NCBI GenBank assembly: GCA_027365345.1
Contig: DAHXNO010000039.1
Coordinates: forward strand, 1 to 56,595
Direction of reading: 5' to 3'
Length of the DNA stretch: 56,595 nucleotides
From: Granulicella sp.
Lineage (GTDB): Bacteria; Acidobacteriota; Terriglobia; Terriglobales; Acidobacteriaceae
Of this stretch, positions 1 through 56,595 are shown in pieces; position 1 is the first letter of the stretch, and every line of letters begins with the position of its first letter. The notes beneath the pieces are model-generated. The model was not told where the DNA came from, searched no databases, and saw only the letters and a list, made by a program, of their open reading frames with translations. The position numbers and the translations under genes are program-made.

Positions 1-330
1 GCCGGTCAGCATCGGCTCGCGTTTGAGAAAACGAAGATGATGCAGCCGCGAGAAGCCCACGTAGCAGGCCAGAATCATCCCCAGGATGAACTGGTAAACC
101 GGCATGGCGCGCGTCCGCCGCTGGATGGTGAGGTTGTCCTCAATCAGTTGCTGGAACCCGAGCTTGTCCAGCAAGGTCGCCACCGGAAGCAGCCCGCCGT
201 AGGTGGTCAGGCTGTGCGCCTGGAAGTCATAGGGCGTCGAAGCCCCGATTTTATTAGGCTCCGGAATATCTGCGTGAACCGCTTGATTCACGCGCCTCGA
301 ACGCGTACTCTGTTTTGCATCGTTCACCAT
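1..330 (-). CDS. IS1380-type transposase, N-terminal part (cut by window edge)
   Basis: The first 110 residues of a transposase read leftwards off the window, starting at the ATG whose complement is 328-330. The N-terminus is polar. A segment typical of IS1380-like DDE transposases follows (GGLLPVATLLDKLGF, then a hydrophobic ILGMILACYVGFSRLHHLRF stretch and KREPML). No stop interrupts the visible part, so the copy may be intact; the DDE domain lies outside the window. A second, broken piece of what looks like the same family lies at 32545-32670, so the element has probably been active in this genome. Family assignment is by remembered motif similarity. Confidence 0.75.
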   Translation of the reverse strand, partial: MVNDAKQSTRSRRVNQAVHADIPEPNKIGASTPYDFQAHSLTTYGGLLPVATLLDKLGFQQLIEDNLTIQRRTRAMPVYQFILGMILACYVGFSRLHHLRFLKREPMLTG

Positions 331-340
331 TTGGGTGACT

Positions 341-405
341 CCTGAGAACCGGTTCGCGAAGCTGCGAACTTCGCGTCCCTACTGTTGTACAACAGGATTC
401 TCAGG
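341..405. repeat. Inverted repeats at the probable IS1380 end
   Basis: Two motifs flank the upstream side of the transposase start: CCTGAGAA at 341-348 and its complement TTCTCAGG at 398-405. Between them sits a perfect 14-base palindrome, CTGTTGTACAACAG, at 382-395. The outer pair could be the element terminus and a subterminal copy, or a hairpin. The exact IS boundary and target duplication cannot be fixed because the other end is outside the window. Confidence 0.4.
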
Positions 406-464
406 GGTTGCCAAATGGCTCCCGTGCATTATTCAGGTGACCAATTCAGTTCGAAGGAGGATCC

Positions 465-1175
465 ATGAGGAATCTATTACGCTTTTTCACCTTAGCTGCC
501 TTCCTGGCGGCGCTGCCGGTGGCAAACGCATCGAACGTCACGGGAATCTGGAAGGGGAGCTTTGATTTTGATGGCACAACCGTGCCGTTGACCTTTCATC
601 TGACAAGCTCGGACGGCATGGTGACAGGAACGGTGGAGGGACTGCCCACATCGCCCACACAGATTCACCAGGGCAAGCTCACCAGCACCACCTTAACCTT
701 CTCAGTGAATACCGATTACCAGGGGGAGAACTATACGCTGATCTGCACAGGCACGCTGCTTGCAACCGGCCGCATCGATCTCCACATGGGAACAGACGAT
801 GGTAGTTGGAGCACGGAGCTGACAGCGACCAGGAGTGCTGAAGCCGTGTCGGCGCCTGCGTCGGCGAACGTCACGGGAATCTGGACAGGGAGCTTTGATT
901 TTAATGGTACAACCGTGGCGTTGATCTTCCATCTGACAAGCTCGGACGGCGTGGTGACAGGAACGGTGGAGGGACTGCCCACATCGCCCACACAGATTCA
1001 CCAGGGCAAGCTCACCAGCACCACCTTAACCTTCTCAGTGAACACCGATTACCAAGGAGAGAGCTATACACTGATCTGCACGGGCACGCTGCTTACACCC
1101 GGTCGCATCGATCTCAACCTCGGGACAGACGATGGAAGCTGGAGCACGGAGCTGATAGCGACGAAAAATGCATGA
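465..1175 (+). CDS. Secreted protein with two tandem near-identical domains
   Basis: This encodes 236 residues. The start is supported by a strong AAGGAGG six bases upstream. Residues 1-23 form a signal peptide ending near VANA. The mature protein is two copies of a domain of about 100 residues, each opening with NVTGIW and closing with GTDDGSWSTEL; the copies start about 111 residues (333 bases) apart. The high content of Thr, Ser, Gly and beta-prone residues suggests an all-beta fold. At DNA level 619-709 and 952-1042 are identical over 91 bases, which implies recent duplication or gene conversion. I do not recognise a named family; similar small exported beta domains of unknown function occur in acidobacteria. 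It lies between an IS and a defence-type RT with no sign of an operon. Confidence 0.85.
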   Translation: MRNLLRFFTLAAFLAALPVANASNVTGIWKGSFDFDGTTVPLTFHLTSSDGMVTGTVEGLPTSPTQIHQGKLTSTTLTFSVNTDYQGENYTLICTGTLLATGRIDLHMGTDDGSWSTELTATRSAEAVSAPASANVTGIWTGSFDFNGTTVALIFHLTSSDGVVTGTVEGLPTSPTQIHQGKLTSTTLTFSVNTDYQGESYTLICTGTLLTPGRIDLNLGTDDGSWSTELIATKNA

Positions 1176-1585
1176 ATTTGACCTGACCGGTTTGAGTCCT
1201 GCCAGTGGGGCGGCACGGCTTTGTACTCCCCGGCGCTCCTGGACTCTTCACACAGCGCCGTCATTTTCTTCGGGTTCTCGCAGAGCTCCTGATCTGCATT
1301 CGAGAGGCCCCGTCGCGGTTTTGCCGGCTTTTCCCGTATCCATCTGAGTCCGGTCAGACTCATCTGCGGGCTTATCAGCGCCACTGCCTGAAACGGCCTT
1401 CGGCCCAGTGACGACCCAGGTTTACGCTGCTCCGGGCGGCCTCCATCTTCATCCTCTCTTGTGACCGGCACGGTCAGAAATAACTCCGCTTGTATTGGAA
1501 AAGAGTGCGTTCCCCGAATGCCAAACAAATCTGTTACCCTTGCTACACCAGCTATCATCATGATAGCTAGGGTGTTAGGGCGAAC
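1176..1585. other. Gene-free stretch upstream of the RT gene
   Basis: About 410 bases between the secreted duplicated-domain protein and the RT gene. Open frames here have no recognisable homology and overlap on both strands. The only structure noted is the short inverted repeat at 1550-1568. Because some defence RTs use a non-coding RNA encoded nearby, this is the natural place to look for one, but nothing in the sequence proves a transcript. Confidence 0.4.
1550..1568. promoter_or_regulatory. Inverted repeat just upstream of the RT start
   Basis: AGCTATCA, a three-base loop TCA, then TGATAGCT: a perfect 8-base stem ending 17 bases before the ATG at 1586. It could be an operator or a hairpin in the mRNA leader that affects ribosome access. 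No clear Shine-Dalgarno sequence is seen between it and the start codon. Confidence 0.45.
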
Positions 1586-4500
1586 ATGCCTCTGTTGAAG
1601 CGAGATGTTTCGCTGGTAGATCTGTACGTTGCTTATCGGAAAGCCAAGGTTGAGGCTTACTATGAGAACACCCATGTCCAGGCACTGGCATTCGCTGAGT
1701 ATGAACAGAACCTTGCCTCTAACCTGGAGCGGCTGCATCAATCTTTGCTGGACAGAATGGAAACGTGGCCGTCCGATCCAGCGTTCCTTGGCAACTACGC
1801 CTATCTGCCGAAATCCATCGATGCGAGCGCATGGATTGATCCAAACGCCGGACACTTCAGCACTGTTGATCCGATAGCCGACTGGAAACGAAGATTTGAA
1901 CAAGCTGGCCAAAGAGCAGAAGCCAAGCTGAGATTAATCATCCGGCCTTCCGTCGACCTGCAGGTGATCTCAGCATTATGGATCATAAAGGTCGGCCAGC
2001 TATTCGATCGAGCGCTCGATCCTCAACTCTCTTACGCCAACCGCCTGCGGCGGTCGCCTGCCGCCTCTTCAAATCCATCTCAACCAGGAGACATCCATCT
2101 CGCTGCGACCGGCCTTTTTGTCCCCTACTTGTCCGCATATCGCACATGGAGAGAGAAGGGGTTGGCAGCGATCGAAACCGCTCTGTCAAAGGGGAAGAGC
2201 GTCCTCGCAATCACGATGGATATAGAGCAGTTTTACCATCGCGTTTGCCCAGCCTTCCTTCTTCGAAAGCGCTTTCTTAGCGCTATCAACCTTCAGCTCT
2301 CACCCGGACAACGATCGCTTACCCATTCGCTACTCCAGGCAATGGAGACCTGGTATCGAACAACACCTGATTACGAGGATCGGCCTCTCGGGGCGATTCC
2401 AGTCGGCCTATCCGCATCAAAGATCATCGCCAACATCCTCTTGGTAGCCTTTGATAAGGCAATCACCACAAAGCTCCGCCCGCTGTATTACGGTCGTTAC
2501 GTTGACGACATCTTTCTCGTGTTTGAGAACATTGCTCAACTTGAGGATGGCCCGGCCGTCAACGGCTGGCTCGCAGACGCTTTAGCTCCGCTTCTAACGC
2601 CGAGGCGCAACGCTGGCAAACCCCCATCTCTTCGCCTCAATCTCCCGTATGCGCGCGACTCCGAACTTATCTTCCCCGCAACCAAGCAAAAGATATTCGC
2701 GCTGTCTTCAGCACATGGGCTCGATCTCATCCAGCACATCCGCAAACAAATTCGGCTTCAATCAAGCGAACATAGACTGCTTCCCATGGTTCCAGAGTCC
2801 GGAGCCGACATGGCGTCGAGAGCATTTCTTGCCACCCAGGACGGCACTCAGCATATCGATGCTCTCCGCAAGGCAGATTCCGTTTCCGCGAGACGCCTCG
2901 GCCTGTCTCTCCTCCTCGGCGACATAGAGACCTATGCCTCCGATCTTCCGCCTAACTCATGGCGCAGCGTCCGAATCGAGTTCTATAAGCTCGTAAGCAG
3001 ATATGCACTCACCCCAGTTGGCTTCTTCGATTTCGCAGCCTATCTGCCTCGCGTGTTCGGCTTGATGTTGGCCTGTGGAGATTTCGAAGCCGCCAAGGAA
3101 TTTGTTTCCGGCTTCAGCCAAATTGCGGAATTGCTCCGGGTAACCTCAACAGTCGGCAGAGGCAAAGAACAAGCAAAATTTACGCTGTGCTTGAAACACT
3201 GTGCTGAAGCCCTCCGGCAGACCGCACTGCAAGCAGCAAGCCAGCCGAGCAGAACGCTCGATCCAGGATTCCTGGCCGTGCTCCGTAAGCTACGGCTGCT
3301 TGATCCAGAGGTCTCGCTCCCGTCCTCCTCGGTGCAACTCAAGCAACTCGCCCATAGACTGCTCTTGGCAGATTGGGGCAGCCGTCCATACAAGGAATAC
3401 TGGTACAGGAGCCAGTCCACGGACGTAATCGGACCAGCCGTGCCCAGGCAGATGGAGATCCGCCGCATTCTACGGCTGGGGGCCATCCGCCGCTTCAGAA
3501 AGCTCACACACCGGCTGAAAATCCCCTATTGGCCGGCGCTAGCCTTTCCCACGCGGCCATTCCGCATGGACGAAATCCCCCTCGCCGCCCCAGAGGTTTT
3601 CCATGATGCCATTGCCTATCAGAGGGCGATCGTGGCTCTCCGAGAAGTCCAGGCGCCAAAAGCCTCCAGCATCGGTATCGTACTCGAACCCCCGTCGCCA
3701 AAAGCATTTACCACATTTGTTGTTCCAGGAGCCCCCCGAGAGAAGATCACCGTAGGCATAAGCAGCTACAAGACAACGCAAGATCAATGGATAGCCGCTG
3801 CAATGGGCAAGCAGGACCGTTCCTTGCGCCGCTACCGCGGCCTGAACCAACTCATCAACCGAATGCTCACGGAGCGCGTGCGGCCCGACTACATTGTTTT
3901 CCCCGAGTTGAGTATTCCGTTACCCTGGGCTTTGCGTTTCGCAAAGAAGCTCGCATCCAACAATGTGTCCCTGCTGGCGGGTGTTGAGTATCATCGCAAC
4001 TCCAGCTCAGGTCCACTCAGAAACGACTGTCTCGTGTCGCTCGCGACAAATTGGCCCGGATACGCGAGTCACGTCGTCCGTCTGCAGCCCAAGTTCCAAC
4101 CTGCTCGCCACGAGAGCGCACACCTTAAAAAACTCAACCCAAAAAGCAATGGAGCACTCTATCGGCCAACCGGAAAATTGGCGTTGCCAACTCTCTACGT
4201 GCACCAGGGATATTGCTTTGCTGTACTCATTTGCAGTGATCTGACTACCATTACCAATCGAAGTGTCCTATGTGGGGAGCTTGACACGCTCTTCGTGCTT
4301 GAGTGGAACTCCGACGTCAAGACATTCGGAAGCCTGGTTGAAGCCACCGCCATGGACCTGCACACCTATGTTGTGCAAGCCAACAACCGCCTGTACGGCG
4401 AAGGCCGAATCGAGGTGCCGGCCAAGGAAAGCTATTTGAGGGATATGGTCCAGGTGAAAGGTGGCGTCAGCGACTACTATGTGCTCGGCCAGATCGATTA

Positions 4501-4597
4501 CCAGGAGCTGCGTAGAGACCAACGGCGAAAGATCGCGAAGATATTTAAACGAACTCCAATTGGATTCACGATGTCAGACCGGCGCAGAAAGAAATAG
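1586..4597 (+). CDS. Reverse transcriptase-nitrilase fusion (DRT1/UG1-like defence RT)
   Basis: A 1003-residue protein with two enzymatic parts. The RT palm has motif A around D212 (ITMDIEQFYHRV), motif B (IPVGLSASKIIANILL) and motif C YVDD at residues 305-308, so the polymerase aspartates are present. The C-terminal third is a carbon-nitrogen hydrolase domain with the full nitrilase triad: E774 (IVFPELSIP), K836 (RLQPKFQPARH) and C883 (AVLICSDLTT). The region between (about 430-700) is helical-looking with no recognised motif. RT-nitrilase fusions are known from the 'unknown group' RTs (UG1 and relatives), of which DRT type 1 protects against phage; assignment to that class is inference from architecture. 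It stands alone on its strand with no cas or retron partner and is bracketed by transposase pieces (1-330, 4696-4806), which suggests transfer. The ATG at 1586 lacks a good ribosome site. Confidence 0.9.
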   Translation: MPLLKRDVSLVDLYVAYRKAKVEAYYENTHVQALAFAEYEQNLASNLERLHQSLLDRMETWPSDPAFLGNYAYLPKSIDASAWIDPNAGHFSTVDPIADWKRRFEQAGQRAEAKLRLIIRPSVDLQVISALWIIKVGQLFDRALDPQLSYANRLRRSPAASSNPSQPGDIHLAATGLFVPYLSAYRTWREKGLAAIETALSKGKSVLAITMDIEQFYHRVCPAFLLRKRFLSAINLQLSPGQRSLTHSLLQAMETWYRTTPDYEDRPLGAIPVGLSASKIIANILLVAFDKAITTKLRPLYYGRYVDDIFLVFENIAQLEDGPAVNGWLADALAPLLTPRRNAGKPPSLRLNLPYARDSELIFPATKQKIFALSSAHGLDLIQHIRKQIRLQSSEHRLLPMVPESGADMASRAFLATQDGTQHIDALRKADSVSARRLGLSLLLGDIETYASDLPPNSWRSVRIEFYKLVSRYALTPVGFFDFAAYLPRVFGLMLACGDFEAAKEFVSGFSQIAELLRVTSTVGRGKEQAKFTLCLKHCAEALRQTALQAASQPSRTLDPGFLAVLRKLRLLDPEVSLPSSSVQLKQLAHRLLLADWGSRPYKEYWYRSQSTDVIGPAVPRQMEIRRILRLGAIRRFRKLTHRLKIPYWPALAFPTRPFRMDEIPLAAPEVFHDAIAYQRAIVALREVQAPKASSIGIVLEPPSPKAFTTFVVPGAPREKITVGISSYKTTQDQWIAAAMGKQDRSLRRYRGLNQLINRMLTERVRPDYIVFPELSIPLPWALRFAKKLASNNVSLLAGVEYHRNSSSGPLRNDCLVSLATNWPGYASHVVRLQPKFQPARHESAHLKKLNPKSNGALYRPTGKLALPTLYVHQGYCFAVLICSDLTTITNRSVLCGELDTLFVLEWNSDVKTFGSLVEATAMDLHTYVVQANNRLYGEGRIEVPAKESYLRDMVQVKGGVSDYYVLGQIDYQELRRDQRRKIAKIFKRTPIGFTMSDRRRKK

Positions 4598-5193
4598 CTT
4601 TTTACCCTTGCCCGTGTAAAACGAATGTCACAACCAGCCGGATTGGAACCGATCTCTATCCTCGTTGCCACTGCTCTGGCGTGGTCGGCTCTTGCTTACC
4701 TGGACACGCGACTTTTCAGTAGTCTGGCGACGGCTTTGTTGAGAAACTCGCTACCGTTGTTGGAGTGAAATCCAAAAATACAAAAAGGGCTCTCTAGCGG
4801 AATGTGTGGGTGAAACGATTGGCGACGGCTAACATTGAAAGTTCCACAGCGGAACTGGTCATCGGAAGATGGCCCCGGCGCATTGATGCTTAACCTGTTG
4901 ATGCATTCATGCAACCATCCGAGACAAAAGCGTTTGCTTGGCGACGCATCCGCAGGATGCTCGCTTGCCTTGTTCCACTTTTCACCCACAGATTCTGCAT
5001 AGGGGGCATATTTCCCAACCTATGTTCTTTGTTTTCACCGGACAAGAATCCCTCGGAGCAATCAGATTTCTCAAACCTGGCCGCGGGCCGAGTTTTTGCT
5101 TCCTGTTCGGTTGCGGCAGACGCGATGCCGTCTCACCTGTAAATTCCGACGGTCGCTTCTAGATGAGAAGATGGAACAAACAGGGTCTCCTCC
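4598..5193. other. Intergenic region holding a transposase scrap
   Basis: About 600 bases between the RT gene and the GH85 gene. Apart from the transposase remnant at 4696-4806, no open frame here has recognisable content and no RNA gene was seen. It marks the right border of the mobile-looking left part of the window. Confidence 0.5.
4696..4806 (-). pseudogene. Integrase-core transposase fragment
   Basis: The minus-strand translation contains FGFHSNNGSEFLNKAVARLL, which matches the FHSDNGSEFIN segment around the second catalytic Asp of rve/DDE integrase-type transposases (IS3/IS481-like). In this copy the Asp is replaced by Asn, and the upstream and downstream parts of the enzyme are missing. 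It is therefore a dead remnant. Family placement beyond 'rve integrase core' is not possible from so short a piece. Confidence 0.6.
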
Positions 5194-7473
5194 ATGCCGA
5201 ACCGCTCCGATTCTCTGCCATTCCTCACTCGCCGCCAGTTTTCGTTTTTTGTCGCCGCTTCGGCGATGGGCCTACTCGGCCGGAGCAGCGGCTTTGCAGT
5301 CGCCGCGGCTGGTTCAAAGCCAGCCGCGGGGCTGGCGCCGCTTTTTCCCTTGGCCTCGCACACAGCCGACAGCTTTGCCGCGCTGATGGAGTACGTGCCG
5401 CAGGTCGATCCCGACGCGGGCTTCTTCCAGTCGCGGGTGCCGCGCGCGGTAAGGATCCCGGCCTTCGCCCCGGCGCAGGCGCATCCCCGGCTGAGCCCGG
5501 AGCCGCAGGTGGCCACGCTGACCGGCTGCTACCGCACCCTGGGCGAGCAGGCCGACGAACGCTACAAGCGCCAGCGCTACGGTACGCCTCCGCCGGACGG
5601 CGTGTACGTGACGCGCTTCATCGGCTACCACGACGTAGTGGTGAACTGGAGCGGGCCGGGTGTGATTCCCAACCCGGCGATGACCGACGCGGCGCACCGC
5701 AATGGTGCACTGTGCCTCGGCACGATCTTCCAGCCTGACAAGCGAATCTTCGACTCAAGCATGGTGCCGGCCCGCCAGGTCGCGGCCAAGTTCGTCGAGC
5801 TTGCGATCTTTTTCGGCTTCGACGGCTACTTCATGAACTTCGAGATGGGCACGCCGGAGGGCCACAACCAGGTGCTGGACCTGCTCGGCATGATGCACCA
5901 AGAGGCCCACCGGCTTGGCAAGATGGACTTCTATATCCAGTTCTATGACGGCTCGGCCAGCATGAGCCGCCTGATGCCGGTAGCCGATGGCGCGCCTGCG
6001 GTCTCCTTTGCTGACAGCACCATGCTCGACCAGGGATGGAGCGGCTACAGCATGACGCACGGCTGCTGCTCGGGCCAACCCACCGACGCCGAATCGGTCT
6101 ACGCCTACTGCATCAAAAAGGGGCTCGATCCTTACAAGTCGGCATTCTTCGGTTACCAGCTTTACCCGGGACCAGGCTATCTCTGCCTCTCGGCGCCGTC
6201 GGTCATTCACCCGAACGACAGCGCGACGGCTTACGGCAGCCTGCAGCTCTATAGCTTCGACGACGGTCTGCATACCATGCAGGCGGCCAAGGATCAGCGC
6301 GATGGCAAACCGGCCACTGGCGCCCTGTCCCAGGAGGAGTACTATACGCTCGAGCGCTGCTTTTTCAGTGGGCAGTCGCAGAATCCGGCGCTCAACAACA
6401 CGCCAAACCCCGAGCAGGCGCGTATCTATGCGGACGTCGCCGGCGGCGCCCGAAGGTACACCGACTACGAGCCAGGCCAGGATCATCCCACTGACCAGGT
6501 GAAGTTCCCGATCACCTATGGCGTGGCGAACTTTACTGTCGAGCACTCGGTCATCGGAGCCTTCCCGTTCGTTTCCCACTTCAACCTCGGCGCAGGGGAG
6601 GGATTCTTCCTCCAGGGCAGGAAAGTGAGCAATCGGCCATGGTTCAACATGGGTATCCAGGACCTTTTGCCGACCTGGCAGTGGTGGCAGGAACCGATGC
6701 ACGGCGGGCTCCACCGCGAGGCGGCCAAGTATGCGCCGCTCAACGTGCGCTACGACCAGTCCGTGGCCTTCGACGGGGGAGCATCGCTCCATATCTCCGG
6801 CCGCCTCCAGGCGAAGCAGAGCGTGGCGCTCCGGCTCTACAAGACGCAGCTTCGGGTCGAGAATGCGGACGACCTTCGCCTTCACCTGGTCTGGCAGGGC
6901 GCAGCGGAGATGAAGCAGGCGCTCTCGGTTGGGCTGATCTTCCAAGACGCGCCGGAGCGTACCCAGTGGGTCGCCTTTTCCCAAGCAAGCAGGGTCTCGC
7001 ACCAGGCGCTGTCGAACGGCTGGGTGCGCTCGGAGTTGCCGCTCGCGGACTATCTCGGACGCACCATCGCCGCGCTGCTGCTGGGCTTCGAGACAGCCGG
7101 AGCCAAGCGCGGCACGGCGCAGGTCGACGTGCACCTGGGCGAGATCTTCGCCGGAAGCGGGAGCGGCCAGAAGTCGGCTGCGGCGCCGCAAGGGTTTGCC
7201 ATCGAGGCGTATGCGGCGGCCAGTGAGACTGGCGCGTTGAACCTGCGGCTGTGCTGGAAGCGGGAGGCGAATGTTGCGAGCTATGACCTCTTCTGCGTGA
7301 GCGGCAACGCGGCGAAGCGTAGCTGGCTGGGGCGTGTCTATGCTGGCTGCTACTACGCAGAGAATGTCCCGAGGGAGCCGGGAAGTGCGGTGCGCTTCGA
7401 GCTAACCTCCACCAGCCTCTCGAATCCGTTGCAGCGCAGCCTGCCGGCTGAGGTCGAGCTGAAGGCAGACTGA
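5194..7473 (+). CDS. TAT-exported GH85 endo-beta-N-acetylglucosaminidase
   Basis: A 759-residue protein. The N-terminus has a twin-arginine signal (LTRRQFSFFVAASAMGLLG), so export is expected in folded form. Residues about 130-460 resemble a GH85 TIM barrel. The catalytic pair is seen in FDGYFMNFEMG, with N215 orienting and E217 as acid, matching the Asn-X-Glu of Endo-A and human ENGase, which cut the GlcNAc-GlcNAc core of N-glycans with substrate assistance. The C-terminal 200 residues are beta-rich, as expected for an accessory carbohydrate-binding module. There is no neighbouring transporter or second N-glycan enzyme on this strand. A soil acidobacterium could use it on fungal or plant glycoproteins. 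The start codon is the first Met before the RR motif. Confidence 0.85.
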   Translation: MPNRSDSLPFLTRRQFSFFVAASAMGLLGRSSGFAVAAAGSKPAAGLAPLFPLASHTADSFAALMEYVPQVDPDAGFFQSRVPRAVRIPAFAPAQAHPRLSPEPQVATLTGCYRTLGEQADERYKRQRYGTPPPDGVYVTRFIGYHDVVVNWSGPGVIPNPAMTDAAHRNGALCLGTIFQPDKRIFDSSMVPARQVAAKFVELAIFFGFDGYFMNFEMGTPEGHNQVLDLLGMMHQEAHRLGKMDFYIQFYDGSASMSRLMPVADGAPAVSFADSTMLDQGWSGYSMTHGCCSGQPTDAESVYAYCIKKGLDPYKSAFFGYQLYPGPGYLCLSAPSVIHPNDSATAYGSLQLYSFDDGLHTMQAAKDQRDGKPATGALSQEEYYTLERCFFSGQSQNPALNNTPNPEQARIYADVAGGARRYTDYEPGQDHPTDQVKFPITYGVANFTVEHSVIGAFPFVSHFNLGAGEGFFLQGRKVSNRPWFNMGIQDLLPTWQWWQEPMHGGLHREAAKYAPLNVRYDQSVAFDGGASLHISGRLQAKQSVALRLYKTQLRVENADDLRLHLVWQGAAEMKQALSVGLIFQDAPERTQWVAFSQASRVSHQALSNGWVRSELPLADYLGRTIAALLLGFETAGAKRGTAQVDVHLGEIFAGSGSGQKSAAAPQGFAIEAYAAASETGALNLRLCWKREANVASYDLFCVSGNAAKRSWLGRVYAGCYYAENVPREPGSAVRFELTSTSLSNPLQRSLPAEVELKAD

Positions 7474-7886
7474 GAACTGACGGCGAATGGTGGCAGGTTC
7501 TCGCAAAACGTTCGAGCTTGGGTTCACCAGCGCGCGGAATCCGCCTTTGCACAAGAAGCGATTCAATCGCATCTTGTGCGCGGATGACTCCAGTCAACCC
7601 TCGTAAGTCCCGCCGCTCAAGCCGTGGCATTCGGAGACAGACTGCAAGAAACAAATGGCCGGAATTCCATCAAAACCTCGGGTCTTTGCAATTGTCGTAC
7701 GTGAAAGCTCGAAGCCGCCACTACTGCTGCTTCTAAGTCGGGAAACATACAGTGGCCACCAGTTCTCTGAATCTCAGCCCTTGCGAAGAGCATCAACGGT
7801 CCATTCGAGCTGTCGGTTTAACTTGCCGGCTCGCCGAGCCTTAATGATGCCAAGGCTCGGAAACCTCAGCGTTCAACCTCGATCCA
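7474..7886. other. Convergent intergenic region with a strong hairpin
   Basis: About 410 bases between the 3' end of the plus-strand GH85 gene and the 3' end of the minus-strand COG0523 GTPase gene. A plus-strand open frame from 7655 runs into the opposing gene and has no recognisable family, so it was not called. The notable element is the 31-base palindrome at 7549-7579. Confidence 0.4.
7549..7579. terminator. 31-base near-perfect palindrome between convergent genes
   Basis: GCACAAGA and TCTTGTGC form an outer 8-base stem, GCGATT and AATCGC an inner 6-base stem, separated by a single A/A mismatch and closed by one central C. It begins 76 bases after the GH85 stop and lies in a convergent region, so a bidirectional terminator is the simplest reading. 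No U-tract follows on either strand, so a protein-binding or integration site is also possible. Confidence 0.5.
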
Positions 7887-8954
7887 TCAGGGAGCTTGCG
7901 TCATGCGGCGTTCCGGCTTGGGCGGGGCTGGATGAAAGCAATCTATATGCAAGCCGGTCAGCTTCCCGTCGATGCGATCGAGCTCTCGCTCCACAATCTC
8001 TCGAACTCGTCGCGCTGATCCAACGGCGCGCAGGTTCAGAAGCAGTTCGTGTCGCGGCGCGGAGCATGCATCCAACGCTCCCTCAACCGCCGGAGCCTGC
8101 CCATTCGCGCACATCGCTGCCTTCAGAAAACCCGTCGCAGAATCGATGATGGCCTTCAGATGCACAATGCCGACATGGTTCGCGGTGAATTCTCGATCAA
8201 GAGCACCCAGCAGCGGTCCCAGCACCAAAGCAGGAGACCGAGGCGCACTGGGCTCAATCGTTACTCGCAAGTTCAGCCACGCCAACGCAGCTTCGGCGCT
8301 CGCATATTGTTCGTAGTCAATGTCAAGAATCTCGCCTCCCACTCTCAGGGCGCCTGAGAAGATCTCATCCAGCCAGGCTGTAACGCCCTGACCGGTTCGA
8401 GCACTCACTTGGCGCACATGCTGCGCTGAAATCTGCGGGCAATCTGGATACAGATCGGATTTTGTACAGCAAACCAGGTCCGCCTCCTGCAACTGTTTGT
8501 GAAAAAGAAAGCTGAGGTCTGGGTCGGCATCGTCGGCAAGCAGGCTCCTTGCCCGTTCTGGATCCACGAGAACGGTAAATGGAGCTAGCCGAAATTCATC
8601 GCTATACTCCAACAGCGGGCGAAGGATGGCCGCTGCAATATCTGTACAACTGCCGACAGGTTCAGCGAAGATGACCTCCGGTTGGTAGGCGCGCAATCCT
8701 TCCATCACGCGCAGCAAATCAGAAAGCTTGCAGCAAAAGCAACCGCCGGTCACTTCACCGGATTGCATACCGTGTTGTGCCGCGTAGCCGGTATCGACAA
8801 GCTCGTTCCCCTGGTCATTCAAGATCACCGCGCTGCGAATGCCGCGGAGCCTCAACTCCTCTGCGGCAGCCAGAATCAGCGTCGTCTTCCCCGCCCCCAG
8901 AAAACCTCCGACCATCGCAATCCACGGCCTTTGCTCAGGGGCGTCAGTGGTCAC
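7887..8954 (-). CDS. COG0523 (CobW/G3E) GTPase, putative metallochaperone
   Basis: A 355-residue protein with a P-loop (GGFLGAGKTT, residues 16-25), the family's metal-binding GCFCC motif at 71-75 and a G4-like TKSD. These mark the G3E GTPases that deliver metals (Zn, Co, Ni) or cofactors to target enzymes. The start is GTG at 8954, whose first bases form a GTGA overlap with the stop of the upstream GH116 gene, so the two are translationally coupled. Pairing a metallochaperone-like GTPase with a glycosidase is unusual; GH116 enzymes are not known to need a delivered metal. Substrate metal cannot be told from sequence. Confidence 0.85.
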   Translation of the reverse strand: MTTDAPEQRPWIAMVGGFLGAGKTTLILAAAEELRLRGIRSAVILNDQGNELVDTGYAAQHGMQSGEVTGGCFCCKLSDLLRVMEGLRAYQPEVIFAEPVGSCTDIAAAILRPLLEYSDEFRLAPFTVLVDPERARSLLADDADPDLSFLFHKQLQEADLVCCTKSDLYPDCPQISAQHVRQVSARTGQGVTAWLDEIFSGALRVGGEILDIDYEQYASAEAALAWLNLRVTIEPSAPRSPALVLGPLLGALDREFTANHVGIVHLKAIIDSATGFLKAAMCANGQAPAVEGALDACSAPRHELLLNLRAVGSARRVREIVERELDRIDGKLTGLHIDCFHPAPPKPERRMTQAP

Positions 8955-11689
8955 GCCTTCACCTCAATCTGAAGAGTGTGACCCTCCGCCAACTGGATCG
9001 GAGATTCGAAATGAAAAATAGATCTCTCGTTCACTTTCTCCATCGAATGAGAAGCAGTGTCCCCATTATTCTGAACAGAAGCGGAGGATCCTGATCCTGA
9101 AATCTCGCAGGAGCTACAAAAAAGCGTTCCCGCTAGCACATGGATCGTAAAGCGAGTGCCGCCTCCGGCAATAGCGCGGTAAGCAAATGTCCCCCAGCCG
9201 CTTGCCGTGGACCAGAAGCAATTGAAATTCTTATGCGTGACTCGCGGAATCGCGGCCACGGAGGCTTTGGCTCCATCGTATTGAAATCCGCTCAGCGCCA
9301 CAAAGCTCGTCCAGGAAGCCATAGCGCGCGCGTAGTGGTGGCCGCACTCTGCTTCATCCCACGGGCTGCGTTTTTCTCCGTCATACCTGGCGCGGACATT
9401 GTGAATGCATTCAATCCCTTCCTCCACCATTCCGGAATAGATCATCAAGGCGGCTGTTGCGTGTTCAAATCCTGTCATCACTTCAGCAAAATATGGAAAC
9501 GGAATTCGCGGCCGTTGGGCTTTGCCGTAGTCGCAAATCACCATCGCGGCCTCATGGTTCAGGGCAAACGTTCTCTCCACATTGTCGTGGTCAACCAGCG
9601 ATCGCTTGTAGTTGTATGCATAAATCGATCGGAGCGCCCTCTCCACATTCCTCGCAGACACCAACGGCCCCAGGTTTGTCACGTGGGCGAGATATTGCCC
9701 CATGAGCTGATCGATCAGACAGCCATCTCCAACCTGATATTCAGGATTCTCTGTCTCTTCCGTTCCCATACCGCCGCGCAAATGGGGAGCAATCTTGCTT
9801 GCGGGCAAACCACGGATTTGCTGGATGTAAAACTCGTCGTTGAAAAGGTGCGCATCAATCCAGGAACTGCCCTGATCAAAGATCCGGCGATACTCCGCAG
9901 CGGACGCACTGTCGCCGACTGCACGCGCCATCTCTTCCCCAGCCCGCAATGCCCCCAGATAGTAAATTCCGCACAAAGGATTGGGACCGTAGAACTCGAC
10001 GTCATACGTGTTGTGTTGCGCGCCAGTCAACACGCCGGATTTGTCTGGATCCCAGCCGCCCGGCTCCCACGCAAAGGCAATCGCCTGCTTGATCTTCGGC
10101 CACTTGGCCTGTAGCCACGCGTGGTCGGCGGATAACCTCCAGCCCAGATACGCATGCATGATCTGGCCCATCTGTCCGTCTGCCGCCACCAAGGCAGAGC
10201 GTGGGTGTCCCTCGGGAAGTAATTGTCGTGCGCGGATTCCGCCAGCATCATCCTCAGAGTACCCAAACGAAACATTACGCAAAGAACGAGCGAATGACGG
10301 GAAGAGAAACTCCGTCGCTGTCTCGTAGCTCCACACGTGGGTGCAATTTCCAAAGCAGCATCCAATCGCGTCGTCACTGCCTTCAAAACCGTGAAATTCT
10401 CCGTCGGCGGTGCGGAAACACGTCGTCGAAGCCAATGTCGACAGGTTCGCGCTGGCAGCCTCCTTCACCACATCGGGCAGGGTGCTCTCCCTGAGCGCCC
10501 TGGCGAAGGTGCGAGTGCGCCGCTCCAACTCCGGTAAATGGATTGCGGTGTATTGTGCAGCGTCCCATGCATCCTTGAAACGAACGGCGTAATAATTGCC
10601 GATCACCGTATTCTCTTTGCCCTGCGGAGCCGACCATCCGCACCAATCCGGCGTCCGATTTGGAAAGTGCCACGCCAGCAGAAACGTCATAGTGCCGGAT
10701 TGGCCGGAAGCTACTGTCGTTTGCTGGCAAAGCGCGCCCACAGCATTCCGGGGATTGGGTTCTGTGCCCAACTGGCCATGTTGTGAAAACTCATCCCAAT
10801 AAAGCAAGGGAGCGGTCCACCAGGCCTCTTTCGGCCATCCACGCCAGTGCGTCACGTTTGTCTTTTTGTCCGGCAAGGCCGCCAAAACAAAACTGCCGCG
10901 CATCGGTTCGTCGGACCGCAACGATGGATTGCTCATCAGCAGGCCTTCCAATCCTTGGCCGCTGCGATATTCATTCACACGTCCATCCGACGTCAAAAAA
11001 GGACTACTCTTCGCTGGCTTCCCTGCCACAGGATTATCAATCGCGAACGCGATGCCGGCTTTCACTGGCGACATTCCAGGATTCGTCACACGGTAACGCA
11101 GCACGGCTACTGGAAGTCCGGAGTCGTCCGGATCATGCGGAATGAATGGAGAGAACGCATCGAGTTCCACTTGCACCGGGAGCCTGCGGTCTTCAAAGTC
11201 AATATGCGCCAGCGGATATTCCCCGGTGAATTTCGCCCCTTCCAGTCGGCTCAGTCCCGGAGCATTATTCGAGCCCAGCCCGGACTCTCCCTGATAGGGA
11301 GGGAGTATGCGCGATTCGAGCACATGGGCCATCGGTTTGGCGTTGCCGGATTGAATCCAGATTGCGGGAAATGCATACGCAGGCGAGCCGCCCTGGTTGG
11401 GCCGATTGAAGATCTCCCAATCGCGTAGTTGTCCCCGGCCGCCCAAGCCAAGGCTACCCGCGGTAACACCGCCCAGCGGAAATGAAATCATCTTGAGTTG
11501 GCGACCCTCGAACACGCGAGGATAAGAAATTTCAGTCTGTCCGAGCGGATCATCTGTGCCTTTTTTGCCGGTCGCAGGCGCCTGCGCCTGCATGTCTTCA
11601 GTCCAATAGCCCGATTGGCTGGCTGCGCCAATCATTCCCGCCGCTTGCTTCAGAAAGTCACGGCGCGGCAATTTGCTCTTCCCGCTCAT
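8951..11689 (-). CDS. TAT-exported GH116 beta-glucosidase (GBA2-like)
   Basis: A 912-residue protein. The start is taken as the ATG at 11689, preceded by a purine-rich GGAGGAGGAG; an upstream GTG in the same frame would place that ribosome site inside the gene. A twin-arginine signal follows (KLPRRDFLKQAAGM). The N-terminal beta-domain carries FPLGGVTAGSLGLGGRG, as in bile-acid beta-glucosidase/GBA2 proteins. The catalytic (alpha/alpha)6 domain shows QHNTYDVEFYGPN and CLIDQLMGQ, the latter aligning with the GBA2 segment that holds the acid/base Asp. Such enzymes cleave beta-glucosides or glucosylceramide. The gene is coupled to the COG0523 gene downstream (GTGA) and by an ATGA overlap to a broken frame upstream (11686-11910), so it sits inside a former three-gene operon. 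Confidence 0.85.
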   Translation of the reverse strand: MSGKSKLPRRDFLKQAAGMIGAASQSGYWTEDMQAQAPATGKKGTDDPLGQTEISYPRVFEGRQLKMISFPLGGVTAGSLGLGGRGQLRDWEIFNRPNQGGSPAYAFPAIWIQSGNAKPMAHVLESRILPPYQGESGLGSNNAPGLSRLEGAKFTGEYPLAHIDFEDRRLPVQVELDAFSPFIPHDPDDSGLPVAVLRYRVTNPGMSPVKAGIAFAIDNPVAGKPAKSSPFLTSDGRVNEYRSGQGLEGLLMSNPSLRSDEPMRGSFVLAALPDKKTNVTHWRGWPKEAWWTAPLLYWDEFSQHGQLGTEPNPRNAVGALCQQTTVASGQSGTMTFLLAWHFPNRTPDWCGWSAPQGKENTVIGNYYAVRFKDAWDAAQYTAIHLPELERRTRTFARALRESTLPDVVKEAASANLSTLASTTCFRTADGEFHGFEGSDDAIGCCFGNCTHVWSYETATEFLFPSFARSLRNVSFGYSEDDAGGIRARQLLPEGHPRSALVAADGQMGQIMHAYLGWRLSADHAWLQAKWPKIKQAIAFAWEPGGWDPDKSGVLTGAQHNTYDVEFYGPNPLCGIYYLGALRAGEEMARAVGDSASAAEYRRIFDQGSSWIDAHLFNDEFYIQQIRGLPASKIAPHLRGGMGTEETENPEYQVGDGCLIDQLMGQYLAHVTNLGPLVSARNVERALRSIYAYNYKRSLVDHDNVERTFALNHEAAMVICDYGKAQRPRIPFPYFAEVMTGFEHATAALMIYSGMVEEGIECIHNVRARYDGEKRSPWDEAECGHHYARAMASWTSFVALSGFQYDGAKASVAAIPRVTHKNFNCFWSTASGWGTFAYRAIAGGGTRFTIHVLAGTLFCSSCEISGSGSSASVQNNGDTASHSMEKVNERSIFHFESPIQLAEGHTLQIEVKA

Positions 11690-11910
11690 CGCTCCTCCTC
11701 CTTCCACTTGCCAAGGTGTTCATGCACCTTCACCTCAGCCTCTCGTTCAACCAACGCCACCAGAGTGGTGCTTCCCTTCCCCAGACCGCCAGGAGGATCG
11801 CTTGTCTCATTCCCCAGTAGCAAGGCAAAGTCTGCCCGCTACTCAGCCAGACGATGCATGGGTATCTTGCCTGGCATAAAGGCGTCGAATGTCAGGCAAA
11901 CTTCTTCGCA
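11686..11910 (-). pseudogene. 3' remnant of an unrecognised gene coupled to the GH116 gene
   Basis: In one minus-strand frame the translation reads like real protein (LTFDAFMPGKIPMHRLAE, then RADFALLLGN, then a Gly-rich SDPPGGLGKGSTTLVALVE and a charged tail). The frame is broken by a TAG at 11841-11839, exactly where an aromatic residue such as Tyr would fit, and by a TAA just upstream. Its own stop overlaps the GH116 start as ATGA, the hallmark of an operon. I read it as the surviving C-terminus of a gene that once led this operon. I do not recognise the family. A sequencing error cannot be excluded for the single TAG. Confidence 0.5.
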
Positions 11911-12327
11911 TTATTTTGGCCTCCGTGGAATAAACCTCAACCCCTCTATGGGATAAACGATTTAGAACGCGCAAACTTTCGATCCGGCAAACCGGATCCT
12001 ACGTGTGCGCAGAGACCGCAACCACCATCGCCAGAGCGACTTCATTCTATGCCGGGAGCATGGCAAGGCGCCAATCATCTTCGTGGTGAGATGCCCCAAA
12101 ACACATCCACTGCGAACGCGACGCGGCATCGCCGTAGCCCGTACCATCAATCGCTTTTTCCGATGCACTCAGGGAACCATTCATGGCGCCAAAATCTCCA
12201 CGCGCGGCCAATGCGGCTGCCCCAACACCCCCGAATCGCTTCTTCTCCATCTTCGGCCCTCCCTCACAGGCCCAAGACGCTAACATCTCCACTGGCTCAA
12301 AAACAACCGGCCCGGCCAGTCCACTCC
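11911..12327. other. Intergenic stretch without a supported gene
   Basis: About 420 bases between the broken GH116-operon leader and the end of the radical SAM gene. Several overlapping open frames exist on both strands, but none has a ribosome site together with recognisable sequence. The promoter of the minus-strand GH116 operon would be expected somewhere here; no convincing -35/-10 pair was picked out. Confidence 0.35.
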
Positions 12328-13917
12328 TCAAGCACCAAGAACTGTTGAACTGTCCGGCAGGGATATCGTGATCTGCGTTAGGTCTGGAATGGACGTCGGA
12401 CGTTCCTCCCAAACAGGAGATCTCAGTTCAGGCATCGGCTTGGCCTGGAAGATCTTGCGTGTTTGCCGAGCCATCCATCGTGCCGTCGTCTTCGCCTTCT
12501 TGCGCCGCGCACTGTCGGTCGAGATGCCGGTTCCCGCATACATCTGGCGATACAGCTTCGATAGCAAAACGAATGCCAGCCGCGCACGAACCGTGGGCGT
12601 ACATGCGGACCTCTTCCAGATCGTTCCGAATTCGTAGAAGCGGTCCCACACTCCCTGGGTGCGATCTCGAATCTCATCCGAGGTCATGCTGGGATGGGGC
12701 GTAAACATCTTTGGTCGGATCGCAGTTGGAATCAGCCAGTACCGCGTGATCGGCGTGCCGTCCACCATCTGCGGATTCAGCGACTGTTCCTTCTCCCACC
12801 TGCCAAAGTCGACTGTCCCGGGAAACGGCGTCATCATCACGAATTGGGCAAACGTCACGCCTGCCTTCAGCGCCAACTCCACCGTCGCATCAAACGTGCT
12901 GGGCTTGTCCGTTGGCAAACCAAAGATGAAAGATCCCAGCACATGCAGGCCATGCTTTCGGAACGTCTGTAGCTGCTGCACCAATCTCTCGCCGGAGTAG
13001 TTGAAGTCCTTGTAAACAGCCTTCAGCCCTTCCGGTGTCACCGCTTCCACACCCACCAGAGCGCCCTTGATGTTGGCCCTCCGCATCGCGTCCAGGTAGT
13101 CAGGGTCTTCGGCGGATTCCATCGTGATCTGCGTGAAAAAGACCATATCCTTCGGCAGCTTCGCCAGTTCAGCCATAAGAGAAAAACGCTCGTTCCGCGT
13201 CTGCAACAGAGATGCAACGCGTTCTGCATTGTTCTGCTCTCGCGCCAGCCGCAGATCCGTAAGCGTCACCGGGTAGAAGTTATCATCCGCCAGCGCGATA
13301 AAGCGGAACCCTCTGCGCCTCAGGTCCACAATCTCGTCGATGACGCTCTCGAAGGTTCGCTGCCGCGGCTTCTGTCCATCGGTGCGCCACACAGAACAGA
13401 ACGAACAATGTTTCGGGCATCCACGAATCGTCTGCACTGAAGCCCACATATACTTGTCCGTCTGCATCAGATCCCAGCGCGCCGCCAGAAACTGGTCTCC
13501 TTCAAGCTTTCCGCCATCGTAGATGCGGCCGGCGCATCCTGCCTGAAGGTCCAGAAGCACCTTGCTCCACACCACATCGCCGTCACCCGTGACGACCACA
13601 TCCGCGCAACCACGGTCAAATGGCTCTTCCGGGAACAAGGTTGCATGGATGCCGCCGTAGACCACCTTGGCTCCACGCTGGTGCGCAAGCCTCCCAACCT
13701 CATAGCCTCGCAAGGCGTTCCCCGTATGCACGCTGATTCCGACCACGTCACCCGCATGAATCGTGCCCGGATCGAGCTGCTCCAGCGATTCATCCACCAG
13801 AATGGGATCGCCCATGGATCTCGGCGTCGCTGCCGCCAAAACGAATAACCACCGGGGTGTAATAACGGCAGTTCCAAAGGAATTGTCACTGGGGTTGATC
13901 AGGTGCACAGCCTTCAT
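12328..13917 (-). CDS. B12-binding-domain radical SAM protein
   Basis: A 529-residue protein. The N-terminal 140 residues form a cobalamin-binding-like Rossmann domain (LINPSDNSFG, DVVGISVHTGN, VVYGGIHATLFPEE). The radical SAM core follows with RGCPKHCSFCSVW, giving the CX3CX2C ligands of the 4Fe-4S cluster near residues 167-174. The family performs methylations or rearrangements with SAM radical chemistry, often with methylcobalamin; substrate is unknown here. The start is placed at the ATG at 13917 because MKAVHLINPS is the usual N-terminus of the domain, although the frame extends a further 19 codons upstream. The gene is monocistronic, between the GH116 operon and the rimO cluster. The last 90 residues, rich in Lys/Arg, resemble no domain known to me. 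Confidence 0.8.
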   Translation of the reverse strand: MKAVHLINPSDNSFGTAVITPRWLFVLAAATPRSMGDPILVDESLEQLDPGTIHAGDVVGISVHTGNALRGYEVGRLAHQRGAKVVYGGIHATLFPEEPFDRGCADVVVTGDGDVVWSKVLLDLQAGCAGRIYDGGKLEGDQFLAARWDLMQTDKYMWASVQTIRGCPKHCSFCSVWRTDGQKPRQRTFESVIDEIVDLRRRGFRFIALADDNFYPVTLTDLRLAREQNNAERVASLLQTRNERFSLMAELAKLPKDMVFFTQITMESAEDPDYLDAMRRANIKGALVGVEAVTPEGLKAVYKDFNYSGERLVQQLQTFRKHGLHVLGSFIFGLPTDKPSTFDATVELALKAGVTFAQFVMMTPFPGTVDFGRWEKEQSLNPQMVDGTPITRYWLIPTAIRPKMFTPHPSMTSDEIRDRTQGVWDRFYEFGTIWKRSACTPTVRARLAFVLLSKLYRQMYAGTGISTDSARRKKAKTTARWMARQTRKIFQAKPMPELRSPVWEERPTSIPDLTQITISLPDSSTVLGA

Positions 13918-14274
13918 ATAGACGCCTCGTCTCTTCCTACCATGATCGACAGGCGAATCCGGAGCGGCGAACACTCCCTCTGGAGAAGTTGTGAACTGCT
14001 TATCCGATCTGCATGAAGTCTAACGTTGCGAAGACATGTTTGTCATGTCGTCCCATACATTAAATGTGAATTCCAGAGAGGAACAACTCCCATCACCGCC
14101 TCCAATATTCATAAGTTTCCAGGCAATTCCCAGTGGCCGAAGCGCGCTCCATCAAGCCGCCGCGCTATATTTGAATGAACGTTCATCTTCGCTGCGGGAT
14201 CGATCAGCGAAATACAGAACGGAGGCGAAGGAGCATTTCCCGCGTGCTCATCCTCTCCAACTTATTCTTATCTC
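13918..14274. other. Divergent intergenic region with a TetR-type palindrome
   Basis: About 360 bases separating the minus-strand radical SAM gene from the plus-strand rimO cluster. No gene was recognised. It must carry the divergent promoters and contains the 12-base palindrome listed at 14175-14186. Confidence 0.4.
14175..14186. promoter_or_regulatory. Palindromic operator candidate ATGAACGTTCAT
   Basis: A perfect 12-base palindrome lying 88 bases before the ATG at 14275. Sites with GAACGTTC cores are typical operators of TetR-family repressors. No TetR gene is present in the window, so any regulator would be encoded elsewhere. It could serve either divergent transcription unit. Confidence 0.4.
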
Positions 14275-14604
14275 ATGATCATCGCCGCAATCCGCTCCGG
14301 TACTGACCCCGCCGCGCCTCTTCCTCCGGCCACCTTTCACCGATGGCTGGAAGAGCCCATCTGCTGCCCAAGGTGCGAGGCTGCTTATAATCTCGTCCTC
14401 GATTACGACCTTGCCATCAGCCGCCACTTCTCCGCCGACTCCCGCCGCCATCTCCAGATGCTGCGCAAGGCGATCATGCTCGGCCACGCCACCAACCATC
14501 ACATCTCGCACTTTGAGACCAACGGTGTCGTTGTCACCTCCCACTCCGCTCGCCAGCCGCAACCAACTCTCTCCACGCGGATGCTCACCCAGCGCATCCA
14601 GTAG
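14275..14604 (+). CDS. Small conserved-looking protein with a CPRC motif
   Basis: A 109-residue open frame ahead of rimO. The central part reads EEPICCPRCEAAYNLVLDYD, with one CxxC plus an extra Cys, compatible with metal binding although a second Cys pair is missing. A His-rich helix-like segment follows (FSADSRRHLQMLRKAIMLGH). No family is recognised. It is on the same strand as rimO, separated by 107 bases, so co-transcription is possible. An overlapping minus-strand frame has Gly/Val-rich shadow composition and was set aside. Confidence 0.6.
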   Translation: MIIAAIRSGTDPAAPLPPATFHRWLEEPICCPRCEAAYNLVLDYDLAISRHFSADSRRHLQMLRKAIMLGHATNHHISHFETNGVVVTSHSARQPQPTLSTRMLTQRIQ

Positions 14605-14711
14605 CGCGCCCAGGTCTCTTCGCCCGCTCCGGCTGGAACCGCACAACCCTGCTTCTCACCACGGAAAACCGCGTCAAAGAAGCCGCAGAAAGCCTGATAA
14701 AATTAGAGCTT

Positions 14712-16460
14712 GTGACCATCTCCCCCACGATCGACGCCCCTGCGTCAGAACCCCACGCCCCAGCGCAGATCGAAAGCCTCAAGGTAGGCTTCGTCTCCCT
14801 CGGCTGCCCCAAGAATCTGGTTGACTCCGAGGTGATGATGGGCCTGCTGAACCGTGGCGGAGCCAGCATCACTCCCCGTGCCGAAGACGCTGACATCCTG
14901 GTCGTCAACACCTGCTCCTTTATCGACTCCGCCAAGCAGGAGTCCGTCGATGCCATCCTGGAGATGGCGCAGCACAAATCCTCCCGCGGCGGCCGCGCAC
15001 AACGGCTCATCGTAGCCGGCTGTCTCGTAGAGCGCTACCGCGACCAGATCCGCGCCAACATCCCGGAGGTAGACGCCGTCGTGGGCACCGGAGAACTCGA
15101 ATCCATCCTCCAGGCCGCCGGACTAGCCCAACCACCCGCCAATCCCCTCTTTCCCATCCTCACCAGCGCCCCTGCGCAACCTGTTCCCATCGAGCGCCAC
15201 GCCAGCTCCGTTCTGCAGCACTCCCACCCCAGCGCGGCCAGCCCGCAACGCAGCTACGAGACCGCCGCCAAACCGCCCGCTCCCACCCGCGAGTCTCATC
15301 CCGCAACGCCGTCCCGTCCTGAAGGGGACCTGCGCGAGCAGCAAGGCCGCTTCTCCCGCGACGCATGGGACGGAGCCGCCTCCACCTTACCCACCTTTCT
15401 CTACTCCCACCACACCCCTCGCATCCTCGCCACGCCCCGCGCCTCTGCCTACATCAAGATCGCAGAAGGCTGTGACCATCCCTGCAGCTTCTGCATCATT
15501 CCGCAGTTGCGCGGCAAGTTCCGCTCTCGCCCTTTGGCCGACATCGTCGCAGAGGCTCAATCTCTCATCGCTCAGGGCGTCCGTGAGATCACCCTCATCG
15601 GCCAGGACACCACCTGCTACGGCGAGGATCTTCCGCCCAGCATTCCCCTGCATCCGGGTAGCGACAGCGACTTCTCTGCCTCCGCAGCCGAAGTCTCCTC
15701 CCTCGCTTCTCCAGCAGCGCCGGGCAACCTCTCTCCACAAGGTCTCCGCCGTCCCGATCTCGCCGACCTCCTGGATGCCCTGGCCCCGCTACCGGGTCTC
15801 CATTGGCTGCGCTTCCTCTACGCCTATCCCAACAAGATCACCTCGCGCCTCCTGAAGACCATCGCCCGGCATCACACCATCGCAAAGTATCTGGATGTCC
15901 CTCTGCAGCACGCCTCCGCCGGCGTCCTTCGCCGCATGAAGCGAGGCGGCAGCGCCGACCGTTTTCTGCAGATCATCTCCCAGGCCCGCGAACTGGTGCC
16001 CAACCTCGTCCTCCGCACCACCTTCATCGTCGGCTTCCCCGGAGAAACCGAAGCAGACTTCCAGGAGCTCTGCTCCTTTGTTGCAGCCGCGCGCATCGAC
16101 TGGCTGGGCGTCTTCAGTTACTCCGACGAGGAGGGCGCTGGAGCCTTCGCCCTGGACGACAAGGTGCCCCGGCGAACCATAGAATCCCGCCGCCGCAGGC
16201 TCATGAAGCTGCAACAAAAGATCAGCAAGCGCGCCCGCAAGCAGTGGGTCGGCCGCAAATTGGAGATCCTCGTGGAAGGAGAAAGCGATGAAACCGAACT
16301 CCTCTGGCAGGGGCGCTCCATGGAGCAGGCCCCTGAGATCGACGGTAAGATCCTCATCAGCGACTTCGGCCCTCATGAGACCCTCGTCCCCGGCGCCTTT
16401 TACCGCGCCCGGATCACAGCCTCCCACGACTTTGACCTCGTAGCAACCATCCTCGAATAA
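14712..16460 (+). CDS. rimO: Ribosomal protein S12 methylthiotransferase RimO
   Basis: A 582-residue protein that adds a methylthio group to the beta carbon of an Asp in ribosomal protein S12. The MTTase N-terminal domain has [25 protein letters not shown] and AGCLVERY, with the three Cys of the auxiliary cluster. The radical SAM motif is [17 protein letters not shown] (CX3CX2C). A TRAM-like C-terminus ends the protein. It is about 140 residues longer than the usual 440 because of two inserts: an Ala/Pro/Ser-rich one at roughly residues 140-225, just before the radical SAM core, and a shorter one near 315-350. Both look disordered. The start is GTG at 14712, the first start before the conserved [14 protein letters not shown]. 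It leads a cluster of core genes. Confidence 0.93.
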
Positions 16461-16552
16461 CCCCAGGCCTTCGCCCTCCCCGGCCTCTGACGCGGGCAAG
16501 CCACCAGAGCAAATATCCTGCTCCTGCGTCGGCAACCATCGAGCACCCACCC

Positions 16553-16774
16553 ATGACCCAACCCAGAACTCTCCGCTGTCCCATCTGCCGCAAGCAAGTC
16601 GCTCTCCATAGCCCCGAAGCTCCCTTCTGCTCTGACCGCTGCCGCACCATCGACCTCGGCAAGTGGGCATCAGGCGACTACCGCATCACCTCTCCCATCT
16701 TCGATCCCGGCCTTCTGGAAGACATCGAGCACTCCCAGCAGCAGCACCCCACCAAAGAGCAGAACCGCAAATAG
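16553..16774 (+). CDS. yacG: Zinc-binding DNA gyrase inhibitor-like protein YacG
   Basis: A 73-residue protein with the YacG zinc knuckle: C9-X2-C12 (RCPICRK) and C26-X3-C30 ([14 protein letters not shown]). The [15 protein letters not shown] segment is the family signature. In E. coli YacG binds the GyrB C-terminus and inhibits DNA binding by gyrase; the role here is taken from the family. It lies 92 bases after rimO on the same strand and just before pgpA. Confidence 0.88.
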
Positions 16775-16816
16775 CAAACCGCACCCAGCGCCGCTCTCGC
16801 CTCGTACAATCGTCAA

Positions 16817-17308
16817 ATGGCCACACCTAAGACCCGCTGGGCCTGGACCCTCGCCACCTTCTTCGGCGCCGGCTATCTTGCGCCCGGCCCCGGCACCTAC
16901 GGCTCTGCTGCGGCGCTCCTGCTCTGGTACGCCGCCGCCGTCATCGTGCCGTCCACGCCAGTCGGCCTGGCCCTCGCCACCGCCCTGGCGGCCATTCTCG
17001 TCACCGCCATCGGCATCCCGGCCTCCACCATCACCGCGCGCGAGGCCTGTCGCAAAGACCCAGGGTTCGTCGTCATCGATGAGGTCGCCGGCCAACTCTT
17101 CGCCCTCATCCTCTGCCCACCCCACTGGCTGCCCGCCCTGCTCGCGCTGCTTCTCTTCCGCCTCTTCGATATCGCCAAGCCCTGGCCCATCCGCCGCATC
17201 GAATCCCTCCCCACCGGCACAGGCATCATGCTGGACGACGTCGCCGCAGGTCTTCTCGCGCTCGTCTGTGGCGCGCTCCTGCAACATTTCCTGCCGCCTA
17301 TCCACTAG
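16817..17308 (+). CDS. pgpA: Phosphatidylglycerophosphatase A
   Basis: A 163-residue membrane protein that dephosphorylates phosphatidylglycerol phosphate to phosphatidylglycerol. It opens with TFFGAGYLAPGPGTYGSAAA, the conserved PgpA N-terminus, and contains VVIDEVAGQLFAL, the acidic DEVAGQ active-site motif, between hydrophobic helices. Three to four membrane segments are visible. It follows yacG by 42 bases, and with plsY and gpsA further downstream it gives the region a phospholipid theme. Confidence 0.9.
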   Translation: MATPKTRWAWTLATFFGAGYLAPGPGTYGSAAALLLWYAAAVIVPSTPVGLALATALAAILVTAIGIPASTITAREACRKDPGFVVIDEVAGQLFALILCPPHWLPALLALLLFRLFDIAKPWPIRRIESLPTGTGIMLDDVAAGLLALVCGALLQHFLPPIH

Positions 17309-17384
17309 TCGCCGGCCGCGCTCACCTCAGCTCGGCCGTCAGCCATTTGCATCGCCGCTCCACCACGCATACCCTATCCATCAA

Positions 17385-18530
17385 ATGCCTTTGCTCCACC
17401 CATCTCGTCCGCACAGCGCTCCCGCCGTACCTCATCTGGACAGCCTCTACCCCCGCTCGGCCATTCCCGGCGGCAGCTTTCAGGTCTTTGGATCCCATCT
17501 CCTGCCCTCGGACCCTGCGCATCCCTCCGCCTCTCCCCAGCTTCCCTCGGCCTACTTCGGAGAGGTCCCGGCCACCTTTGACATGGCCCGCTCCACGCGC
17601 GCCATCATCCGCGTACCCGCGGGAGCCATCTCCTCTGGCCTCTCTCTGCGCAGCCACGGGCTCACCAGCAACCACCTCCATGCCAACATCGGCGTTCCCA
17701 TGGTGGAAGACCTTCACGTCATCTCCAACCCCGCTGTAGACGCGGATGGCAACCTCTTCGCCATGGTCTCCGGTCCTCGTGGCGAGCAGGTTCCGGTCTC
17801 CATCTATCGCGTCGCTCGCGACCTGCAGGTCACCGCCTTTACCCGCGGCCTGCTGAACGTCTCCGCTCTCGCCTTCGGCCGCGATGGCAACCTCTACGCC
17901 AGCTCCCGCTCAGAAGGAGCCATCTACCGCATCACCCCGGACGGCATCATCTCCACCTTCGCAGAGGGCATGGGCATTGCAACCGGCATCGCCTTCGATC
18001 GAGAAGGCAATCTCTTCGTTGGCGACCGCTCCGGAACCATCTTCAAGATCGTTCCGCCATCTCTGGAGTCAGCCGGCGAGAATCCTCTAGTCCTCAACCC
18101 GCAGCAACCGGGAGCCGCCGGCGAGATCTTCGTCTTCGCTACCCTGGAACCCTCCACAGCCTTCTACCATCTCTGCTTCCGTCCTGACGGAACGCTGCTG
18201 GTCACCACCCCCACCTACTGCTCTCACCAGCCCATCTACGCCATCGACCCCAAAGGCGAAACCAGCGTCTACTACCGTGGCCTCGGCCGTCCTCAAGGCA
18301 TGGCCTTTGACGTGGAGGGCAACCTCTACGTCGCAGCCTCCTTGCACGGCCATCGCGGCCTCGTCCGTCTATGGCCCTCTCGCGAGACGGGAGCGCTCCA
18401 AGCCGAACTCATCGTGGCCGGCAATGACCTCATCGGCCTCTGTTTCCTGGATGATGGCTGTGCCGCTCTGGCCACGCACTCCACCATCTACCACGCCGAC
18501 CTGGGCATCCAGGGCCTTTCGCTGCTCTAA
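17385..18530 (+). CDS. IPT/TIG domain plus NHL-type beta-propeller protein
   Basis: A 381-residue protein. Residues about 18-100 look like an IPT/TIG Ig-like domain (LDSLYPRSAIPGGSFQVFGS). The rest is a repeat series of the NHL/SMP-30 kind with the recurring pattern D-x-x-G-N-L-F/Y-V/A (for example DADGNLFAMVSG, GRDGNLYASSRS, DREGNLFVGDRS, DVEGNLYVAASL), giving about six blades. Such propellers bind ligands or act as lactonase-like enzymes; no catalytic set is evident. No clear signal peptide is seen from the ATG chosen at 17385; the frame stays open much further upstream inside pgpA, but that part is a shadow. It is probably co-transcribed with pgpA. Confidence 0.8.
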   Translation: MPLLHPSRPHSAPAVPHLDSLYPRSAIPGGSFQVFGSHLLPSDPAHPSASPQLPSAYFGEVPATFDMARSTRAIIRVPAGAISSGLSLRSHGLTSNHLHANIGVPMVEDLHVISNPAVDADGNLFAMVSGPRGEQVPVSIYRVARDLQVTAFTRGLLNVSALAFGRDGNLYASSRSEGAIYRITPDGIISTFAEGMGIATGIAFDREGNLFVGDRSGTIFKIVPPSLESAGENPLVLNPQQPGAAGEIFVFATLEPSTAFYHLCFRPDGTLLVTTPTYCSHQPIYAIDPKGETSVYYRGLGRPQGMAFDVEGNLYVAASLHGHRGLVRLWPSRETGALQAELIVAGNDLIGLCFLDDGCAALATHSTIYHADLGIQGLSLL

Positions 18531-19089
18531 ACCCAAGCCCTCACCAGCGATCTCACGCCCACCACCGCGCCAAGTCCCCGCCCCACGCTCCCACGCTCCC
18601 AATGCAAAAGGGCGAACCCTCTTTCGAGAATCCGCCCTTCCGCTATCCGAAACTTGCGAAGACCCGACTCCGGTTCCGGGTCATTCCCTGACAACCTCTT
18701 CGTCTCTCCGAACATCGGGGCAAGCCCCTCTGCTCTTCGTTTCTCCGTGGCGTCCAGGTCTGCGAGCCTTGTCTTTGCCAGTTTGCCTTTGGGTACCCAA
18801 AGTGAGTCTCGCGTCCGATCCTCGCTGCCTCTGACTCTTCTCTCTTCTCTGGAAGATCTCTCCTCCGTTGCATTGAATATTCGCACAAACTCTGCTGCTT
18901 GCAACACAAAAAAAACTGTGCAAAACTCCGCATTTCTGTGCTTAACTTCCTCGCCATCCCGCCCCCATCCCCGCACCCTGCAAACCGCATCCTCCCGGCC
19001 GCGCCAACCTGCGCCGCCCGTCCCGCCCTTCAGCCTCAACCCATGGCGCTTAACCCGCCACGCCTGCCCTCGCGATACCATCAAAGCAC
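18531..19089. other. Intergenic region before cinA
   Basis: About 560 bases without a supported gene. Long open frames occur on both strands, but they are Arg/Ser-rich shadows without recognisable motifs. Near its left end AAGGGCG (18607) and CGCCCTT (18632) could pair as a terminator-like hairpin for the propeller gene, though no U-tract follows. An A-rich patch near 18905 lies 180 bases before cinA and could be part of a promoter. Confidence 0.35.
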
Positions 19090-20343
19090 ATGTTCGCCGA
19101 GATCATCGCCGTTGGCTCTGAGCTGCTCACGCCCCACCGTCAGGACACCAACTCGCTCTACCTCACCTCTGTCCTCAACGATCTTGGCGTCGCTGTAGCC
19201 TTCAAAACCATCGTCGGAGATCACCGCGAGCACCTCACCTCGGCCATCCAGATCGCTCTCAACCGCGCCGACATTCTGCTCCTCTCCGGCGGCCTCGGCC
19301 CCACAGAAGACGACCTCACCCGGGAGTGCGTCGCTCAGGCGCTGCGCCTTCCGCTCTACCGCAATCCGGAGCTCCTGGAGACGCTGCGCCAGCGCTTCGC
19401 CGCCCGCAACCTGCAGATGACGCAGAACAACCACCACCAGGCCGACCAGATCCAGGGAGCCACCATCCTTCCCAACCGCAATGGAAGCGCCCCCGGCCAG
19501 TGGCTGGATGTCCTCTACAACGGTCACCGCCGGCTCATCGCTCTTCTTCCCGGCCCGCCCCTGGAGCTTCAACCGCTCTTCGCTGCGGAGTGCAAGCCAC
19601 GCCTGGCCGCGGCGCTTCCACCCAGCCACCTTGCCCGCCGCCAACTCCGCATGACTCTCATCCCAGAGAGCCTGGTGGACGCGCGTTGCGCTCCCATCTA
19701 CAAGACCTTCCCTGACGTTGAGACCACCATCCTTGCCGGCAATGCGGAGATCCAGCTTCACTTCTCCTGCGTCAAGCCCACCCAGGCCGAGGCGGAGGCG
19801 CAGGTGGAAGCCGCCGCCGACGCCGTCTCCCGCGAGATGGGCGATGACGTCTTCTCCTCTGGGGGAGAATCTCTCGAAGAGGTCGTTCTGCTGATGCTCG
19901 GCGTCCGTCATCACACCCTGGCCGTCGCGGAGAGCTGCACCGGAGGCCTGATCGGCAAGCGCCTCACCTCCATCCCCAACAGCTCGCGCGTCTTCCTCGG
20001 CGGCGCGGTCGCCTACTCCAACCGCAGCAAGACCGCCCTCGCGGACGTCCCCGCCTACCTCATCGACGAGCACGGCGCGGTCTCTGACGCCGTCGCACGC
20101 GCCCTCGCGGAAGGCATCCGCCGCCGCATCGGCAGCTCCCTGGCCCTCAGCATCACCGGCATCGCCGGCCCTGCCACGCCGCGCGGACCAGACTCCCAAA
20201 AGCCCGTCGGCTTGGTTTACATCGCCCTCACGGACGGCAAAGAGACTCAGGTCAAAGAACTCAACATCCGTGGCGACCGCGAACGCATTCGCATCTGGGC
20301 CGCCCAGCACGCCCTGGAGACGCTCCGCCGGCGCCTGCTGTAA
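19090..20343 (+). CDS. cinA: CinA-family protein: COG1058 domain plus nicotinamide-nucleotide amidase domain
   Basis: A 417-residue two-domain protein. The N-terminal half is the MoCF-like COG1058 domain (EIIAVGSELLTPHRQDTNS, LSGGLGPTEDDLTRE), which in other bacteria hydrolyses ADP-ribose. The C-terminal half is the PncC deamidase domain (VAESCTGGLIGKRLTSI, FLGGAVAYSNRSK, SITGIAGP), converting NMN to nicotinic acid mononucleotide in pyridine-nucleotide recycling. Length is normal. It is preceded by a 560-base gap, so it probably has its own promoter. Confidence 0.93.
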   Translation: MFAEIIAVGSELLTPHRQDTNSLYLTSVLNDLGVAVAFKTIVGDHREHLTSAIQIALNRADILLLSGGLGPTEDDLTRECVAQALRLPLYRNPELLETLRQRFAARNLQMTQNNHHQADQIQGATILPNRNGSAPGQWLDVLYNGHRRLIALLPGPPLELQPLFAAECKPRLAAALPPSHLARRQLRMTLIPESLVDARCAPIYKTFPDVETTILAGNAEIQLHFSCVKPTQAEAEAQVEAAADAVSREMGDDVFSSGGESLEEVVLLMLGVRHHTLAVAESCTGGLIGKRLTSIPNSSRVFLGGAVAYSNRSKTALADVPAYLIDEHGAVSDAVARALAEGIRRRIGSSLALSITGIAGPATPRGPDSQKPVGLVYIALTDGKETQVKELNIRGDRERIRIWAAQHALETLRRRLL

Positions 20344-20500
20344 CTCCCGCGCACCGCGCTGCGCCGCTCGTACGCCTATAAGCCCGGCCGCAGCGCTGGC
20401 CGCATCCTCCCGGCGCACCCCGTCGGAGCGTCAGCCGCGCGCAGGATGAAGGCGCGTCGCTCCGAAGCAGGATGCCGGAGCATGGAGCCGCCAATCCTGT

Positions 20501-20573
20501 CTCGCAATTAAGCTCGCAATCTGGGCTCCCAATCAGGCTCTTAATGTAATCTGGACTCGCAACCTGGGCTGCT
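20501..20573. repeat. Degenerate 12-13-base tandem repeats upstream of plsY
   Basis: Four or five imperfect units beginning CTCGCAAT or a variant follow one another, for example CTCGCAATTAAG at 20501, CTCGCAATCTGGG at 20513, CTCCCAATCAGG at 20526 and CTCGCAACCTGGG at 20556. They end about 20 bases before the plsY start. They may be regulator binding sites or a replication-slippage product. Confidence 0.5.
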
Positions 20574-20592
20574 ACACTCATCTTGGAAGACC

Positions 20593-21261
20593 ATGACCGC
20601 CTGGCTCCTGACACTCGCAACGGCCTATCTACTCGGCTCCATCCCCTTCGGCTATCTCCTGGTCCGGTTCCTCCGCCAAGAGGATGTCCGCGCCGTAGGA
20701 AGTGGCAACATTGGAGCCACCAATGTAGCCCGGGCTGGCGGTACCACCCTCGGCCTTCTCACCCTGCTCTGTGACGTTCTCAAGGGCTACCTCAGCGTCT
20801 TCATCGCCATCCGCGTAGCCCCGCCCGTGGCGCATGGTCCCTCCGCGCTCGCCATAACCGCCGCCGTAACCGCTGTCATCGGTCACATCTTTCCCATCTG
20901 GCTGCGCTTCCGTGGCGGCAAGGGCGTCGCCACCGCGCTCGGCGTCTTCCTCTCCCTGGTGCCCATGGTTGCCCTGGCTTCTTTCGGAGTCTTCGCCGTC
21001 ATCGTCCTCCTCACCCGGTACGTCTCGCTCGGCTCCATTCTCGCCGCGGCCTCCATTCCTCTCTTGGCGTTCCTGCTCCAGCATCCCCACTCACCCGCCC
21101 TCTTCCTTGGGCTCAGCATCATCGCGCTTCTAACCATCGTCAAACATCACGCCAACATCGTGCGCCTGTTGCATGGCACGGAGAATCGCCTGGGCAGCAA
21201 AAAGAGCCCCCAACTCGCCGCCACCGGCCCTGACTCTCCAGACCCAAAGGCAAACGCATGA
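20593..21261 (+). CDS. plsY: Acyl phosphate:glycerol-3-phosphate acyltransferase PlsY
   Basis: A 222-residue integral membrane protein that acylates glycerol-3-phosphate at position 1 from acyl-phosphate. The first conserved loop reads LGSIPFGYLLVRF then SGNIGATNVAR, and the second GHIFPIWLRFRGGKGVAT; both match PlsY motifs 1 and 2. About five membrane helices are visible. The stop overlaps the gpsA start by four bases (ATGA at 21258), so the enzyme is translationally coupled to the one that makes its substrate. Confidence 0.93.
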   Translation: MTAWLLTLATAYLLGSIPFGYLLVRFLRQEDVRAVGSGNIGATNVARAGGTTLGLLTLLCDVLKGYLSVFIAIRVAPPVAHGPSALAITAAVTAVIGHIFPIWLRFRGGKGVATALGVFLSLVPMVALASFGVFAVIVLLTRYVSLGSILAAASIPLLAFLLQHPHSPALFLGLSIIALLTIVKHHANIVRLLHGTENRLGSKKSPQLAATGPDSPDPKANA

Positions 21262-22253
21262 GCCGGATCGCTGTCATCGGCGCAGGAGCCTGGGGAACCG
21301 CGCTCACCGTCTCCCTGGCCCGCCGTGGCGGGCACACCCTCACCCTCTGGGCCCACTCTCCGGACCACGCCCTGCAACTCGCCCAGAGCCGCCAGAACCA
21401 GCGCTATCTCCCAGGCTTTTCGCTCCCTGCGGACCTCCGCATCACGCACGATCTCGCCTTGGCCGTCTCCTCCGCGGAGGTGGTGCTCTGCGCCACGCCC
21501 TCCCAGGCGCTGCGCTCCATCATGCTGCAACTGGCGCCTCTGCTCACTCCCAGCCAGGTGCTGCTCTCGGCCAGCAAGGGCATTGAAGAGAACACCTTCC
21601 TCCGCATGTCGCAGATCATGGCGGAGTACGCCCCATCCAATCCCATCGGCGTCCTCGGCGGTCCCTCCTTCGCCTACGAGGTCGCCGCGGCCATGCCCAC
21701 GGCCATCGCCCTCGCCATCGACGACCCCGCCCTCGGCAAGCGCCTGCAAGACGGCTTCAGCTCCTCCTCCCTGCGCGCCTACCGCAACCAGGACGTCGTC
21801 GGCACCGAACTCGGCGGAGCCCTCAAAAACGTCATCGCCCTGGCCGCCGGCGTCGTCACCGGCCTCGACCTCGGCCACAACGCCACCGCCGCGCTCATCA
21901 CCCGCGGCAGTGCGGAGATCACCCGCCTCGCCATCGCCTGCGGCGGCTGCCGAGAGACCATGTCCGGCCTCTCCGGCATCGGCGACCTCGTGCTCACCTG
22001 CACCGGCGGCCTGTCGCGCAACCGCATGGTCGGCATGGAACTCGGCCAGGGCCGCCCTCTTCCGGCGATCATCGCCGGGCTCAACGGCAAGGTGGCGGAA
22101 GGCGTCCTCACCACCTCCGCTGCCCTTGGCCTGGCTCGCCGTCATGGCGTGGAGATGCCGATCACCGAGCAGATGGAGGCCATCCTCCACCACGGCAAAG
22201 CGCCGCTGGACGCCATCGGAGAACTCATGGGCCGCCCCGGCCGCATCGAGTAG
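21258..22253 (+). CDS. gpsA: NAD(P)-dependent glycerol-3-phosphate dehydrogenase GpsA
   Basis: A 331-residue enzyme reducing dihydroxyacetone phosphate to glycerol-3-phosphate for phospholipid synthesis. The Rossmann motif is VIGAGAWGTAL at the N-terminus; LGGPSFAYEVA and the catalytic-lysine segment GALKNVIALAAG follow, then SGIGDLVLTC. Length is typical. It overlaps plsY by four bases upstream and ftsY follows 25 bases downstream, so plsY-gpsA-ftsY look like one transcript. Confidence 0.93.
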   Translation: MSRIAVIGAGAWGTALTVSLARRGGHTLTLWAHSPDHALQLAQSRQNQRYLPGFSLPADLRITHDLALAVSSAEVVLCATPSQALRSIMLQLAPLLTPSQVLLSASKGIEENTFLRMSQIMAEYAPSNPIGVLGGPSFAYEVAAAMPTAIALAIDDPALGKRLQDGFSSSSLRAYRNQDVVGTELGGALKNVIALAAGVVTGLDLGHNATAALITRGSAEITRLAIACGGCRETMSGLSGIGDLVLTCTGGLSRNRMVGMELGQGRPLPAIIAGLNGKVAEGVLTTSAALGLARRHGVEMPITEQMEAILHHGKAPLDAIGELMGRPGRIE

Positions 22254-22278
22254 CCCCCGCTCCGCTAGACTGGAGGGG

Positions 22279-23319
22279 ATGGCCTTCTCAATCTTTGGCA
22301 AGCGCGAGCCCCCTGCCTCCACCCCTCCGAACCCGCCGTCTACTCCCAACCAGGCCCCTGCAATCCCGCCCTCGCCCGCAGACGAGCCCGTAGCCCGGCG
22401 CGGCCTCTTCGAGCGCATGAAGAGCGCGGTCACCCGCACCCGCGAGTCGCTCTCCAACTCCCTGTCCTCGGTCATGGCCCTCACCCGCGAGGTGGATGAA
22501 GCCTCGCTCGACGACCTCGAACTGGCGCTGCTCTCCTGCGATATCGGAGCCGCAACCACCAACCAGATCCTCACCGCCCTGCGCGGCCGCGCCCTCCACC
22601 ACGGCATCTCGGACGGAGCCGCGCTCAAAGTTCTGCTCAAGCAGGAGATCCTCCGCATCCTCCGCGCCGTGGACTCCGCGGCAGCGCCCGTAGCTCATCC
22701 CTCCACCCCACCGGAGGTCATCATGATGGTCGGCGTCAACGGCACGGGCAAGACCACCACCACCGGCAAGCTAGCCGCGCACCTCCGCCGCCAAGGCCAC
22801 ACCGTGCTCCTCTGCGCTGCGGACACCTTTCGCGCCGCCGCCATCGAGCAACTGCAAGTCTGGGCGCAGCGCTCTTCCGTCGATCTCATCAGCACCCGCC
22901 AGGGGGGCGACCCATCCGCCGCTCTCTTTGACGCGCTCACCGCCGCCAAAGCCCGCTCCACCGGCGTCCTCATCGTAGACACCGCCGGCCGCCTGCACAC
23001 CAAGTCAGACCTCATGAAAGAGCTGGACAAGATGCGCCGCACCGCCGAGCGTCTGGTCCCCGGCGCGCCCCACCAGACGCTGCTGGTCATCGACGCCACC
23101 ACCGGCCAGAACGGCCTCCAGCAGGCGCGTCTCTTCACCGAGGCCTCTCACGTCACCGGCATCGTCCTCACCAAGCTGGACGGCAGCGCCAAAGGCGGCA
23201 TCGTCGTCGCCATCGCGCAGGAGATGGGCCTCCCCGTCCGTTATGCCGGAATCGGCGAGAAGCTCGAAGACATCATCCCCTTTGACCCTGAAGCCTTCGT
23301 CGATTCCCTTCTCGACTAA
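22279..23319 (+). CDS. ftsY: Signal recognition particle receptor FtsY
   Basis: A 346-residue SRP-type GTPase that docks SRP-ribosome complexes at the membrane. The start is the ATG at 22279, preceded by GGAGGGG; the frame is open far upstream through gpsA but that part is a shadow. The N-terminal 40 residues are Pro/Ala-rich, a short stand-in for the acidic A domain. The NG domain shows the P-loop GVNGTGKTTTTGKLA, ADTFRAAAIEQL, DTAGRLHT and TKLDGSAKGG. The C-terminus FDPEAFVDSLL is the FtsY ending. Confidence 0.93.
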   Translation: MAFSIFGKREPPASTPPNPPSTPNQAPAIPPSPADEPVARRGLFERMKSAVTRTRESLSNSLSSVMALTREVDEASLDDLELALLSCDIGAATTNQILTALRGRALHHGISDGAALKVLLKQEILRILRAVDSAAAPVAHPSTPPEVIMMVGVNGTGKTTTTGKLAAHLRRQGHTVLLCAADTFRAAAIEQLQVWAQRSSVDLISTRQGGDPSAALFDALTAAKARSTGVLIVDTAGRLHTKSDLMKELDKMRRTAERLVPGAPHQTLLVIDATTGQNGLQQARLFTEASHVTGIVLTKLDGSAKGGIVVAIAQEMGLPVRYAGIGEKLEDIIPFDPEAFVDSLLD

Positions 23320-23429
23320 TCCTTCCAACTCCGTCCAACCCCTCCCGCCGCGCCTCGCCATGTCGTCGCGTTCACCAGCCTCCAGTCCTCCTCCTCCTCC
23401 GGCGCCGCGCGACGCGCTATCGCCTGCGC

Positions 23430-23576
23430 ATGCAGCTCCACGTTCCCGCCGGCCTTCTCCGCTCAAAGATCTTTTGGTCTCACAATCCATCTCAGGAGCG
23501 ATACCATTACCTGGTACTGGCTGGAACTGCCGCCTGCCTCGGATTGCCGCCCAAAGAGCAGACTCCGGTCAAATGA
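23430..23576 (+). CDS. Possible 48-residue protein between ftsY and the GH39 gene
   Basis: An ATG frame whose translation looks protein-like (GLLRSKIFWSHNPSQERYHY, then a small hydrophobic patch LVLAGTAACLGL and a polar tail ending at a TGA). The same frame is open upstream of this ATG for a while, so the real start, if any, is uncertain. No ribosome site and no family were recognised. It could equally be a gene remnant in the 350-base gap between ftsY and the next gene. Confidence 0.3.
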   Translation: MQLHVPAGLLRSKIFWSHNPSQERYHYLVLAGTAACLGLPPKEQTPVK

Positions 23577-23669
23577 CCGGACAGCACCGCCCAGCATGTC
23601 GGCAATCCTCAGCCGTCAGGCAGAACACCCGTGGCCGCGTTCGCCGCCGAATCTCTCATGGGGAGAATC

Positions 23670-25556
23670 ATGCATCGCTATCGGATCTGGACCACCTGCG
23701 TCTCTCTTCTTCTCGTTCTTCCAGCCTCCGTTCTACCCGCACAAAACCCCACCACGCTCCTCCCGGCCATACCCGCGCCAACCACGGTACGCATCCAGGT
23801 GGACCTCAACGCGCGCACCGGACCCTTCACACCCGTCTATGCATGGTTTGGCTACGATGAGGCCAACTACACCACCATGCCCCACGGCCGCGCGCTGCTG
23901 CGCGAGCTGCATGATCTCACCGCGGCCCCCGTCTACATCCGCGCCCATAATCTGCTCACCTCAGGCAATGGAACGCCGTCGTTCAAAGTCAGCTCAACAG
24001 GCATCTACTCAGAAGACGCAAGCGGCCATCCTCACTACGACTTCAAGATCATCGACGCTATCTTCGATGCCTGGCGCGCCGCCGGCGTCCGGCCCTTCGT
24101 GGAGCTGGGCTTTATGCCGCGCGACCTGGCTGCCACGCTGCCCAACCGCCACCAGCCCTACCAGGTCTACTTCCCAGCCTCAACGATCTCCGGAGCCTCC
24201 AACAACCCGCCCAGGGACTACGCGCGCTGGCAGCAGTTGGTGCGCGTCCTCACCGCTCACCTTGTGCAGCGCTATGGACGTCAGGAAGTGCTGAAGTGGT
24301 ACTTCGAGGTGTGGAACGAGCCGGACATTGGCTACTGGCACTCCACGCCGCAGAACTACTTCAAGCTGTATGACTACACCGTCGCCGGGGTACGCGCCGC
24401 CTTGCCCGGCGCTCGGGTGGGTGGGCCGGCCTCCACAGGGCCGGGCAGCGACAAAGCGAACCTCTTCCTGCGCGGCTTCCTGCAGCATGTCGCCACTGGC
24501 CACAGCGCGGCCACGGAAGGCCCCATTCCGCTGGACTTCATCTCCTTCCATGCCAAGGGCTACCCAACCTCCCATGACGGTATCGTGACGATGGGGCTGA
24601 ATCACGAGCTCAACGACGTGAATCGCGGCCTTTCGCTAATTGCATCCTTCCCGCAATTCCGGCGCCTGCCGGTCATCCTGAGCGAAGCCGACCCAGAAGG
24701 CTGCGCGGCCTGCTCCTCGCGGACCAATCCGGCCAACAGCTACCGCAACGGACCCTTGTATCCGGCCTACACGGCGGCAGCGTTCAAGGCCATCCTGGAT
24801 CTTCGCAACCGCTCCAGGGTCGATGTCATCGCGATGCTGAGCTGGTCGTTTGAATTTGAAGATACGGATGCCTTTGCAGACCTCCGCTCGCTGACTACCA
24901 ATGGCGTTGATAAGCCCATTCTGAACCTGTTTCGCATGCTCGGCATGATGTCAGGCGATCGTGTGCGCACCAGCAGCACCGGGGCTGTACCGCTGGATAC
25001 GCTGATCTCCACCGGCGTCCGGCAATCGCCGGATGTGGACGCGCTGGCGACCCGCAACGCGAACACAGCCGCCGTCCTTCTGTGGAACTATCAGGACGCC
25101 AATGAGCCGGGGCCGTCAGCTCCGGCCGGCATCACCATCCAGGGAATTCCTGCTGGGGTGCATCGAGTCTTGCTGGAGTACTTTCGCATCGATAAAGACC
25201 ACAGCAACGCGTATACGGCATGGCAGGCGATGGGCTCGCCGCCGCACCCTGACCCCGGGCAGGATGCGCGGCTCCAGGCGGCTGGCCGGCTTCAGCTCTT
25301 CACCTCGCCCAAATGGCTTGACGTGCATGCTGGCACAGTGCGAATCACCACCAGCCTTCCGCGGGAGTCGGTGTCGCTGCTTTGGCTGCACTGGGAACCC
25401 TGGCCAACGGCAGAGCTCAGCCGCGCCCTTGCGCCGTCCAGTTTCCAGGTCTCCAGCCGGCGCGATCCATCAAGTGGAGACCTTTTTTACGGATGCAGAT
25501 GCGTTTTTCCGCCCTCTCGTGAAAGCTCTATCCAGTCTGACGAGCTGACCAGATGA
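23670..25556 (+). CDS. Exported GH39-type glycoside hydrolase (beta-xylosidase-like)
   Basis: A 628-residue protein from the ATG at 23670, which has GGGGAGA seven bases upstream; two further in-frame ATGs upstream lack that. The N-terminus is a signal peptide (IWTTCVSLLLVLPASVLPAQ). The clan GH-A catalytic residues are visible: acid/base E217 in YFEVWNEPDIGYW and nucleophile E339 in VILSEADPEG. The TIM barrel is followed by a beta-rich C-terminal domain. GH39 contains beta-xylosidases and alpha-L-iduronidases; which one cannot be told. It is a single gene, 350 bases after ftsY. Confidence 0.85.
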   Translation: MHRYRIWTTCVSLLLVLPASVLPAQNPTTLLPAIPAPTTVRIQVDLNARTGPFTPVYAWFGYDEANYTTMPHGRALLRELHDLTAAPVYIRAHNLLTSGNGTPSFKVSSTGIYSEDASGHPHYDFKIIDAIFDAWRAAGVRPFVELGFMPRDLAATLPNRHQPYQVYFPASTISGASNNPPRDYARWQQLVRVLTAHLVQRYGRQEVLKWYFEVWNEPDIGYWHSTPQNYFKLYDYTVAGVRAALPGARVGGPASTGPGSDKANLFLRGFLQHVATGHSAATEGPIPLDFISFHAKGYPTSHDGIVTMGLNHELNDVNRGLSLIASFPQFRRLPVILSEADPEGCAACSSRTNPANSYRNGPLYPAYTAAAFKAILDLRNRSRVDVIAMLSWSFEFEDTDAFADLRSLTTNGVDKPILNLFRMLGMMSGDRVRTSSTGAVPLDTLISTGVRQSPDVDALATRNANTAAVLLWNYQDANEPGPSAPAGITIQGIPAGVHRVLLEYFRIDKDHSNAYTAWQAMGSPPHPDPGQDARLQAAGRLQLFTSPKWLDVHAGTVRITTSLPRESVSLLWLHWEPWPTAELSRALAPSSFQVSSRRDPSSGDLFYGCRCVFPPSRESSIQSDELTR

Positions 25557-25723
25557 AAAGGTATCTCTTGTCGCGAACTGCGACCCACCGGCCCTCGGGG
25601 CAGGAAGGACGCGCATCGGGCATCGGACGGAACTCTTCGTCTCCTCACAGCCACGCGCCCAACAGAAACTTCCCCATGCGTAAAACCCCGGACTTGGACT
25701 AACCTGATAAGGACGGAGGATTT

Positions 25724-25939
25724 ATGGCCAAAGCCGAGAAGGTTTTGGCAATGGATCAGATTTGCAAGCTCGTCCCTCAGAACGGCGACCTGGCGAAGAC
25801 GCTCAATTCGGTCAGGACAGTGCCCGGCACCACGAATCCGTTTGTGGTATCCAGCAGAAACACCAACTCCTCCACCAGCAATCGATCCCACCCCACCCGA
25901 TCCTCCTCTGGAAGCGGAGATCAGCCCGGGAAGAGATAG
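25724..25939 (+). CDS. Possible 71-residue hypothetical protein
   Basis: A short frame with a good ribosome site (GGACGGAGGA five bases before ATG). The first 40 residues (KVLAMDQICKLVPQNGD) look protein-like, but the last 30 are Ser/Thr/Arg-rich as in out-of-frame sequence, so a frameshift near 25850 is possible. No family recognised. Confidence 0.35.
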   Translation: MAKAEKVLAMDQICKLVPQNGDLAKTLNSVRTVPGTTNPFVVSSRNTNSSTSNRSHPTRSSSGSGDQPGKR

Positions 25940-25955
25940 ACAAATGGAGTGACGG

Positions 25956-26090
25956 TTGAAGATCCACCTTTCGACCATCATCTTGGTCATCATCGCCGCT
26001 ATCCCATGCCTATTCGCGTTATGCAGCCGCAACCCCACGCTCCTCGATCGTTTGTCCCACAGGACGCCGGCGCCGAGTCGGCCGAACTAG
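25956..26090 (+). CDS. Possible 44-residue membrane-anchored peptide
   Basis: A TTG-start frame giving a short positively charged N-terminus, one hydrophobic helix (STIILVIIAAIPCLFAL) and a polar tail. The GGAGTGACGG just before the start could act as ribosome site. It may be a small membrane protein or chance; no family is known to me. Confidence 0.3.
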   Translation: MKIHLSTIILVIIAAIPCLFALCSRNPTLLDRLSHRTPAPSRPN

Positions 26091-26231
26091 CCGCATAAGG
26101 GATCTCCACCCAAACGCAGTCTGCCATCCGCTCGGCCGAGATCCGTCGGACGGCCTTTCGGATCCACTCCCATGCATCAACTTCAGATGCGGACGCATCC
26201 AACTTAAGCAATCAAAACGGGAGAAGCGAAG

Positions 26232-27218
26232 ATGCAACAAAGAAAACTTGGACAGAATGGGCCCAACGTATCCGCGATCGGGCTCGGCTGTATGGGCATG
26301 TCGGAGTTCTACGGAGCCGCTGACGAAAAGCAGTCGATTGCAACCATTCATCGCGCACTCGAACTTGGAGTCAACTTCCTGGACACCGCGGACATGTATG
26401 GCGTTGGGAAGAACGAGGAACTCCTCAGGCTTGCCCTTCGCGACCGGCGGGAAGAAGTAGTGCTTGCCACCAAATTCGGGAACGTGCGCGGGAACCAAGG
26501 CGAGTTTCTGGGTGTGAGCGGAACGCCTCAGTATGTCAAGCAAGCCTGCGACGCCAGCCTCAAGCGGCTGGGCGTGGAGCACATCGACCTCTACTATCAG
26601 CACCGCGTCGACCCCAACACTCCCATAGAAGATACGGTCGGGGCCATGGCCGAGTTGGTGCGCCAGGGCAAAGTACGCTATTTAGGATTGTCGGAGGCTG
26701 CCCCCGCCACAATCCGCCGCGCCCATGCCGTGCATCCCATCGCCGCATTGCAAACCGAGTACTCCCTTTGGTCGCGCGACCCGGAACAGGAAATTCTAGC
26801 CACCTGCCGCAGCCTGGGCATCGCCTTCATCGCCTACAGCCCGCTGGGACGCGGCTTTCTCACCGGACGATTCAAAACACCGGATGATATTCCGCAGGAC
26901 GACTGGCGACGTCGTCACCCTAGGTTTGAAGGCGAAAACTTCCAGCGGAATCTCCAACTGGCTGACGCGGTAAAGGCCCTTTCCGAAGAGATTGGCTGCA
27001 CCCCCGCACAGTTGGCGCTTGCCTGGGTTCTCAGCCAGGGCGAGGACGTGATACCCATTCCAGGAACCAGGCACATCGGCTATCTGGAGGAGGATCTCGG
27101 GGCGTTGGAGGTCCACTTGACCAGGGAACATCTCCGTCGGCTCGATCAGGTCTTTCCTCTGGGCGCCACCGCCGGAGCGCGTTACCACGACCAGGGGATG
27201 CGCGCCATCAATCTATAA
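26232..27218 (+). CDS. Aldo/keto reductase
   Basis: A 328-residue NADPH-dependent oxidoreductase of the AKR superfamily. The catalytic tetrad segments are present: Asp and Tyr in [17 protein letters not shown], Lys in VVLATKFGN, His in [10 protein letters not shown]. The C-terminal cofactor motif [19 protein letters not shown] is typical of the YakC/IolS-like AKRs. A GGGAGAAG ribosome site precedes the ATG. It appears monocistronic; the physiological aldehyde or ketone is unknown. Confidence 0.92.
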
Positions 27219-27420
27219 CGCCCCCAGCGTCCGACACCGCCAGCCACCTCTGCTGAAAGCACACCCGAAGCAAGACCTCGGGACTCAGCGGACTGCAGCC
27301 CATCTCGCCCTCCCCGCCGGAGCCTGCGGTCGGCGTCGGCGAACCACGTCGAGCCTCACTCTGCTGAGATTGCTTAGGCCCATGGCTCCCCGAGCGCCTC
27401 ATGCCTTGGAAGGAGACGAG

Positions 27421-27912
27421 TTATGGCGCCTCATCCGCGCTAGGCCCCCAGCTTGCCGGAACTGGCTGACCCAGCAGCCGCAGATAAACGCTGAACTGCC
27501 CGCGATGCTGGTACCAGTGGCTCAGCATCACATCCCGCAAAAGCTGCTTGCGCGGAATAGCCAAAAGTTCTTTCTCCCCGTCCTTGATACGCCAGATCGC
27601 GTCCATTGTGGCATCGTCAAACGTGGGCAAGATGGCGCGCACCGTGGCAATGCTCTCGTCAAAGCCTTTCAGTACCTGCATAACGGACTCCGGCTGCGGA
27701 AACTGGAAGTCCGGCGGCGCTATGGAATCCTGTTTTGCCATGGTGACCACGCCGCCGGGTACCAGTGCCAGATGATAGGCAAGCTGTCCGGCCGTCATCG
27801 ATTTTGGGTGCGGCTTCCACCCGAGCTTATCCTCAGGCAGTCTCTCCAAAAACTTTCTTGTGATGGGAGACTGCGCCTCGAACTCCGCGAGCAATGCATT
27901 GGCAATAGACAT
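27421..27912 (-). CDS. DinB/YfiT-like helical-bundle protein
   Basis: A 163-residue protein from the ATG at 27912, chosen because GAGAGGAG sits just upstream and homologues begin with a short helix before EFEAQSPITRKFLERLPEDKLGWKPHPKSM. The family forms a four-helix bundle, usually binding a metal through three His; here candidate ligands are the His in QLAYHLALVPG and the HWYQHRGQF pair. Members act as thiol-dependent transferases or are damage-inducible with unknown activity. Convergent with the aldo/keto reductase. Confidence 0.8.
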   Translation of the reverse strand: MSIANALLAEFEAQSPITRKFLERLPEDKLGWKPHPKSMTAGQLAYHLALVPGGVVTMAKQDSIAPPDFQFPQPESVMQVLKGFDESIATVRAILPTFDDATMDAIWRIKDGEKELLAIPRKQLLRDVMLSHWYQHRGQFSVYLRLLGQPVPASWGPSADEAP

Positions 27913-28092
27913 ACCCACTCCTCTCTTCCAAGCGGTATACACCCTCAATTGCAATCCACCTTCGGTCCGTGCAATGGAAAATTGTACGGCGCTCAAAGGA
28001 ACTCCGTCCAGGAGTGCCTGACCGCCTCCCTCTGCTCCAGAAACGGCGGGTGGCACAAATCTGGTCTCTCTGCCCCATCAAGGGCGGGTGCC

Positions 28093-28117
28093 CCACATCT
28101 CGCTCTTTGAGATGTGG
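28093..28117. repeat. Inverted repeat in debris region
   Basis: CCACATCTC and GAGATGTGG form a perfect 9-base stem around a 7-base loop, embedded in GGGTGCCCCACATCTC. From memory, sequences of this GTGCCCCA-(stem) kind recur between genes in Granulicella-type genomes as small dispersed repeats. Here only one copy is seen, so dispersal cannot be shown from the window. Confidence 0.45.
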
Positions 28118-28538
28118 ATTTGCAGGATCTTGGTCTTCCCCCCATGGCGGAAGGTTTGGAACGTCGATACAGCCACGGTCACCATCACTTCGTAGCGTTC
28201 TCCTGCTATTGCCGTCTGGCTCCTTCGCAATAAAACTATCATTGCCTTGGCCGACGGCAGCACCGTAGGCCTGAAGGGCGTGGCGTCGGGCGCCAATAGC
28301 AATTGGGCTGTCACCGTGGGCGTCACAGACACGGCGGGATATGCGCCGTCTTTCAGCGCTGCTCCGGCAAGAATGTCCGGCGGAGCAAATGCGGTCTACA
28401 CCTCGGAGACAGCCTACAGCTACCGCCCGCCCGCGACTGAGCCGAATGTCGCCGGAACCGATAGGGGAGCCACCGAGGTTTTCCCTGCGGTGCCTGCTGA
28501 CCGCGATCCGGATTCCGCTCGGCGTTCCCCCAACACGT

Positions 28539-28718
28539 ACCGCTGATTTGGACAAGCTGGCGGAGTCGCTTCAACAGTGCCAGATCCGAACCGTGGCAAT
28601 GGAATCGACCGGCGAGTATTGGATTCCGCTGTTCCAGATTCTGGAGAAGCGCAAGATTGACGTGCGGCTAGCCAACGCTCACCACGTCTCAAAATCCACC
28701 GCGTTCCAGACCTTGCCA
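28539..28718 (+). pseudogene. IS110-family transposase fragment
   Basis: About 60 residues match the RNase H-like N-terminal domain of IS110 transposases: LAESLQQCQIRTVAMESTGE, YWIPLFQILEKRKIDVRLAN and AHHVSK. The normal continuation (VPGRKSDVxD) is missing and the rest of the enzyme is gone. A dead remnant that marks former insertion next to the SIR2-like gene. Confidence 0.75.
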
Positions 28719-28949
28719 AGTCCAGGAAGACATCCCGCCCAGGACGGAATCGCCCGTTCAAATCCCATAGGTCCGCAACGGGCCCGCCGCGCTAACGATT
28801 TTCGTCAAGCGGCCCCATCAAAACTGCCCCGAAAGACAGCCCAGCCACTCCCAGCTCTATGCACGAGCCAGCCCCGATAGGGCTCCAACGTTCGCCGGTA
28901 CCCATTGAACCACCCTACAATATCCCAAAGGTAACGGAGCGGAGGAAAC

Positions 28950-30083
28950 ATGCGAGCTTATGTCCTTGGCGCCGGGGCTTCCCACCCGGTATACCTGCTC
29001 GGAACCCGGTTGTTCGATGCCATCGACAAACACATCCAAAGCTGCGGCCCAATGCTTCACAGATTTGACTACCAGAAAGATTGGCCGAAGCTCAAAACAT
29101 GGCTGGCGACGAACTCCAACCCACTCCTGAGCCATTCCTACCGAAACAAAAACATCGAACAAATATTCACCGTGCTCGATCTAGCGCAGGCGCTGATCTC
29201 CGACGCCCGGAGCAAAGTCCTCCCTGCTGCAAGAAAAGGCGCAGCAGATGCGCGGACGGCAGAGACAGAACTCGATTCGGTCAAGAATGAAATCGACGAG
29301 TACCGGAGGGTGAGAGACATCCTTTTGTGGGCGCTGGAGGCGTTTTTTCTAGACCACAACCACGACGATAACAAGACCTTCAGCTCATCGGCTTGGAACG
29401 ATCTCCGCCGCTTGGCGTGCTACCTGCAACCCGGCGATGTAGTCATTACGTTCAACTATGACTCCACCATCGAACGCGTTCTTTATTCTCTCGGAAAATG
29501 GTCTCCCTCAGACGGCTATGGAGACGCTATCGCATTTCAACAGAACGAATACGACCACACGCCCGTTATCTTCGCGCCCTCGAAGGTGAAGGTTCTACAT
29601 CTGCATGGCGCGGCAGGCTGGTATCAGAGGCCTCCCACCCCGACGGAGCCGATAAGGACGCGGATCGCCCTCGACCCCATCTTTTTGCGCGGGTTGGGTA
29701 TTCACCATGTGGACGTCAGCCTTCCGAACCGACCTCCAAACCAAAGACAGATCTTGCTCCATCCAACTTTCTTGAAGGTCTACGGAGGCGTAGACCGCAG
29801 CCACCACATCTTCAGCCGCATATGGAAGGATGCCCTGGACGCGCTACAACGCGCCGGCAAGGTGACGATCATCGGGTACAGCCTCCCCCATGCCGATAGC
29901 GCAGCCTGGACATTGCTGCACACGGGCTGTACGCGAGGAACGACCGAGGTGGTGAATCCAAACAAAAGCGTGCTGACGAATCAATATTCAGCCCTCATCC
30001 ACCTCGCCACGATGGCCAAACAGATGACACTGGAACAATGGCTGGACTCGCAGACAGAAGACGCACCGGGCGCGACGACTTGA
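28950..30083 (+). CDS. Stand-alone SIR2-like family protein (possible NAD-dependent defence gene)
   Basis: A 377-residue protein with a very good ribosome site (CGGAGGAAAC before ATG). Motifs of the SIR2-like Rossmann fold are in order: VLGAGASHP at residues 5-13, DVVITFNYDSTIE at 163-175, VLHLHGAAGW at 215-224, TIIGYSLPHADSAAW at 306-320 and VVNPN at 334-338. These correspond to the NAD-binding glycine loop, the N-D pair, the His loop and the second NAD segment. Related proteins deplete NAD+ during phage infection (for example in Thoeris, DSR and pAgo systems), but many are uncharacterised. There is no partner gene, no extra effector domain, and an IS110 scrap lies 230 bases upstream, consistent with transfer. 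Defence role is inference. Confidence 0.8.
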   Translation: MRAYVLGAGASHPVYLLGTRLFDAIDKHIQSCGPMLHRFDYQKDWPKLKTWLATNSNPLLSHSYRNKNIEQIFTVLDLAQALISDARSKVLPAARKGAADARTAETELDSVKNEIDEYRRVRDILLWALEAFFLDHNHDDNKTFSSSAWNDLRRLACYLQPGDVVITFNYDSTIERVLYSLGKWSPSDGYGDAIAFQQNEYDHTPVIFAPSKVKVLHLHGAAGWYQRPPTPTEPIRTRIALDPIFLRGLGIHHVDVSLPNRPPNQRQILLHPTFLKVYGGVDRSHHIFSRIWKDALDALQRAGKVTIIGYSLPHADSAAWTLLHTGCTRGTTEVVNPNKSVLTNQYSALIHLATMAKQMTLEQWLDSQTEDAPGATT

Positions 30084-30160
30084 CGCCTGGCCTTCCCGAG
30101 CTTGTTCATAGGCCGCGCACCAAACCCTCCACCTTCCAGGACGAGTTCCACCTCACCCAA

Positions 30161-32359
30161 ATGAAAAAAGATAACCCATCGGGCAGAACAGGCAGCACGA
30201 GATCTTCCGCGTCGGACCCATTGCGGCTTGGACGGCGAGAATTTGGTCGTTTGATGGTAGGCGCAGGCGCTCTGCTCGTGCAGCAGACTGCATCAGCCGC
30301 TCCGGCTGGCGGCACGTTGTCTCTGCCTACACAAAAGGCGCTCTTCCACATCGATGCGTCGGGCTCGCTCGTCTCCATCCGTTGCGAACGGCGTGAACTC
30401 CTTGCGCCCGGGCAAGCCGCTCCCATCCTCAGACTCCGCATTGCGAACGTTCTACACGCAGCGAATCGCGCGCGATGGAATGCGGACCAGACGCGCTTAA
30501 CGCTTGGATTTGAGGGCATCGACGCCAAGGCGACGGTGGCGCTTCATGCCAAGCCCTCCCATATCGCGCTGGAACTCGTCGAACTGCACGCGTCCGCGCC
30601 CGTTGACCTCATTGTTTGGGGCCCATATCCAACCAGCATCGGTGACCTGATTGGCGAAGTCGTCGGCGTGGTCCGCGATCCGGAAGTGGCAGTAGGCATC
30701 CAGGCCCTGAACGTCAAGACGCTGGGTGGTTATCCAAACCAGGAGAGTGACATCGCGCCGGACGGCGTCACCGCCGACGACCACGGTGTGTATCCCGGAT
30801 TGCCGGCGGCCTTACGCGAGAAGCAGAACTGGCGCGGCGACACGGCAAAGGTCACCAGCTATGGCAGCAGCCTGCAGGCCTACTGCAGAAATCGCGATCA
30901 CCTGCGCATCATCCCCAACTGGGGGCGCCCGCAATACGATGCGCCTCCCTTCGCCGATGGCGGCGTCATCGGCAGCCGCATCGCATTGTTTGCCGTTCCT
31001 TCTGCGGATGCACTGGCAACACTGGGCGCAATCGAGGTCGCCGAGGGCCTGCCGCATCCAATGCTGCATGGCGTCTGGGCCAAGCTGTCGTTTGATGCCA
31101 CATCGTCGTACCTGATTGCCGACTTTGGCGAGGAGACCATCGATCAGGCGATCGCAATCACCAAACGCGCGGGACTCAAGGTCCTCTACCAAAGCTCCCC
31201 GTTTGAAACCTGGGGCCACTTCCGTTTGCAACCATCGCTGTTCCCAAATGGATGGGACGGATTCCGCAAATGTGTGGCAAAGGCGCGCGCGGCAGGTCTT
31301 GGCGTCGGCTTCCACACGCTCTCGAACTTTATCACCCCAAACGATCCGTACGTCACCCCGAAACCGGATCCACGGCTGGCGCGTATCGGAGCAACTCCCC
31401 TGGCAGCGGCCATCGGCGCGTCGCAGACCGAGATCCCGATCGTCGATCCCGCAATCTTTCGCCAGAAGACGGAACTGCAAACGGTCATGATAGGCGAGGA
31501 ACTGATTCGCTACTCTGCGGTCTCTGAGTCTGCGCCCTGGCGGCTGCTCCAGTGTCGGCGTGGTGCCTGGGGAACGCAGCCGGCAGCGCACGCCCAAGGC
31601 GCAGATGCGGCGCTGCTGATGGACCACCCCTACAAGGTGTTTCTCACCAATCCAGCGCTATCGGTGGAAGTGGCGCACAGAATCGCTGCGTTCTGCAACG
31701 GGACCGATGCGATGCAACTCTCGCTCGATGGTCTGGAAGGCAACTGGTCCACCGGGATGGGCCAGTATGGCTGCTCGCTCTTTACGGACGCCTGGTACGA
31801 TGCGCTCAAACCCACGCTGCGCGGGCAGATCATCAACGACGCCAGCATTCCGCAACACTACACCTGGCACATCGCCACGCGCTACAACTGGGGAGAGCCT
31901 TGGCACGGAAGCTTTCGCCAAAGCCAGACCCTGCTGCGGCTGCACAACCAGCTCTTCTACACGCGTAACCTGATTCCACGCATGCTGGGCTGGTTCTCCA
32001 TCCGCAAAGACACAACACCCAGAGACTTGGAGTGGCTATGTGCCAGAGCCGCCGGCTTTGACGCTGGTTTCTGCGTGGTGGTGAACTCTGCAAGCACAGC
32101 CGAACAGGCTTCAGGAGCCCTGCCCCCGTTGGAGGAACGCTTGGGCTCCATGCTGGACACAGTGCGCGTGTGGGAGACGGCGCGCATGAGCCAGGCATTT
32201 CCCGCGTCCATCAAGCCCGCACTGCAGGATGTCACTCGCGCCTTCCGCCTCAGCGAAACAGGGGAAGGCGCATGGGAGTTGCGGCCAACCGATCCGGAAG
32301 GAGCGCCCTTGCAGCTAAGGGCAAGGCGCACGCCTCCGGCAAACCTCCTGCCAGAATAA
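30161..32359 (+). CDS. TAT-exported glycosidase-like protein of unknown specificity
   Basis: A 732-residue protein. The start is placed at the ATG at 30161; the open frame reaches back into the SIR2 gene but the earlier part is a shadow. The TAT signal is LGRREFGRLMVGAGALLV. The N-terminal 300 residues are beta-rich, followed by a barrel-like region with IADFGEETIDQAIAI, GLKVLYQSSPFETWGHF and GVGFHTLSNFITPND, reminiscent of large secreted polysaccharide-active proteins with a beta-sandwich plus TIM barrel. Possible acidic catalytic residues include the Asp in MQLSLDGLEGNW. I cannot name a CAZy family. It follows the SIR2 gene by 78 bases but is unlikely to share its function. Confidence 0.7.
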   Translation: MKKDNPSGRTGSTRSSASDPLRLGRREFGRLMVGAGALLVQQTASAAPAGGTLSLPTQKALFHIDASGSLVSIRCERRELLAPGQAAPILRLRIANVLHAANRARWNADQTRLTLGFEGIDAKATVALHAKPSHIALELVELHASAPVDLIVWGPYPTSIGDLIGEVVGVVRDPEVAVGIQALNVKTLGGYPNQESDIAPDGVTADDHGVYPGLPAALREKQNWRGDTAKVTSYGSSLQAYCRNRDHLRIIPNWGRPQYDAPPFADGGVIGSRIALFAVPSADALATLGAIEVAEGLPHPMLHGVWAKLSFDATSSYLIADFGEETIDQAIAITKRAGLKVLYQSSPFETWGHFRLQPSLFPNGWDGFRKCVAKARAAGLGVGFHTLSNFITPNDPYVTPKPDPRLARIGATPLAAAIGASQTEIPIVDPAIFRQKTELQTVMIGEELIRYSAVSESAPWRLLQCRRGAWGTQPAAHAQGADAALLMDHPYKVFLTNPALSVEVAHRIAAFCNGTDAMQLSLDGLEGNWSTGMGQYGCSLFTDAWYDALKPTLRGQIINDASIPQHYTWHIATRYNWGEPWHGSFRQSQTLLRLHNQLFYTRNLIPRMLGWFSIRKDTTPRDLEWLCARAAGFDAGFCVVVNSASTAEQASGALPPLEERLGSMLDTVRVWETARMSQAFPASIKPALQDVTRAFRLSETGEGAWELRPTDPEGAPLQLRARRTPPANLLPE

Positions 32360-32686
32360 GCTTGCAACCGCCATAACGAGATCCAATTTCGTCCGGCCGC
32401 ATGAACTTTGAGACGAGCTTTCCTGGCCCTCAACCTCTGGCGAGACAGCCCGCTCTCATCCAACCGCTTGCTCCTCTCCGCAGCGCACCGCCCGGCGCTT
32501 TCTCGCCTCGCCGCATCGCGCTGGACCGTCCAACGGTCGACAGGCGCATGCCCCAGCGGATCTGGTTGACGGTCAACTTCGAACCGGAGACGCTCATCAT
32601 CGACACCGACGCCACCATGCCCACGCCGTTTGGCAACCAGAGAGGCGTGCAAAGGCTATCCTGATCGTAGGCATCCTCCTCTCGCC
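32360..32686. other. Gap before ribD holding IS1380 debris
   Basis: About 330 bases with the transposase remnant listed at 32545-32670 and no intact gene. I looked for an FMN riboswitch ahead of ribD and saw no RFN-like conserved blocks. Confidence 0.45.
32545..32670 (+). pseudogene. IS1380-type transposase fragment, frameshifted
   Basis: The translation RRMPQRIWLTVNF then LIIDTDATMPTPFGNQ matches the central segment of IS1380-like transposases (usual form MRQRVWxAAN...TLDTDTTVHTLFGNQMG), including the first catalytic Asp region. After FGNQ the expected ARKGY continues only in another frame (ACKGYPDR), so there is a frameshift, and both ends of the enzyme are missing. Same family as the intact-looking N-terminus at the window start. 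Confidence 0.65.
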
Positions 32687-33889
32687 ATGCCCGTCACCTC
32701 TCAAGTGTTCTTATCCGCCCACGACGAGTCCCACCTCACCCGAGCCCTCAGCCTCGCGCAGCAAGCTGCGGCCTTCGCCAGTCCCAACCCCACCGTCGGC
32801 TGCGTCCTCACCCGGGACAACGTCGTCCTCGGCGAAGGCGCGCACCACTATGACGCTCGCGATCACGCCGAGATCGCCGCTCTCAGGCAGGCCTCCGCCT
32901 CCGGCCACAGCGTCCACGGGGCCACCGCCTATGTCACACTCGAGCCCTGCTCCCACCAGGGCCGCACCGGCCCCTGCGCCAACGCGCTCCTCTCCGCCGG
33001 CATCCGGCGCTGCGTCGTCGCTACGGTCGATCCCAACCCGTTGGTCCGCGGCCGTGGCGTAGCCCTCCTCCGTTCCGCAAACGTCTCCGTGGTCCTCCTC
33101 GATCCAGCTCATCCGCTGGCCCAGCAGGCCCGGAGACTCAATGACGCCTTCGCCCACTTCATCCAACACCGGCGTCCCTTCGTCACCCTCAAAGCCGCGC
33201 TCTCGGCGGATGGCAAACTGGCCCCTCCGTCATCCACCCGGACCCTCGCGTTGCCTCACTGGATCACCGGCGCGCCCGCCCGAGCCGATGTTCAGCTCCT
33301 GCGCCACGCCTCCGACGCTATCCTCACCGGCATCGGCACCGTCTTGGCGGACAATCCTTCCCTTACTGACCGCACCGGCCTCCCACGCCGCCGCCCACTG
33401 CTGCGCGTCGTACTGGACAGCAATCTGCGCACTCCGCTGGACTCCCGTCTCGTCACCAGCGCCGCAAACGACCTATTGCTCTTCTGCTCCCAGGAATCCG
33501 CTGCCGCCAGCGACCCTCGGGCTGCGGAACTCACCGCCTCCAACTTGGAGATCCTCCGCATCCCTTCCCTCCACCATCATCTCGACATCCACTCCGTCTT
33601 TCGCGAGTTGGCCCAACGCCAGATCCTCAGCCTTCTGGTAGAGGCAGGAGCCCAGATCAACGTCGGCTTTCTCTCCTCTGATCTGGTTGATCGCGTCGTC
33701 CTCTACTACAGTCAAACCGAGTTGGGCAGCGGCGCAATCTCCTTCGCTGCCAACTCCATCTCGCCGTTTGGCCTGCAGCAGCGTCTTCTCCACACCACGC
33801 GGTCTACCTTCCCCTCAGACCTTATCCCGAACGGAGAGGACATTCGCATCGCTGGCTACCTCCACGACCCATGGGCCGGAGTCGCCTGA
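32687..33889 (+). CDS. ribD: Bifunctional riboflavin biosynthesis deaminase/reductase RibD
   Basis: A 400-residue enzyme catalysing deamination and then reduction of the pyrimidine intermediate in riboflavin synthesis. The N-terminal deaminase domain has the zinc motif DHAEIAALRQA and TLEPCSHQGRTGPCANAL. The C-terminal reductase domain has RPFVTLKAALSADGKLA, DAILTGIGTVLADNPSLT and LLVEAGAQI. The start is the ATG at 32687; an earlier in-frame start would lie inside the transposase debris. ribE follows 35 bases downstream. Confidence 0.93.
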   Translation: MPVTSQVFLSAHDESHLTRALSLAQQAAAFASPNPTVGCVLTRDNVVLGEGAHHYDARDHAEIAALRQASASGHSVHGATAYVTLEPCSHQGRTGPCANALLSAGIRRCVVATVDPNPLVRGRGVALLRSANVSVVLLDPAHPLAQQARRLNDAFAHFIQHRRPFVTLKAALSADGKLAPPSSTRTLALPHWITGAPARADVQLLRHASDAILTGIGTVLADNPSLTDRTGLPRRRPLLRVVLDSNLRTPLDSRLVTSAANDLLLFCSQESAAASDPRAAELTASNLEILRIPSLHHHLDIHSVFRELAQRQILSLLVEAGAQINVGFLSSDLVDRVVLYYSQTELGSGAISFAANSISPFGLQQRLLHTTRSTFPSDLIPNGEDIRIAGYLHDPWAGVA

Positions 33890-33924
33890 AACATCCGCTA
33901 GGCGAAACTTTCTATACTTGTTGT

Positions 33925-34578
33925 ATGTTTACCGGACTCATCGAAACCACAGGCACGGTCATCTCCATCACACCCGGCGACGGAGCCACCCGCATGGTCC
34001 TCGCTGCTCCCTCGCTCCGCGGCCGCTGGCGCACCGGCGACAGCATCGCCGTCAATGGCGTCTGCCTCACCGCGATCCCGCTCCCTCAGACAGCTCACGT
34101 CGCCGCCGACCTGGCTGGCGAGACTCTGGCCCGCACCAATCTCGGCAGCCTCTCCCTGGGAGCCACAGTCAACCTGGAGCTGCCCACTCCAGCCGGCTCT
34201 CCGCTGGGCGGACACGTCGTCCAGGGCCATGTGGACGCCACCGGCTCGCTCCTCTCCCTCCTTCCGCTCCATAACGATCGCGCCACCACCGACTGGCGTC
34301 TCACCCTGGAGATCCCTGAGCATCTCTTCTCCCAAGTCATCTCCCAGGGCTCCATCACCATCAATGGCATCAGCCTCACCATCGCCCGCCTGGATCTTCC
34401 CCGCATCGAGATCGCCATCATCCCCCACACCTACCGTGCAACCAACCTGCACACACTCAAGCCCGGCGCACGGGTCAACATCGAAACCGACGTCCTCGCC
34501 AAATACGCCTCTGCACAGCACGCTGCCTCTCAACTGGACTGGCTGACTGCGGCCTACCTCATCGCCAACGGTTATTAG
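33925..34578 (+). CDS. ribE: Riboflavin synthase alpha chain
   Basis: A 217-residue enzyme that dismutates 6,7-dimethyl-8-ribityllumazine to riboflavin. It has the canonical start MFTGLIETTGTV, and the two lumazine-binding repeats are visible: the first with AVNGVCLTA, the second beginning GGHVVQGHVDATG with TINGISLTIA. The C-terminus is about normal. The ATG at 33925 was chosen over an upstream in-frame ATG because MFTGLIE is the invariant N-terminus. It forms an operon with ribD; ribA/B and ribH are not in the window. Confidence 0.93.
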   Translation: MFTGLIETTGTVISITPGDGATRMVLAAPSLRGRWRTGDSIAVNGVCLTAIPLPQTAHVAADLAGETLARTNLGSLSLGATVNLELPTPAGSPLGGHVVQGHVDATGSLLSLLPLHNDRATTDWRLTLEIPEHLFSQVISQGSITINGISLTIARLDLPRIEIAIIPHTYRATNLHTLKPGARVNIETDVLAKYASAQHAASQLDWLTAAYLIANGY

Positions 34579-34880
34579 ACCGGCCCCGGCTTCGCAACGC
34601 CTCTCGAGGATCCCTTAAACCCAACATTCACCGCCAGATCCGCTCCCGGCAGGATTTCATTCGTCCTACCTCAGGGTCGGGCCCCGCGAAAGGCAAAAGC
34701 CCCGCGCGGACTAACGCCGCTACACCTTTCTTCAAGGAAACAGGAGACGCCTAAGGGAATGAGAGGAACCGAAAGGCGGATAGACGTGGAAGGTCCGCTT
34801 CTCAACAGAGCAAGCCCGACTGGAACCCCACCCAGAACACCGCACGCCAAAAATTCCGATACGAGCAGAACAGGGCGCGG
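34579..34880. other. Convergent gap, nothing recognised
   Basis: About 300 bases between the ends of ribE and the minus-strand PD-(D/E)XK-like gene. A GC-rich patch at 34680-34715 has short self-complementary pieces (GGC-AAAA-GCC) that could contribute to termination. No RNA gene motif was found on either strand. Confidence 0.35.
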
Positions 34881-36014
34881 TCAAAGACAGAAACAACGGA
34901 CAGAAACAACGCAAATAAGGAACCGGGGAAATGATCCCGCCCCGAAAGACAATGCCTGGCCGAGCGAACCTGCGACTCTCCGAAAATCGGACCGCAACCG
35001 CTGCAAACGCGCCTTCACCTCGGAATCGACCCCGTCCATCGACCCACGACCCAGCACCGTGGCAACATCGGAAGGCGGCAGCACAAGTTGCCAAAGCGGA
35101 CGACTCCAGGAATAACGTTGCCGCGGCAGATACACCATCACCTGGGATACGTCATACCGCCCCTCGTAATCCAGCAAAATGTAGCCCAGCATCTGCAGCG
35201 CGGCAGCACGAAGTTTAGCCGCGTCGAGGCTCGCTGTGCACTTGAACTCTATTAACGTCTTATCAACGATGATATCTGCGTCAGCCCCGCCAACGTCTCC
35301 GCCACCCGTGAATGTAGGGTTGAACGTTGGACCCGGTTTGAAAAGATGGGCCGCGTCTTTCTCGAACGCGACTGCAAGCTGCCCAACGTCCCGCACAACT
35401 TCTAATTGGACAGCAGCAAGCAGATCACCGGGCTTCCTGGTTTTTTTCAGAAGAACGTCAAATTCAGGAAACAGTCTCCGGGTTCGACGTATTTGTTCAA
35501 ACCACGCCATGACAACACAACTGGCATCCAAAGCAGCTTCGGCATTCTCGCTAAGACTTAGAGCGAGGGGATTAATCCGAGCAACCAAGTCATCGTGGAA
35601 CTTCAGAAATTCTTTGCCCGCCTTAGCAACTCTCCCAGCAAGCATGCCAACGCCGTGAGCAGCAACAGTATCGTAAGAGCGGTAAGAACCGAAGCAGTAC
35701 CGGAGTCGATAATCAACGGCAGTCCCGATTGTGCCTTGGTTGCTTTTTGGAGCCAGAGTTTGCAAACAGCAGGGCGGAAGATCACCAAAGCCCATTAACG
35801 ACGTCAGCTCCTTCGGTAAGGGAAGTCCCTTTCTCCGCCCCTGCAAGACCGGAAATGCATCTTCCAAAAACAACCGGATAGGACTGGATGGCGTATCGAG
35901 ATGACTTGTAAGCGAAATACTCACCCCCCCTGCGCCATCAGCGAGAATCCAGGCGATACGCGAACTTAACGTTAAGCCCTCACCGAGGCAAATCTCAAAT
36001 CCCGGAAAAGCCAT
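34881..36014 (-). CDS. PD-(D/E)XK nuclease-like protein of unknown function
   Basis: A 377-residue protein from the ATG at 36014 (MAFPGFEICLGEG); an earlier start would add 38 low-complexity residues. Residues 244-260 read GGADADIIVDKTLIEFKCT, giving D247 (or D251), E256 and K258 in the order of the PD-(D/E)XK nuclease core, followed by a helix with a Gln-Gly pair (ALQMLGYILLDYEGRY) as in restriction-enzyme-like folds. The N-terminal half has conserved-looking helices (NPLALSLSENAEAALDASC) and no known domain. Relatives that I recall occur as lone genes in variable regions; a role in DNA cleavage or defence is plausible but unproven. It is convergent with ribE. Confidence 0.65.
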   Translation of the reverse strand: MAFPGFEICLGEGLTLSSRIAWILADGAGGVSISLTSHLDTPSSPIRLFLEDAFPVLQGRRKGLPLPKELTSLMGFGDLPPCCLQTLAPKSNQGTIGTAVDYRLRYCFGSYRSYDTVAAHGVGMLAGRVAKAGKEFLKFHDDLVARINPLALSLSENAEAALDASCVVMAWFEQIRRTRRLFPEFDVLLKKTRKPGDLLAAVQLEVVRDVGQLAVAFEKDAAHLFKPGPTFNPTFTGGGDVGGADADIIVDKTLIEFKCTASLDAAKLRAAALQMLGYILLDYEGRYDVSQVMVYLPRQRYSWSRPLWQLVLPPSDVATVLGRGSMDGVDSEVKARLQRLRSDFRRVAGSLGQALSFGAGSFPRFLICVVSVRCFCL

Positions 36015-36520
36015 AGCAATTTTCTCGCGCCGGCCGCTAGGCCGGATGATGCTCCCGCTCAAACTCTGCACTTTCTCGCGGCGCAGAGAGAGACGGCTGA
36101 AAACTTGAGCCCATCGCACAGCAGGCAAGCAAAGGCAAGGTCCTCGGGACCGGCAAGAGCGTCAGCCCGCCATCTATCCGCCGGGCCGAACGCCCTCTCG
36201 CGCTGAACCCAACGTCAACGCACCGCTCTTCCTCCGTGCAGCCCATCCTATGTCGTGTGGCGAGTCCTTAAGGGCCGAGCTTCAAGCGGCCATTCAGTCG
36301 CCCGGGCCGCAGGCCCTTCTTTCCTGCCGCAGGTTCGGGGTCTCCTAAGGGTGATCTTCGCCCGCCTTGGGTGAAAGGCCGGAGCGCAGCCGCAGGCGGA
36401 GCGACCAAACTGCCTTCCATCCTTCTGCCCGGACTTCCCGCCGCCGGCCCTCGCAGTCCTCAACCACCCCCCCCATGCGCGTATGCTTGTGTCACCACAG
36501 CTACCGATCGAGGAGCACGA
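36015..36520. other. Divergent 500-base gap rich in inverted GC repeats
   Basis: Between the PD-(D/E)XK-like gene and the ruined phosphatase gene. The middle (36270-36410) has several short GC-rich inverted patches such as GGCCGCAGGCC and GGGCCGAGC, of a type common between acidobacterial genes. No gene was recognised. Confidence 0.35.
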
Positions 36521-37559
36521 ATGCTCTCGTTTCCCCACCCATCCCCTCGCCTCGCCTCCTGCGCTCTTCTGCTCCTCAGCCTCCTTGCCACGTCGCACGC
36601 GCGCGCCCAGCCCTCCGCTCCCGTCCAGGCCGTCATCGGCAACCCCACCGTCGAGCTCACCGGCCCCTGGCGCTTCCATCCCGGCGACAACCTCGCCTGG
36701 GCCAGCCCCGCCTTCAACGACGCCGCTTGGCCCGCTATGGACCTCACCCCGCCGCCCGGCTCCATCGATCCCACCCTCGGCTCCAGTGGCTTTGTCCCCG
36801 GCTGGACCGCCAAAGGCTACCCGCATCTCACCGGCTACGCCTGGTACCGCCTGCGCGTCGTCGTCGGCAGCGGCTCCGGCGCCCCGCTCCCGCCCCTCGC
36901 CATCCGCATGCCGGACGATGTGGACGACGCCTACTAGGTCTACGTGGACGGACACCTGATCGGGGAGCTCGGCCGCTTCACCTCCAGGGGCGTCTCCGTC
37001 ATCTCCTCCCAGCCGCGCGCCTTCCCTCTGCCCTCCAGCCTTCCCGCCGGCCCCATCACCATCGCCATCCGCATGTGGATGGACAGCCTCCACGCCCTTC
37101 TTATCGCAGGACGCCGGCGGCCTGCACGGACCTCCGCTTCTGGGCCAGGCCGCCTCCATCCACGCCATGCTCCAGCTCTCCTGGGACGACGTTGACCGCT
37201 CCGTGGCTTCTTACCCCCTCAGAATCCTGCTCCTCGGCGAGGTCGCTCTGCTCGGCCTGGTCCTCTTTGCGCTCGACCGCCGCGAGAAGCCCTACCTCTG
37301 GCTGGCCCTCGCCTGCACAGCCTACATGCTCCTTCTGCTGATCGTCATGGTCGGCAGTTACGTCACCTGGCTGTCATTTACCACGATCACTCTCGCCTAC
37401 GACGTCGTCCTCCCCCCTCTCCAATTCGGTCTGTGGGCCATCTTCTGGGCCTCCTGGTTTGGCCTGCCGCAGATCCGCCGCATCCACGCCATCGTTTGGA
37501 GCCAGGAGGACGACATCACCGTCCTCAGCGTCGTCCGCCTCGCCCACCAGCCCGCATAG
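36521..37559 (+). pseudogene. Ruined membrane sensor with remnant of a SpoIIE/PP2C phosphatase
   Basis: The gene starts well (GAGGAG before the ATG at 36521; signal peptide LLLLSLLATSHARA; a jelly-roll sensor beginning PWRFHPGDNLAWASPAF). At 36935-36937 a TAG interrupts DDVDDAY-VYVDGHLIGELG, where CAG (Gln) is expected. Near 37100 the frame shifts, then membrane helices continue (LRILLLGEVALLGLVLFAL and on). At about 37480 the protein jumps from the membrane part (WFGLPQIRR) straight to QEDDITVLSVVRL, which is the very end of a SpoIIE/PP2C phosphatase domain. So there is a nonsense mutation, a frameshift and a large internal deletion. Intact relatives in this group combine periplasmic sensor, membrane helices and phosphatase. 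Confidence 0.75.
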
Positions 37560-37580
37560 CCACGCCCCTTCACCCCTCCG

Positions 37581-37889
37581 TTACCCCAGCTCCTCCAGCA
37601 TCCCCTGCATCTCACCAGCCGCGTGGGCGTTCCCGGTACGCTCACAGGCCGCCAATCCTGCCTGCAGCCGTTCTCTCGCCTCCTCCAGCCGGCCCATCTG
37701 CACCAGCATCTGCGCTGACATCTGGAACGCAGGCACATAATCCGGGTTGTACTCGATGGTGACGTCATATTCTCGCAGCGCCTCATCCGTCTTTCCCTCC
37801 GCCGCATAGGCCATCGCCAGTCCATAGCGCGCAAACGCATCCTTGGGGTTTTGCTCTAGAATCCCACTCAACATCGCAACTCTGTCCAT
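37581..37889 (-). CDS. Small tetratricopeptide-repeat protein
   Basis: A 102-residue protein from the ATG at 37889. It consists of about two and a half TPR units (AFARYGLAMAYAAEGKTDEALREYD, then PAFQMSAQMLVQMGRLEEAR shown in part). TPRs mediate protein contacts; the partner is unknown. No signal peptide. It is divergent from the thioesterase gene with only 59 bases between starts, so they share a promoter region. Confidence 0.82.
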   Translation of the reverse strand: MDRVAMLSGILEQNPKDAFARYGLAMAYAAEGKTDEALREYDVTIEYNPDYVPAFQMSAQMLVQMGRLEEARERLQAGLAACERTGNAHAAGEMQGMLEELG

Positions 37890-37948
37890 GCAGGTAGAAT
37901 GCCCTACGCTCTTTCCAGATGCAAACAGGGAGCGATTACAATGGAGGA

Positions 37949-38470
37949 ATGTCCGACCGACCCCACGCAAGCCCCGTGAGCGCCTCTCAGGCCGAGCGCA
38001 GCGAGATCATCTTTCCCGCCGACGCCAACGCTCTCGGCAACCTCTTCGGTGGCCGACTCATGCAGTTCATCGACCTGGTCGCCGCCACCGCCTCCAGCCG
38101 CCACGCCCGGGCGTTCACCGTAACCGCCTCGATGGATCACGTCGACTTCGTCGCTCCCGTCCACGTTGGCGACCTGCTGATCCTCAAAGCCAGTGTCAAT
38201 CGCGCCTTCCGCACCTCCATGGAGGTCGGGGTCAAAGCCATGGTGGAAGATGTTCGCGCCCAGACCCTTCGCCACGTCTCCTCTGCCTACCTCACCTTCG
38301 TCGCCGTCGATCAGGCAGGAAACCACGTCGAAGTTCCTGAGGTCATCCCGGAGACGGACCACCAGATCCGCCGTTACGACTCCGCTCTCAGACGCCGGCA
38401 GATGCGCTCGGATGAGATGGCCCGCACCAGGGAACACCGCGCCACCATGCCACCTGGGTGGTCTCTCTGA
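37949..38470 (+). CDS. Acyl-CoA thioesterase (hotdog fold, YciA/BFIT type)
   Basis: A 173-residue protein hydrolysing acyl-CoA. The hotdog signature is ANALGNLFGGRLMQFIDLVA, with the catalytic Asp in the FID segment, followed by FTVTASMDHVDFVAPVHVGD and RTSMEVGVKAMVEDV. The ATG at 37949 is preceded by TGGAGGA; an upstream in-frame start is less likely. It precedes the Mrp gene by 86 bases on the same strand. Confidence 0.88.
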   Translation: MSDRPHASPVSASQAERSEIIFPADANALGNLFGGRLMQFIDLVAATASSRHARAFTVTASMDHVDFVAPVHVGDLLILKASVNRAFRTSMEVGVKAMVEDVRAQTLRHVSSAYLTFVAVDQAGNHVEVPEVIPETDHQIRRYDSALRRRQMRSDEMARTREHRATMPPGWSL

Positions 38471-38556
38471 ATTCAAAGCTCCATCGCAACTCCAGATCCA
38501 TCCCATCTCAAGATCCCCCTGTAAGACCACAAGCTGAACATCCTAAAGAGGTTCCT

Positions 38557-39390
38557 ATGTCCCATCCTCACGCACCTGAACCCCCAAGCCCGCAACGTCT
38601 CCCCGGCATCCAACACATCCTGGCCATTGGTTCCGGAAAAGGGGGCGTCGGCAAAACCACGGTCGCCGTCAACCTGGCCGTCGCTCTCAGCAAACTCGGC
38701 CACCGCGTCGGCCTCATCGACGCCGACATCTATGGGCCCAACGTACCCACCATGCTCGGCGCCACCCGCTCGCCCAGCATCATCGGCGATAATCTGATGG
38801 AGCCCATCCTCGCCCATGGCGTCCGCTTCATCTCCATCGGCCTCATCTCCCCCGGCGACAACCCCATCATCATGCGCGGGCCCAGACTGCACCAGATCCT
38901 CCGCCAATTTCTCCAGCAGGTAGCCTGGGGAGAGCTGGATTACCTGCTCATCGACCTTCCCCCGGGTACCGGCGACGTCGTCATCTCCCTCGTCCAGACC
39001 GTCCCGCTCAGCGGAGCTATCGTGGTCTCCACCGGCTCTGCCGTCGCGTTGGAGGATGCTCGCAAGGCTATCGCCATGTTCCTCCAAACCAACGTCGAGA
39101 TCATCGGCTTGGTCGAAAACATGTCCCAGATGACGCTTCCCGATGGCTCTATCATCGACGTCTTTGGCGCCGGAGCCACCGAACAGACCGCTCGCCAGCT
39201 CAAACTTCCCTTCCTCGGCTCGGTCGACCTCGATCCTCAGATCCGTACCAGCGGTGATAGTGGCCTTCCGGCTGCCCTTGGTGGCGCCGCCACCGCGCGC
39301 GGACAAGAGTTTCTGACCATTGCGGAAAAAATCATCGCCCGCACTCAGGAGCTGGCCGCAAAAAATGGCGTGGTCATGGAAATCTCTTAA
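38557..39390 (+). CDS. mrp: Mrp/NBP35-type P-loop ATPase lacking all cysteines
   Basis: A 277-residue ATPase of the iron-sulfur carrier family. The deviant Walker A motif GSGKGGVGKTTVAVNLA, DADIYGPNVPTMLG and the LLIDLPPGTGD switch are clear. The N-terminal MIP18/DUF59 domain found in many Mrp proteins is absent. More striking, the C-terminal segment that normally holds the CxxC cluster ligands (ENMSxFxCPxC) reads ENMSQMTLPDGSIIDVFGAG, and the whole protein contains no Cys. It therefore cannot bind a bridging 4Fe-4S cluster in the known way. It could be a MinD-like or otherwise repurposed paralogue. The ATG at 38557 has AAAGAGG upstream. Confidence 0.88.
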   Translation: MSHPHAPEPPSPQRLPGIQHILAIGSGKGGVGKTTVAVNLAVALSKLGHRVGLIDADIYGPNVPTMLGATRSPSIIGDNLMEPILAHGVRFISIGLISPGDNPIIMRGPRLHQILRQFLQQVAWGELDYLLIDLPPGTGDVVISLVQTVPLSGAIVVSTGSAVALEDARKAIAMFLQTNVEIIGLVENMSQMTLPDGSIIDVFGAGATEQTARQLKLPFLGSVDLDPQIRTSGDSGLPAALGGAATARGQEFLTIAEKIIARTQELAAKNGVVMEIS

Positions 39391-39402
39391 TCGCCTTTCA
39401 GC

Positions 39403-39457
39403 CATCTCCTTACCGTCTGGTAGTCATCTCCTGGCTGTCTCGTCTGGTTGCCATCTC
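39403..39457. repeat. Short direct repeats upstream of hrcA
   Basis: GTCTGGTAGTCATCTC at 39415-39430 recurs as GTCTGGTTGCCATCTC at 39442-39457, and a partial copy GCCATCTC is at 39401-39408. The array ends about 80 bases before the hrcA start. No CIRCE element (TTAGCACTC and its complement) is visible here, so these repeats are the only candidate regulatory structure noted. Confidence 0.4.
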
Positions 39458-39540
39458 TTCGCCGGCTTCCGCCTCCCTCCTGTTACCCCATTGCGACCTT
39501 TCTTGCTTGCAGTGGGTCTAATCTATAGAAGACAAACCCG

Positions 39541-40653
39541 ATGACCAGGCCGATCACCAACCGTCAGCGCGAGATCCTTACCGCTATCGTCGAGAGTTAC
39601 ATCTCCACTGGCGAGCCGGTCAGCTCCGGTATGCTCGCGCAATCGGCCTTCGCCAACCTCTTCAGCTCGGCTACCATCCGCCATGAGATGTCCGAGTTGG
39701 CCGATGCCGGCCTCCTCGAACAACCCCATACCTCTGCCGGACGCATTCCCTCCGCAGAGGCCTTTCGCCTCTATGTCGCTCAACTCACAGAGGCTCAATC
39801 GCTTCCCGGAACCATGCGCACCGATCTTCAGACCCACCGCGAGGCCCTGCAGGCAAGAATTGACACCAGTTTCGCGGGCGTCGCCGGAACCTCCGCCCTC
39901 CTGGAGCGCACCTCACACGTCCTCGCCTCGCTCTCCTGCGGCGTCGGACTCGCCATCGGTGCCGCAGCGTCCTCTGACGTCTTGGAGCACATCCACTTCA
40001 GCCGCTTGGCTCCACGCCGCATCCTCGCCGTTCTGGTCACCCGTAGCGGCATGGTGCGCGATCGCGTCCTCGCGCTCGACCCCGAAACCTCACAGGATCT
40101 GTCCCCGCTCCAGCTTGAAGCAGCGGCCAATTACCTCAATACCCACTTCCGCGGCTGGAGCATCAGCCGTGTCCGCAGCGAACTGGCGCGCCGCATCGAT
40201 CTCGACCGCGCCGCCTGCCGCCAGCTATCCGATGCCCACACCGCCATCGACGCAAACCGTCTCTGGTCCTGCACCCTGCCGCCCGACTCTGTTCAGCAAC
40301 CCTCTGTCTACATCGACGGCGTCGTCAATCTACTCGATCTTCCTGCCGGCCTTGATCGACTCCGCTCCATGCTCTCCGCTCTGGAAGAGAAACAGCGTCT
40401 CGTCGATCTGCTCAACGCCTACATCGATACCAGCGAACACTCGATCCGCGTTGTCTTCAATCTCGAACAGCAGCATCCCGGCATGGCGGGACTCGTTCTC
40501 ATCGCCGCCCCGGCGCAGATCTCCGGCGACAGCGCCGTCGCCATCCTCGGACCCAAACGCATGGACTATGAGAGCGCCATCAACGCCGTGGGCTACGTCG
40601 CCCAACTCTTACAGCGTATCGATACCGGGCAATCCACTCCGCCGTCTCCCTAA
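39541..40653 (+). CDS. hrcA: Heat-inducible transcription repressor HrcA
   Basis: A 370-residue repressor of heat-shock genes. The N-terminal winged helix reads NRQREILTAIVESYISTGEP and FSSATIRHEMSELADAGLLEQP followed by HTSAGRIPS, all typical HrcA. The C-terminal GAF-like region ends with VAILGPKRMDYESAINAVGYV. In other bacteria HrcA binds CIRCE and is stabilised by GroEL. It heads hrcA-grpE-dnaJ. Confidence 0.95.
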   Translation: MTRPITNRQREILTAIVESYISTGEPVSSGMLAQSAFANLFSSATIRHEMSELADAGLLEQPHTSAGRIPSAEAFRLYVAQLTEAQSLPGTMRTDLQTHREALQARIDTSFAGVAGTSALLERTSHVLASLSCGVGLAIGAAASSDVLEHIHFSRLAPRRILAVLVTRSGMVRDRVLALDPETSQDLSPLQLEAAANYLNTHFRGWSISRVRSELARRIDLDRAACRQLSDAHTAIDANRLWSCTLPPDSVQQPSVYIDGVVNLLDLPAGLDRLRSMLSALEEKQRLVDLLNAYIDTSEHSIRVVFNLEQQHPGMAGLVLIAAPAQISGDSAVAILGPKRMDYESAINAVGYVAQLLQRIDTGQSTPPSP

Positions 40654-40745
40654 CCCGTGGAGACCGACAGGAAGAATCTATGAGTACCGTCAGAGATCGC
40701 TTGAAACGTTGGCCGCGAACCCCCTCCAGCAAAAAGGAAGAGAAG

Positions 40746-41312
40746 ATGAATACCGAACAGATGGAATCAACCGAAGCCAACCAGCCCGAAACTGAAACTT
40801 CCGGAATCCCCGCAGATCCCTTGCAGCTCCCCAGCGAACTCGAGCAGCTTCGCACCGAGCGGGATCAGTTGACCCAGATGCTCGCCCAGTCGCAAGACCG
40901 CCTCGCCCGCCTCCAGGCCGAGTTCGACAACACTCGCAAACGGGAGGCCAGGGAACGTCAGGACATCCGCGACTTCGCCATCCAGTCCGCCATCGAACCT
41001 TTCCTCGGCGTCCTGGATAACTTTGCCCTGGCCTTAGCCTCGGACGGCGACATCGCCCAGCTTCGCACTGGCGTCCAACTCATCGTCAAACAGATGGAAG
41101 ACGCCCTTCGCAGCCTCAACGTCCAGCCGGTCGATGCCGTCGGAGCGCAGTTCGATCCCAGAATCCACGAGGCCCTGGGCAGCATCGAAACGGCGGAGCA
41201 CCCGGACCACCAGGTTCTCGAAGAGATTCGCCGCGGCTACAAACTTCGCGACAAGCTCTTGCGCCCGGCACTGGTCAAGATTGCCACCAACTCCCTCCAA
41301 AGGAGCGAGTGA
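40746..41312 (+). CDS. grpE: Nucleotide exchange factor GrpE
   Basis: A 188-residue co-chaperone that releases ADP from DnaK. The long N-terminal coiled coil (SELEQLRTERDQLTQMLAQ onward) is followed by the beta-domain with VDAVGAQFDPRIHEAL and RRGYKLRDKLLRPALV, the GrpE signature. The ATG at 40746 has AAAGGAAGAG just upstream; another in-frame ATG at 40680, 26 bases after hrcA and with CAGGAAGAA upstream, would add 22 residues, and I cannot exclude it. Same strand as hrcA. Confidence 0.9.
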   Translation: MNTEQMESTEANQPETETSGIPADPLQLPSELEQLRTERDQLTQMLAQSQDRLARLQAEFDNTRKREARERQDIRDFAIQSAIEPFLGVLDNFALALASDGDIAQLRTGVQLIVKQMEDALRSLNVQPVDAVGAQFDPRIHEALGSIETAEHPDHQVLEEIRRGYKLRDKLLRPALVKIATNSLQRSE

Positions 41313-41603
41313 TGCCAACATCGCCAACACAGACAACCTCTTTCCCGCTGTGCCTTATCCAGCTTGGAGGCTTCTTGGGCAGCCACCTGCCTAAACACCA
41401 CTCCCGCGACGGCCAGCATCGCCTCCAGGACGCCCCGTATCACCCTAGGAAACAAGTTAAAGCATTTATTTTCAGCGATATGAAAGGAGCAGCCCCACGA
41501 TCGATGGAGACGCTGCTCACCCGGTAAGACCCGCTGGAAAGTCCCACCTTTCAACTCCCCAGACTTCACCATCGTCCCAACAAAGAGGCTTCAGGATTCA
41601 AGA

Positions 41604-42734
41604 ATGGCAACCCAAACGATGAAGACCGACTACTACGAGATCCTGGCTGTCGAACGCACCGCCTCCGACGCCGAGATCAAGAGCGCCTACCGCAAGCTCG
41701 CCATGCAGCATCATCCCGACCGCAACCCCAATAACCCCGAGGCGGAGGAGAAGTTCAAGCAGTGCAGCGAGGCCTATCAGGTTCTCTCCGATCCGGAGAA
41801 GCGTGCGGCCTACGATCGCTTCGGACACGCTGGCGTCAGCGGAACCGGTGGATTCCCCGGCGGCAATCCATTCCAGGGCGGAGACCTCAACGATATCTTT
41901 GGCGACCTCTTCGGCGAGATGTTTAACATGGGCGGCACAGGACGCCGTGCCACCCGCCAACAACGCGGCCGCGACCTGAAGTTCGACATGAAGATCGAGT
42001 TTGAAGAGGCTGTCTTTGGCGTCGAACGCGAGATCACCATCCGCCGCGCGGAAGCCTGCGAAGACTGTCGCGGTACCGGCTCAGCCAAAGGCAAACCACC
42101 TGAGACCTGTCAGCAGTGCGGAGGCCGCGGCCAGATCCGTTCCCAACAGGGCTTCTTTGCCGTCGCCCGAACTTGCCCTGTCTGCGGTGGAACAGGTTCG
42201 GTCATCCGCACACCCTGCCCTACCTGCAAAGGCGACTCTCGTATCACCAGCGATCACAAGATCCTTGTCAAAGTTCCCGCAGGGGTTGAGAGTGGCACCC
42301 GCATCCGTTACTCTGGTGAAGGAGAGGCTGGTCGCTTCTCTGGCCCCAACGGCGATTTCTATGTCGTGCTCGAAGTCAAGCCCCACAAGTTCTTCGAGCG
42401 CGACGTTGATAACCTTCACTGCGTCATGCCCATAAGCTTCCCTCAGGCCGCTCTCGGCGCCGAACTCAAACTCGAGACTCTTGACGGGATCGAAACCATC
42501 AAGGTTCCCGAAGGCGCACAGAGCGGTCATGAGGTCAGGCTGCGGGGCAAGGGCGTTCCTCACCTCAACGGTCATGGTAAAGGCGATCTCATTGTCGAAC
42601 TTCGCGTGCAGACTCCCTCCCGGCTGAGCAGGCAACAAAGAGAGCTTCTCCAGAAATTCGCCGAAACCATCAGTGTGGAGAACACGCCCACATCACGGAG
42701 TCTCTTCAGCAAAGTGATAGAAATCTTCCGTTAG
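41604..42734 (+). CDS. dnaJ: Chaperone protein DnaJ
   Basis: A 376-residue Hsp40 that delivers substrates to DnaK and stimulates its ATPase. The J domain carries the HPD motif ([11 protein letters not shown]), a Gly/Phe linker follows ([20 protein letters not shown]), then four zinc-finger repeats ([32 protein letters not shown]) and the C-terminal substrate domain. It lies 291 bases after grpE; the gap holds a weak open frame only. dnaK is not in the window, so the chaperone trio is split. Confidence 0.95.
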
Positions 42735-42999
42735 GCAGTGTGCATAAATAAATACTACACATGAGCATTGCGGTGTGATAGCCGAACTTTCGCAATAAGC
42801 TTTGAAGAAAAGAGCTAACCCTTTTCATTTGAGTAGAGGGACTCAAAAAGGTCGGCACTACAGTGGAGCAGATTTCTGGCAGCCGCGAGGGGGACTGCAG
42901 CCGGATGCGCGGCGGCGGCTGGGGAGGCAGTTGAAGAGTGAGCTTTCGGTAAGCCTGCGTAACTGAGGCTGCGACCACTTTTTCTTAGGTGGAAAGGCG

Positions 43000-43320
43000 A
43001 GGGTGCGGCGCACGGAAACGTCGTTTGCCGCGTGCTTGGATGCCATGCTTCTGCATCAGCCGCTGCACCCTCTGCTTGCCCACCCGAACGCCCTGAGCCC
43101 GCAGTTGCCGCCAGATACGCGGCCATCCATACGCCCCCGCGACTCTCTGCATAGACGGCGCTGATGTGGACCAACAGCGCTGCGTCGCTGAGGTGTCGGC
43201 GTTCAGCCCTATGCAAGCGCCGCGCTAGATGTTCCTGATAGCCAGAGACGCTCACCAGCAGCACCCGGCACTGCACACGGATCGGCCAGACCAGCTTGTT
43301 GCGTTGGATAAAGGCCTACT
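43000..43320 (-). pseudogene. IS3 orfB (transposase) fragment
   Basis: The minus-strand translation gives VSGYQEHLARRLHRAERRHL and SDAALLVHISAVYAESRG, the N-terminal helix-turn-helix part of IS3 orfB. After that the expected GWPRIWRQLRAQG appears only in a different frame, then KHGIQARGKRR, so at least one frameshift is present, and nothing of the rve/DDE domain follows. The start is also displaced relative to orfA. Confidence 0.7.
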
Positions 43321-43623
43321 TCATCGCTGGCCCTTCGCGAAGAACGCCGTCGCTTTTCCCAGAATGTCGCGCTCCATGGTGACTCGCGCCAACTCCGCAC
43401 CCAGACGGCTGTTCTCCATCTGCTCAGCACTCACCACTGGCTTGCTCGTGGCGCCCTTCAACGTTCCTGCCCGATGCTCCCTGACCCAGTTTCCCAAGGT
43501 CTGCTCCACCAATCCCAGGCTGCGTGCCGCTGCCGCCATGCTCTGGCCCGACTCTACAAGCCGGGCTGCCTCCTGCTTGAACTCCAGCGTATATCGTCCC
43601 CGCTTCGACTTCGTCATCGTCAT
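43321..43623 (-). CDS. IS3-family transposase OrfA
   Basis: A 100-residue DNA-binding subunit. The helix-turn-helix segment is RYTLEFKQEAARLVESGQSM then AAAARSLGLVEQTLGNWVRE, followed by a leucine-zipper-like coiled coil (ENSRLGAELARVTMERDIL) and the GKATAFFAKGQ ending typical of IS3 OrfA. The frame is intact, but without orfB it cannot transpose. Confidence 0.88.
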   Translation of the reverse strand: MTMTKSKRGRYTLEFKQEAARLVESGQSMAAAARSLGLVEQTLGNWVREHRAGTLKGATSKPVVSAEQMENSRLGAELARVTMERDILGKATAFFAKGQR

Positions 43624-43682
43624 CGTCGCTCCCTTTTCGCATTAGAACAGCTCGCTATGGGATACGTTTTTCGCGGGCAAGG

Positions 43683-44132
43683 TCAATGCTGCCAAGTTTC
43701 ACCGGCGCTCTCTGATGCGCTGGTCAGCTTCGCCTCCGCGACGCACATGATCGCATTCGCGCTGTCGTATTTCTCTGGGTCGTCGCCAGCCTGATCCCAT
43801 AACTCAGATCCATGGCGCAACTCTGCCCGAGCTTGTTCGATATCGATCTCGCGGAGCGGCATCGCCACTTCAGCCAGGATAGTGACCCGTTCGGGCAAAA
43901 CTTCGGCACACCCCCAAGCCACGAAGAACACTTGCTCGCCCGCGGAGCCACCATGCAAACGGACCTCGCCCGAACCCAACTCCGCCAACAGCGGAGCCGC
44001 TCCATAGAGCGTCTCCATGTATCCGGAAATCGATGGCAGCTCTACGGACTCCGCTGTCGCATCCAATAGCACCCGATCTGGCGCTACCAGCCGAACGGTC
44101 AGCAACCCAGCATTTGTTCCAACTTCAGTCAT
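43683..44132 (-). CDS. atpC: ATP synthase epsilon subunit
   Basis: A 149-residue F1 central-stalk subunit that couples rotation and inhibits ATP hydrolysis. The N-terminal beta-sandwich has LTVRLVAPDRVLLDATAESV and ELPSISGYMETLYGAAPLLA, a variant of the usual PGxxGxxGILPxHAPL. The last 60 residues form the helical hairpin, ending with a 20-residue polar extension. It is the last gene of the minus-strand atp operon, 27 bases after atpD, and its end is only 22 bases from the IS3 debris. Confidence 0.9.
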   Translation of the reverse strand: MTEVGTNAGLLTVRLVAPDRVLLDATAESVELPSISGYMETLYGAAPLLAELGSGEVRLHGGSAGEQVFFVAWGCAEVLPERVTILAEVAMPLREIDIEQARAELRHGSELWDQAGDDPEKYDSANAIMCVAEAKLTSASESAGETWQH

Positions 44133-44159
44133 ATCTGGTCTACTCTCTGCGATCCACTT

Positions 44160-46729
<2,570 letters not shown>

Positions 46730-46735
46730 TGATCC

Positions 46736-48325
<1,590 letters not shown>

Positions 48326-48417
48326 TTACATGCTGCAAATCTTGTCTTTGCTACTTGATGTTTCCGGCTTCGGGCTTCTGACGGCCGACCGGCCGGGATG
48401 AGTCTTTGGGCGGCCGA

Positions 48418-48966
48418 CTACGCTCCAGCCGCGATCAGCCGACTCTTGAGCTGGCGCAGTTGGCCACGAATGGAGCCATCGTAGACCTGAGATCCTACGG
48501 TAACCACCGCACCGCCCAGAAGCGCGGGATCTTCCCGGTAGGTGGCGCGCACCTGTTGCTTGCCGGTGAGGGTTGCAATGTTCTGTTCCAGCAGTTTGCG
48601 GTTGGCCTGGTCCAAGGGCAGGGCGCTGATCACCTCCGCCTCAGTAATGCCGGCTCCTTCTTCGACCAAGGAATCATAGGCTCGGATCATGCTTCGCAGA
48701 TCGTCGAGGCGCTGATGCCGGATGACCACAGCGAGGAAGTTGCGCACCGGAGAGTCGAGGCCAAGCTTCCCTGCGATTGCGTCCAACACCTTGAGTTTCT
48801 GCCCCTCGGGGATGGATGGATCCGCCAATGCCTGGCGAAGCTCCTTACTCTGCTCAAGAAGATCGGCGAAGTCATTCAACTGGCGCAGCACTGCCTGACC
48901 GTTCCGTTTCTGTTCTGAGATGACATCCGCAAGAGCACGCGCGTAGCGAAGATCGATCGCCGCCAT
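48418..48966 (-). CDS. atpH: ATP synthase delta subunit
   Basis: The 182-residue stator subunit linking F1 to the b subunits. It opens IDLRYARALADVI, as usual for the helical N-terminal domain, and the conserved C-terminal segment is EVISALPLDQANRKLLEQNI and VRATYREDPALLGGAVVTVG. The start ATG overlaps the stop of atpF by one base, so they are coupled. Confidence 0.93.
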   Translation of the reverse strand: MAAIDLRYARALADVISEQKRNGQAVLRQLNDFADLLEQSKELRQALADPSIPEGQKLKVLDAIAGKLGLDSPVRNFLAVVIRHQRLDDLRSMIRAYDSLVEEGAGITEAEVISALPLDQANRKLLEQNIATLTGKQQVRATYREDPALLGGAVVTVGSQVYDGSIRGQLRQLKSRLIAAGA

Positions 48967-49745
48967 TAGTTATTGCTCCCTTCACCAAGCCTACGGGCGA
49001 AGCCTTCGACCAGGCGGCGGTCCGTGTCCGCGGTGACCACCAGTTTGCGCTCGGCCTGGCCGACGGCGAGCTCCGCGGCAAATCTTTGCAGCTCACGGCG
49101 AGCGGTGTTGGCGGCACTCTGAATCTCAGCCTCGGCTGCCGCAATGATCTTTTGCTTCTCCTCTTCGACACCGGCCTTGATCAACTGCTCATCGCGGGCG
49201 AGGTCAGAGTCAGCCTGGAGGCGAATCGCCTGGATCTCAGCATCCAGCCGGGATAAGCGCTCTTCGACAGCGCTGAGCCGAGCGGTAGCCTGCTCGGTGA
49301 CGGTACGAGCTTCCGCCAGATGCGTCTGAATGGCCTGGTTGCGGCGGCGAATGGCGGGAGGCAACAGTTTGAGCAGCCCGTAGCCGATCCCTGCTCCGAG
49401 GATCAAAAGATTGATGAGCTGGAAGACATGGGATGCGGTTTCCGGCTTCATCCCCAGCAGGCCGCCCAATTTGACCACGGGGGCCGAGACCCAGTACTGG
49501 TCGATGCCATTGGATTCAGAGGAATCGCTGGATGAGGAGGATGCGCCGTTCCCGGAGGCGAGATTCTGCTGCGCGGGATTCGGCTGCGAGCCATTCTGGG
49601 TCGAGTTCTGGGCTGAAGTCTGAGCTGTGGTTTGGTTCGTAGTCTGGGCAGGCAAAGAGACCGTGCCGAGCAGCAACAGGACGAGGCCCAGTGCGGGGAT
49701 TCGGCAGCAGCGTCTGACTGCGGTAGAAGGTGGAAACCAGTTCAC
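48966..49745 (-). CDS. atpF: ATP synthase b subunit with signal-like N-terminal extension
   Basis: A 259-residue stator subunit. The start is GTG at 49745, with GGAGG just upstream and a GTGA overlap with the stop of the upstream b' gene. Before the usual membrane anchor (VFQLINLLILGAGIGYGLLK) it carries about 120 extra residues: a hydrophobic segment (IPALGLVLLLLGTVSLPAQ) resembling a cleavable signal peptide, then a Thr/Gln/Ser/Asn-rich low-complexity stretch. After the anchor comes a long coiled coil. The extension suggests a second membrane segment or a periplasmic tail on one of the b subunits. Confidence 0.85.
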   Translation of the reverse strand: MNWFPPSTAVRRCCRIPALGLVLLLLGTVSLPAQTTNQTTAQTSAQNSTQNGSQPNPAQQNLASGNGASSSSSDSSESNGIDQYWVSAPVVKLGGLLGMKPETASHVFQLINLLILGAGIGYGLLKLLPPAIRRRNQAIQTHLAEARTVTEQATARLSAVEERLSRLDAEIQAIRLQADSDLARDEQLIKAGVEEEKQKIIAAAEAEIQSAANTARRELQRFAAELAVGQAERKLVVTADTDRRLVEGFARRLGEGSNN

Positions 49746-50206
49746 TGGCGCGCCTCCGTAAAGCTGGGGCCTGCCGGGAGGACGGCACGCAGAATCTGCT
49801 CGCTGAGCAACGCGGTGGACTCTTCGATCTGGGTGCGCGCGGTCTCCGCCATGGCGTCTATCTCTTGCCGGGCGGTACGGACTTGTTGCTGCGCGGCGGC
49901 GCGGGCGCTTTCGATGGCCTGATCGCGTTCGGCCTTCCATTGCCGGCGCTTGCGCTCACGGGCCGCCAGCATCTCATTGCGGGCAGCGCGGAGCTTCTGC
50001 TCGTAAACGCCAGCCTTGGCTTCGGCGGCAGCCATAGCCTGGTGGGCCTTTTCCACGGTTCCAGTGGTGCGGGCGCGGCGTTCCTCCAGGGTTTTCTCCA
50101 GCGGCCTGCGCACCAACGGCCCGTAGGCAGCCACCAACAGGAGGAAAAAGACCATGGCCGGCACAGAGCCAAGCACTAGACCGCCAAGTTGATGCAATAT
50201 GTCCAT
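49742..50206 (-). CDS. ATP synthase b' subunit
   Basis: A 154-residue second stator subunit, first in the operon. One N-terminal membrane helix (VPAMVFFLLLVAAYGPLV) is followed by RRPLEKTLEERRART, the typical b/b' junction, and a long Ala/Glu/Arg coiled coil. Two different b-type genes in tandem indicate a heterodimeric b-b' stalk as in photosynthetic bacteria and several other phyla. The genes for the a (atpB) and c (atpE) subunits are not upstream and must be elsewhere. Confidence 0.88.
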   Translation of the reverse strand: MDILHQLGGLVLGSVPAMVFFLLLVAAYGPLVRRPLEKTLEERRARTTGTVEKAHQAMAAAEAKAGVYEQKLRAARNEMLAARERKRRQWKAERDQAIESARAAAQQQVRTARQEIDAMAETARTQIEESTALLSEQILRAVLPAGPSFTEARQ

Positions 50207-50587
50207 GAGATTCCAGATTCTTCAGTAGGCATACTGAGCCGATCATTTTCCGGCAGCAGACCCAACCCTAATCTCCGCTGCCGGAGAACGCGCTCAAACA
50301 ATCTAAATTGTTGATATTTCTTTCCCACTATTTGTAACAAATATGGCAGTTGAAAGTCCAGAATCGGCAAAAGAATGCCAAATTGCGCAGCAACGCGCGT
50401 TCCGCTTCCGGCCGCCTAGAGTGGAGGCTCGGATTGGGGTCTGGGCAGTTTATTTCTTCCTTCCGAAGCCAAGGCAGGAGTACAATATTCTTACCATCCT
50501 GAGACCCATTCCGGGTCGTGCAGGCCGCGTGATACGGGGACACCACCTCCGCTCCCCGATCAGGCGGCCTGTAGTTTTAATGCCAGT
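50207..50587. promoter_or_regulatory. Leader region of the atp operon
   Basis: About 380 bases between the b' start and the end of hflX. Both flanking genes are on the minus strand, so this must contain the atp operon promoter. An AT-rich patch at 50295-50345 stands out; on the minus strand it offers TTGTTA and, 17 bases later, ATATCA as a weak promoter-like pair. Open frames here are not protein-like. Confidence 0.35.
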
Positions 50588-52159
50588 TCATCCTCTGGTT
50601 TCCGGCGGTCCAGAGACGGTGCGATAGCGCCGATAGCGGTCCAGCAAGGAGCTGGGGCCGAGGATGTGCAGATAGACCAGATTGCCCTGAAACCGCTGTG
50701 CTGTGATGGTGGCTCCCCGCTCCAAGGCGGCGATCACCCGGCCTTCGGCCTGGGGGATGCGAAACTCGGCGGATTCGAGTGGATCCGAAGTGAGGGCCGC
50801 ATCCATGGCCTGGAGCAGAGCGTCCAGCCCGGCTCCGGTGAGGGCCGAGACAGCGACGGTACCTGGGCCTGGCCGTCCCGAGATCTGTCCCGATCCGGCC
50901 GGAAGGAGGTCAATCTTATTGAGAACATGGAGGCTTGGCTTGTCATTGACGCCCAGCTCGGAGAGAACCGCCTCCACCTGGGCGCGCTGCTCCTCCAGGG
51001 TTGGACTGGCTGCATCCTGAACGTGCAACAGGAGTTCTGCTCGCTCCACCTCCTCCAGCGTGGCGCGGAAGCTGCTGACCAGCTCATGAGGAAGATTGCG
51101 GATGAATCCGACGGTATCGGAGAGCAAGACCTTGCGCCGCGAGGGCAGGGTGAGCTGGCGCAGCTTAGGATCCAGCGTAGCGAACATTCGCTCTGAGGCC
51201 AGCACCTCCCCGCCGGTCAAGGAGTTGAAGAGGGTGGATTTGCCGGCGTTGGTGTAGCCGACCAAGGCGACAGTAGGCACTGGAACGGCCTCACGGCGGC
51301 CACGCTGCTGGCGGCGGATTCTGCGCACCGCCTCGAGTTGCAGGCGGATCCGATCGAGGCGCACTTTGATCTTGCGCCGGTCGGTTTCCAACTGAGTCTC
51401 CCCGGGGCCGCGGGTTCCAATGCCGCCGCCGGCCTGGGACATGGATTTGCCGCGGCCGACCAATCTGGGAAGCTGATATTCGAGCTGCGCCAGCTCCACC
51501 TGCAACTGGCCTTCCCGCGTGCGCGCGTGGTGGGCAAAGATGTCGAGGATCAACTGGGTGCGGTCAATGACCGTGCAAGGCAGTTGGGCTTCAATGTTGC
51601 GCGCCTGGGTGGGCGTCAAGTCGTGATCGAAGAGCACGAGGCTGGCTCCGGTGGAGGCTACGGTAGCGACGATTTCCGCGAGTTTTCCGCTGCCCACCAG
51701 GGTGGCAGGGTCGGGGCGGGCGCGGCGCTGGATGAGCACTGAGGCAATGGTGGCTCCGGCCGAGCGGGCGAGTTCCTGAAACTCCGCCAGGGAGGCATCG
51801 AAATCCAGATCGGGTGTGCGCGGCGCGGCGCCGGGAGGGGATGAAGGTTCCGTGGTCTCCGGGAAGGGATCCAGAGGATCGTCCAAGTGGCCGTATTTCT
51901 GGTCCTGATTCGGATCTTGATTCTGGTGTTGGTCGAGCCGGTCGTGATCGGCAAGCCGAGCGCTCTGCTGGCGATCCGCAAGCTGGGTGATGGCCGCGGC
52001 CTTGCGGGCCTGCAAGGCCGCGGGCGAAGGGCGAAAGCGATCGGTGGTGAAGTCTACGGCGACCAGAACGGCGCTTTCGCGTGACGCACTTTGGCGGGAA
52101 CGGAGCAGGTCCCGCTCGATCGCTTCGCGGCCAGGCCGGGATTTAGAAGCCGGTTTCAT
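50588..52159 (-). CDS. hflX: GTPase HflX
   Basis: A 523-residue ribosome-associated GTPase that splits stalled 70S ribosomes. The HflX N-domain signature is [17 protein letters not shown] followed by a basic coiled coil. The G domain shows the P-loop [17 protein letters not shown], then [20 protein letters not shown] and LNKIDLL. It is longer than average because of a charged N-terminal extension rich in Asp/Gln/Asn ([20 protein letters not shown]). hfq lies upstream on the same strand, the order known from proteobacteria, but with a 484-base gap. Confidence 0.95.
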
Positions 52160-52643
52160 GGTTAGGAAGCCTTCTCTGCTTGCGTGAGCGCAAAGCGGTG
52201 TTCTGTGGACAAGGAGTCCTGGAGCGCAGGGCTAGTATGCTCTGCCCTCTCCTACTGAGCAAGGCGGCCAGCGAGAGCACCGGAACCTGCGCGGAGAGCG
52301 CACCTGGCCCAGAACGCGCGTGGTTCCCCGGCGAGGGTAGCCGATGGCGCACGGCCTACGCACAACTGGCCCACGGCTGACGCACTACTGGCCACGGCAG
52401 GCGTACCGCCGGCGCACCATCAGAACCAGGTTGGGGCGAAAGACGGCAGGGCCGGAGATGGAAAGGCTTTGCCCGCTGGAGTTCCTTTGCCGCCTGGAGT
52501 TCTCTTGCCCATTGGCGGCGATCTGTCCCGGTCAAGCGGCTGGCGGCAGTTTGAGGCCGGGCCGACGCTGGGCCTGTTTTGGGCCAAGTCCGGGCGGATT
52601 TCCAGCCGGTTCCTGCCGAGCGGCCTGAGGGGGTGCAGCGGGA
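52160..52643. other. 484-base spacer between hfq and hflX
   Basis: Both neighbours are transcribed leftwards. The spacer is very GC-rich and full of short repeated motifs (GCCGCCTGGAGTT- and GGCCCACGG-like pieces), with open frames of Pro/Arg-rich shadow type on both strands. No gene, small RNA signature or terminator could be defended. Confidence 0.35.
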
Positions 52644-52946
52644 CTAGCTGTTGGCCGTACCTGTGGCCGGCTGCGGACTCTCCGGATGAGCCGGAGTTGC
52701 CGGCCGGGCCTCGCCGCGCGATTCCCCGAAGATCGTTGGGCGGCCGCTGACTACCGTGGAGATAGCGTGCTTGAAGATCAACTGCTCCTGGAAGTTGTTT
52801 TCCAAAAGAACAGAGTATTTATCGAAGGAACGGATCTTGCCTGTCAGCTTGACGCCGCTGACAAGGTAGATCGTAATGGGGCTTTTGTCCTTACGGACCG
52901 TATTCAGGAACGTATCCTGAATATTCTGCGCCGGCTTGGAATCCAT
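52644..52946 (-). CDS. hfq: RNA chaperone Hfq
   Basis: A 100-residue hexameric Sm-like protein pairing small RNAs with mRNAs. The Sm1 motif is [20 protein letters not shown] and the Sm2 motif IFKHAISTV, with the conserved Lys-His pair; the N-terminus [14 protein letters not shown] is also canonical. The tail of about 28 residues is Pro/Ala/Glu-rich. The start is the ATG at 52946 with GAGGAG upstream; an earlier start would add 15 residues not seen in Hfq. It is divergent from the aminotransferase gene. Confidence 0.95.
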
Positions 52947-53117
52947 GTGCCGATCTCCTCGTATCATCGCACCCAACCATATTCTTGACATTCCGCGCTG
53001 AAACCTCGCGGTCTAACCCTGCAGCCAAACAGACTTGCAATCTCCACCTTAAATGCCTTTGACCCTTCCGCACAAGCGCATCGAAGACCGGACAGTCGAA
53101 GACGGCGGAGATTTACG

Positions 53118-54293
53118 ATGGATGAGATGAGCCAGACCGATTCCCAGCCAAACCTGATTGCGGTTCCGATGCTTGACTTCCGGCGAGAGTTCGAGGAGAT
53201 CCGTGAGGAGGTTCTGGCGGCGATTACGAGTGTATGTGAGTCCCAGCGCTTTATTCTGGGGCCGGAGGTGGCTCGGTTTGAAGAAGAGGCGGCCCTGGCC
53301 TGCCAGGTTCCGTTTGCGGTGGGTTGCGGCAGCGGCACGGATGCGCTGTGGCTGGCGCTGGCGGCCCTGGGGATTGGGCCCGGAGATGCGGTGATCACGA
53401 CGCCGTTCAGCTTCTTTGCGACAGTGAGCGCCATTCTGCGGGCTGGGGCCAGGCCGATTCTGGCGGATATCGATGAGAGGACGTTGAATCTATCTGCCGA
53501 CAGCGTGGAGGAGACGCTAGCCCGGACGCGGGAGCGGGCAGCCTGCGTGATGCCGGTGCATCTCTATGGGCAGTGCGCGGATATGACGGCGCTGGGAGCG
53601 CTACGGGAACGGAGGGGGCTGAAGCTGGTGGAGGATGCGGCGCAGGCCTTTGGAGCCACCTGGGAGGGGGTTCGAGCCGGTGGATTGGGCGATGCGGCGG
53701 CCTTCAGCTTTTATCCCACCAAGAATCTGAGCGCGTTTGGAGACGCCGGCATGGTGACTACGCGCGACCCGGATACCGCGGAGACGGCTGCTATGTTGCG
53801 GGTCCATGGAATGCGCAGACGGTACTATCACGACGAGGTGGGCTGGAACTCCCGGCTGGACGCCCTGCAGGCCGCGGTTCTACGGGTGAAGCTGCGGCGA
53901 GTGGAGGCGGGAAACCAGCGGCGGCGAGCGCTGGCCGCTCTCTATCAGGAGCGATTCATGAAAGCCGGGCTGGTGGGCGCGACGACGAAGGATGGAGTCG
54001 TACTTCCCTTCACCGATCCGCGCGGGGTTCCTGTGTTCCATCAGTATGTGATTCGCGCTCCAAGGCGGGACGAGCTGCGCGAGCGCCTGAGCGCGCAGTC
54101 GATCGGCTCAGAGGTGTATTACCCGCTGCCATTGCACCTGCAAAAGAGTTTGGAGGGGCTGGGCTATCGGTTGGGAGACCTGCCGCGGAGCGAGCAGGCG
54201 GCAACGGAGGTTTTGGCGCTGCCCATCTATCCCGAACTGCGGATGGAGGAGTTGGAGAGCGTGGTGGAGGCTGTGCGCCGGTTCTACGCCTGA
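53118..54293 (+). CDS. DegT/DnrJ/EryC1-type sugar aminotransferase
   Basis: A 391-residue PLP enzyme. The signature includes VPMLDFRREFEEIREEV, GCGSGTDALWLALAALGIG, TTPFSFFATVSAILRAGARP, PVHLYGQCADM, LVEDAAQAFGA and the PLP lysine K202 in FSFYPTKNLSAFGDAG. Members transaminate keto-sugar nucleotides for polysaccharide or antibiotic sugars. No other nucleotide-sugar gene is nearby, so substrate is open. The start is the ATG at 53118, ahead of a short variable N-terminus. Confidence 0.92.
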   Translation: MDEMSQTDSQPNLIAVPMLDFRREFEEIREEVLAAITSVCESQRFILGPEVARFEEEAALACQVPFAVGCGSGTDALWLALAALGIGPGDAVITTPFSFFATVSAILRAGARPILADIDERTLNLSADSVEETLARTRERAACVMPVHLYGQCADMTALGALRERRGLKLVEDAAQAFGATWEGVRAGGLGDAAAFSFYPTKNLSAFGDAGMVTTRDPDTAETAAMLRVHGMRRRYYHDEVGWNSRLDALQAAVLRVKLRRVEAGNQRRRALAALYQERFMKAGLVGATTKDGVVLPFTDPRGVPVFHQYVIRAPRRDELRERLSAQSIGSEVYYPLPLHLQKSLEGLGYRLGDLPRSEQAATEVLALPIYPELRMEELESVVEAVRRFYA

Positions 54294-54701
54294 GAGGGGC
54301 AGCGGGCGAATGGAGATATTGCCGCAAAGGGCGCGGCATCCGCCGCTGGAGTTCGAGGCCGAGGCGCAACTCTCGCAGTGGACAGCTTCGGCTGCCAGAG
54401 TGCTGACGAGGCTGCGCCGCGGAAAAGAAGGCAAATATTCCGCTTGATCCGGTCCTTGTAGATTGATCCGCGTACGACGTTGATTGCGAAAGTTGGGCCT
54501 GCAGGCGGTTGCGTTGCGAAGCCGCCAGCTATCCACAGGGGCTTGGCGGGCGTTGGCTCTCGGGGAACGCGATCTCTATCTATGAACACAAGCGGCCATA
54601 GACGTCCACATCCTCTCCGAAGCGTTGCTGGCGAGCAGCAACGCTCCAGGAGAGGCAGGAGAATCTGAGCACCTTCCCTGTGGATGAGGTTACGAGCCCG
54701 G
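54294..54701. other. Convergent gap after the aminotransferase gene
   Basis: About 400 bases between the aminotransferase gene and the PEP-CTERM gene. The only frame with some protein character is the 45-codon one listed at 54310. GCTTGGCGGGCGTTGGC and neighbouring GC-rich motifs may form structure, but no terminator was convincing. Confidence 0.35.
54310..54447 (+). CDS. Possible 45-residue peptide
   Basis: An ATG frame 16 bases after the aminotransferase stop giving a helical, charged peptide (LEFEAEAQLSQWTASAARVL, then a basic tail RLRRGKEGKYSA). It has no family I know. GGGGCAGCGGGCG upstream is a poor ribosome site. Listed because composition is protein-like and it is adjacent in phase with the operon direction. 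Confidence 0.3.
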   Translation: MEILPQRARHPPLEFEAEAQLSQWTASAARVLTRLRRGKEGKYSA

Positions 54702-55430
54702 CTACGAGCTCAGCTTAGACGAGCTCAGCTTAGCGCGGAGCTTTCTGCGAGCAATTCCAGCGACACCGAGTAGCCCGGTGCCCAGCAGGAGGAGGCTGTC
54801 CGGCTCCGGTACGGGCGAGAGGCCGGTGACCACCAGATCGGAGGGGGCGCCGTTCGATTCAACATAAATCAGGTCGAACGGGGTGTTCGTGCCGGTCGGC
54901 AGGGTACCGGGGGTTGGTATTGCGGAGGTGGGACTAGGACTGGAAAGCACGCTGTTGCTATAGTTCATGCCTGTGTAGAGGCTGGCGCCATCGTCGTGCA
55001 CGACGCTCACAGATCCGCCACCTGTGTAAGAGCCGGTGAAGGACATGTAGGTGTTGATGCCCTTGCTCTCACCCGGTGTGCTCATCACCGCGCCCAGGAA
55101 ACTGGACAAGGTGTCTGAGGAGGAGAAGTTGGAGATGTCGCTGGTGTAGTTTGTGCTGCCTTGGCTGTTGAAGAACTGTAGGAACGTATTCGTGCTACCG
55201 TAAACGTTGTTCGCAAAGTCCAGTGGCCCGGTGTAGGTGAAGGTTGCCAGTGGCATTCCTGTGGGCATTGAGGCCAGATCTGCGGTGTAGCTGGTGTCAG
55301 TAGTGCCGAGGCCGTTCCAGACAGTCACGGTGAGAGGGCTGTAGATGGCGTCAGCGCGGGCGGCTGGCGCTGCCGTAATGATGCCGGCTGCCACAGCCAG
55401 GATGGCGAGGGAGGAAAGATGCTTGACCAT
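54702..55430 (-). CDS. PEP-CTERM sorting-domain protein
   Basis: A 242-residue exported protein. The signal peptide is SLAILAVAAGIITAAPAARA. The mature part is rich in Ser, Thr, Asn and Gly, low in charge, as in extracellular matrix proteins. The C-terminus carries the sorting signal: VPEPDSLLLLGTGLLGVAGI followed by ARRKLRAKL, matching PEP-CTERM (motif, membrane helix, basic tail), which is processed by an exosortase not present in this window. The start at 55430 has AAGGAGC upstream. The last codons are duplicated (see the repeat at 54704-54733). Confidence 0.9.
   Translation of the reverse strand: MVKHLSSLAILAVAAGIITAAPAARADAIYSPLTVTVWNGLGTTDTSYTADLASMPTGMPLATFTYTGPLDFANNVYGSTNTFLQFFNSQGSTNYTSDISNFSSSDTLSSFLGAVMSTPGESKGINTYMSFTGSYTGGGSVSVVHDDGASLYTGMNYSNSVLSSPSPTSAIPTPGTLPTGTNTPFDLIYVESNGAPSDLVVTGLSPVPEPDSLLLLGTGLLGVAGIARRKLRAKLSSSKLSS
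54704..54733. repeat. Perfect 15-base tandem repeat at the 3' end of the PEP-CTERM gene
   Basis: ACGAGCTCAGCTTAG occurs twice head to tail at 54704-54718 and 54719-54733. It covers the last codons and stop of the minus-strand gene and duplicates the KLSS ending of the protein. Loss of one unit would leave a protein five residues shorter, since the period is in frame. Confidence 0.85.
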
Positions 55431-55665
55431 TTGATGGCTCCTTAAGAATCTAGCGGTGCAAGTGTTGGACAAATGCTTGGGTGACGGCTACTTGCAGGGG
55501 CAATTGAATTGCCAAATGTCTCCCTGCCTTTTCCTTGGGAAAGAGGTGCTCCGATTTGGGTGGAGAGGGAGATGTGCAAGAAATTGCGCAGGCAACTGGG
55601 AAGGTAGCTTCCAATGAGAGGAGTTGGAGAGCGCAGTGAGGTCTGCCGCTGGATAGGAGGACGCG

Positions 55666-55797
55666 GGCCGGGAGGGTTGGCGCGGCATCCAGCAGCCCTT
55701 TCCGCCATCGTTCGGCGGCCCAAGGCTGCGGTCGATCCTTTTGCGGAAACCGGAGATGATTCTCTGCATCTTCCAAAGCCGTTTCGGTAATTTCAAC
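55666..55797 (-). pseudogene. ParE/RelE-type toxin fragment
   Basis: The translation VEITETALEDAENHLRF, then AAERWRKGLLDAAPTLPA matches the N-terminal two helices and the RAAxRW(L)xxLL segment of ParE/RelE toxins. Between them a QP insertion disturbs the spacing, and after TLPA the sequence loses all resemblance, so the catalytic C-terminal half is gone. It is fused in frame to the antitoxin tail without a start codon. Confidence 0.6.
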
Positions 55798-55806
55798 GCT
55801 GGAGTC

Positions 55807-56094
55807 CAGGTTTTTTTCAAGATCCTTCAACGCCTTCCGCGGCGGCCGCACCTTGCCGCCTTCCATGTCTTGTAGGCCGGTCTGAACTGCGGCAACGGCC
55901 TCCAGCTTCTCAAGGCGGTCCAGCATATCCTGATAGCTGGCGGCATCCTGGGCCACGAGTTCTGCTCGACCGTTCCCAGTGAGGACGAGCGGGGTTTTGG
56001 AGCCTTTGAGTTTGCCAACCTACTCCTTTGCATTTCGCTGGAACTCGGTGACGGAACGGATTTCAGGTAGGTCAATCCTGGGAGCCTCGACATG
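55807..56094 (-). pseudogene. Phd/YefM-type antitoxin, broken by an internal stop
   Basis: One frame reads PEIRSVTEFQRNAKE, stop, VGKLKGSKTPLVLTGNGRAE, LVAQDAASYQDMLDRLEKLE and on to an EGGKVRPPRKALKDLEKNL tail. This is the Phd/YefM pattern (SVTEFRRNAKEYVxxL...PLVLTxNGRAEVVVQDxxxY). The TAG at 56022-56020 sits where Tyr is expected, and no good start precedes it. The adjoining toxin is truncated, so the whole toxin-antitoxin module is dead. Confidence 0.65.
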
Positions 56095-56247
56095 GAAAAA
56101 GCATGCTAGAGGCATTGAATCCGATGCTTTGGGTAGGAACGGCGAGGGAACGAGAAGAGGGTCTGGGTCGGTGTTGCGGATTCCGGCGGCGGTCTTCTTG
56201 TCCGCATCTGCGGGCCGAGCGTGTCTGGCGCAGGTTTTATCAGCGGT

Positions 56248-56404
56248 GGAGTCGCCGCGCGCGCGGGGAGCGACCCTCATAGAGCTCCTCTTTAGACTTT
56301 TCTGTCAAGGAGTCGCCGCGCGCGCGGGGAGCGACCTTGGTCTGGATGCCGCATGCCTTGGCTGCTCTCCGTTTCAATCCACGCGCCCCGCGTGGGGCCC
56401 CGTC
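56248..56404. CRISPR. Very short CRISPR-like array (two or three repeats)
   Basis: A 28-base sequence occurs perfectly at 56248-56275 and 56309-56336, with a 33-base unique spacer: period 61. The repeat contains a hairpin (GTCGC...GCGAC around a CG-rich core), as CRISPR repeats do. After a further 34 bases, 56371 begins GTTTCAATCCACGCGCCCCG, a strong match to type I-C repeats in 5' end and position, though its first half differs from the other two. No cas gene is in the window; the array may be the end of a locus further right, cut by the IS5 element, or a relic. Two copies alone cannot prove a functional array. Confidence 0.55.
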
Positions 56405-56539
56405 GCGCAATTGTGTACTACTGTGGCATACTTGCAAGGTATGATTCTTAGAAACTATCCGTAAATAGTGATTGGCTTGATTCCTGCCGTCGATTATCTT
56501 GTCGGCGGAGGGCGTAGTTGGGCGAAGATACGGCTCAGG

Positions 56540-56595
56540 ATGGCGCAGATCAAGTCGTGGACGGTATCGGATGCCTTGTGGTCCAAGGTCGAGCC
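56540..56595 (+). CDS. IS5-type transposase, first residues (cut by window edge)
   Basis: The frame starting with ATG at 56540 gives MAQIKSWTVSDALWSKVE and then leaves the window. This matches the N-terminus of IS5-family transposases (KSWTVSDxLWxxVEPLIP). CAGG just before the ATG may be part of a ribosome site. The left inverted repeat should lie between 56404 and 56530 but was not identified. Confidence 0.65.
   Translation, partial: MAQIKSWTVSDALWSKVE

Follow-up and report, generated by a model that had tools for sequence, protein, structure and literature searches.

Which kind of reverse transcriptase (RT) shares an open frame with a nitrilase in an acidobacterium of the genus Granulicella, and what might the fused protein do for its host? 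The gene lies on contig DAHXNO010000039.1, which we analyzed as one stretch of 56,595 nucleotides, hereafter the window. The initial annotation, made from the sequence, placed the protein among 'unknown group' RTs such as UG1 (DRT1) and gave it an anti-phage role. By analogy with characterized relatives, we consider it likely that the protein is a single-gene class 3 UG/Abi RT of the UG5 RT–nitrilase family that acts as an abortive-infection defence.

An intact RT–nitrilase gene

The gene (Table 1) has no stop codon or frameshift within its 1003 codons and keeps every catalytic residue tested, and it is confirmed as a real, intact RT–nitrilase gene. As originally noted, RT motifs A, B and C (YVDD) and a nitrilase triad, E774–K836–C883, occur in one frame; motif A contains D212, and E843 extends the triad to a tetrad. 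Relatives were taken as the best 80 of 472, chosen by two short patterns, one containing YGRYVDD; L007, which duplicates L008, was left out (L numbers denote loci), and open frames shorter than 930 residues were kept out of the 78-row alignment and examined as fragments. Among the matches listed, D212 and D307/D308 are identical in all 78 aligned full-length rows, with the reservation that RT motif C belonged to the selection through the YGRYVDD pattern. The nitrilase tetrad is likewise identical in 78 of 78 rows among these matches, and the earlier view that both active sites are intact is borne out by the alignment. Structure prediction, proposed at the outset as a check, returned a predicted nitrilase fold over residues 717–995.

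Table 1 Features of the RT–nitrilase gene and its flanks (window positions), with the BREX-associated relatives
Feature	Position or loci	Strand	Basis or remark
End of multi-copy insertion sequence, cut by contig end; transposase, DDE_Tnp_1_4 below cut-off	1..438	-	
Inverted repeat up to RT start codon	1532..1586	.	70% complementarity between arms 1532-1558 and 1560-1586; nine innermost bases pair perfectly
UG5 RT–nitrilase gene, intact, 1003 aa	1586..4597	+	PADLOC PDLC03780, E 1.2e-269, residues 7-1002
RT core holding D212 (motif A) and Y305-V-D-D308 (motif C)	2171..2545	+	Pfam RVT_1 match
S394 codon; serine at end of post-palm helix, candidate DNA-priming residue (inference)	2765..2767	+	alignment, models
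Nitrilase-fold domain (predicted), residues 717-995, with E774, K836, E843, C883	3734..4570	+	
C-terminal lid motif K988-R-T-P991-I-G993-F994, aligned to DRT1 K1219-P1222-G1224-F1225	4547..4567	+	9yfd, other DRT1-like proteins
Insertion-sequence transposase remnant	4663..4789	-	80% identical to copy on contig C110
Clade III BREX-associated loci	L022, L024, L025, L029, L030, L033, L035-L037, L043, L059, L076, L078, L079, L081, L085, L089; also L032, L084		

Assignment to the UG5 family

The PADLOC profile RT_UG5-nitrilase matched the protein over profile positions 20–897 of 907 with 895.6 bits, whereas the Drt1a (UG1) profile reached 86.1 bits (E = 3.3e-25) in two stretches that do not make up a full-length match. 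In a FastTree phylogeny of 81 rows, three same-phylum DRT1-like proteins served as the root; its support values are FastTree local support only, and the long branches L092 and L071 were flagged. In this tree the UG5 proteins fall into three large clades, of 13, 24 and 39 rows, plus the long single branches L071 and L092, and the three DRT1-like proteins fall across a branch with support 100 from them. The window protein belongs to the 13-row clade (support 100) as sister to a protein of Acidicapsa dinghuensis (support 100; 76% identity), followed outward by an Acidobacterium MAG, Nitrosomonas ureae and a Cytophagales MAG; the remaining three acidobacterial rows sit in the other two clades. The nearest relatives, among the matches listed, are thus acidobacterial, in agreement with the initial annotation.

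When the UG5 profile was compared with solved sequences, DRT1 (PDB entry 9yfd) was the best of the 14 matched (E = 1.8e-23) and the only one with a match in both the RT and the nitrilase parts. The nitrilases of UG5 and DRT1 aligned in hhalign with a probability of 99.8%, and against DRT1-like proteins hhalign aligned the nitrilase part alone. On these sequence comparisons, the protein is a member of the UG5 RT–nitrilase family, separate from UG1/DRT1. Because of the profile scores, the tree and the 9yfd match, the original UG1 label is wrong at the level of the family but right for the broader class: the protein is an unknown-group RT fused to a nitrilase, and the profile search against UG/DRT RTs that had been suggested does find a match, but the best one is UG5 rather than Drt1a. 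Class 3, as described in PMC13275509, comprises an RT and a nitrilase or phosphohydrolase in one multidomain protein, and the predicted domain content of the window protein agrees with that definition.

The UG5 RT–nitrilase is an already known kind with a validated anti-phage member. According to PMC9122126 (Rousset 2022), a UG5 RT–nitrilase with a single-transmembrane (1TM) protein, from a P4-like satellite, is among the validated systems giving phage resistance in E. coli. In complete genomes, 50% of UG5 RTs co-occur with a nitrilase according to PMC8934634 (myRT).

Other affiliations were rejected. The Drt1a match is weak and the DRT1-like proteins occupy a separate branch; the retron profiles St85 and Retron_TIR scored 33.6 and 13.3 bits against cut-offs of 235 and 600, respectively; and a group II intron maturase match (X/GIIM) was absent from Pfam results at E <= 1. 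The VIA fold comparison of the RT core ranked G2L4, DGR and group II RTs first, and Foldseek with the RT half ranked DRT9, AbiK, AbiA and DRT6 first; the rows shown by the fold searches did not include DRT1 9yfd (library up to 8 April 2026). For the predicted models, fold comparison does not discriminate between RT families.

The family is thinly scattered. Among 396 genomes of the phylum, a full-length match at E <= 1e-20 was found in one, the window's own, and four further genomes matched in the nitrilase part alone at the same threshold. None of the 27 further genomes of this genus that were searched (completeness 54–100%) contains the family protein, and one of them has a DRT1-like protein instead. 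The best 80 of 472 relatives include at least five acidobacterial loci, of which two share a MAG. A search for UG5-small gave no match in the 396 phylum genomes; the controls were likewise without a match, and the result is therefore not a demonstrated absence. Three DRT1-like RT–nitrilases of the same phylum (L185, L186 and L187) have open frames of 1283–1298 aa, and one of them comes from the window's genus.

Phage records and a first scan of viral contigs yielded no relative. An alignment query of viral contigs returned four relatives of real length (L090–L093), the other 76 of 80 rows being shorter than 150 residues. One of the four, L093, is split: a UG5-like RT (7968–9932) and a stand-alone nitrilase (9919–10860) occupy overlapping open frames within 7968–10860 and keep the serine discussed below, the tetrad and K-x-x-P. 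A search for further split-form relatives found no new full-length one.

A candidate priming serine and a common lid motif

The initial annotation called the mechanism of such RTs poorly understood, a statement that is outdated for DRT1. According to PMC13275509, DRT1, DRT5S and DRT5L synthesize protein-linked DNA in a template-free, protein-primed manner; in DRT1 priming occurs at S402, the DNA adducts primed from the serine organize nitrilase tetramers into a dormant filament, and the C1116A substitution abolishes immunity. We infer that DRT5S and DRT5L correspond to UG5-small and UG5-large.

Among the matches listed, the only Ser, Thr or Tyr residues of the window protein conserved in 77 or more of the 78 rows are Y181, Y302, Y305, S394 and T656, and S394 is the sole invariant one between residues 340 and 640. 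It is kept in nine further fragments that span the position, giving 87 of 87 rows among these matches with the split form included; in L093 its equivalent persists although the neighboring E and R are changed. In the predicted models S394 lies at the end of a helix (375–394/397), beside segments of low confidence (394–399 and 416–430 in the RT-half model, 417–430 in the full model). These features make S394 a candidate DNA-priming serine. A structural role is also possible, since E395, R397 and P400 are each present in 77 of 78 rows among the matches listed. Three MAFFT modes with seven DRT1-like proteins (9yfd not included) did not place S394 opposite their short S-G motif and left the region unaligned; given this and the restriction of the hhalign match to the nitrilase part, the likeness of S394 to S402 rests on position at a helix end rather than on alignment. 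PMC13275509 adds that segment 382–478 of DRT1, which holds S402, is not resolved in the structure, and its authors describe S402 as lacking conservation among the other class 3 DRTs.

The C-terminal end offers a second point of comparison. K988 and P991 are present in 78 of 78 rows, and residue 989, R in the window protein, is P in 76 of 78 (both among the matches listed). Two comparisons with 9yfd set the two invariant residues opposite DRT1 K1219 and P1222, and hhalign pairs them with the corresponding K and P of other DRT1-like proteins. Judged from these alignments, the K988-x-x-P991 motif is common to UG5 and DRT1. In DRT1, according to PMC13275509, this region forms a C-terminal lid, and there K1219A and A1223F do as much harm as C-terminal deletions.

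We tentatively suggest, at somewhat less than even confidence, that S394 primes DNA across the whole UG5 branch, at the mobile end of the first post-palm helix as S402 does in DRT1, and that the K-x-x-P-x-G-F tail is the lid of all RT–nitrilases. If so, RT–nitrilases would be one mechanistic family with fused and split forms, one clade of which has been adopted into BREX operons. With the invariant serine and the common lid motif as targets, mutation can directly test whether UG5 follows the DRT1 mechanism.

Probable mobility of the gene

Insertion-sequence (IS) pieces lie on both sides of the gene, and the initial suggestion that flanking transposase pieces point to mobility is probably correct. 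Bases 1–438 have 97–99% matches at three further sites of the genome, and the copies diverge beyond 438; on contig C110 the counterpart of the 4663–4789 remnant falls within a 381-aa reading frame that has an rve match below threshold. The Acidicapsa copy shows DNA similarity over 1576–4587 only, with none outside the gene, and in Acidicapsa the gene is 111 nt from a phage-type integrase and about 2–5 kb from type I restriction–modification (RM) genes. Stretches of two same-genus genomes that retain a GH85 homologue, GH85 being encoded downstream in the window, were searched for an empty insertion site; one of the eight window proteins compared, GH85, was matched, too little to reconstruct the event. 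The gene was probably acquired horizontally, in the pattern of a horizontally moving single-gene cargo.

The same IS pieces would also fit a decayed or silent passenger of IS-driven rearrangement that is non-functional in this strain. The G+C content of the gene (0.549, against 0.607 for the window), the lid change P989R and the failure to find a defence partner at the locus point the same way, but the uninterrupted frame with its catalytic residues and an intact, 76% identical copy in Acidicapsa make such decay very unlikely.

Several further features were observed around the gene. The inverted repeat before the start codon, a possible operator, is not in the matched DNA of the closest relative, to which similarity begins at window position 1576. 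A second stretch 3' of the gene (4821–5007) recurs at 71% on another contig of the genome, C56. The open reading frame (ORF) at 532–1164 (+) encodes 236 aa without a Pfam family, looks secreted by eye, and contains a tandem duplication (300-nt unit, 92% identical, spacing 333). One same-strand ORF of at least 30 aa starts within 200 nt past the RT gene (47 aa, 4625–4768, overlapping the IS remnant). The ORF at 34884–36128 (-; 415 aa), 30 kb from the RT gene, weakly matches a PADLOC RT-associated PD-DEXK nuclease (E = 2.2e-8), with no Pfam match at E <= 0.01, and the ORF at 28950–30083 (+; 377 aa) has sub-threshold AbiH and SIR2_2 matches, with no PADLOC match at E <= 0.01.

Defence genes beside relatives

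Neighbors were compared at 82 loci assigned to clades: these are 87 loci minus L007, L071, L087, L092 and L093, the window not being counted, and L013, L015, L018, L062, L077, L083 and L084 were placed by judgement from similarity rather than by the tree. Neighbors were named from one PADLOC-scanned exemplar per cluster (the HsdS exemplar excepted) and BLAST to the exemplar. Among the matches listed, a BREX gene occurs within the available flanks at 20 of the 82 loci (clade I, 0/15; II, 1/27; III, 19/40) and a type I RM gene at 14 (I, 2/15; II, 10/27; III, 2/40). The BREX count carries no background rate for random genes, and the argument is the tight operon spacing: at 17 of the 19 clade III BREX loci among these matches, the BREX gene is on the same strand and overlaps the RT open frame or lies within 10 nt of it. 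These neighbors support a defence role for the UG5 family. For the window protein, a member of clade I, this context is indirect because of the low clade I counts and its own neighbors, among which BREX, RM and Drt1b genes were not recognized (ten ORFs scanned with Pfam, four with PADLOC).

The spacing suggests that clade III is an operon member of BREX, and that a UG5 enzyme can also serve as one component within a different defence system. The survey of UG/Abi RTs reportedly published by Mestre in 2022 could already carry this link. A limited literature search, which took in parts of PMC9122126 and PMC9716671, found no description of it, and it may already be in print.

Drt1b genes bear on whether the window copy acts alone. 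A two-component form, in which the RT–nitrilase needs a Drt1b-like 1TM membrane effector and the window copy is an orphan or has its partner encoded elsewhere, is suggested by the E. coli system reported in PMC9122126: its membrane protein counts against a single-gene reading, none having been found at the window locus. Moreover, 5 of the 82 loci among the matches listed (clade I, 3/15, the window's clade; II, 2/27; III, 0/40) carry a Drt1b/RTasTM-like membrane-protein gene 16–58 nt downstream, namely L020, L048, L083, L090 and L091, on the same strand in four and on the opposite strand in L090. However, the other 77, L010–L015 included, show no Drt1b-like gene in the available flanks (by BLAST to one exemplar, which divergent partners may escape), and DRT1 is protective without Drt1b according to PMC13275509. 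We regard a required membrane partner as unlikely and retain the single-gene form.

Proposed mechanism

Taking from our own results the family, the active-site residues, the predicted nitrilase fold, the scattered distribution and the defence-gene context of some relatives, and from published work on DRT1 and DRT5S/L the mechanism, we propose that the window protein most likely works as DRT1 does. The RT would add untemplated DNA to itself, probably on S394, and through the DNA adducts the nitrilase domains would come together as an oligomer that is ordered, lid-closed and dormant. The C-terminal lid (K988–P991) would then be freed by a product of phage replication, the freed nitrilase would hydrolyze an essential amide- or amine-bearing metabolite, and the infected cell would halt before the phage matures. 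The anti-phage role originally ascribed to the protein is probably right, by analogy with the E. coli UG5 RT–nitrilase validated in PMC9122126.

No Rfam match was found in positions 1–6000 (retron RNAs outside Rfam would escape), and this result and the lack of flanking DNA similarity to the nearest relative are both expected if no noncoding RNA template is needed. We consider it extremely improbable that the protein is instead a retron-like or group II-derived RT that copies an RNA template and has the nitrilase for its effector.

Comparison with known systems

The window protein resembles the UG5 RT–nitrilase of the E. coli P4-satellite system in its full-length profile match, domain order and catalytic residues. 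It is about 30–33% identical to E. coli and Sinorhizobium plasmid UG5 copies, the E. coli copy aligned being possibly different from the Rousset protein. Unlike that system, it has no adjacent membrane-protein gene that we found, and its relatives are acidobacterial.

With DRT1 (PDB entry 9yfd) it shares an RT followed by a C-terminal nitrilase with a C-terminal lid, the nitrilase parts aligning through K1219, P1222, G1224 and F1225. The two differ in length (1229 aa in DRT1, 1003 aa here), and S394 is not aligned with the DRT1 priming serine.

The split UG5-like system on the viral contig consists of two overlapping genes rather than a fusion and is 25–27% identical in the two parts, yet its RT carries the invariant serine, and its nitrilase has the tetrad and K-x-x-P of the window protein.
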